NCBI GenBank assembly: GCA_025362955.1
Contig: JANYFB010000216.1
Coordinates: 1 to 32,886, forward strand
Length of the DNA stretch: 32,886 bases
Reading direction: 5' to 3'
From: Akkermansiaceae bacterium
GTDB lineage: Bacteria > Verrucomicrobiota > Verrucomicrobiia > Verrucomicrobiales > Akkermansiaceae
Shown: in pieces, positions 1-32,886 of the stretch
How the letters are laid out: the number at the start of each line of letters is the position of its first letter
Numbering within the stretch: position 1 is the first letter of the stretch
Program-made: the position numbers and the translations under genes
Notes under the pieces: model-generated
What the model was told of the DNA's origin: nothing
The model's input: only the letters and a program-made list of their open reading frames with translations
The model's database searches: none

Positions 1-795
1 TCCCAGATTCGCGCCATCTTCGGTCGCTTCACCGATCTCATCGAGCCGCTCTCACTTGATGAAGCGTATCTCGATGTCTCCCACCTTCAGAGCAGCGGAG
101 CCGCCATCGCTCGAGAGATCCGCGCCCAGATTTTCGAGGAAACTGGCCTCACCGCCTCCGCCGGGATTGCAGCCAACAAGCTCATCGCCAAGATCGCCTC
201 CGACTGGCACAAGCCTAACGGCCAGAAGCAAATCACCGATGAGGAAACTCCCGCCTTCATCCGCGCCCTGCCCGTCGGCCGCATCTGGGGGGTCGGCAAG
301 AAAATGCGCGAAAAGCTCACCGCCATCGGCATCGAAACCTGCGCCGACCTCCAAGCTTTCGACCAAATCGAGCTCTCCCAACGCTTTGGAAAATGGGGCA
401 TCGAACTCTGGCACCTCTGCCGCGGCATCGACGACCGCCTCGTCACTCCCGACCGCACCCGCAAATCCGTCAGCAGCGAAACGACGTTTTCCGAGAACAT
501 CCAAGTCCTCCCGGCCCTCGTCCCGCCGCTGCAAGGAATGATCGAAGGTCTGCGAGAAGACCTCGCCAAGTCCCACGCGGATCGCGTCATCCGTTCGCTC
601 GTCGTGAAAATGAAATTCGCTGATTTCCACCGCACCACCGCCGAGCGCGCCGGCCACCTTGTCGATTCAGCCATCTTTCAACAACTCCTCACCGAGGCTT
701 GGAAACGCGGCAACCACCGCGCCGTCCGCCTGCTAGGCGTGGGCGTCCGCTTTGAAGACCCGAAGGAAGAGGAGCAAATGGAGTTTTTCGGTTAG
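1..795 (+). CDS. dinB: DNA polymerase IV (Y-family), 5' end missing
   Basis: Translesion DNA polymerase that extends past damaged template bases. The frame is open from the first base of the window, so the N-terminus, including the first metal-binding acidic residues, lies outside. The first visible residues contain the Y-family catalytic motif EPLSLDEAYLDVS. It is followed by the thumb-type region SAGIAANKLIAKIASDWHKP and a helix-hairpin-helix segment (VGRIWGVGKKMREKL). The little-finger domain follows and ends near the C-terminus. The last residues, EEEQMEFFG, resemble a beta-clamp binding peptide (QxxLF type), as expected for Pol IV. The ORF-track entry starting at 304 is only the part after an internal ATG. 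The next gene starts about 90 bases downstream on the same strand; nothing indicates an operon with SOS genes here. Confidence 0.93.
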   Translation, partial: SQIRAIFGRFTDLIEPLSLDEAYLDVSHLQSSGAAIAREIRAQIFEETGLTASAGIAANKLIAKIASDWHKPNGQKQITDEETPAFIRALPVGRIWGVGKKMREKLTAIGIETCADLQAFDQIELSQRFGKWGIELWHLCRGIDDRLVTPDRTRKSVSSETTFSENIQVLPALVPPLQGMIEGLREDLAKSHADRVIRSLVVKMKFADFHRTTAERAGHLVDSAIFQQLLTEAWKRGNHRAVRLLGVGVRFEDPKEEEQMEFFG

Positions 796-888
796 CGATT
801 AAATGCTAATAAGTAATTGGCCCGAGAGTGAAAAATTATCGCATTGTCCATCTTCCATTCTGCGGTTGAATCATCTTCAATTCTCTTC

Positions 889-2658
889 GTGCTCACCCTC
901 GCAAATCCCCTCGGCCTTCTCGCCCTGCTCGGCATCCCCGCCGTGCTGGCGATTCATTTTCTCCAGCGAAAAGCCATCGAGCTCCCCGTCTCCACGTTGT
1001 TCCTGCTAGAACGCACCCAGCGGGATGCCGCCAGCGGACGTCGGTTAGAGCGGGTCATCCCGTCCATTCCACTTTGGATGCAATTGTTAGCCGTGCTGCT
1101 GCTTGCGTGGTTTCTAGCAGAGCCCCGTTTCCAGAAGTCCGGCAGCGTCCAACGGATCGCCATCGTGCTCGATTCCTCGGCTTCGATGGGGGTTTTCAAA
1201 AATGAAGCGATTACCCGCCTCGCCGCCGAGCTTCCGGGTTTTCAAGGGCCGGCCTCCACCGTCGAACTCACCATGATCGAATCTTTGCCGAGCAAACCAC
1301 GACTCTACGCCGGCTCTTCCGTCAAAGAACTCAAAGCCGTATTGGAAAAATGGCAACCGCTCGATGGCCTCACCGATCCCACTCAGGCCCTGCGTCTCGC
1401 GCGTTCGCTGGTATCCCGCGAGGGCACCGTCATTTACCTAACCGACACCCCTGCGGCATCACTGCCATTCGAGGCCAAACTGATCGCAGTCGGCGATCCC
1501 GTGGAAAACGTGGGCTTCACCGGAGTGACCTTTGCAACCGAGGAGGGCACCCTCGTCTGGAGAGCGCTGGTTAGAAATTATAGCAAAACCGCAGTTGATC
1601 GCACTTGGTCGATCCAAACCTCTAACGGCGGGACCGAGCCACGTCCACTTCACCTGGATGCCGGTGCCCTTGTCACCCTCCAAGCTGCCTTCCCCACTGA
1701 CGCGAAAAACGTCCGCCTCGTTCTCTCACCGGATCGCTTTCCATTGGACGACACCCTTCCGTTAGTCGTTCCCATGCCGAAATCCCTCGCGCTTTTCACC
1801 GCCACCTCGCCCTCTTTCGCCGATCTCACCACGAAACTCCTGCGCGCTCTCGATGCCGCAATCCCCACCAATGACGCCGCCTCCGCCGATCTCTCGATCA
1901 CCTCCTACGATCCCCTCGATCCCGTGCTCCCGCCCGGAAACTCCATCATCTTCGTGGAAGACAGCACCCACACAGGAGCCTACCTCAAGGGCGGAATTGT
2001 CGCGGAGCCACACCCATTGTTAGACAATCTGAATTGGCAATCCCTGCTCGTCAGAGAAACCATCGAACTGAATCGCCTCCCCAGCGACACGATCATTCTG
2101 TGGCAGGACAAACGTCCGCTCATTTTCCTCAGAGAAATGCCCGCGACTGAAAAGCAACCCGCCACCCGCCAACTCTGCTTTAACTTCGATCTCCGCCTTT
2201 CCAACGCCTCTAACCAACCCGCCTTCATCGTCCTGCTCCACCGCTTCGCCGAGTCCATCCGCGAGGCCAAGGTCGCCCCTGCCTCCGTCAATCTGGAAAC
2301 CGGCCAACCGATCAAAATCACCTCCGCTCCGAATCTCCCTCTTCAAATTTCCGCCACCGATCTAGCAGGTAAGCCCCTCCCCTCGCCCGCCTCCACCACC
2401 CAAGCCCCGGCCACTCCCTGCTTTCTAACCATCCGCCAGAACGAAACAGCGCTTCTCGACGCCGCCGTCTTCTTCGCCGATACCCGCGAGGCAGATTTCT
2501 CCGCGTGCGGAAAATCCGAACCCACCGCCGCCGCCAATTCCTCCAGCATCGAGCGCCACACCAAGCCCGATCCGCTCTGGCGCGTGTGGATTCTTCTGCT
2601 GCTGGCGGCGCTGTTAGTGTCGTGGAAATTCAACACCTCGAAACTCGCCACCGCATGA
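889..2658 (+). CDS. BatA/VWA-domain membrane protein
   Basis: Member of the BatA-like family: an N-terminal aerotolerance-regulator type membrane domain followed by a von Willebrand factor A-like domain. Two hydrophobic helices lie at the N-terminus (ANPLGLLALLGIPAVLAIHF and IPLWMQLLAVLLLAWFL). A MIDAS-like motif DSSASM follows shortly after, and a single C-terminal helix (WILLLLAALLVSW) anchors the end. The region between is probably extracytoplasmic. The ORF track begins at a TTG at 844. I prefer the in-frame GTG at 889, because it gives the usual short start directly before the ANPLGLLALLGIP helix; this is a judgement by family pattern, since no clear ribosome site marks either. The usual partners (MoxR ATPase, DUF58) are not adjacent. 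Substrate and role are unknown. Confidence 0.75.
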   Translation: MLTLANPLGLLALLGIPAVLAIHFLQRKAIELPVSTLFLLERTQRDAASGRRLERVIPSIPLWMQLLAVLLLAWFLAEPRFQKSGSVQRIAIVLDSSASMGVFKNEAITRLAAELPGFQGPASTVELTMIESLPSKPRLYAGSSVKELKAVLEKWQPLDGLTDPTQALRLARSLVSREGTVIYLTDTPAASLPFEAKLIAVGDPVENVGFTGVTFATEEGTLVWRALVRNYSKTAVDRTWSIQTSNGGTEPRPLHLDAGALVTLQAAFPTDAKNVRLVLSPDRFPLDDTLPLVVPMPKSLALFTATSPSFADLTTKLLRALDAAIPTNDAASADLSITSYDPLDPVLPPGNSIIFVEDSTHTGAYLKGGIVAEPHPLLDNLNWQSLLVRETIELNRLPSDTIILWQDKRPLIFLREMPATEKQPATRQLCFNFDLRLSNASNQPAFIVLLHRFAESIREAKVAPASVNLETGQPIKITSAPNLPLQISATDLAGKPLPSPASTTQAPATPCFLTIRQNETALLDAAVFFADTREADFSACGKSEPTAAANSSSIERHTKPDPLWRVWILLLLAALLVSWKFNTSKLATA

Positions 2659-2878
2659 GCCGCTGGCCCTGCTTCCCTGCCTACCTCGCCGACGAGGCAA
2701 GCACCTTGGATAAAACGGAGTGATTTCAGGACATATTCTGATCAGGGCGGGTTTCCAGACATCAAGGGAACTGAGTCTGGCACTGGATGCCGCCGCCAAC
2801 CGTCCCGACACGGCAATGATTCTTCCGGACTCCACCTTCACTCCAGCGGTGCCATTGCAGAAAAGTTCGTTTCAAAAG

Positions 2879-3326
2879 ATGCGTGCCAGATCCCACATTT
2901 TGCTGGCCCTGCTTGGCTTGAGAGCCTGTCGAGATGGTGGCACTCACGACGACTTCCTTTCTGGCGGACATCGTCGGAATCAAATCAGCCGTGATGATCT
3001 CTGCGAAAATGAACGGCGCATTGCCGACGCCGGAAGACGGGCTGCACGCGCTTGCCCAGCGTCCGACAGGACTCGCGAATGAAATTCCTTGGACGAAAGT
3101 AATGGTGACCGTGCCGGTTGATCCATGGGGCAACGAGTATCGAGTCGTAATCGGAGATAGCTATCCCCAGGGGTTCGGCATCCTTAGCTGCGGCCCGGAT
3201 GCCCCCTCGCTCACCCAAGGCAATGACGCCGATGACAGGAATTCCTGGAGCGAGGATTCACCTAGGACGATCCAAAGGGAACGAACCGGGCACTACCCTC
3301 GGCGGGTAGGAGCAAGGTGGAAATAG
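2879..3326 (+). pseudogene. GspG-like pseudopilin, probably frameshifted
   Basis: The frame running from about 2934 to 3326 reads like the C-terminal half of a type II secretion major pseudopilin. It has LPTPEDGLHALAQRP, where GspG has YPTTEQGLQALxxxP, then VDPWGNEYR, a CGPD turn and NDADDRNSW, the usual calcium-binding tail. The hydrophobic prepilin N-terminus is not in this frame: a stop codon lies just upstream of 2934. A hydrophobic stretch that could be its remnant (MRARSHILLALLGL) starts at 2879 in another frame. I read this as one gene broken by a frameshift near 2920-2935. No prepilin peptidase motif G-FTLIE survives. A sequencing error, or a real short protein from a non-ATG start, cannot be excluded. 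No other secretion genes are nearby. Confidence 0.5.
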
Positions 3327-3333
3327 CCGCTCA

Positions 3334-3379
3334 CGCGAAATTATTTCGCGCGGACGGTGGGGAAATGTGATTCATTTCC
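3334..3379 (+). promoter_or_regulatory. Two tandem hairpins upstream of a small gene
   Basis: Two perfect 7-bp stems follow one another: cgcgaaa/tttcgcg with a 3-base loop (3334-3350), and ggaaatg/catttcc with a 5-base loop (3361-3379). The second ends about 10 bases before the ATG at 3390, close enough to cover the ribosome entry region. Neither is followed by a T run, so they are unlikely to be simple terminators. The function is not known. Confidence 0.45.
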
Positions 3380-3389
3380 GGCGGCTGCC

Positions 3390-3623
3390 ATGAACTCCGA
3401 ATTGACTCATCTCCTCCACCGGCGCGTGGCCATCATCGCCGACCACGCGTGGCGGGACAGTGATGCGGCGGGGCATCTAGACGCGCTGAAAGAGGTCTCA
3501 GAGAAAATTTCTGCATGGACAGCGGCGCATCGAACGGAGGTGGACGGGCGGCTGCGGCATTATCTGGAGAACGCTAGTTTCGCGAAGGCGCTGGAGCACT
3601 TGGAGTCCATGGGAGGACGTTGA
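3390..3623 (+). CDS. Small conserved hypothetical protein (77 aa)
   Basis: Short, charged and probably all-helical soluble protein without a signal peptide or membrane segment (begins MNSELTHLLHRRVAIIADHA, ends LEHLESMGGR). The ORF track starts at 3357, but that would place an 11-residue extension across the hairpin pair, so the ATG at 3390 is more likely. I recall similar short proteins in other Verrucomicrobiota but cannot name a family or function. It follows the broken pseudopilin and precedes a secreted proline-rich protein, with no sign of shared regulation. Confidence 0.6.
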   Translation: MNSELTHLLHRRVAIIADHAWRDSDAAGHLDALKEVSEKISAWTAAHRTEVDGRLRHYLENASFAKALEHLESMGGR

Positions 3624-3683
3624 AGGTGATTTCTGAAATTTCTTTTCAAGGAATCCGCCCATGGCTACGTATCAGTGCAACTT

Positions 3684-4556
3684 ATGAAATTGTTTTACAA
3701 TCTCCTTGGCATGGCGACGGCTGGCGTTTTGGGCTATCTGGCGGAGCCGCACCTGCGGTTTGAACTCACTGGGAAGGCGCCCGGTAAAGTGGAAGTGGCA
3801 CGGGACACGAAGGTCTTGCTCCAACTGCCAGGCGGCGGGCCAATCATCGACCCGTCGAGCCTCACTCCGGAACAACTGCCGCAGCGCATCCTATTGAATA
3901 CAGACGTGAAGGTGTCCGACCCGACATCGGGAGTGACGATGATTCTACAGGCAGGCAACAAGGCGAAGCTGTTACGAATCGAGGCGGGAAATGCGGTGGT
4001 CAGCCCGGGTGAAGGACCGTTCGTGGGGATGGTGCCACTCAACGAAACGGACCTTTTCCAACAAATCGCTGCGAATCCTCCGGTGGGGACTTCGCCTGCG
4101 ATTCCACCGGTAGCCGCAGTGACTCCACCGACCGGGGATTCTGAAGAGCCTGTAAAGATGATTGAGCCGCCGAAAGTGCCGGAACCGGCACCCATTCCTG
4201 AGCCTGCTCCAGTTCCGGCTCCTGCTCCTCCCCCGGAGCCGACGCCAGCACCTACTCCAACTCCCCCACCCGCAGCAGAAGCTGCTCCTGCCGCAAATGC
4301 CGGCCCGGCGGATGTCGTGAAGGCGATGCAGGACAGCATCAAGGCGGCGCAGATCAAAGAATTTACCTTTGCCCAAGTCCTCGAATGGAAAGCGGACGCG
4401 GACGAAACCAGCGATGGCGAGACCTATCAGACGGGTCTGGCCTCTTACAAGGCAGAGACGATTTTCGGGGTGAAGACGATTCAAGCGAAGGCGATGATCA
4501 AGGGCGGCAAAGTCGCACGCTGGGTCTGGCCCAAGAGTGGGATGGAAATCAAGTGA
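3684..4556 (+). CDS. Exported proline-rich hypothetical protein
   Basis: About 290 residues with a short hydrophobic N-terminus (LFYNLLGMATAGVLGYLAEP) that could be a signal or an anchor. A globular segment follows to roughly residue 140, then a Pro/Ala/Glu-rich linker with repeated PEPAP-type units (about residues 155-205). A second small domain is rich in Lys and acidic residues (ADVVKAMQDSIKAAQ onward). The linker suggests a protein spanning the periplasm or joining two domains. The ORF track starts at a GTG (3675); I prefer the ATG three codons later. A weak hairpin lies immediately after the stop. I do not recognise a family. Confidence 0.7.
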   Translation: MKLFYNLLGMATAGVLGYLAEPHLRFELTGKAPGKVEVARDTKVLLQLPGGGPIIDPSSLTPEQLPQRILLNTDVKVSDPTSGVTMILQAGNKAKLLRIEAGNAVVSPGEGPFVGMVPLNETDLFQQIAANPPVGTSPAIPPVAAVTPPTGDSEEPVKMIEPPKVPEPAPIPEPAPVPAPAPPPEPTPAPTPTPPPAAEAAPAANAGPADVVKAMQDSIKAAQIKEFTFAQVLEWKADADETSDGETYQTGLASYKAETIFGVKTIQAKAMIKGGKVARWVWPKSGMEIK

Positions 4557-4562
4557 CAGGAA

Positions 4563-4584
4563 CGGGAGTCAATTTTTTCTCCCG
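4563..4584 (+). terminator. Weak hairpin after the proline-rich gene
   Basis: A 6-bp stem, cgggag/ctcccg, carries six T residues in the loop rather than after the stem. It sits 6 bases behind the stop codon. It may slow or end transcription before serA, but it lacks the usual trailing T run. Confidence 0.25.
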
Positions 4585-4591
4585 CAAACCC

Positions 4592-4620
4592 TTGCCAGCC
4601 TGCGGGGGCTGGGTTAATTC
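4592..4620 (+). promoter_or_regulatory. Putative serA promoter
   Basis: TTGCCA at 4592-4597 and TAATTC at 4615-4620 are separated by 17 bases, which fits a housekeeping-sigma layout with a weak -10. The spacer contains a ccagcc/ggctgg inverted repeat. The ATG of serA lies only 9 bases after the -10, so a transcript from here would be nearly or fully leaderless. The assignment is by eye. Confidence 0.35.
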
Positions 4621-4628
4621 CCGCGCCT

Positions 4629-6224
4629 ATGGCTAACTTTCGTGTGTTGGTTTCCGATCCCATTTCGGAAAAAGGCGTGGACGCTCTTCGCTCGGTCCCT
4701 GAAATTTCCGTGGATGTGAATACCGGGCTGAAACCCGACGAGCTTCTCAAAATCATCGGCGGCTATCATGGCCTGGTGGTGCGTTCTGAAACGAAGGTGA
4801 CGCCGGAGGTCTTTGCGGCAGCGAAGAATCTGAAGGCCATCGGCCGGGCCGGTGTGGGGGTGGATAATATTAATTTAGGCGCAGCGACCGAGCATGGCGT
4901 CGTGGTGATGAACACACCCAGCGGCAACACGATTTCCACCGCCGAGCACGCGTTCGCGCTGATGCTCTCATTGGCTCGAAATATCGGTCAGGCACATTGC
5001 TCGATGATCGCCGGTCGGTGGGATCGAAAAACCCTGCAAGGCGTGGAAATGTTCGGTAAGCGCCTCGCCATTCTGGGCATGGGCCGGATCGGCACGGAGT
5101 TCGCGAAACGGGCGCAGGCATTCGGCATGACAGTTGTCGCTTACGATCCGTTTCTAACCGCCGCTCGCGCCCAATCGCTCAAGGTGGAGTTGGCAGAAAG
5201 CGCGGCCCTTGCCCTTACCGGGGCCGACGTGGTCACGCTTCACATCCCCCTTACGCCGGAGACTCAGCACATTCTCAATGCCGAGCGCATCGCCCTGATG
5301 AATCCCGGTGCGCTTATCGTCAACTGTGCCCGTGGTGGCTTGGTGGATGAGGCCGCCGCCAAGGCAGCAATGGATGCGGGCCATCTCGCTGGAATCGCGC
5401 TCGATGTTTACGAAGTCGAGCCACCTCCCGCCGATTTTCCGCTGTTCTCGGCGAAAAAGTGTGTTTTCACACCTCACCTCGGCGCATCCACAGCAGAAGC
5501 CCAAGAAAATGTCGGCATCGAAGTCGCCCACCAGGTGAAAAATTTCCTCACCACCGGGGAAATCGTAAATGCTGTGAACATGCCGAATCTTGACAGCCGC
5601 ACCCTCGAAAGCGTTGGCCCCTATCTGGATCTCGCGGACTCGCTGGGTAAGCTGCTTTCGAAAATCGCACCTGCCCAATGCGACGGCATCCGGGTATCCT
5701 ACCTCGGTCCGGTTTCGGAACTCGATACGGAACTGATCACCCGCAAGGTGCTGACCGGCTATCTATCAGCAGCTCATCATGAAGCTCAGGTGAATCTCGT
5801 AAATGCTCCAGCTATCGCCAAGGCGCATGGCATCCGAGTCACCGCATCGACCGTCGCATTGGCGACGAATTGCACGGAGCTCATCGAAGTTTCCGCGATC
5901 AAGGGCGACGAAGTTTGCACCGTGGCCGGAACGTTTTTCGGTAAATCCGCGCGAATCGTCCACATCGCCGGACATAACGTGGAAACGAATCCTAGCGGCA
6001 AGTTCCTTTTCGTGGAAAATGATGATCGCCCCGGAATCGTCGGTACGCTTGGAACTTCGCTCGGTGACGCCTCCGTAAACATCGCAAATATGGCCTTGAG
6101 CCGTAATAGCGACCGCAAACAAGCCGTCACGGTGATTGAGGTGGATACCGAGCCACCTATGGAACTCCTTGAAAAACTGAGGTCCACCCCTGGGATACTC
6201 AGGGTTCTCAGTTTCGAACTGTAA
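4629..6224 (+). CDS. serA: D-3-phosphoglycerate dehydrogenase
   Basis: Oxidises 3-phosphoglycerate to 3-phosphohydroxypyruvate with NAD, the first step of serine synthesis in the cytoplasm. At 531 residues it is the long form. It has a catalytic and NAD-binding part (Rossmann motif LGMGRIGTEFAKRA, substrate/NAD residues NCARGGLVDE, catalytic His in FTPHLGAST). It then has an intervening ASB-type domain (about 320-445) and a C-terminal ACT domain (about 455-531, starting near FLFVENDDRPGIVGTLG). The ACT and ASB domains in this family usually sense serine, so feedback control is likely. The gene stands alone between unrelated neighbours. The ATG at 4629 gives the standard N-terminus VLVSDPISEKGVDAL. 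Confidence 0.97.
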   Translation: MANFRVLVSDPISEKGVDALRSVPEISVDVNTGLKPDELLKIIGGYHGLVVRSETKVTPEVFAAAKNLKAIGRAGVGVDNINLGAATEHGVVVMNTPSGNTISTAEHAFALMLSLARNIGQAHCSMIAGRWDRKTLQGVEMFGKRLAILGMGRIGTEFAKRAQAFGMTVVAYDPFLTAARAQSLKVELAESAALALTGADVVTLHIPLTPETQHILNAERIALMNPGALIVNCARGGLVDEAAAKAAMDAGHLAGIALDVYEVEPPPADFPLFSAKKCVFTPHLGASTAEAQENVGIEVAHQVKNFLTTGEIVNAVNMPNLDSRTLESVGPYLDLADSLGKLLSKIAPAQCDGIRVSYLGPVSELDTELITRKVLTGYLSAAHHEAQVNLVNAPAIAKAHGIRVTASTVALATNCTELIEVSAIKGDEVCTVAGTFFGKSARIVHIAGHNVETNPSGKFLFVENDDRPGIVGTLGTSLGDASVNIANMALSRNSDRKQAVTVIEVDTEPPMELLEKLRSTPGILRVLSFEL

Positions 6225-6252
6225 AAAATACGGTCTATTTACGAAAAATCCG

Positions 6253-6282
6253 TTGCCAACCCCGATCCCGATTACCTACATT
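6253..6282 (+). promoter_or_regulatory. Putative promoter of the TIGR04073 gene
   Basis: TTGCCA at 6253-6258 is followed, after 18 bases, by TACATT (6277-6282), four of six matches to a -10 consensus. The ATG lies 10 bases further on. The same TTGCCA hexamer precedes serA and the tRNA gene. The assignment is by eye. Confidence 0.3.
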
Positions 6283-6291
6283 CCCCGCAGC

Positions 6292-6720
6292 ATGAAAAAA
6301 CTCTTCGTCATCGCTACCACCTTTGCCGCCCTGAGCGGTCTAGCTGTCGCCGACATCCAAGCATCTCCAGGTTCCACCTACACGTCCTCACGCAAGTTGG
6401 GACGGGCCGTTGACAACATCCTTTACGGATTTATCGAAATTCCGGAGCAAATGTGCCGGAAGAATGATCAATACGGTCGCAAGGCACTCGGTTACGGCGT
6501 TGCCGACGGAACCAGCCGTGCGCTGCGCCGTCTCGGTTATGGGTTCTATGAGCTGTTTACTTTCAACTGCCCGAGCTATCGCGGCACCTTCAAGCCCCCT
6601 TACGAGCGTTGCGGTGAAGACAACCGGATCGAAATGAACGTCAGTGACGGACTTTCCGAATTCCCACCTGAACTTGGTTTCGACGGTGGCTGGTCACACA
6701 GCCGCACTCAGAAATATTAA
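6292..6720 (+). CDS. Exosortase system-associated protein, TIGR04073 family
   Basis: Secreted protein of 142 residues with a clear signal peptide (MKKLFVIATTFAALSGLAVA). The mature part has the family landmarks: SRKLGRAVDNILYGFIEIPE, a central RALRRLGYGFYELFTF block, SYRGTFKPPYE and the closing EFPPELGF. The family occurs in bacteria with exosortase/PEP-CTERM sorting, including Verrucomicrobiota, but its biochemical role is not known. The ORF-track start at 6253 would put 13 residues before the signal peptide; the ATG at 6292 is far better. A strong terminator lies 25 bases after the stop, so this looks like a single-gene transcript. Confidence 0.85.
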   Translation: MKKLFVIATTFAALSGLAVADIQASPGSTYTSSRKLGRAVDNILYGFIEIPEQMCRKNDQYGRKALGYGVADGTSRALRRLGYGFYELFTFNCPSYRGTFKPPYERCGEDNRIEMNVSDGLSEFPPELGFDGGWSHSRTQKY

Positions 6721-6745
6721 GGTTTAGGCGCTCACCTGATTTATT

Positions 6746-6779
6746 CCCGCCAACGGTTTCTCCGTTGGCGGGATTTTTA
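6746..6779 (+). terminator. Rho-independent terminator
   Basis: A perfect 10-bp stem, cccgccaacg/cgttggcggg, with a 7-base loop is followed directly by ATTTTTAT. It lies 25 bases after the stop of the TIGR04073 gene and is the clearest terminator in the window. Confidence 0.9.
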
Positions 6780-6830
6780 TTGGGGGTGATGTGATTATGA
6801 TAGGTTGCCGCACTGTTCTGTGTTTGGACC

Positions 6831-6865
6831 AAAAAAAGCGAGCGCGGATCGTTTCCGATCCGCGC
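6831..6865 (-). terminator. Rho-independent terminator, minus strand
   Basis: A perfect 10-bp stem, gcgcggatcg/cgatccgcgc, with a TTTC loop. Read on the minus strand it is followed by CGCTTTTTTT, the classic layout. It lies about 265 bases beyond the dnaG stop, so it ends either a long dnaG 3' UTR or a separate small transcript. Confidence 0.8.
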
Positions 6866-7129
6866 CCGAGATTGCACATTTTTCCCCCCAAGGATTCCGG
6901 TTGGCTTTGCTTGGCTTATGATCGTCTTCCCCCCGGAGTTCGATCTGGCCGTAAGCGGTGTTGCCCGGAACAGGATATGTTGGAAAGGTTTTCAGTTCAC
7001 TTACGTGCGCTGTCGCCTTTCGTTGGATGTAAGATGCACTGGAAATTAAAGTTTTGGAAGCAATTAAGACTCCCGTATCCGGCCAGGTAGTCCCAGAATC
7101 GGCCATAACCTGCGGTTTTGAGCAAAAGG
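6866..7129. other. Gene-free stretch between dnaG and its terminator
   Basis: About 260 bases with no convincing protein gene; the ORF-track entries crossing it show no family features. On the minus strand it lies between the dnaG stop and a strong terminator. It contains a short possible pairing, cgtaag with cttacg, and two copies of ggggggaa. I could not match it to 6S RNA, SRP RNA, tmRNA or RNase P from memory. Confidence 0.4.
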
Positions 7130-9028
7130 CTACGGGTTTTTCCCTCGATCCTGCCATTTTTTCCAAGTCGGGGTTTTCGGCTTCCAGGTTGAGGCCGGAA
7201 GTTCGTCATCGAATTCCGAACGCTGCCCGATTCCTCGCAGGAGGCTGCTGATTTCCTTGGCCTCATGAAGCAGTTCCACTACCCGCTCCGCACTCAAGCC
7301 GGGTTGCTTGAGTTCCGCCTTCACCGCCGCATCGCGTCGTTGCAGGACCGTACCGGAAAGCAAGGCCAACGCTTGCTCGGCGGATTGCATTCCATCTAAC
7401 GAAAATTCTATCGGGTTCGCTGTTTCCCGCGCGAGTGCGAGCCGATCCGATTCTGATAGACCGCCGATGAATGCGTTCACCGCCGCGTGGGAGGACGGCT
7501 CCGGCGCTGCTGCTAGAATCGCTTCCAGCAATGGAATTCCCTCAAGCCAACGGTTCGCCTCGTGAAGCGTTTCAAATTGCTCGCCCAGCAAGCGCTGGGC
7601 AGGGCCGGAGGAAAGCGCGAGATGACAGAGAAACGCGACGATTCGATGAAGCCTGGTGGGTTCGGCAGCGAGCACGATTTCTCCCGGTGCCTCGGCGTAA
7701 GCCCGCTTCGGCTGCGACTTGGCGCGGGCGATGGCTTCGCGTAGCGATTGGGTGGAGGTCTGGAGGTGAACGGCGACGACGTTGAGCTGATTATCCTGCA
7801 CGGCGAAATCCGCAATCAGTGCTAACAGCCCCGCGCAATCGTTCAAGGCGGCGGCACGCTCGCCAGGTGAATCCAAGATGCCGTTTGCCTTGGCCCGTTC
7901 GAGTTTGAAATGAAAAAACTCCTTGGCGTTAGCGAGCAATTTTCTGAAAGCATCCTCGCCGTGAGCCTTGAGGAAAGTATCTGGATCATCCCCCGCCGGC
8001 ATTTCTACCACTCTCACTGCCAGCCCTTCCGGCACCAGTTCGCGATAGGCCTTTTCTGCTGCTGCTAGACCAGCAGTGTCCGCATCATAACAGATGAGCA
8101 CGTTGTTGGTATATCGTTTGAGCAATTTGGCATGTTCCCGTGTGCAAGCAGTGCCACAGGTCGCTATGGCGTGTTCGATTCCCAGTTCGTGGCAGCAAAT
8201 TGCATCAATCTGGCCCTCACATAGGAGTGCTGTTTTTTCTTTGAGGATCGGCTTCTTCGCCCGGTCCAAGCCGAAAAACACGCGGGACTTTTTAAAAATC
8301 GCCGTCTCGGGTGAGTTGATGTATTTCCCACTGTTCTTGTTTTCGCGCAGTTGCCGCCCGCTGAAGGCGATCACATCGCCGATTTCATTTCTGATGGGAA
8401 ACATCAGGCGATCTTGAAAACGTACGAATAACCCCGCTTTCGGGTTGTTATCCTCCTTCTGTTTGGCAAGGCCGGAATCTGCCAATTCGCGACCGGAAAA
8501 TTTCCGCGATTTCGCCCAATTTAGGAAAACTTTCGGATTCTCCGGCATCCACCCAATCGACCAACCTGCCGCCATTTCACTGCCGAATCCCCGAGATTTC
8601 ATGTAATCCCTGGCGTGAGCCGCCGCCGGATCCTTCATCAGCAGTTCATGAAAAAACGCGGTCGCTTCGCGGTGAATGTCTAGCAGCTTGCCACGAGTCT
8701 TGCGGGATTTGTCCGCATTCGGGTCAGATGCTTCCTCAATGATATGAATTCCAGCCCGCGACGCGAGTTTTCTAACCGCATCGGTGAACGGCAGGTTTTC
8801 GTAGTCACAAACGAAGGAAATTGCATTGCCACCCTTCTGGCAGCCGAAGCAATGGTAATACTGACGGGAAGGCGTGATCGTGAAGGAGGGCGACTTTTCC
8901 GTATGAAAGGGGCAGAGTGCTTTGAACTGCGAACCTGCCTTTTTCAACTGAATGTAGGACCCGATCAAATCGACGATGTCCGTCGCTTCGAGGACTTTCT
9001 CAATACTTTCTTTCGGAATTAGGGCCAC
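7130..9028 (-). CDS. dnaG: DNA primase
   Basis: Makes RNA primers at the replication fork. The 632-residue protein has the expected order: an N-terminal zinc ribbon (CPFHTEKSPSF and YHCFGC), the catalytic core with TOPRIM residues (LLCEGQIDAICCHELG and CYDADTAGLAAAEKA), and a C-terminal region that in this family contacts the DnaB helicase. The start is a GTG at 9028, giving the standard N-terminus ALIPKESIEKVLEATDIVDLIGSY without the initiator. It is not next to rpsU or rpoD as in the classical macromolecular synthesis operon. A terminator in its direction lies at 6831-6865. The 154 bases upstream are shared with the promoter region of the divergent tRNA gene. Confidence 0.97.
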   Translation of the reverse strand: MALIPKESIEKVLEATDIVDLIGSYIQLKKAGSQFKALCPFHTEKSPSFTITPSRQYYHCFGCQKGGNAISFVCDYENLPFTDAVRKLASRAGIHIIEEASDPNADKSRKTRGKLLDIHREATAFFHELLMKDPAAAHARDYMKSRGFGSEMAAGWSIGWMPENPKVFLNWAKSRKFSGRELADSGLAKQKEDNNPKAGLFVRFQDRLMFPIRNEIGDVIAFSGRQLRENKNSGKYINSPETAIFKKSRVFFGLDRAKKPILKEKTALLCEGQIDAICCHELGIEHAIATCGTACTREHAKLLKRYTNNVLICYDADTAGLAAAEKAYRELVPEGLAVRVVEMPAGDDPDTFLKAHGEDAFRKLLANAKEFFHFKLERAKANGILDSPGERAAALNDCAGLLALIADFAVQDNQLNVVAVHLQTSTQSLREAIARAKSQPKRAYAEAPGEIVLAAEPTRLHRIVAFLCHLALSSGPAQRLLGEQFETLHEANRWLEGIPLLEAILAAAPEPSSHAAVNAFIGGLSESDRLALARETANPIEFSLDGMQSAEQALALLSGTVLQRRDAAVKAELKQPGLSAERVVELLHEAKEISSLLRGIGQRSEFDDELPASTWKPKTPTWKKWQDRGKNP

Positions 9029-9113
9029 GGGTCTTGCTTCGCGGCAGACTACTCCCTGCCCGACTGCCGGGCGAAGCTGGAATTTTAAAATCGGTCAGGA
9101 ACCACTGAATTGC

Positions 9114-9143
9114 TTGCCAAGTCCCGCCGCGAGCCTTCATTCT
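9114..9143 (+). promoter_or_regulatory. Putative tRNA-Val promoter
   Basis: TTGCCA at 9114-9119 is followed after 17-18 bases by TCATTC or CATTCT. The tRNA begins about 40 bases later, a normal leader length. The -10 match is poor; the call rests mainly on the repeated TTGCCA hexamer seen at two other promoters here. Confidence 0.25.
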
Positions 9144-9182
9144 GCCGCCCGGCCACAAAGTTTGCGGCCGTGGAATTGGAAA

Positions 9183-9257
9183 GCATGCTTAGCTCAGTGG
9201 TAGAGCACATCCTTCACACGGATGGGGTCGCAGGTTCGAAACCTGCAGCGTGCACCA
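9183..9257 (+). tRNA. tRNA-Val (anticodon CAC)
   Basis: A complete cloverleaf: acceptor GCATGCT pairs with AGCGTGC (one G-T pair), D-stem GCTC/GAGC, anticodon stem CATCC/GGATG around the loop TTCACAC (anticodon CAC, reading GTG), T-stem GCAGG/CCTGC around TTCGAAA, discriminator A and an encoded CCA end. No intron or partial duplicate that would mark an integration site is seen downstream. Confidence 0.97.
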
Positions 9258-9280
9258 GCCAAGCAACGCAGTGACGATCT

Positions 9281-10594
9281 TTACGAAATGCGGAGATTTT
9301 CATTCAACGTCTCCACACTTATTTCATTTTCCAAGCGGCTGATCACCACCGTCGCAACGCCATTGCCGATGAAATTGGTGATCGCGCGGCACTCGCTCAT
9401 GAAACGATCAATCCCGACAAGCAGGGCGAGGGCTTCGATGGGGATGCCTGGCACGGCTTGCAAGGTGGCTGCTAGAGTGACGAAGCCAGCACCGGTGACG
9501 CCACTGGCCCCTTTGGAGGTAATCATTGCAACGAGCAGCAGGCTGATTTGATGTTTCAAATCGAGTGGGGTGTTGGTCGCTTGGGCGAGGAAGACGGCAC
9601 CCATGGCCATGTAGATGTTAGTGCCATCGAGATTGAAGCTATACCCGGTCGGCACCACGAGGCCAACTGTCGAGCGGGAGCAACCGAGTCGCTGCATTTT
9701 TTCAATCAGGCCCGGCAATGCGGTTTCCGATGAACTGGTGCCCAATACCAGAAGCAACTCGTCCTTGATGTAGGCAAGAAAACGGAAAATCGAAAATCCT
9801 GATACCCATGCGATCCCGCCGAGTATAACAACAACGAACAATCCTGCCGTTAGATAAAATCCCGTCATGAGCAAGACCAATTTCCCCAGTGCTGCGAGAC
9901 CATAGCTGCCCACCGTGAAGCCCATCGCCCCAAAGGCTCCGATGGGCGCGGCTTTCACCAGAAGGTGCATGAGACTGAAGAAAACTTGTGAGCCATATTC
10001 GATCACTTGCAGCGCGGGTTTTCCGCGCTCACCTAGAGCCGCGATGGCGAAGGCAGTTAGAACGGCGATGAAGAGGACTTGCAATAAATCGCCGGAGACG
10101 AATGCGCCGAAAAAGGTGTCGGGAATGATTTTGAGTAGGAATTCGGTCGTGCTGAGGGCATGAGCTTTCTCGACAAAGTCGTGGCTGGCATTTATAGCGC
10201 TGGCCGTGGCGTGGAAGGTTTCGCCCGCCGGGGTGAAGCCGACACCGGGCTTCATGATATTCACCACTAACAGCCCGATGATCAGCGCGAGGGTGGAGAC
10301 GATTTCAAAATAAAGCAGCGTTTTTGCTCCCACGCGACCGAGTTTTTTAAGGTCGCCCATTGAGGCAATCCCATGGACGACGGTGCAGAATATGATCGGG
10401 GCGATCATCATTTTCACCAATTTCACGAAGCCATCTCCCAGCGGTTTCAGCGATTTACCAAACTCCGGCCAGCCAGAACCGATGACGATGCCGAGCGCCA
10501 CAGCGATGAGCACCTGAATGTAGAGGACGCGATACCAAGGCTGGCGGGCGGTGGGTGCTTGCATGGGCTGGGCGCGATGCAAACATTTTCCCAT
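9281..10594 (-). CDS. dctA: Dicarboxylate/amino acid:cation symporter, DctA-like
   Basis: Inner-membrane secondary transporter that brings in C4-dicarboxylates (or, in relatives, glutamate) with cations. The 437 residues match the usual length and show the family blocks: [58 protein letters not shown], the hairpin serine motif [13 protein letters not shown], and [17 protein letters not shown] in the substrate site. The first 10 residues may be extra; an internal ATG at 10564 ([12 protein letters not shown]) is an alternative start. It diverges from nspC with only about 77 bases between the starts. DctA versus GltP specificity is judged from overall similarity, not proven. Confidence 0.88.
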
Positions 10595-10671
10595 CGCGGA
10601 AACAATCCTGGTAAATTTGAAATCATTTCTGGATTCGCCTGCCCTTTCGCTTCTCAGTTCCGGCAGACGCC

Positions 10672-11853
10672 ATGTTTGTTATTTCTATCGCCGCACTGAG
10701 GAGAAACACCGCCATTTTACGCGAAGTGAAGGAGGCGGCGGATTGCCATCTCGTGCTCGCGCTCAAGGGATTTTCCTGTTGGAAGGCCTTCCCGTATTTG
10801 CGAGATGATCTGGATGGCTGCTGTGCCTCGGGCCTGTGGGAAGCGCAGTTAGCACGGGATTATTTTAAAAAGCATGTCGTCACTTATTCGCCCGCTTACG
10901 ATGAAGCAGACGTGACTGAGCTTTGCGAGTTCACGAATCACTTGGATTTCAACTCGCTGTCACAGTGGTTCCGCTTCCGCGAAATGGTGGTGGCGCATCC
11001 CCGTTTCAAAAGTGGCGAATTGCTCTGCGGCCTGCGGGTGAACCCGGAATGCTCGACCGGGGAAACGCCGATTTATGATCCCTGCGTGCCGGGATCGCGG
11101 CTCGGCATCACAGCGGAACAACTCGCGGGAGTTGATCTAACTGGATTGTCCGGCCTCCATTTTCACACCCTCTGTGAGCAGAATTCGGACGATCTGGAAA
11201 AGACTCTTGCCGCCGTGGATGAGAAATTCGGCCACCTGCTCCGTTCCCCGCAATTCACGTATCTGAACATGGGCGGCGGGCATTGGATCACGAAGCCATT
11301 TTATGATCGCGAGCGGTTGGTTCGGCTCGTTAGAGAAACGCGGGAGAAATATGGCGTCGATGTTTGGTTAGAGCCGGGTGAGGCTGTCGCCATCCACACT
11401 GGAGTCCTGCGGGCGACGGTGATGGACGTGTTTGATTCCGCTGGGCATCGCCTCGCCATCCTAAGTATTTCCGCTACCGCACACATGCCGGATGTCATTG
11501 AAATGCCTTACCGCCCCGATGTTTTCTTAGTCGATACCGCGCCATCGGATGGCAAGCCTGCCGTCGTTTTCCAAAGGGAAAACTACCACCTCGCTAACGA
11601 ATCCGGCGAGTGGATCTATCGCCTCGGCGGACCAACCTGCCTGGCGGGCGATGTCGTCGGAGATTTCGCATTTCACCGCGAACTCATGGTGGGCGACACG
11701 TTGATTTTCGATGACATGGCTCACTACACCATGGTGAAAACAACCATTTTCAACGGTGTCAAACATCCCGCCATTGCACTCCAGCATGAGGATGGGAAAC
11801 TGGAAATCCTGCGCGAGTTCAGTTATGCGGATTTCCGGGATCGGCTTTCCTAA
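10672..11853 (+). CDS. nspC: Carboxynorspermidine decarboxylase
   Basis: PLP enzyme of the alanine-racemase-fold decarboxylase group. It removes CO2 from carboxynorspermidine or carboxyspermidine to give norspermidine or spermidine. Seen: the PLP lysine in [10 protein letters not shown] near residue 33, [44 protein letters not shown], the glycine loop [11 protein letters not shown] and LEPGEAV. The length of 393 fits. The N-terminus begins a few residues shorter than relatives, and an in-frame stop lies about 50 bases upstream, so the ATG at 10672 is the practical choice. The dehydrogenase that normally makes its substrate is not in this window. It converges with the AraC gene, the two stops overlapping by 4 bases. 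Confidence 0.92.
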
Positions 11854-12683
11854 CGTTTTAGATTGGTAAGTTTCATCTGATGACTACCTGCCATCGCACG
11901 ACTCAGATCATTCGAGTGGCGGTATCCAAGATGATGGGCGACCGCTTTTACCTGCCATCCCTCATCCCGAATGAGTCGCCGCGCTTCTTCCGATTTCACG
12001 CGCCGAAAATACGCGCCCGGTGATAAGCCAGTGTGTGTTCGAAAAAATCGATGCAGCGTGCTGGGCGACATGCGGAGGTAATCGCAAAGCGCAGGGACCG
12101 GGGCGTGAATGGATAAATTCCCCGCCATCCACGTATGAGCCAGCTTCCAGCGCATCTCGTCCTCAGCGGGCGCGGCTTGATTTCCACGCAAAATCTCCAC
12201 TTCCAACAAATCACGCAACGCAGCTAACGTACGGGGCAACTGGCCGTCTGCTAGGGCCACCTCGTCCCGGCAGCGGACGTGTAATTCCGTCAGGGAATCC
12301 ACCAATCGCGCGCGTAAATTCAACGCCATAAATCCACCAGGTCCGGGACGCAATTCTGTCAAGACCGGCTGCCCTTGCCAGATCCACACTAGAATTTCCA
12401 CCGTCGCCCGCTTGGATTGAGTGATGCCAAACGCACAGTCGGGATCAAACATCAAAGCCACCGGGCCACGCACGATTTGGCTTGTTAGGCCTGTGGTCAC
12501 GATGATCTCACCGCTCAGCAAAACATAGTAATTCGTACCCAGATCATGATGGATCGCAAGCGGATCCTTGGCGAAATCCCGTTGCCCCCATCCCAGATAA
12601 AGCAGCGGCAGATCATTTCCCCCGCCCCAGCTCGGGCGGCCCGGTGGCGGTGGAAGCGTACCTTTTGGGATGGGGCTTGTCAT
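11850..12683 (-). CDS. AraC-family transcriptional regulator
   Basis: Probable local regulator of the sugar-acid genes that diverge from it. The N-terminal half (about 25-170) looks like a cupin-type ligand domain (HHDLGTNYYVLLSGEIIVTT). The C-terminal hundred residues carry two helix-turn-helix units of the AraC type (PALCDYLRMSPSTLHRFFRTHTGLSPGAYF and VKAVAHHLGYRHSNDLSRA). The ligand is unknown; a sugar or sugar acid from the neighbouring pathway is the natural guess. Its start codon lies inside the first of two TGTCATGA repeats, which suggests autoregulation. Confidence 0.87.
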   Translation of the reverse strand: MTSPIPKGTLPPPPGRPSWGGGNDLPLLYLGWGQRDFAKDPLAIHHDLGTNYYVLLSGEIIVTTGLTSQIVRGPVALMFDPDCAFGITQSKRATVEILVWIWQGQPVLTELRPGPGGFMALNLRARLVDSLTELHVRCRDEVALADGQLPRTLAALRDLLEVEILRGNQAAPAEDEMRWKLAHTWMAGNLSIHAPVPALCDYLRMSPSTLHRFFRTHTGLSPGAYFRRVKSEEARRLIRDEGWQVKAVAHHLGYRHSNDLSRAMAGSHQMKLTNLKR

Positions 12684-12703
12684 GATAGCAGTTTATGTCA
12701 TGA
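12678..12703. promoter_or_regulatory. Direct repeat, possible AraC-type operator
   Basis: TGTCATGA occurs twice in direct orientation (12678-12685 and 12696-12703), 18 bases apart start to start, in the region between the regulator and the divergent catabolic genes. AraC-family sites are often direct repeats spaced by about two helical turns. The first copy covers the regulator start codon. This is the only such pair I noticed. Confidence 0.4.
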
Positions 12704-12777
12704 CTTTAGAATGAGCTAGTTTTTTTCCATGTTCACCCGCCATGGATCGCACTATGAAGGTGTGTTCTTAAACCCGA

Positions 12778-13566
12778 ATGAAAACCGCCATCACCTTATC
12801 GCAAGTCCCGGAAGCGTCGGGAGGGCCGTTTGTTTTTCGCACGCCGTTGCCAGATGCTTTCGCGACTGCTGCTGCCATTGGATTCGATGCGGTGGAACTA
12901 TTTCTGCCCGGCCCGGATTTTATTTCTGATCACGAGGTGAAATCTCTAGCAGCCCAGCATGGACTCGCCATCGCCGCTGTGGGTACGGGCGCGGGAATGC
13001 TCCGACACGGACTCAGCCTAACCGATCCGTCCGAGGAAATACGCGAGGCTGCTTTGGACTTCGTTTTTTCCATGATCGACTTCGGCGGACAACTCGGTGC
13101 CCCGGCGATTCTTGGCTCGATGCAGGGCAAAAGCGGCTCACACGATCACCTCGTCGCGGGCCTCCGCCGTTGCGCGAATCGCGCCGCCACGCACGGTGTC
13201 CCGTTCATTTACGAACCGCTCAATCGCTACGAGACAAACCTTTTCAACCGCCTCGCTGACGCAGCAAAATTCCTCGAACTGCATGATTTGAAAAACGTCG
13301 TTCTGCTCGCCGACCTCTTTCACATGAACATTGAGGAGCGCGATGTCGCCACCGCCATCCGCGAGGCGGGCAGACACATCGGCCACGTCCATTTCGCCGA
13401 TTCTAACCGCCAGGCGATGGGTTTCGGTCACACCGTTGCCGAACCCGTGATTGCCGCGCTCCGGGAAATTCAATACACAGGCTATCTCTCCGCAGAAATC
13501 TTTCCATTGCCCGACCCCGAAACGGCCGCCCGCCAGACGATTTCCTCCATCCGCTCTTTATTCTAA
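12778..13566 (+). CDS. Sugar phosphate isomerase/epimerase-like TIM barrel protein
   Basis: A xylose-isomerase-like (AP endonuclease family 2) TIM barrel of 262 residues. The metal ligands of the fold are visible: Glu in IYEPLNRYE, Asp/His in LLADLFHMNIEE, His in GHVHFADSNR and Glu in LSAEIF. Relatives include D-tagatose 3-epimerase, hydroxypyruvate isomerase and IolE/IolI-type enzymes, so the exact reaction cannot be read from sequence. It is the first gene of the run and ends 3 bases before the aldo/keto reductase, so co-transcription is likely. A role in epimerising an intermediate or a related sugar is an inference from position. It is too short for mannonate dehydratase UxuA. Confidence 0.8.
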   Translation: MKTAITLSQVPEASGGPFVFRTPLPDAFATAAAIGFDAVELFLPGPDFISDHEVKSLAAQHGLAIAAVGTGAGMLRHGLSLTDPSEEIREAALDFVFSMIDFGGQLGAPAILGSMQGKSGSHDHLVAGLRRCANRAATHGVPFIYEPLNRYETNLFNRLADAAKFLELHDLKNVVLLADLFHMNIEERDVATAIREAGRHIGHVHFADSNRQAMGFGHTVAEPVIAALREIQYTGYLSAEIFPLPDPETAARQTISSIRSLF

Positions 13567-13569
13567 CAA

Positions 13570-14508
13570 ATGAAAACTCGCCCCCTTGGCAACACCGGCA
13601 TCGACCTGCCCATCCTCTCATTCGGTGCCTCGTCGCTCGGCGCGGAGTTCCGTTCGATCACGCTCGACGAGGCGATGCTTTCGACAAAAACCGCCATCGA
13701 CCTCGGCATGAATTTCATCGACACCTCGCCTTACTACGGACGCGGCATGTCGGAAATTATGCTCGGCCTCGGACTGAAAGGGATTCCAAGGAAAAACTAT
13801 CTGCTAGGCACCAAACTTGGTCGTTACTCGGATGTCCATTTCGATTTCTCCGCCAAACGCGTCGAAGAATCCGTTCATGTTTCACTGCATCGGTTAGGCA
13901 CCGACCATCTGGATGTCATTCTGCTGCACGATGTGGAATTCGTGCCGCTCCAACAGATTTGGGAGGAAACGATTCCCGCCGTTCTCAAGCTCAAGGCACA
14001 AGGAAAAGTCCGTGCGGTTGGATTTTCTTGCTACCCGATGAAAACCTTCAACGCTGTGCTCGATCAGGTGGAAAACGACATCGACTGCGTGCTATCCTAC
14101 AACCGCTACACGCTCCAGAACACCACATTCGTCGATGATCTTTTGCCACGATTAGAAGGGAAAAATATCGGTGCCATGAACGCCGGCCCTTTTTCCGCAC
14201 GACTCCTAACAAACGCCGAACTCCCCTCCTGGCTCAAAGAACCCGAGGAAGTAAAAGCCGCCGCCCGTGCGGCCGCGAAGCTCTGCGCGGATCGAGGAAC
14301 GGACATCGCGAAGCTCGCGCTTCAGTTTTCCTGCGAGCATCCCGGACTTGCCACTACCGTCGCCGGCTCTGCGAACCCCGCCAATATCCGCAAGTGGGCG
14401 GAATGGTTAGAAGAACCCATCGACCGCGAATTACTCGCTGACGTCCTCGCCCTTTTCGCCCCGGTCAAAAATACTGGCCACCTCGAAGGACTTACTGAAA
14501 ACAACTGA
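13570..14508 (+). CDS. Aldo/keto reductase, L-galactose/L-fucose dehydrogenase-like
   Basis: NAD(P)-dependent oxidoreductase of 312 residues. The catalytic tetrad is complete: Asp51 and Tyr56 in FIDTSPYYG, Lys82 in LLGTKLGRY and His120 in VILLHDVEF. The sequence pattern (LGNTGIDLPILSFGASSLG, early) resembles the L-galactose/L-fucose dehydrogenase branch, which oxidises the sugar C1 to a lactone. Its stop overlaps the next gene's ATG by one base (TGATG), so the two are translationally coupled. With the lactonase at 16943 and the dehydrogenase next door, oxidation of L-galactose is the best-fitting role. L-fucose or another aldose remains possible. Confidence 0.82.
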   Translation: MKTRPLGNTGIDLPILSFGASSLGAEFRSITLDEAMLSTKTAIDLGMNFIDTSPYYGRGMSEIMLGLGLKGIPRKNYLLGTKLGRYSDVHFDFSAKRVEESVHVSLHRLGTDHLDVILLHDVEFVPLQQIWEETIPAVLKLKAQGKVRAVGFSCYPMKTFNAVLDQVENDIDCVLSYNRYTLQNTTFVDDLLPRLEGKNIGAMNAGPFSARLLTNAELPSWLKEPEEVKAAARAAAKLCADRGTDIAKLALQFSCEHPGLATTVAGSANPANIRKWAEWLEEPIDRELLADVLALFAPVKNTGHLEGLTENN

Positions 14509-15539
14509 TGCAAGCCATTCAATTCACCGCGCCCAAGGAAATCGCAATCATCGACCTGCCGGAACCTCTAACACCCGGACCGGGTGAGGCTCTCGTCCGC
14601 ACTCATCGCATGGGCATCTGCGGGACCGATCTTTCCTGTTATCTCGGGAAATTTCCGTTCTTCGCCTACCCTCGCACGCCTGGCCATGAGCTTGGCTTGG
14701 AGGTCGTCGCGGTGGCCGATGATGTATCTAACGTAAAGCCGGGCGACAAGTGTTCGTTAGAGCCTTACGTCAACGATCCCAGCACTCCCACCTCGCAAAA
14801 AGGCTCGCAAAACTGCTGCCCCGGCGTGCAAGTCATCGGTGTCCACAACAACGGTGGGCTCCGGAAAGGAGTCTTCGCGGTGCCAGCCCGCAAGTTGCAT
14901 CCTGGCAACGATCTTTCCTACGACCAACTCGCGCTCGTCGAGACGCTCGCCATCGGCTATCACGCAGTCCAGCGCGGAACCCCCCAACCCGGCGAGACGG
15001 TTCTGGTCATCGGTGCGGGTCCCATCGGGCTTGCGTGTTTGGAATTTCTCAAACTGATGGAAGTGAAAACCGTGGTTATGGACATGGTTCAGAGCCGCCT
15101 TGATTTCTGTCAGAAAAATCTTGGCATCCACCATGCCATCCAGTTCAAGCCAGACGACTCGCATCTCGCCGAGTTAGAAAAAATCACGGATGGCCAACTC
15201 GCCGATGTCATCATCGACGCGACCGGCAGCCCTAAGTCGATGTCCACCTGTTTCAACTACGCCGCCTTCACCGGCCGCGTCGTCTATGTGGGCATTACCA
15301 CCTCGGATCTAACATTTCCGCATGCCACCGTCTTCCACCGCCGCGAAATCACGCTCATGGCCTCGCGCAACGCAATGCCCGAAGATTTCGATAAAATCAT
15401 CCAGTTGATCCGCGACGGAAAAATCAACACCGACCTCTGGATCACTCACCGCATCGCCTTCGCGGAAGTCCCCACCGAGTTCGACAAATTCACCGATCCC
15501 ACCCTCGGCGCAATCAAAGCCATCATCGAAGTGAATTGA
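14508..15539 (+). CDS. Zinc alcohol dehydrogenase, LgoD-like (L-galactonate 5-dehydrogenase)
   Basis: Medium-chain dehydrogenase of 343 residues with the catalytic zinc ligands Cys38 (GICGTD) and His60-Glu61 (FFAYPRTPGHE) and a Rossmann motif VIGAGPIG near 168-174. From memory it resembles E. coli YjjN/LgoD in several places (FFxYPRxxGHE, NCCxxxxVIGVH, SRNAxPEDF, THRxxFA). LgoD oxidises L-galactonate to D-tagaturonate. This fits the downstream tagaturonate epimerase exactly. Unusually, the four-cysteine structural zinc loop is lost: the segment EPYVNDPSTPTSQKGSQNCC keeps only the last cysteines. The catalytic site is intact, so activity is expected but the fold may be stabilised differently. 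Confidence 0.8.
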   Translation: MQAIQFTAPKEIAIIDLPEPLTPGPGEALVRTHRMGICGTDLSCYLGKFPFFAYPRTPGHELGLEVVAVADDVSNVKPGDKCSLEPYVNDPSTPTSQKGSQNCCPGVQVIGVHNNGGLRKGVFAVPARKLHPGNDLSYDQLALVETLAIGYHAVQRGTPQPGETVLVIGAGPIGLACLEFLKLMEVKTVVMDMVQSRLDFCQKNLGIHHAIQFKPDDSHLAELEKITDGQLADVIIDATGSPKSMSTCFNYAAFTGRVVYVGITTSDLTFPHATVFHRREITLMASRNAMPEDFDKIIQLIRDGKINTDLWITHRIAFAEVPTEFDKFTDPTLGAIKAIIEVN

Positions 15540-15570
15540 TCCATATTCACTATCTTATCCCTCATCTTTT

Positions 15571-15600
15571 CTGCATTCATCCCGTTCATCTGGGGCTGAA
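15571..15600 (+). repeat. Degenerate intergenic repeat, copy 1
   Basis: The 79-base gap before uxaE contains ctgcattcat followed by ttcatctgggg. It aligns to the gap after uxaE (16896-16925) at about 20 of 30 bases. Both resemble a tandem 'TCTGCGTTCATCTGCGGTT'-type intergenic repeat that I recall from several environmental bacteria; that recollection is not checked. Confidence 0.35.
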
Positions 15601-15618
15601 AAATCAAAGTCTTCCACC

Positions 15619-16869
15619 ATGAAAACCTGCCCTAAATACACATTCGGCGTCGGCGATCGTTTCGCCAACGGCGCCCACGCCCAGCTCACCGCCTTCATCC
15701 AAGCCAAGAAACTCGGCATCGACATCGTTCCGGTCTGGAACAAGTCGAATCGCGAACACAACATCATCGGCTCCGAACCCATCCAAACCCGGCAGGCCGC
15801 CGACAAGGCCGTCGCAGATCTTGGCTGGACCGGCGAGTATCTGCTAGATGCCGATCACATCAACCTTTTCACCGTGGACCGCTTTGTCGCGCCCTGCGAT
15901 TTTTTCACGCTCGATGTCGCCGATGACATCGGGGAAGCTGCCGATCCCGCCGAGGTGGCAGCGTTTATCGCGAAGCACCCGGAGTTGATAGGAACCGTCG
16001 TCATTGAAGGCATTGCACAGCCGTTTGAAATTTCCCGAGCCGACGTGGAGAAAACAGCAAATCAATTCCTAAAGGCCACCCAGAAAGCCGCCGCCATCTA
16101 TCAGCACATCGTCGCGGCCAAGGGCGACACTGACAATTTCGTGACCGAAGTTTCCATGGACGAAACCGACAGTCCGCAAACGCCGCCGGAAATGCTGATC
16201 ATCCTCGCCGCCATCGCCGACCAAGGCATTCCAATCCAGACCATCGCGCCGAAATTCACCGGTCGTTTCAACAAGGGGGTCGATTACGTCGGCGATCCGG
16301 TCCAGTTTGAAAAAGAATTCAACGACGACCTCGCCGTCATTGCCCATGCGATCAAAACCTACGGCCTGCCACCGGCTTTGAAACTCTCCGTCCACTCCGG
16401 CTCCGACAAATTTTCCATCTACCCGATCATCAAGCGCGCCATCCAGCGCACCGGTGCCGGGCTGCACATTAAGACCGCCGGGACAAATTGGTTAGAAGAA
16501 ATAATCGGTCTGGCAGAAGCCGGGGGCGAGGGACTTGCCCTTGCGAAAAAAATCTACGCCAAAGCTCTGGATAAAAAGGACGCACTTTGTGAACCCTACG
16601 CCACCGTGATCAACATCAATGACGCGAATCTTCCCTCCGCCGATGAAGTCAACGGCTGGACCAGCACCCAATTCACCGACGCGTTACGTCACATCCCGAC
16701 AAACCCAGGTTACAACGCGGACCTTCGCCAACTCCTCCACGTCGGCTTCAAGATCGCCGCACAACTGGGCGACAGCTACATCCAGGCGCTCAAGGATCAT
16801 TCGGAAGTCGTCGCGAAAAACGTTACCGCTAATCTGCTAGACCGCCACATGAAGCCCTTGTTTTTATAA
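15619..16869 (+). CDS. uxaE: D-tagaturonate epimerase family protein
   Basis: Member of the UxaE family, which interconverts D-tagaturonate and D-fructuronate, a metal-dependent C4 epimerisation that feeds hexuronates into the mannonate branch. The 416-residue length fits, and the N-terminus (YTFGVGDRFANGAHAQLTA), the central EVSMDETDSPQTPPEM and the LKLSVHSGSDKFSIYP stretch are the blocks by which I recognise it; His and acidic residues there are likely metal ligands. Its substrate is precisely what an LgoD-type dehydrogenase would make, which ties the two genes together. It stands in its own short gap on each side, both holding a related degenerate repeat, so it may have its own promoter. 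Confidence 0.82.
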   Translation: MKTCPKYTFGVGDRFANGAHAQLTAFIQAKKLGIDIVPVWNKSNREHNIIGSEPIQTRQAADKAVADLGWTGEYLLDADHINLFTVDRFVAPCDFFTLDVADDIGEAADPAEVAAFIAKHPELIGTVVIEGIAQPFEISRADVEKTANQFLKATQKAAAIYQHIVAAKGDTDNFVTEVSMDETDSPQTPPEMLIILAAIADQGIPIQTIAPKFTGRFNKGVDYVGDPVQFEKEFNDDLAVIAHAIKTYGLPPALKLSVHSGSDKFSIYPIIKRAIQRTGAGLHIKTAGTNWLEEIIGLAEAGGEGLALAKKIYAKALDKKDALCEPYATVININDANLPSADEVNGWTSTQFTDALRHIPTNPGYNADLRQLLHVGFKIAAQLGDSYIQALKDHSEVVAKNVTANLLDRHMKPLFL

Positions 16870-16895
16870 CAGCCTCGCATTACCTCCCCGAAAAT

Positions 16896-16925
16896 CTGCG
16901 TCCTTCTGAGTTTATCTGCGGTTCA
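16896..16925 (+). repeat. Degenerate intergenic repeat, copy 2
   Basis: Between uxaE and the lactonase gene the sequence reads atctgcgtcc, ttctgagttt, atctgcggtt: three related 10-base units in a row. See copy 1 at 15571. Confidence 0.4.
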
Positions 16926-16942
16926 GATCGTCTTTTCTCCCT

Positions 16943-17770
16943 ATGATCGACTCCCATCACCACCTCTGGCGCTATTCGGTCGAAGAATATGACTGGATTC
17001 CTCCCGGGTCGCCGCTCGCGCAAGACCAACTCCTCGCCGAGTTGGAATCCGCCACGGCGGCGGGCGGTGTCGATGCCACGGTGGTCGTTCAAGCCCGGCA
17101 AATCCTCGAAGAATCCGATTGGTTGCTCTCTCTAGCAGACCAATCCGAAATCATCGCGGGCGTCGTCGGCTGGGTGCCGTTGATTGACCCGAATGTCGCT
17201 GATCCCCTCGCCCGCCTCGCCGCGCATCCGAAATTTAAAGCTGTTAGGCACGTCCTCCAAGGCGAGCCTGACAGCTATTTCCTCCGTGACGATTTCCATC
17301 ACGGCCTTTCCCTGCTGCCCGATCTCGATCTTCGCTACGATCTCTTGCTCTTCCAAAGACAGCTTCCCGTCGCGATCCAACTCGTTGATCGCCAGCCAGA
17401 TCTCGGTATTATCATTGACCACATCGCCAAGCCGGAAATCCGCAAAGGGAAAATAGACGTCGCATGGAAATCCGGCATGGCGGAACTCGCTAAACGTGAA
17501 AACATCCTAGGCGTAAAGATCTCCGGCATGGCAACCGAAGTGCTAGACGCGGAAATCGACGAGCCAACCCTCCGCGCCTATTTCGAGGAAACCCTCGTTC
17601 TTTTTGGCTCGGACCGCGTGATGTTCGGCACCGACTGGCCGGTGTGCCTGCTACGGATCGATTCTTACAAAGCCTGGGCCGACATGGTCCGTGGCTTCGT
17701 CACCGAGCTAACAACTGACGAACAGCAAGCGATCCTCCATGACAATGCGCTCCGCTGTTATGATCTATGA
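16943..17770 (+). CDS. Amidohydrolase-2 family lactonase (COG3618-like)
   Basis: Hydrolase of the amidohydrolase superfamily, 275 residues, opening with the metal motif MIDSHHHLW and closing with the conserved Asp in VMFGTDWPVCLL. Members of this group open L-fucono-, L-rhamnono- and L-galactonolactones to the free acids. Here it would hydrolyse the lactone made by the aldo/keto reductase to give the substrate of the LgoD-like enzyme. IIIDHIAKPEIRKG in the middle is the family's central His segment. It is separated from uxaE by a 73-base gap carrying the repeat, but is on the same strand. The specific lactone is inferred from context. Confidence 0.82.
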   Translation: MIDSHHHLWRYSVEEYDWIPPGSPLAQDQLLAELESATAAGGVDATVVVQARQILEESDWLLSLADQSEIIAGVVGWVPLIDPNVADPLARLAAHPKFKAVRHVLQGEPDSYFLRDDFHHGLSLLPDLDLRYDLLLFQRQLPVAIQLVDRQPDLGIIIDHIAKPEIRKGKIDVAWKSGMAELAKRENILGVKISGMATEVLDAEIDEPTLRAYFEETLVLFGSDRVMFGTDWPVCLLRIDSYKAWADMVRGFVTELTTDEQQAILHDNALRCYDL

Positions 17771-17923
17771 ATGAGAATGTCCGGGTTTGATCGATGGGTT
17801 GCTAGTTACGATCAGCCTATGGAAGCGATACCAGATTGTCATCAGCGAGCGTTGTGAGGGCGGTTTCCAGAACGCGTGGCATTTCCTTTGTCATTCGCTA
17901 AAAATCCGGCACCTTTTCCGCCC

Positions 17924-18556
17924 ATGATTGACCGAATTCTCGCCAAACGTATCGTTCCCGTGGTCGTCCTTGACCGTGTCGAATCCGCCGAGCCATTGGC
18001 CGAGGCACTGCTAGAAGGGGGCCTCGACATTATGGAAATCACCTTCCGCACCGCCGCTGCCGAGGAGTCGATCAAACGCATCGCCGCGCGATTTCCAGAA
18101 ATATTGTTAGGCGCTGGAACCTTGCTTGAAAAAGAACAGGTCCATCGCGCCAAGGATGCGGGGGCCGTGTTCGGACTTGCCCCGGGAATCAACCCTAACA
18201 TCATCGCCGCCGCGAAAGAAATCGGCCTGCAATTTTCCCCTGGCGTGATGACTCCCAGCGATGTGGAACTCGCGCTTTCGTTGGGTTGCAAGCTGTTGAA
18301 ATTTTTCCCTGCTGAGGTCGCGGGTGGCGTGAACATGCTCAAAGCCCTCGCCGGTCCCTACGGCCACACTGGCTTGAAATTCATCCCTACTGGCGGCGTG
18401 TCCTCGGCTAATCTTTCGGACTACCTCAAGCTCCCCGTCGTCGCGGCCATCGGCGGTTCGTGGATGGTGGACAAGCAACTCGTCAACGACGGCAAATGGG
18501 CCGAGATCACCCGCATCACCCGCGAAGCGCTTGCCGCCGCTGCGGCTGCTAGATAA
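17924..18556 (+). CDS. eda: KDPG/KHG aldolase
   Basis: Class I aldolase that splits 2-keto-3-deoxy-6-phosphogluconate to pyruvate and glyceraldehyde 3-phosphate. Seen in 210 residues: IVPVVVLD, the catalytic Glu/Arg in IMEITFRT (E38, R42), GAGTLLEKEQ, the PGVMTPSD substrate loop, the Schiff-base lysine in CKLLKFFPAE (K126) and the phosphate loop IPTGGVS. The ORF-track start at 17876 is a GTG adding 16 unlikely residues; the ATG at 17924 gives the normal N-terminus. About 150 bases of unassigned sequence precede it. It ends 9 bases before the ROK kinase gene. It would complete the hexuronate route through KDG and KDPG; the KDG kinase step has no certain gene here. Confidence 0.92.
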   Translation: MIDRILAKRIVPVVVLDRVESAEPLAEALLEGGLDIMEITFRTAAAEESIKRIAARFPEILLGAGTLLEKEQVHRAKDAGAVFGLAPGINPNIIAAAKEIGLQFSPGVMTPSDVELALSLGCKLLKFFPAEVAGGVNMLKALAGPYGHTGLKFIPTGGVSSANLSDYLKLPVVAAIGGSWMVDKQLVNDGKWAEITRITREALAAAAAAR

Positions 18557-18565
18557 AATCCAGCC

Positions 18566-19417
18566 ATGATCGCGGGCATCGAACTTGGTGGCACGAAGAC
18601 TGTCGTCGCAATCGGCTCCACGGCCGGGCTGGTCATCGAGGAATGCCGATTTCCGACCACCTCGCCGGACGAGACGCTCGGTTTCGCGATCGACTGGCTC
18701 AGTGCGCGTGGCGAACCGGTGAGCATCGGCATCGCTGCATTTGGCCCCATTGGCATCGTCCCAAATCGAGGAAATTACGGCCAAGTGCTCGCGACTCCCA
18801 AGCCGGGTTGGGCGGGATTTTCCCTAACTGGTGCGTTTGCACACGCGTTTCCAGAAGCTATTCTAACACTTGATACCGATGTCAACGCGGCGGCTCTAGC
18901 AGAAGCGAGAATAGGGGCCGCAGCTGGTTTAGAAGATGTGGTGTATATCACCATCGGCACCGGCATCGGCGGCGGAATTCTATCAGGCGGGCGTTTGATT
19001 CATGGCGCGCTTCACCCCGAGTTCGGCCATCTCAAAGTGCCTCGGATGTCGGGCGATGATTTTCCGGGTATCTGCCCGTTTCATGGCGATTGCCTCGAAG
19101 GATTGGCCAGCGGTCCCGCCATCGCTGCCCGTTGGGGTGCTTCGGCGCACGCACTTTCCGCCGACCATCCGGCATGGGACACGCAGGCATGGTATCTCGC
19201 CCACGGAATCCTTGCGCTGTTAGCCATTGTTTCCCCATCGCGGGTGATCGTCGGTGGCGGAGTGTCGCAAGCGGAGGGATTGCACCGAAGAATCAATGAG
19301 AGGCTGGTGGAAATTGCGGCGGGTTATTTCCCCCAAGTGTTAGAGCCGAATTATGTCGTCCCGCCCGCGCTGGGGCAGGAGGCCGGTATTTGTGGAGCGT
19401 TTATGCTGGTTCGGTGA
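18566..19417 (+). CDS. ROK-family sugar kinase, fructokinase-like
   Basis: ATP-dependent hexose kinase of the ROK group, 283 residues. It has the phosphate-binding IELGGTKTVVAIG, the catalytic Asp in TLDTDVNAAALAEA, ITIGTGIGGGI, and the ROK zinc site: His/Gly in EFGHLKVPR followed by CPFHGDCLEGLASGPAI. The short length and FGPIG and DVNAAA motifs match fructokinases. It directly follows eda, so it may phosphorylate a sugar that feeds the same pathway. KDG kinases are normally of the PfkB family, so a KDG kinase role would be unusual for a ROK protein and is only a speculation. Confidence 0.87.
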   Translation: MIAGIELGGTKTVVAIGSTAGLVIEECRFPTTSPDETLGFAIDWLSARGEPVSIGIAAFGPIGIVPNRGNYGQVLATPKPGWAGFSLTGAFAHAFPEAILTLDTDVNAAALAEARIGAAAGLEDVVYITIGTGIGGGILSGGRLIHGALHPEFGHLKVPRMSGDDFPGICPFHGDCLEGLASGPAIAARWGASAHALSADHPAWDTQAWYLAHGILALLAIVSPSRVIVGGGVSQAEGLHRRINERLVEIAAGYFPQVLEPNYVVPPALGQEAGICGAFMLVR

Positions 19418-19508
19418 TTTTAACCTCTTGAAGAATCGGGAAGAATACTCGTGCACGCTTCGGTTGACGAATTCCATTCACGGAGGATGTTAGCGGACGG
19501 TAATTTTC

Positions 19509-20366
19509 ATGAACGAAAAAGATCAAACCATCCTGGCGGAAGAGTGGGTGCAAGTGGGGCATTACCCTACCTTGGAACAAGCGTATGACCATGGCTTGGT
19601 GATCCTGGCAATGGGCGAAGCTTGCCGGGTAGAGGCCGCCGCAGTGCCGGGCGAGTTCGATTTGCAGGCGGAGCTTGTCCCGGCAGCAAAAATTTCTGAA
19701 GAACTGCACGCCTACGGGAAGGAAATGGCTTGGCCGGTGAAGCAACCTGCCGCAGCCCATGAATGGGCACGGCACTCTCCGGGATGGTGGATGACGGGAA
19801 TCTGGGCGATCATCCTAATTGGTGTTTTTTACTGGCAGGATCAGGATGCGACATTGATCGACCGGGCTTCATCCTCGAGTGTCGGACTGATTGCGCGGGG
19901 TGAATGGTGGCGACCATTTTCTGCTCTTTTCCTGCACGCGGATCTTGGCCACTTGGTTGGCAATCTTGTGGGCGGGGTGATTTTCGGATCGCTAGTGGCA
20001 AGGTTGATAGGACCGCTGAAGGGATGGGCGCTGATCCTCGCGGGTGGCACCTTGGGGAATACGATCACCTCGCGGCTCATGTTCCCAGAACCATTTGTCT
20101 CACTCGGAGCCTCGACGGCGGTCTTCGCCGCACTGGGAATTCTATCAGGAATGGGCTTGGCGGAGACGCTGCGTGACCGCGCCCATTTGCCGTGGGTGAG
20201 GATCACGGCTCCTATCTTCGGCGGCATCATTCTGCTGGGGTGGTTGGGCGGCGGCCATGACCCGCATACGGACGTGTTAGGCCATGTCTTCGGATTCGGC
20301 GCAGGTCTGGTAACGGGCGTCGCGACCGGTGTGGTTGAAAGAAAACACACCGACATTCGGGTCTGA
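19509..20366 (+). CDS. Rhomboid-family intramembrane serine protease
   Basis: Membrane protease that cleaves substrates within the bilayer. The first 85 residues are a soluble N-terminal extension without a recognised domain (it includes EEWVQVGHYPTLEQAYDHGL, resembling a DUF2007-type fold). Transmembrane helices start near residue 93. Rhomboid signatures are complete: HADLGHLVGN, the catalytic Ser202 in SLGASTAVFAALG, and catalytic His259 in DVLGHVFGFGAGL. The start ATG at 19509 has no obvious Shine-Dalgarno site. Substrates are unknown. It is spaced about 90 bases from the ROK gene and is probably not part of the sugar cluster. Confidence 0.9.
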   Translation: MNEKDQTILAEEWVQVGHYPTLEQAYDHGLVILAMGEACRVEAAAVPGEFDLQAELVPAAKISEELHAYGKEMAWPVKQPAAAHEWARHSPGWWMTGIWAIILIGVFYWQDQDATLIDRASSSSVGLIARGEWWRPFSALFLHADLGHLVGNLVGGVIFGSLVARLIGPLKGWALILAGGTLGNTITSRLMFPEPFVSLGASTAVFAALGILSGMGLAETLRDRAHLPWVRITAPIFGGIILLGWLGGGHDPHTDVLGHVFGFGAGLVTGVATGVVERKHTDIRV

Positions 20367-20528
20367 CGGAGATGGGATTCGATGATCGGGAGCTTTGCAC
20401 GAGACTATTTTCAATTGGATGCAAAATGCCCGACATTAAAGCCTTTTCGGTTTGTTGAAACCTTGGGGTATCAAGGGTTGGGAAACCGGAACGTGATCTG
20501 CAAAGGAAATCGCGAATCCAGCCCACCC

Positions 20529-20810
20529 ATGAGACAAGACACTACCACCAAACCGGAAGCGGCAACCACTGCATCCCAAGGGCCTGCTGCACACGAGGAT
20601 CTAACCATCGCAGAAGAACTCGAAACCATGCGTGTCCAAGACGAAAGCCGACCCGGTGAACAATGTTTTCTTAATGAAAATGGCGAGAAACGTTGGGTAT
20701 CTGAGAGTGAGGTGAATCGCTTTCTTCGCAGACTGGGAGCGATGCATCCCGCTGTATATCTCGCGACTCATGGGTTCCGGTGGGAACAAAATCTTTTCAG
20801 CGGTTTCTAA
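20529..20810 (+). CDS. Small hypothetical protein (93 aa)
   Basis: Soluble, acidic N-terminus and a compact C-terminal part (CFLNENGEKRWVSESEVNRF then FLRRLGAMHP). The ORF-track start at 20382 would add 49 residues of ordinary-looking intergenic sequence; the ATG at 20529 is more plausible. It ends 24 bases before the next gene and probably shares its transcript. I do not recognise a family. Confidence 0.55.
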   Translation: MRQDTTTKPEAATTASQGPAAHEDLTIAEELETMRVQDESRPGEQCFLNENGEKRWVSESEVNRFLRRLGAMHPAVYLATHGFRWEQNLFSGF

Positions 20811-20834
20811 CATCCTCCACACCACCAATTCACA

Positions 20835-21170
20835 ATGAATACAGAATCCACAATCCACGAGGCCGCTGAACTCAGCGACACCCTTGCCAGCCGGGCAAAA
20901 CCACTGATCAAGTCCTCCCGAGAATCCTGTCAGGCTTTCCGTAGCGAGGCGGGTGACTTTCTCGCCTGCGCGAGCGAACGCATTCGCCAAAACCCGGTGC
21001 CCGCCGTGGCTGGTGCGGTAGCTTTCGGAATTGCCGTCGGCTGTCTCATCATGTCAGGCAGGCATACCGCCACTGCCAGTGAACGCTTCATCAGCGAACC
21101 GCTGGAAGATGCTGGGGATGCGATTTCGGCATCGCTGGGCCGCCTTTTCGGTAACCTCAAATTCTGGTAA
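20835..21170 (+). CDS. DUF883/ElaB-like membrane-anchored protein
   Basis: 111 residues laid out like the ElaB/YqjD/DUF883 group: an amphipathic helical N-terminal half (SRAKPLIKSSRESCQAFRSE), then RIRQNPVPAVAGAVAFGIAV, the typical 'NP' turn into a single membrane helix, and a short C-terminal tail. Relatives tie ribosomes or stress functions to the inner membrane. It is followed after 4 bases by another small membrane protein, suggesting an operon with 20529 and 21175. Confidence 0.6.
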   Translation: MNTESTIHEAAELSDTLASRAKPLIKSSRESCQAFRSEAGDFLACASERIRQNPVPAVAGAVAFGIAVGCLIMSGRHTATASERFISEPLEDAGDAISASLGRLFGNLKFW

Positions 21171-21174
21171 AATC

Positions 21175-21525
21175 ATGATCCCTCTATCCGCCTCCATCGT
21201 CAGCCCACCCACCATTGAGGACGGGGTGAATGCCTTGTTAGCCGACGCAAAAAGGAAGGTCAGCCAGCGCTACGAAGATTGTGAGCAAAGCGTTCGCCAC
21301 GCGCCGGGTAAAGCGATCCTCATCGCCGTCGCGGCTGGATATCTGATCCATCGGTTGCCAGTTAGATCCCTTCTTGTTTCGCAGGTTCGTCTGTTAGCGG
21401 CACTCGCTCCACCGACTCTGCTTGCTTTCGGAGCCGCGAAACTTTGCGAATTTCTCCAGGAGCAGGCGCGTGAAAAAACTCCTGCCGTCCGCGATCCTCT
21501 TTACACCAGCGGCCCCTACGATTGA
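21175..21525 (+). CDS. Small membrane protein (116 aa)
   Basis: A helical charged N-terminus (GVNALLADAKRKVSQRYEDC) followed by two hydrophobic segments (AILIAVAAGYLIHRL and LLAALAPPTLLAFGAAKL). It is similar in layout to the preceding DUF883-like gene and follows it by 4 bases. The ORF-track start at 21031 overlaps that gene; the ATG at 21175 is better. Its 3' end overlaps the convergent cupin gene by 10 bases. Function unknown. Confidence 0.6.
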   Translation: MIPLSASIVSPPTIEDGVNALLADAKRKVSQRYEDCEQSVRHAPGKAILIAVAAGYLIHRLPVRSLLVSQVRLLAALAPPTLLAFGAAKLCEFLQEQAREKTPAVRDPLYTSGPYD

Positions 21526-21881
21526 TCTCTCACGAAATAGGTGTCCTCATGGGCATACGGCGGTGAGCAACAGCAGAGGAACGTGAGCGGCTCGATGGCG
21601 CGGATCTGATGCCACGCGTTGGGCGGGATGAGAATGGCATCGCCTGACACAATTTCGCTCTCGCTGCCGTCGATCTCCATCAAGCCACGGCCACTGAGGA
21701 TGTAGTAAATTTCCTCACTCAGGAGATGATAGTGCCGTTCGGTTTCCGCGCCCAAAGGCAGGGTCGCTTCGGCAAGACTTTGGTTGCGGACCGGGGCGTT
21801 AGATCGGTCTAGCAGGCTGCGGATCGTGGAGCCGTCCTTGGTGGTGAAAGGGATTTGCTGCGCGTATTTGCGGATTTCCAT
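21516..21881 (-). CDS. Single-domain cupin protein
   Basis: Small beta-barrel cupin of 121 residues. Motif 1 is ERHYHLLSEEIYYILSGRG and motif 2 GDAILIPPNAWHQI, with the His and Glu residues expected to bind a metal. Such proteins are diverse (isomerases, dioxygenases, sensors) and no specific reaction can be assigned. It stands alone on the minus strand between the small membrane proteins and aroB, starting about 84 bases from aroB, so the two have divergent promoters. Confidence 0.82.
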   Translation of the reverse strand: MEIRKYAQQIPFTTKDGSTIRSLLDRSNAPVRNQSLAEATLPLGAETERHYHLLSEEIYYILSGRGLMEIDGSESEIVSGDAILIPPNAWHQIRAIEPLTFLCCCSPPYAHEDTYFVRDQS

Positions 21882-21964
21882 GCGACGAGGGAATCACCGA
21901 ACCCGTAGCAGATCAACCGGGGAGATGATCTGGACATGCGGGGCGCTTGTTTCATGCTACCGCC

Positions 21965-23047
21965 ATGCCATCCGTCCACGTCGATCTCGCTGAACGCGCC
22001 TACAATGTTTTCGTCGAGCCGGGCTTGCTCGCCAAAGCGGGTGAAACCTTGAAAAAAGCGGGAATCTCCGGCTTGCGAGCCGCGGTTATCAGTGACGAGA
22101 CGGTTGCTGGATTTCACGCCGGAGCCTTGATGGAATCGTTGGAAGCTGAGGGTTTCCGGCCGACGCTGCACACGGTGACGGCGGGCGAGGCATCAAAATC
22201 CATGAATCAGGCCGAAACCCTGTGCCGGGAAATGATCCGTGCCGGGCATGATCGGAAATCAATGGTCGTTGCGCTGGGCGGCGGCGTGGTGGGCGACCTC
22301 GCTGGCTTCGTGGCCTCGATTTTTTACCGCGGAATCCCCTTCGTGCAGGTGCCGACGACGATCGTGGCGCAGGTGGATTCCTCGGTCGGGGGCAAGACCG
22401 GCGTGAACGTGGGCGAGGGAAAAAACTTGTTAGGTGCCTTCCATCAGCCGCGCCTCGTCATCATCGACCCTGAAACGCTGCGAACCCTGCCGGACCGCGA
22501 ATATCACGAAGGTTTCGCCGAGGCCATCAAACACGCGGCCATTCGCGACGCCTCGATGTTAGATGACCTCGCCGCGCTCGATCCCGCAACCCGCGATGTT
22601 CCCGCCGAGCTGATCGCCCGCAACATCGCCATCAAGGCCCGCGTGGTGGAGGCCGACGCATACGAGACGCGCGACATCCGGGCGTTGCTGAATTTCGGCC
22701 ACACTATCGGCCACGGCATCGAAGCGGCAGTGCCATACGGTGAGATGCTGCACGGCGAGGCGATTTCCCTCGGCATCCGCGCGGCCTTATTTCTATCAGA
22801 ACAACATGCCGGGCTTTCACCGGATGAAAGCGCGAAGGTGATGGCTCTGTTGGAGAAATTCCACCTGCCGCTGGTCCTTCCGCCGGAAATCACGACGGAT
22901 ACCGTGATGGAAAAACTCGCGCGGGATAAAAAATTCTCCGCCGGAGCGATTCGCTTTGTGGTGTTAGAAGCGCTCGGCAGCGCGAAGGTCATCAACACGG
23001 TCACCGCCAATGATCTGCGGGAGGCAATCGGGCATTTGAGGGCGTAA
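21965..23047 (+). CDS. aroB: 3-dehydroquinate synthase
   Basis: Second step of the shikimate pathway: cyclises DAHP to 3-dehydroquinate with NAD and a divalent metal. In 360 residues one sees LGGGVVGDLAGFVASIFYRG, PTTIVAQVDSSVGGKTGVN, YHEGFAEAIKHAAI, NFGHTIGHGIEAA and LHGEAISLGIRAA, which carry the NAD loop, the substrate lysines and the metal-binding Glu/His set. The ORF track starts at a non-ATG codon (21947); the ATG at 21965 gives MPSVHVDLAERAYNV. Its last 84 bases overlap the convergent DUF3419 gene. No other shikimate gene is in the window. Confidence 0.96.
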   Translation: MPSVHVDLAERAYNVFVEPGLLAKAGETLKKAGISGLRAAVISDETVAGFHAGALMESLEAEGFRPTLHTVTAGEASKSMNQAETLCREMIRAGHDRKSMVVALGGGVVGDLAGFVASIFYRGIPFVQVPTTIVAQVDSSVGGKTGVNVGEGKNLLGAFHQPRLVIIDPETLRTLPDREYHEGFAEAIKHAAIRDASMLDDLAALDPATRDVPAELIARNIAIKARVVEADAYETRDIRALLNFGHTIGHGIEAAVPYGEMLHGEAISLGIRAALFLSEQHAGLSPDESAKVMALLEKFHLPLVLPPEITTDTVMEKLARDKKFSAGAIRFVVLEALGSAKVINTVTANDLREAIGHLRA

Positions 23048-23923
23048 AATCGCTCGGAATTTTCCGCCGATCCAAATGACCGGGCAGATCGGACTGGCAT
23101 CCTTGGGGACATCCGCTATCGCTTCCAGGCCACCGTCGCTTTTCGAGACGACAATCTCGCGCAGCATCGAGCGGACCACCAGATAGCCGCCGGGCATCAA
23201 TACCCTTGCGGCGTGCTCGACAAGATTATCCCAGGCATCCCCATCCATCACATCCAGAAGATTGCTCGCGGAAATCAAGCCCAGCGAGTCGTCCTCGGAC
23301 TCGCGGAGAATTTCCACGATATCCGCAGTTTTCAAATCGATCCGCCCGACCTCGTCTTTCCATTTCAATATCCCCCGCTCGCTCCAGACCTCCGGCACAT
23401 CGCTTCCAAAACGATTTCCCAACAGCACTTGCAGCAGTGGATTCCGTGCCGCGTCCGGTTGCCTCATCGCCTTCTCAAGCCTCCGCCGGATCAACCGGAG
23501 GACGGTGCGATCCAGCTTCCTGCCCGCCTGCCGGCCATGGACCACTGAAACGACTCCATGCAACAGACCCTCCAGTCGATTGGTTAGGAAAACACGGAGT
23601 CTCCCCGGCTGCAATCGCGGCCAGTCCAGGAGCCACGCGAGAAACGGCCCGCCGAGCCGGAGCAATCGATCAACCCGCCCGCGGAAGCAGAGGCTGATCA
23701 GATCATCCGGGCACCGCATTTTCAACCTAACCAGATCGATTTGCGCCGGATTGGAATCCACTGCCATCACCGCCACTTCCGCCCCGGCCAGGGCGAATGC
23801 GAGATCACCACCGGATGCGATCACCAACGCCCGTTTCAACGGCAGACGATCCACCAGCGACAACTCGGCCGAATGATCCTCGTGCATGTGGCCGAAGACC
23901 ACGCGATCATTGCCGGGGTTCAT
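22964..23923 (-). CDS. DUF3419 / BtaA-like aminocarboxypropyl transferase family protein
   Basis: 319 residues of the DUF3419 family, whose known member BtaA transfers the 3-amino-3-carboxypropyl group of S-adenosylmethionine to diacylglycerol in betaine-lipid synthesis. Seen: VVFGHMHEDHSAELSL, then the SAM-binding strand and loop VIASGGDLAFALAGAEV, AVDSNPAQIDLVRLK, and in the second half ISASNLLDVMDGDAWDN with a closing methyltransferase-like MPGGYLVVRSML. The substrate need not be diacylglycerol. It is the last gene of a five-gene overlapping set (its start overlaps the DoxX-like gene by 17 bases). Its C-terminus runs 84 bases into the opposite strand of aroB. Confidence 0.75.
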   Translation of the reverse strand: MNPGNDRVVFGHMHEDHSAELSLVDRLPLKRALVIASGGDLAFALAGAEVAVMAVDSNPAQIDLVRLKMRCPDDLISLCFRGRVDRLLRLGGPFLAWLLDWPRLQPGRLRVFLTNRLEGLLHGVVSVVHGRQAGRKLDRTVLRLIRRRLEKAMRQPDAARNPLLQVLLGNRFGSDVPEVWSERGILKWKDEVGRIDLKTADIVEILRESEDDSLGLISASNLLDVMDGDAWDNLVEHAARVLMPGGYLVVRSMLREIVVSKSDGGLEAIADVPKDASPICPVIWIGGKFRAILRPQMPDCLPQIIGGDRVDDLRAAERF

Positions 23924-24275
23924 GATTTGCGAGTCCCCAGATCGTCAGGGCGAAAACGAGGTTCATTGTGAGCATCCCGCCGATATCCGGAATCCTGTCG
24001 CCAGCGAAAAGAATGCCAGCCGCGTTCATCGCCACCAACATTCCGATTTGGAGCCATGTGAAAATCCGCTGTTTCCATCCCGACAAAATCGAAATGGCGA
24101 AAAGAGTTTCCAATCCTCCGATCAGCCCCAATGCAAGGCGCGGCGGGAGAAACAAAGGTGCCGCCGCCACGATCTCGATATGTCGCGCATCCACGGCAAG
24201 CAGCTTGTGCCACAAGCCCTGATAGATCCAGACCATCGCGACGGCGACACGCAGCAGGCACCACCAGTTTTTCAT
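23907..24275 (-). CDS. DoxX-like small membrane protein
   Basis: 122 residues with four predicted membrane helices in the DoxX-like arrangement (VAVAMVWIYQGLWHKLL, LALGLIGGLETLFAISI, WLQIGMLVAMNAAGILF, MLTMNLVFALTIWGLA). The ORF-track start at 24461 includes 62 residues belonging to the upstream gene's region; the ATG at 24275 overlaps the upstream stop as ATGA and is clearly right. DoxX-like proteins are often co-encoded with oxidoreductases or lipid enzymes, but their role is unclear. Confidence 0.72.
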   Translation of the reverse strand: MKNWWCLLRVAVAMVWIYQGLWHKLLAVDARHIEIVAAAPLFLPPRLALGLIGGLETLFAISILSGWKQRIFTWLQIGMLVAMNAAGILFAGDRIPDIGGMLTMNLVFALTIWGLANHEPRQ

Positions 24276-24700
24276 GACAGCCACCCCGCTTGCAAAGCGC
24301 CACACGCCCCGAAGACCAGCACGAGGGCAAGCCACACTCCCGAGAACCAGAAGTGCATGAATGTCTCCAAGCGTTTCCCGCGCCAAAGATCCGATCCATA
24401 GACAAACCACTGGCAATACAAACGCAGCAGCCAGAATCCAAAAATCGACCAGGAAGCCCACGCAGCAGCCCGTGATTTCTCAAGAAACACCGCCGGATCT
24501 ACCAGACTTGGCAGACCCGTCATCACCAGCACGACACAAATGAAAAACGCATGAACATGGAAAATCGCGGCATTTTCCGGCGACAGGCGTGCGGCCTGTT
24601 CCCGCCACATCAGCTTGCGGCTGATTGGCACATGCACCAGCGCCAGCAGGATCAATCCGGCACCGGCGGTTCTCAACAGCAGCGGCAATATCTCTATCAT
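24272..24700 (-). CDS. Four-helix membrane protein, uncharacterised
   Basis: 142 residues, strongly hydrophobic, with four membrane segments and a conserved-looking loop LRLYCQWFVYGSDLWRGK followed by ETFMHFWFS. His and Trp/Tyr residues in the loops suggest a binding or catalytic site. ATGA overlaps join it to both neighbours, implying coupled translation. I do not know a named family. Confidence 0.7.
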   Translation of the reverse strand: MIEILPLLLRTAGAGLILLALVHVPISRKLMWREQAARLSPENAAIFHVHAFFICVVLVMTGLPSLVDPAVFLEKSRAAAWASWSIFGFWLLRLYCQWFVYGSDLWRGKRLETFMHFWFSGVWLALVLVFGACGALQAGWLS

Positions 24701-25437
24701 GATTTTTTCAGAACGAATACCCGCACGAAGGGTGTGATCCGGAAACCGTCATTCAATTCCAGCCCGCCAGATTTCCATGACCTTCGCCATGCGGCGACCG
24801 AATGGAAATGCAAAAATCCCGGACCGAACGCCGTGAAATTCGCCAGATCCCGGTTGTGCTCGACCAACACGACCCTGCCGTTGATCTTTAGGCATCGTCT
24901 TGCCTCGGCGAACCACGCCGCCCGTTCCGCATCGCTTCGCAATTCATGGATGGCCAGAATCCCGAAAACCACATCCAAAGAGCCATCGACTAACGGCCAA
25001 CGGTCAAATCGCGCCGCCACCGTCCCGGAGGTCGGAGGAAAGAGCCTTCTCGCCCGCCGGATCGAAGCTTCCGTCATCGTCGCCGGATCGTAGTGGTCCA
25101 ACACCCGCCATTCCGAGATCGGAAATTTCCGCTTCAGCATTTCAGAAGCCTCATCAAAACCGGAGTGGCATAGCGCGAGTATTCCGGCCGGGGAATCCCC
25201 CAAAGCCCGATCCAACCACGACCACCGGTACAGGTCGGAGCAATCATAAACCCAGTGTGACACTCCCAGCGAACCTAACAGGAAATAAGCGCAACCTGTC
25301 AAGACGAGACCACCGCCAACCGGAAAATATCCGGTCACCAAGATTGCTGCCAGCAGAACTCCGCCCGCCATCGCGTAAAACGGCCAGTTGAAGCGGGCGA
25401 TCATCAGCATCCCGTCCCAATTCCCGCGCCCGCTCAT
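24697..25437 (-). CDS. Membrane-tethered SAM methyltransferase-like protein
   Basis: 246 residues. The first 75 hold two membrane helices (FYAMAGGVLLAAILVTGYF and GLVLTGCAYFLLGSLGV); the rest resembles a class I methyltransferase domain, with VAARFDRWPLVDGSLDVVF as the post-motif I/II region, ILAIHEL, and RRCLKINGRVVLVEHNRD as motif III. The usual glycine-rich motif I is poorly conserved (ILALCHSGFDE), so SAM binding is not assured. Being bound to the membrane beside a BtaA-like protein suggests a membrane substrate, for instance methylation of an amine headgroup as BtaB does; this is inference. Both ends overlap neighbours by ATGA. Confidence 0.65.
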   Translation of the reverse strand: MSGRGNWDGMLMIARFNWPFYAMAGGVLLAAILVTGYFPVGGGLVLTGCAYFLLGSLGVSHWVYDCSDLYRWSWLDRALGDSPAGILALCHSGFDEASEMLKRKFPISEWRVLDHYDPATMTEASIRRARRLFPPTSGTVAARFDRWPLVDGSLDVVFGILAIHELRSDAERAAWFAEARRCLKINGRVVLVEHNRDLANFTAFGPGFLHFHSVAAWRRSWKSGGLELNDGFRITPFVRVFVLKKS

Positions 25438-26210
25438 CGAACCCCTCCCCCGGCCATAGGCGTGATCAGACGTCCTCGCTCCCAGCGGTAAGTCACGCCT
25501 TCCACACGGAAGGCGTTTGCCACAACCGGCGTCACGCCGCAGAACGGAGCTTCATCGAAGAGCCCCACTTTCCAAGCGGTGATTCGCACCGGACGTGGCG
25601 ACCACTCCTCCCGTTTCCCTTCGATGACCACGAAGCGTCCATCCGCTTCGGCATCAAACGTGAAGGGCATCGGTCCAGCGAAATTCCTAGCGGCACGCAG
25701 GTCCGCGAACGGGGAACCCTCGGGCGGTGAATCGGGTTCATCCGTTAGATCAAACGATAGGTCCAGGGTTTCCCTCCCGTCTGGCAGCCACGTCCTGACA
25801 CGCGAATCCGATTGTTCGAGTCTCACCCGCCGGTAGTTGTAGTGCGTCAGCAGATTCCCGGATAGAACCATCCGAGCCTTGTCCGTCTCGCTCCGTAAGA
25901 TTTTCAATCCTCTCAAACGCCGCCCCTTCTCATCCCTCAGCCGCGTGAAAACCCGATAACCCGCTAGGAAAAAGTCCTGCCCGAGGAACCCTGGGAAAGC
26001 CGCAGGCCTCAGTCCTTGGGTCCACACCAGAGCGACCGTGACAAATCCGCAGCCATCGTGGGAATCAATCTCCAGCGGCGCCGGCACCAGCGGTCGCAGG
26101 ACATCTTCCGGAAATGCGAATGAAACCGCCAGCACCCGGTCAAACCATGCGACCACGGGAAACGGATGACGTTTCAACCGGTTCGCTAGATCACTCCATT
26201 TGGAATTCAT
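25434..26210 (-). CDS. DUF2071 (YqjF-like) protein
   Basis: 258 residues of the DUF2071 family, a beta-rich fold related to acetoacetate decarboxylase-like proteins, recognised by VVAWFDRVLAVSFAFPEDVL, LVPAPLEIDSHDGCGFVTVA and GYRVFTRLRDEKGRRLRGL. No reaction is established for the family. Its ATG overlaps the xseA stop (ATGA) and its stop overlaps the methyltransferase start, so it links xseA to the downstream set in one transcript. Confidence 0.72.
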   Translation of the reverse strand: MNSKWSDLANRLKRHPFPVVAWFDRVLAVSFAFPEDVLRPLVPAPLEIDSHDGCGFVTVALVWTQGLRPAAFPGFLGQDFFLAGYRVFTRLRDEKGRRLRGLKILRSETDKARMVLSGNLLTHYNYRRVRLEQSDSRVRTWLPDGRETLDLSFDLTDEPDSPPEGSPFADLRAARNFAGPMPFTFDAEADGRFVVIEGKREEWSPRPVRITAWKVGLFDEAPFCGVTPVVANAFRVEGVTYRWERGRLITPMAGGGVR

Positions 26211-27607
26211 TTAGGATAGACCGGTTGAGACGGGATCCGCGATACTTCATTCACGATGCTAACCGTTTCCCCATCCGCAAATCTGGAGCGGATGAGATCG
26301 CCGGACTTGAGCGATGCCGCCGAGGTTACGACTTTTCCATCCGCTGCGAGGGTGATGGAAAATCCGCGTTGGAAGGCGGATTCCGGTCCCAGCGTCCGCA
26401 GCAGGCCTTTCAAGCGTCCGATGCGCTCGGCCCGCCGAAATAGACCCTCCTTACCCGACCGTTCCAAGCGTTGGTGCAAGCCCGCGACCGTCTCCATGCG
26501 GCGCTCCAAGACGTTCGATGGCTGATAAATCTTGTGCCTGCCCCGCGCATCATTCAGGCGGACGGCCAACGCCTCCAGCGACGAGCGCATGGCCTGGGAA
26601 AGCTGACCACGGGCGGAATCCAGCCGCATCACCGACTCGCGCAGGAGCTTTTCGCCATCGCGTTGCAGGGCACCGCGTCTGAGGGAATCCACCGCGAGTT
26701 GGGAACGCATCAGCCGCTCGCGGGTGACACGGACCATGCGTCTGCGGATTTGCGCGAGACGGGCTAATAACTCCGCTCCGTCCGCCACGGCCAGTTCCGC
26801 AGCGGCGCTCGGCGTGGGTGCCCGGAGATCCGCCACGAAGTCTGCGATGGTGAAGTCGATTTCATGGCCGACGGCGGAAATGATCGGGATCGGGCAGGCC
26901 GCGATGGCCCGGGCGACGACTTCCTCGTTGAAATTCCACAAATCCTCGATGGAGCCACCGCCGCGACCGACGATGAGCACATCGCAGCGCGGATAACCGA
27001 AAGCCTCGGGCCGCCCCATTTTCCCGATGGCCTGGGCGATTTCCAACTCCGCTCCCCTGCCCTGCACCCGCACCGGAAAAAGCACCGGCTGGACCCAAGG
27101 CGCACGACGTGTTAGAACATTCAGGATGTCTTGAAGCGCCGCGCCAGTCCCGGATGTGATGATCCCGATGACCCGTGGAAATGGCGGGATCGCCTGCTTG
27201 CGGTCGGCATCGAAGAGCCCCTCGGCATTTAATTTCCGCTTCAGCGCCTCGAACTTCGCTTGCAAATCTCCGGCCCCTGCACGCTCGGCTTTCTGAACGA
27301 TGATTTGAAGCTGTCCCCGCGCTTCATAGACGCTCGCCTCGGCGAAAACCCGGACCTTCGCGCCGTCCTCCAAGGCGTCCGCACCCTCGCGCTTGCGGGC
27401 GCCGAACATGGCGCACGAAATCTGCGCGCCCTCGTCCTTGAGCGAGAAATACCAGTGCCCGCTGCCTTGTTTTCTGAGATTTGAAACCTCTCCCTCCACC
27501 CAAGTCTCGCCGATCTGGAGTTCCAGCAGATTTTTCATCCGCCGCAGCAACTGCGTGACGGAAAGCGCTTTTTCTTCCGATGTCCGGGGTTTAGAAAACA
27601 AATCCAC
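26207..27607 (-). CDS. xseA: Exodeoxyribonuclease VII large subunit
   Basis: Catalytic subunit of the single-strand specific exonuclease VII. It has an N-terminal OB-fold (LSVTQLLRRMKNLLE, WVEGEVSNLRKQGSGHWYFSLKD). The catalytic domain shows IGIITSGTGAALQDI, DVLIVGRGGGSIEDLWNFNEE and ISAVGHEIDFTIADFVAD. A long coiled-coil region and a short C-terminal domain follow (FQRGFSITLAADGKVV). The ORF track starts at TTG 27622; I prefer the in-frame GTG at 27607, which gives the common short start (V)DLFSKPRTSEEKALSV. The small subunit xseB is not adjacent; instead five unrelated genes follow with overlapping starts and stops. Confidence 0.95.
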   Translation of the reverse strand: MDLFSKPRTSEEKALSVTQLLRRMKNLLELQIGETWVEGEVSNLRKQGSGHWYFSLKDEGAQISCAMFGARKREGADALEDGAKVRVFAEASVYEARGQLQIIVQKAERAGAGDLQAKFEALKRKLNAEGLFDADRKQAIPPFPRVIGIITSGTGAALQDILNVLTRRAPWVQPVLFPVRVQGRGAELEIAQAIGKMGRPEAFGYPRCDVLIVGRGGGSIEDLWNFNEEVVARAIAACPIPIISAVGHEIDFTIADFVADLRAPTPSAAAELAVADGAELLARLAQIRRRMVRVTRERLMRSQLAVDSLRRGALQRDGEKLLRESVMRLDSARGQLSQAMRSSLEALAVRLNDARGRHKIYQPSNVLERRMETVAGLHQRLERSGKEGLFRRAERIGRLKGLLRTLGPESAFQRGFSITLAADGKVVTSAASLKSGDLIRSRFADGETVSIVNEVSRIPSQPVYPK

Positions 27608-27700
27608 ACCGCAATCTGGCAAGTCAGCGGGAGATTTCGAGCGGGAAAAACTAAGAACTCATCGCCGAGTGTTTAAGTCGGCATTCTGTCAGAATCTACC

Positions 27701-27767
27701 AAGGAGTCGCGACATTCCTGTCGCGAGGCAATCCAGTCTTGTGGCGACAGGAATGTCGCCACTCCTT
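27701..27767. repeat. Inverted pair of RAYT-type hairpin repeats (copies A and B)
   Basis: Two 27-base elements face each other: copy A at 27701-27727 and copy B on the minus strand at 27741-27767, with 13 bases between. Each begins AAGGAGT and contains GCGACA-TTCC-TGTCGC as a hairpin with a TTCC loop. Copy B starts within the RAYT stop codon region (TAAGGAGT). Confidence 0.88.
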
Positions 27768-28365
27768 ATTTCACGGCTTGCGCCCGGGGGCCTTCCCACA
27801 GGGTGAAAGTCCCCGCCCGCAGCTTCGCCGGATTCCGGCGGATGTATCTCACCGCGTTCGCGAAATGCCCGCCATCCCGGATCATCGTGTCCCGATAGTT
27901 TTTCTGCCAGATCTTCCCTTGCCCGATCCGCCGGGAGCTTACGCCTTTCCAGACTTGCATCAGTTTCTCAAGCGGTGCCAGCGGCGTGAAAACCAGGTGC
28001 AGGTGGTTCGGCATGATCACCCACGCGTGATGCTCCACCTTCTCTCCCTGGAAACGCATCAACACCGCTTCCATCAGCGCCCGGTTGGCGGGTTCCTTGA
28101 GCAAACAGGACCCAGCTCCCTCATCCAGCCACCCTTCCAACCTCCGGGTGAAGCGCTTGTGATACTCCTTCTCCACTTCCGCCGACCGTGGCTGCGGATG
28201 GACTTTTTGCCAGATTTCACGCTCTTCCTTCCATTGGCGCAGCTTTCCCGCAGGCATCGAGTCGCCGAGCCGGAACGTGACGAACTGCATCGCATCCCCC
28301 TGTTGCCAATGAGGCAGCTCCTGCCCGTGCTTCAGGATCTCGCCGGATGGATTCAGATAGTCCAT
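27766..28365 (-). CDS. REP-associated tyrosine transposase (RAYT, IS200-like fold)
   Basis: Single-strand DNA transposase-like protein of 199 residues that in characterised cases binds and cuts REP hairpins. The HUH motif is seen as H121/H123 in VIMPNHLHLVF, and the catalytic tyrosine is probably Y157 in WQKNYRDTMIRD, followed by the family block AVRYIRRNPAKLRAG. The ORF-track start at 28407 runs through hairpin copy C; the ATG at 28365 is better. It lies just inside copies B and C, which face opposite directions, the arrangement expected of a RAYT with its own substrates. Flanking ends typical of a full insertion sequence are not seen. Confidence 0.9.
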   Translation of the reverse strand: MDYLNPSGEILKHGQELPHWQQGDAMQFVTFRLGDSMPAGKLRQWKEEREIWQKVHPQPRSAEVEKEYHKRFTRRLEGWLDEGAGSCLLKEPANRALMEAVLMRFQGEKVEHHAWVIMPNHLHLVFTPLAPLEKLMQVWKGVSSRRIGQGKIWQKNYRDTMIRDGGHFANAVRYIRRNPAKLRAGTFTLWEGPRAQAVK

Positions 28366-28377
28366 GAGCAGCAAAAT

Positions 28378-28404
28378 AAGGAGTAGCGACATTCCTGTCG
28401 CTAC
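28378..28404 (+). repeat. RAYT-type hairpin repeat (copy C)
   Basis: AAGGAGT followed by a 9-bp hairpin, gtagcgaca/tgtcgctac, with a TTCC loop, 12 bases upstream of the RAYT start codon. It is in the same orientation as copy A and inverted relative to copy B. Confidence 0.88.
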
Positions 28405-28420
28405 CAAAATCCCCGGTCCA

Positions 28421-28448
28421 CCCGAGTAAAGATTCGCCGCAGATGTCG
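28421..28448 (-). pseudogene. Remnant of a gene tail duplicated from the 29135 gene
   Basis: 28 bases here match 29172-29199 at 26 positions. The second site lies in the coding end of the hypothetical gene at 29135 and encodes AANLYSG. The same AANLYSG can be read here on the minus strand, running straight into copy C of the hairpin and the RAYT upstream region. It looks like the last scrap of a related gene cut off by the RAYT unit. Confidence 0.5.
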
Positions 28449-28462
28449 GAGGGCGGCCATAA

Positions 28463-29014
28463 TTATCGCAGCAGTTCTTGGATTCGATTCGCGATCTCCT
28501 GCGGCAAGTAGGCTCTCGCCGCCGTCACCCGCAGCAGCGGCAGTCCGGCGGCAGAGAACGCGCGGTTCTTGAAGTCGTCGCTCTCCTGGCTGTCCTTTCG
28601 CTTGTGACTCGCATCGTCCAGTTCAATTGCCAGCAACGGCTGCATCGAGCCGCCGTCGCATACCACGAAATCGACGTGCTTGCCGTCCGTCCGGTTGCGT
28701 GCCGCTTGGTTCACGTTCGGTTGTTTCACGTAAAACAGGTCGGACAGCCGGACCTTGGTGATCAGGTAATGCCCCGGCTGCATCACCCCCTTGAGCACGT
28801 GAAAAAACGAAATCTCCGCCGGACTCAGGAACTCATCCCTCAGGCCATAGGGATAGGTAATCTCCTTCTGCGCGGAAACGGGAAGCGCCGGAGGCAAGGC
28901 ACCCGGGCTGGCGGAACTATTGGAAACACCTCCAGTCGCGGACCTCGTTGGCCCGAAACCCAGCATGTTGAGAAGTATCCCTAGGCACCCGCTGTTATTA
29001 GATGAATCGCTCAT
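28463..29014 (-). CDS. DUF2726 domain protein, nuclease-like
   Basis: 183 residues. The first 50 are Ser/Pro/Gly-rich and possibly disordered. The C-terminal part follows the DUF2726 pattern: LSPAEISFFHVLKGV, ITKVRLSDLF, KHVDFVVCDGGSMQPLLAIELDDASHKRKDS and LPLLRVTAARAY. The D...ELD arrangement is that of PD-(D/E)XK-type nucleases, though activity is not shown for the family. The ORF-track start at 29068 is replaced by the ATG at 29014 (MSDSSNNSGCLG). It lies between the RAYT unit and the hypothetical at 29135. Confidence 0.78.
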   Translation of the reverse strand: MSDSSNNSGCLGILLNMLGFGPTRSATGGVSNSSASPGALPPALPVSAQKEITYPYGLRDEFLSPAEISFFHVLKGVMQPGHYLITKVRLSDLFYVKQPNVNQAARNRTDGKHVDFVVCDGGSMQPLLAIELDDASHKRKDSQESDDFKNRAFSAAGLPLLRVTAARAYLPQEIANRIQELLR

Positions 29015-29134
29015 GTTTCTGTGATGGAAATGTGATAGATCTCTGCCGGTGGCAATCCGTATCGCCAATGAACCGCCCTGTAGCGTCGCTCTATGAGCGT
29101 CGATGCCCAGGAGATGTCAATCAGGACTCCGCAA

Positions 29135-29860
29135 CTAACGAACCCACTCCCAGAACACGCCCCCATCCTCTCCCGAGTATAGATTCGCCGCAGTTGTCGT
29201 GTGGTGGCAAAGGTAGGCCCACGGCACGGGTTCCTGTTTGTCGATGATTAGAACTTCGAGCGATGCGTGGACCTGTTCGCGCCATGTGTGATCACCCACA
29301 AGCCATTCGAGTAGAAACCGGAATGGGGTGGGATCAGAAGGAACTTCGGGCGCGAGTCTCGCGAGCAATCTCGGCTTGCCAGACCGTTTCACCATCGCGC
29401 GGAGATGCTCGCGGTCCTCGGCCACCGGAGCGACGATGATTTCAGGAGGCTTCCTCAACACGATTCCAGACGGCGTGATGGTGGTTCGATCAAGCAAGTA
29501 TTTCGGAATGGTTGGAGGCGGAAGTTTCTCCGTCTCGATCCCCAGCAGCTTGTTCCCCCACAATTGGATTCCCTGAACCGTGTTGATAATTGCGGTGTGA
29601 CGCCCGAGTTCCACCCCGTCGCGAAAGAGAATGAGCGTGGGAAACGCCCGGATCTGCCGCCGGATCCAATCGTCATCCGTTCCCGGCGTCTCCACACTGC
29701 TGTAGGAACGGAACGTCCACCCGGCGGCGGCCGCCGCTTCCATGGCGGCACGAAACAAGTAACCATAAATGATCCCATCCGCTCCGTCGCGCAGTGGCCA
29801 TGATAGATCGAAGTGTTCGAGGAAGACTCCGGGCGTCGTTTCCGGGCGTGGGTGGGTCAT
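29135..29860 (-). CDS. Hypothetical protein with thioredoxin-fold-like N-terminus
   Basis: 241 residues, no signal peptide. Residues about 45-105 read like a thioredoxin fold, with an IRAFPTLILFRDGVELGRH segment where thioredoxins have the cis-proline strand and GxxxxR, but there is no CxxC motif, so it would not be a redox enzyme. The C-terminal half (about 110-241) matches nothing I know; its end, TTTAANLYSGEDGGVFWEWV, is partly duplicated at 28421. About 120 bases separate it from the DUF2726 gene, with no feature seen in them. Confidence 0.6.
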   Translation of the reverse strand: MTHPRPETTPGVFLEHFDLSWPLRDGADGIIYGYLFRAAMEAAAAAGWTFRSYSSVETPGTDDDWIRRQIRAFPTLILFRDGVELGRHTAIINTVQGIQLWGNKLLGIETEKLPPPTIPKYLLDRTTITPSGIVLRKPPEIIVAPVAEDREHLRAMVKRSGKPRLLARLAPEVPSDPTPFRFLLEWLVGDHTWREQVHASLEVLIIDKQEPVPWAYLCHHTTTAANLYSGEDGGVFWEWVR

Positions 29861-29886
29861 GAAGCTTTGAGTAATCAGGTGTCTTG

Positions 29887-29913
29887 ATAGGGATTCGACA
29901 TTCCTAAGACTAC
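29887..29913 (+). repeat. Possible decayed hairpin repeat (copy D)
   Basis: The sequence CGACATTCCT followed by CTACC at the right distance matches copy C at roughly three of four positions, but the right arm is lost (AAGA in place of GTCG), so no hairpin forms. It overlaps the stop codon of the DUF4062-like gene. Confidence 0.35.
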
Positions 29914-30995
29914 CGCTTGTCCCGCAGCACCATGTTGTAAACTTTCTCCAAGTCGGTTGAAGACAGTTCCTTGAGGGATGCGAACGGTTTCATCTTCAGG
30001 CGTCTGGCAACTTCAGGATAATATGCTTCCTTTGTGACCCCCATGGTTCTCATGCCTGCCATGATGGCTCCAATTAGAGAAGATGAATGGATCGCTGGAG
30101 ATTTTCTCTTTGCCTTGCGCACCAGCTTGGCTTTCTCGACCAAATACCAGTCCTTAACAAGCGGCATTTGTTCGACATGCAACGCATCATAGCGGGGAAC
30201 TTCAAATCGATTTTTTAACCGGGATCTCCAGCCTTTGATGCAGGTTGCGTATGGCTTTTTTTCTATCTCCTCGGAAAGCTTGGCCAATTCATCAGTCCAA
30301 TCCAAAACCCGCTTTTGATCTGCCGGCAAAATATGGTCGGGATGCCGCTGTATCGTGATTTCCGGCTTCTTCGGCAGGTTGATATTGAAAACATTTTTGT
30401 CGCCTGCGGACTGAATATTGCCATCTCCTTTCGCCTTCTGATTGATGCTCTTTTTACCGACCGTCTTCTTCGGCGCAGCGATTTTCGCCAGGATGTCGCG
30501 CACAGCAAGGTCGAGATGGATTTCTAAAAGCTTTCTGAATTCGTGCCGGCTTTTGAATGCGAAGCTCAATCCCGTATCTTTCATTTTGTCGCGGAATGCT
30601 TCGAGCTTTTTCATTTGTTCGAAGTCAGTCACAATGTGGGGAGCCTCAAGATTTGAGAAATAAGACATCACCCGGATACCTCGGGCCATTCCTCGTGTTA
30701 TCTCTTCCACGGTGCCTGACTCTGCCAAACCTGTTGGCGTTCCAAGGCGGGTCCAAAGGATGGCGACAAGAATTTGAGATTCATCGATCATCTGTCGGTT
30801 AATTGCAGCCTGGCCGCGTTCATCCATAGTGGGAGCGCAGTCAGTGCTCCAATGCCGCGCTTTTATATGCCATCCAGTGGAATCCTCATGCCGTTGGTTC
30901 CACGCGTCGATCACCTCGCGAGCAATAACGATTTCTCTCTCCACGTCACCTGGGCAACAGATGGTTACGTTCAGTATTTTCAATGTTTTGGTCAT
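29910..30995 (-). CDS. DUF4062-type protein, possible defence effector
   Basis: 361 residues. The first 165 look like a DUF4062 domain, a TIR/nucleoside-deoxyribosyltransferase-like fold often at the front of antiphage NTPases: VTICCPGDVEREIVIAREVI, then SQILVAILWTRLGTPTG, ESGTVEEITRG and VMSYFSNLEAP. A linker follows with GDGNIQSAGDKNVFNINL, a motif I know from defence and phage proteins. The C-terminal part (PYATCIKGWRSRLKNRFEVP and on) is helical and basic, faintly like phage ORF6C domains. No NTPase follows, unlike typical fusions. The ORF-track start at 31028 is replaced by the ATG at 30995, which overlaps the stop of a small upstream ORF (ATGA). The gene is visibly richer in A and T than the left side of the window. 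Confidence 0.65.
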   Translation of the reverse strand: MTKTLKILNVTICCPGDVEREIVIAREVIDAWNQRHEDSTGWHIKARHWSTDCAPTMDERGQAAINRQMIDESQILVAILWTRLGTPTGLAESGTVEEITRGMARGIRVMSYFSNLEAPHIVTDFEQMKKLEAFRDKMKDTGLSFAFKSRHEFRKLLEIHLDLAVRDILAKIAAPKKTVGKKSINQKAKGDGNIQSAGDKNVFNINLPKKPEITIQRHPDHILPADQKRVLDWTDELAKLSEEIEKKPYATCIKGWRSRLKNRFEVPRYDALHVEQMPLVKDWYLVEKAKLVRKAKRKSPAIHSSSLIGAIMAGMRTMGVTKEAYYPEVARRLKMKPFASLKELSSTDLEKVYNMVLRDKR

Positions 30996-31075
30996 AGCGC
31001 CGACGATCCTAGCATGGAAAATCCCCAAAGTGCCAGAATGGGCGACAAATTAGATTTTGGCAGTCCTACATCCAT
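30992..31075 (-). CDS. Small ORF (27 aa) coupled to the DUF4062-type gene
   Basis: Not in the ORF track. An ATG at 31075 follows AAGGAG at 5-6 bases, the best Shine-Dalgarno site I saw in the window. The peptide begins MDVGLPKSNL and its second half is hydrophobic (SPILALWGFSMLGSSAL), like a short membrane helix. Its TGA overlaps the ATG of the next gene as ATGA. It could be a small membrane partner, or a leader that sets translation of the DUF4062 protein. Upstream DNA is AT-rich with a possible -10 TATCCT. Confidence 0.55.
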   Translation of the reverse strand: MDVGLPKSNLSPILALWGFSMLGSSAL

Positions 31076-31218
31076 CGTAACTCCTTAAATTTTCGCTATT
31101 TAGGATAGGCAATTATTTTTAATCTGAACGGCTGATTGTGCACATTCATTGCTAGAAGTCTCCCTTTACTAACGAAATTTATTCTAGGGTGGGGTCGAAG
31201 AAGCGCTAGGCGCGAGGT

Positions 31219-32886
31219 TCAGTTCGGCTTCGGAATAGGCATCCGCGGCGGGGCGGTGGCCCACATAAGCTCAATCTCTTCCGGCGTTAGCCCGTAGGCT
31301 TCGTTGACGAGGTCGCTAAGTTCACGCTCCAGCTTCAGGGCCTCGGCGGCGAGGGCGCGGGCGGGTTCGATGGTGCGGGTGTATTCCTCGCGGAGGGCTT
31401 GCAGACCGGCGGCGGTAAGCGGGAGTTTTTTGCCCCGGATGTGCTTCACTTCGGCAATGAAGCTGTCGAGGTCGAGGGCGGTCAGGTTCTGGAGTTTGTT
31501 GGTCGGCTTTTCGATGGAGTATTCAACGCGCAGCCAGTCTAGAATCGTGTGTTTCGTTTTTTGCTGGCCGACTTGTATTTCGATCAGGCGGCGGGCGGCA
31601 TTTTCAGCTTGTCTCCTAGTTGCGGCTGTGGGTTCTGCTATGGGCAGTTCGGTCATTTTGAATGCTACAGGAGACAGCGCCTCATCTTTCATGTGCGGAA
31701 GGTAGCGCCAGTTGTGCCACCACAGTAGCGGTGAGTTCAGAACGGCTAGCAGATAAAGATCATCCGTGCTCAGTAAGAAAGTTTTGTTATTGCCATGGTT
31801 CCCCGCAGTATCCAGCGAGTAGGAGGGATGAAACTGGATCTCCTGGTAAATAATCTTGGGTTTCTCGAAGTCATCCCAAAAGGCGCATGAACTCAACTCC
31901 CACCAATGCCTTACCTGATTCTTTCGAGCGCGAAGCTGCGCCTCGTAAGGCTTCATGTGCGCGTGGATGCTGGGATAAGTTTTTTGGAACAACGCCTCAG
32001 CCGCCACACCATCCAATCCCTCACCGGACCAAGGCCATGTGAAATTGTTGCTCGACTTCATTACGATCATGAATTGACCGCTTTGCTCGGTATGCCAGCG
32101 CCCAAGGTCCTGCCCCCGGAAGTACGGACGGATAATCTCTGCACAGTTTGGGTCTGCTTTCACGACTTCCCCATGTTTTTGCGCGTCCAGAAGGAAAGCA
32201 TCATTGAAACCGGTCATTGTTCCCCGTTTCGGTGCTATTCCGAGAAACTCTCCCAGAGTTTTCCGATTTGAGCTGATCTTTTGATAAAGCTGGCTGACTT
32301 TGGGGGACTCGAGTTGCCAGTCTTGGACGCCAAGCTGCTGCAATTCGATTTCCGCGCCTTCAGTCTCGATTTGCACACTAAGATCGTTAACGCGAAGCTG
32401 TTCACGCGGGATCGTGCACAGCCGGGCAGTTTTGGGTTTCTCGTTACTCGTTGGCTTTTCGGCGACGATGATGCAGGGAAACACATCCGCATCTTCGAAG
32501 ATCTGTTTGGCATGGCCGAAATCGACAACCGACTTGATCCACGATTTCTCACTGAAGAAGCGGCGCAGCGGCTCGCCATAACCTGCCTTCATCCATTTGT
32601 TAGTGACGATGTAGGACATCAATCCACCGGGTTTCAGCAGGCGCACGCCGAGTTCGTAGAAATAGACGTAGAGGTCGGCCATGCCGTGGAAGCTCTGATA
32701 GTTCGCCTGCATCCATGGCTTGTAGGGAGTTAGAAGTTCCTGCCTAACATACGGCGGATTTCCCACCACGACATCGAAGCCGCCTTCCACGAAGACTTCG
32801 GGAAACGCGGCTTGCCAGTCGAAGGCTTTCGGATGGACAGCGGGATCGCTGACGACGCTGTTTCCCTCGCGGATGGTGTGATCCAG
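31219..32886 (-). CDS. Eco57I-like restriction-modification methyltransferase, 5' end missing
   Basis: N6-adenine methyltransferase region of a type IIG (or related) restriction-modification protein. The frame is open to the window edge, so the N-terminus, where a nuclease domain would sit, is not seen; the ORF-track start at 32790 is an internal GTG. Seen: the catalytic motif VVVGNPPYVRQE, LLKPGGLMSYIVTNKWMKAGYG, FEDADVFPCIIVAEK, then a TaqI-like target-recognition part (FLGIAPKRGTMTGFNDAFLL, IIRPYFRGQDLGRW, ILNSPLLWW-type segment) and a helical C-terminus. BREX PglX enzymes share this layout, so the system type cannot be fixed without the neighbours. About 140 bases separate its stop from the small ORF downstream. 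Confidence 0.88.
   Translation of the reverse strand: MDHTIREGNSVVSDPAVHPKAFDWQAAFPEVFVEGGFDVVVGNPPYVRQELLTPYKPWMQANYQSFHGMADLYVYFYELGVRLLKPGGLMSYIVTNKWMKAGYGEPLRRFFSEKSWIKSVVDFGHAKQIFEDADVFPCIIVAEKPTSNEKPKTARLCTIPREQLRVNDLSVQIETEGAEIELQQLGVQDWQLESPKVSQLYQKISSNRKTLGEFLGIAPKRGTMTGFNDAFLLDAQKHGEVVKADPNCAEIIRPYFRGQDLGRWHTEQSGQFMIVMKSSNNFTWPWSGEGLDGVAAEALFQKTYPSIHAHMKPYEAQLRARKNQVRHWWELSSCAFWDDFEKPKIIYQEIQFHPSYSLDTAGNHGNNKTFLLSTDDLYLLAVLNSPLLWWHNWRYLPHMKDEALSPVAFKMTELPIAEPTAATRRQAENAARRLIEIQVGQQKTKHTILDWLRVEYSIEKPTNKLQNLTALDLDSFIAEVKHIRGKKLPLTAAGLQALREEYTRTIEPARALAAEALKLERELSDLVNEAYGLTPEEIELMWATAPPRMPIPKPN

Follow-up and report, generated by a model that had tools for sequence, protein, structure and literature searches.

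The window, the whole 32,886-nucleotide stretch of DNA that was analysed, comes from the 3.92 Mb draft genome of an Akkermansiaceae bacterium and carries a RAYT gene between xseA and a DUF2726 nuclease-like gene, with a hairpin repeat (REP) on one side of it and an inverted pair of REPs on the other. The features, with the putative GGAG guides discussed below, are as follows.

26207-27622, xseA, one neighbour of the RAYT gene
27701..27768, unstranded, REPIN: inverted doublet of copies A and B, heads outward
27701..27726, plus strand, REP copy A: AAGGAG and the hairpin TCGCGACA-TTCC-TGTCGCGA; putative guide GGAG at 27703-27706
27742..27768, minus strand, REP copy B: TAAGGAG and the hairpin TGGCGACA-TTCC-TGTCGCCA; putative guide GGAG at 27762-27765
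27766..28365, minus strand, RAYT, a TnpA_REP-like HuH-Y1 protein of 199 aa (start ATG at 28365, stop TAA at 27766-27768), assigned from profiles, motifs, an AlphaFold (AF2) model and the match to 4er8
28378..28403, plus strand, REP copy C, upstream of the RAYT start: AAGGAG and the hairpin TAGCGACA-TTCC-TGTCGCTA; putative guide GGAG at 28380-28383
28463-29014, DUF2726 nuclease-like gene, the other neighbour

The motifs PNHLH, WQKNYRDTMIR and YIRRNP are all intact in the RAYT. The HuH motif is NHLH at residues 120-123 and the single catalytic Tyr is Y174, as in the HUH fold, and YIRRNP (Y---NP) together with WQKNYRDT (W-Q motif) forms the class 2 Y1 signature. The protein matches Pfam Y1_Tnp just over the cut-off and scores 65.2 bits against NCBIfam REP_Tyr_transpos (NF047646), below the curated cut-off of 80. 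Among solved structures, a profile built from 48 relatives matches 4er8, in which E. coli TnpA_REP is bound to a REP, most closely (E 1.7e-8), and a fold search with the AF2 model (pLDDT 92.9) again places the REP hairpin-bound 4er8 at the top (E 2e-6, probability 1). The identification of this open reading frame as a RAYT, made earlier from the letters of the DNA, is thus borne out by profile and by fold. We found no tnpB family among the families in the neighbouring genes scanned and no conserved synteny within ±1.5 kb; over that span, orthologues elsewhere lie off the xseA/DUF2726 locus. The genes at 28463-32790 include a partial type IIG restriction-methyltransferase at the contig end and one protein with a match to the candidate defence family PDC-S60.

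Exactly three copies of the 16-base core GCGACATTCCTGTCGC lie in the window, at 27709-27724 (+), 27744-27759 (-) and 28386-28401 (+). Shuffled sequence gives three core matches only when three mismatches are allowed, and then in 4 of 100 shuffles, so that three exact 16-mers are not a product of chance. The shared unit, AAGGAG-TN-GCGACA-TTCC-TGTCGC-N'A, has a perfect 8-bp stem and a 4-nt loop with no bulge. It had been described as 27 bases long, which holds for copies B and C when the T of TAAGGAG is counted; the unit common to all three is 26. At the variable position N/N' is C/G in copy A, G/C in B and A/T in C, the three complementary pair types reported at the outset, and the pair outward of it is T-A in every copy. 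Copies B and C face in opposite directions around the gene and the TAA of the RAYT forms the first three bases of B, both as first described; the GGAG heads of B and C point towards the gene. Most orthologues are likewise flanked by REPs in inverted orientation.

Pairing is kept across the genome and the genus

The genome that holds the window was searched with TAAGGAG, seven free positions, ATTCCT and the rest free, with up to two mismatches, a pattern that constrains a single inner pair (A-T) and lets seven pairs vary freely. Among the 55 matches to head and loop, 18 keep 6-7 of the 7 pairs, two keep 5 and the rest keep 4 or fewer. The 20 copies with at least 5 pairs, 17 of them distinct, formed the covariation set. 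In these 20, N-N' is G-C in 12, A-T in 5, C-G in 2 and broken in 1, and the fourth pair is G-C in 10, C-G in 9 and broken in 1. Over the 17 distinct sequences, chosen by a cut at five pairs that itself favours pairing, 91.9% of cells pair vs 76.8% after shuffling, changes on both sides affect 18 cells vs 5.4, and covariation scores 0.369 vs 0.118 ± 0.028 (reached in 0 of 500 shuffles); no slid register comes close. Because of that cut, more weight goes to the test across the genus, where a pattern that leaves five positions free per arm finds copies in 22 of 31 genomes, against about 5 in total for the reversed pattern used as a control. Among the matches listed there are 71 distinct arm combinations, of which 83.9% of pairs are Watson-Crick, compared with 47.5 ± 2.0% (maximum 54.4) in 2000 shuffles that take no account of relatedness. 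All four Watson-Crick types occur at each of the three outer pairs; with pair types and genomes so varied, a single inherited change is an insufficient explanation.

The sequence-only reading had treated the three copies in the window as direct evidence that the hairpin is maintained, a stronger wording than three copies can support, and had proposed collecting all copies in the genome and testing covariation. That collection upholds the pairing (0.369 vs 0.118): the copies do not break it as often as they keep it, N-N' being Watson-Crick in 19 of 20. Since pairing of about 92% in the genome and 84% across the genus exceeds that of shuffles, the hairpin is maintained, through changes on both arms. 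We regard the stem covariation as strong sequence evidence that RAYT substrates are read as folded hairpins in which the stem sequence is free and the foot fixed. Such covariation would be expected of a DNA hairpin and of an RNA hairpin alike.

An unlikely alternative is that pairing is kept by mutation and not by selection, through quasi-palindrome correction or spread from a few perfect founders. Half-changed copies are indeed few, and the near-identical sets in the genome (A with contig C9, B with C157, C with C330) suggest founders; against this, there are imperfect copies and G.T intermediates (8 of 71 have TG/GT at pair 3), and the stem changes often, the head and loop seldom. This last contrast rests mainly on orthologous RAYT loci, because our searches fixed the head and loop.

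The REPs are dispersed, numbering about 20 in the window's genome and reaching about 230 in one congener (G409, as an AAGGAG..TCCTGT element), and occur as singles and as inverted doublets. There are five doublet sites in the genome, and the A+B-type arrangement recurs on C106, C144, C156 and C265. This is what canonical REPs look like, a dispersed multi-copy palindrome often in inverted doublets. At the tpiA stop codon a REP follows directly in the window's genome and in two congeners, a doublet lies about 9 bases on in two others, an array in one (L332) and none in most (loci with REP variation: L308, L311, L312, L324, L325, L332). A second REP core (GGGACA-TTCC-TGTCCC), which shares this head, occurs in the window's genome on C116, C132, C144, C156, C181 and C265. 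We found no RAYT beside these copies in the assembly; the core is possibly a substrate of the window RAYT or a leftover of a lost one.

REPs begin at the stop codons of the RAYT itself, of tpiA and of a 290-aa ORF, which would fit hairpins kept for a role in RNA, such as protection of mRNA 3' ends or attenuation of the RAYT message, with the RAYT link a matter of origin only. In the same direction, the RAYT stop TA[AG] runs directly into GGA[GC] in 14 of 22 RAYTs of the clade (the window and 21 orthologues). We consider this role improbable as the main explanation: the GGAG head and the loop are conserved across RAYT orthologues with completely different stems, the class of head tracks the RAYT lineage, we saw no U-run after the window's three stems, and Rfam holds no family for the hairpins (two sub-threshold miRNA-type matches only, which we take as chance). 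Some RAYTs of the GTAG class (L105, L107, L118, L128) have their stop TAG within GTAG.

That the locus is an ordinary insertion sequence of the IS200 kind, or a relative flanked by TIRs (TIRYT), is very improbable although IS200/IS605 profiles match the RAYT, since the window RAYT is present once in its genome with paralogues 36-39% identical and no near-identical multiple copies, carries the Y---NP motif of class 2, and is accompanied by dispersed hairpins, not by TIRs confined to the gene.

The locus is thus very probably a REPtron, that is, a single-copy domesticated HuH nuclease of the IS200/IS605 type (the RAYT) with its own REP hairpins at both ends and a GG[AG]G guide. As in the TnpA_REP proteins of E. 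coli, Stenotrophomonas and Marinomonas, the RAYT would bind the REP as a folded single strand, recognising both the hairpin and its GGAG foot. This foot would guide the choice of the cleavage dinucleotide, CT (A3G4) or CC (G2G4), where the A3G4 choice of CT follows the cross-pairing model (PMC8266576). Y174 would then cut and rejoin REP DNA, and this cutting and rejoining may copy or move REPINs.

The GGAG foot and residue 101

Within the same family, 67 of 145 genomes carry a RAYT of this sort. Those 52-75% identical to the window's mostly have stems of their own, the same foot and similar loops: the GGAG head and the pyrimidine-rich TTCC loop are retained as the stem drifts. The foot common among relatives is GGAG or GGGG beside the stem. 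TAAGGAG is the form of the window's subclade, and the bases before GGAG vary (TAAGGAG, ATGGAG, ACGGAG, GGGGAG). AAGGAG had been put forward as the possible guide; its GGAG (or GGGG) part is conserved in relatives and, because the preceding AA is not general, the candidate is GGAG and not AAGGAG. By analogy with the studied TnpA_REP proteins, GGAG would act as the guide of cleavage. The canonical GT[AG]G foot is not found here: GGAG takes its place in each of the three copies and throughout the clade. We also considered pairing of the loop with the guide (TTCC/CTCC complementing GGAG) and rejected it, since T[CT]C-type loops are equally common in GT-class REPs and loops vary within one genome (CTCA and CTTT in L040). 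The paralogue on C46 of the window's genome (L032, 39% identical) has its own hairpins, ACAGGCA-TTCC-TGCCTGT, and a foot that is neither GG nor GT.

In PMC6006769, W94, Q95, E100, H101 and R104 of E. coli TnpA_REP are discussed as taking part in the GTAG interaction. In the alignment with 4er8, the equivalent of H101 is the T of WQKNYRDT in the window RAYT (numbering via the motif). We counted residue and guide together in 97 REPtrons with a clear foot, by automatic foot calls that leave ambiguous ones out, and found GG with R in 44, GG with T in 24, GT with H in 24, GT with R in 5 and GG with H in 0; the residue is R or T in all 68 GG guides and H in 24 of 29 GT guides. On the tree, guide and residue 101 change three times each, and only a single pair of these changes is both supported and independent. 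One place where guide and residue change together is L130/L134 (GT, H) beside L129/L132/L135 (GG, R). With about three changes and one such pair, the link is an association between clades; the tree rules out many independent events, and we treat the association as a lead and not as a proven code. Neither does R alone force GG, given that L219, L245, L249, L261 and L267 (mostly Planctomycetota) pair R with GTAG/GTGG. L063, with R at this position, has a GTGG-like foot.

We tentatively propose, as a possibility that falls somewhat short of even, a readable guide code in which the residue equivalent to H101, touching the foot tetranucleotide, sets GT[AG]G (H) or GG[AG]G (R/T), and in which the GGAG class, widespread in Verrucomicrobiota, is a second major REP superfamily missed by GT[AG]G searches. 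If so, the protein would predict the guide class of a REPtron, and one substitution could perhaps switch it. The REP surveys consulted define REPs by GT[AG]G (PMC3686654, PMC6006769, PMC3733652), and "GGAG" is absent from the main text wherever we looked for it; PMC6006769 gives atypical feet for subclass 2.6 and class 3 in its supplement. Because these surveys search for GT[AG]G feet, the GG[AG]G class would be invisible to them. In the portions of the REP and RAYT literature searched, nothing describes GG[AG]G guides in combination with an R or a T in the position of residue 101. With RAYTs of the two guide classes differing at a residue known to contact the guide, natural pairs make the choice of REP and of cleavage site by TnpA_REP directly testable.

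RAYTs inside host genes

Many RAYTs of the same family are embedded in the reading frames of other genes, where the REP hairpins are translated into linkers. Host sequence is present on both sides in 42 of the 44 large open frames examined (L145-L188). The hosts, confirmed by Pfam for representatives of each and assigned from flanks for the others, are leucyl-tRNA synthetase (LeuRS, 14), MetH (10), IspG (7), a DUF5107-TPR protein (4), HsdR (3), adenosine deaminase (2) and CarB (2); one HsdR case is in the window's own genome (C39, L145:2966-6157). The insertions fall in the editing domain of LeuRS (14) and the activation domain of MetH (10). LeuRS is single copy in nearly all genomes of the family (138 of 145 with a match) and is the only copy found in those that carry a RAYT. 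Its open frames are mostly 850-910 aa without a RAYT and 1039-1175 aa (one 2175) with one. Within one genus the RAYT is present or absent at the same LeuRS site (junctions L298-L307), which holds either about 14 residues (such as QPTDDSDWQGYTAY) or about 225 residues of RAYT and linkers, and in L302 a short insert without a RAYT. The REP-coded linkers include GVSPT, TGVPPV and ETPALP. In 13 LeuRS-RAYT chimeras HVGH and KMSKS of LeuRS and NHVH, WQ and Y..NP of the RAYT are invariant, and a chimera model made with 13 sequences has a mean pLDDT of 54.9, too low to inform on LeuRS, with the RAYT part mostly at 70-86. REPs that lie in frame with no RAYT have been described before (PMC3733652); our literature search found no description of RAYTs nested in frame in host genes. 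These in-gene RAYTs are possibly more surprising than the REPtron itself.

Comparison with known REPtrons

The kind of system is already known, and the departure is the GG[AG]G guide in place of GT[AG]G. Like the E. coli TnpA_REP/REP REPtron (4er8; placed in class 2.2 by Quentin et al. 2018, PMC6006769), the window's has HuH with a single Tyr, Y---NP and WQ, inverted flanking REPs and dispersed REP doublets. It differs in its guide (GGAG, not GTAG), in residue 101 (T, not H) and in a perfect 8-bp stem with a 4-nt loop and no bulge, and the two proteins are 15% identical over the structural alignment. The Stenotrophomonas maltophilia Sm REPtron (group 3, PMC8266576) shares an 8-bp perfect palindrome adjoining the tetranucleotide. 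Its loop, whose sequence matters (PMC8266576), has 3 nt and reads GCT vs TTCC/CTCC here, and its guide is GTAG. Quentin subclass 2.6 (Bacteroidetes), with "atypical secondary structures", resembles the window's system in NH[LIV]H, WQ and non-GT[AG]G feet, and differs in its Y motif, YIH[QN]NP vs YIRRNP. Two Bacteroidota RAYTs (L240, L243) fall within our GG class. The GTAG/GTGG REPs of Opitutus terrae (PMC3733652) come from the same phylum, Verrucomicrobiota, and share REP dimers and intragenic REPs with the window's system; they differ in the GT[AG]G guide, which in the present sample goes mostly with H at residue 101.
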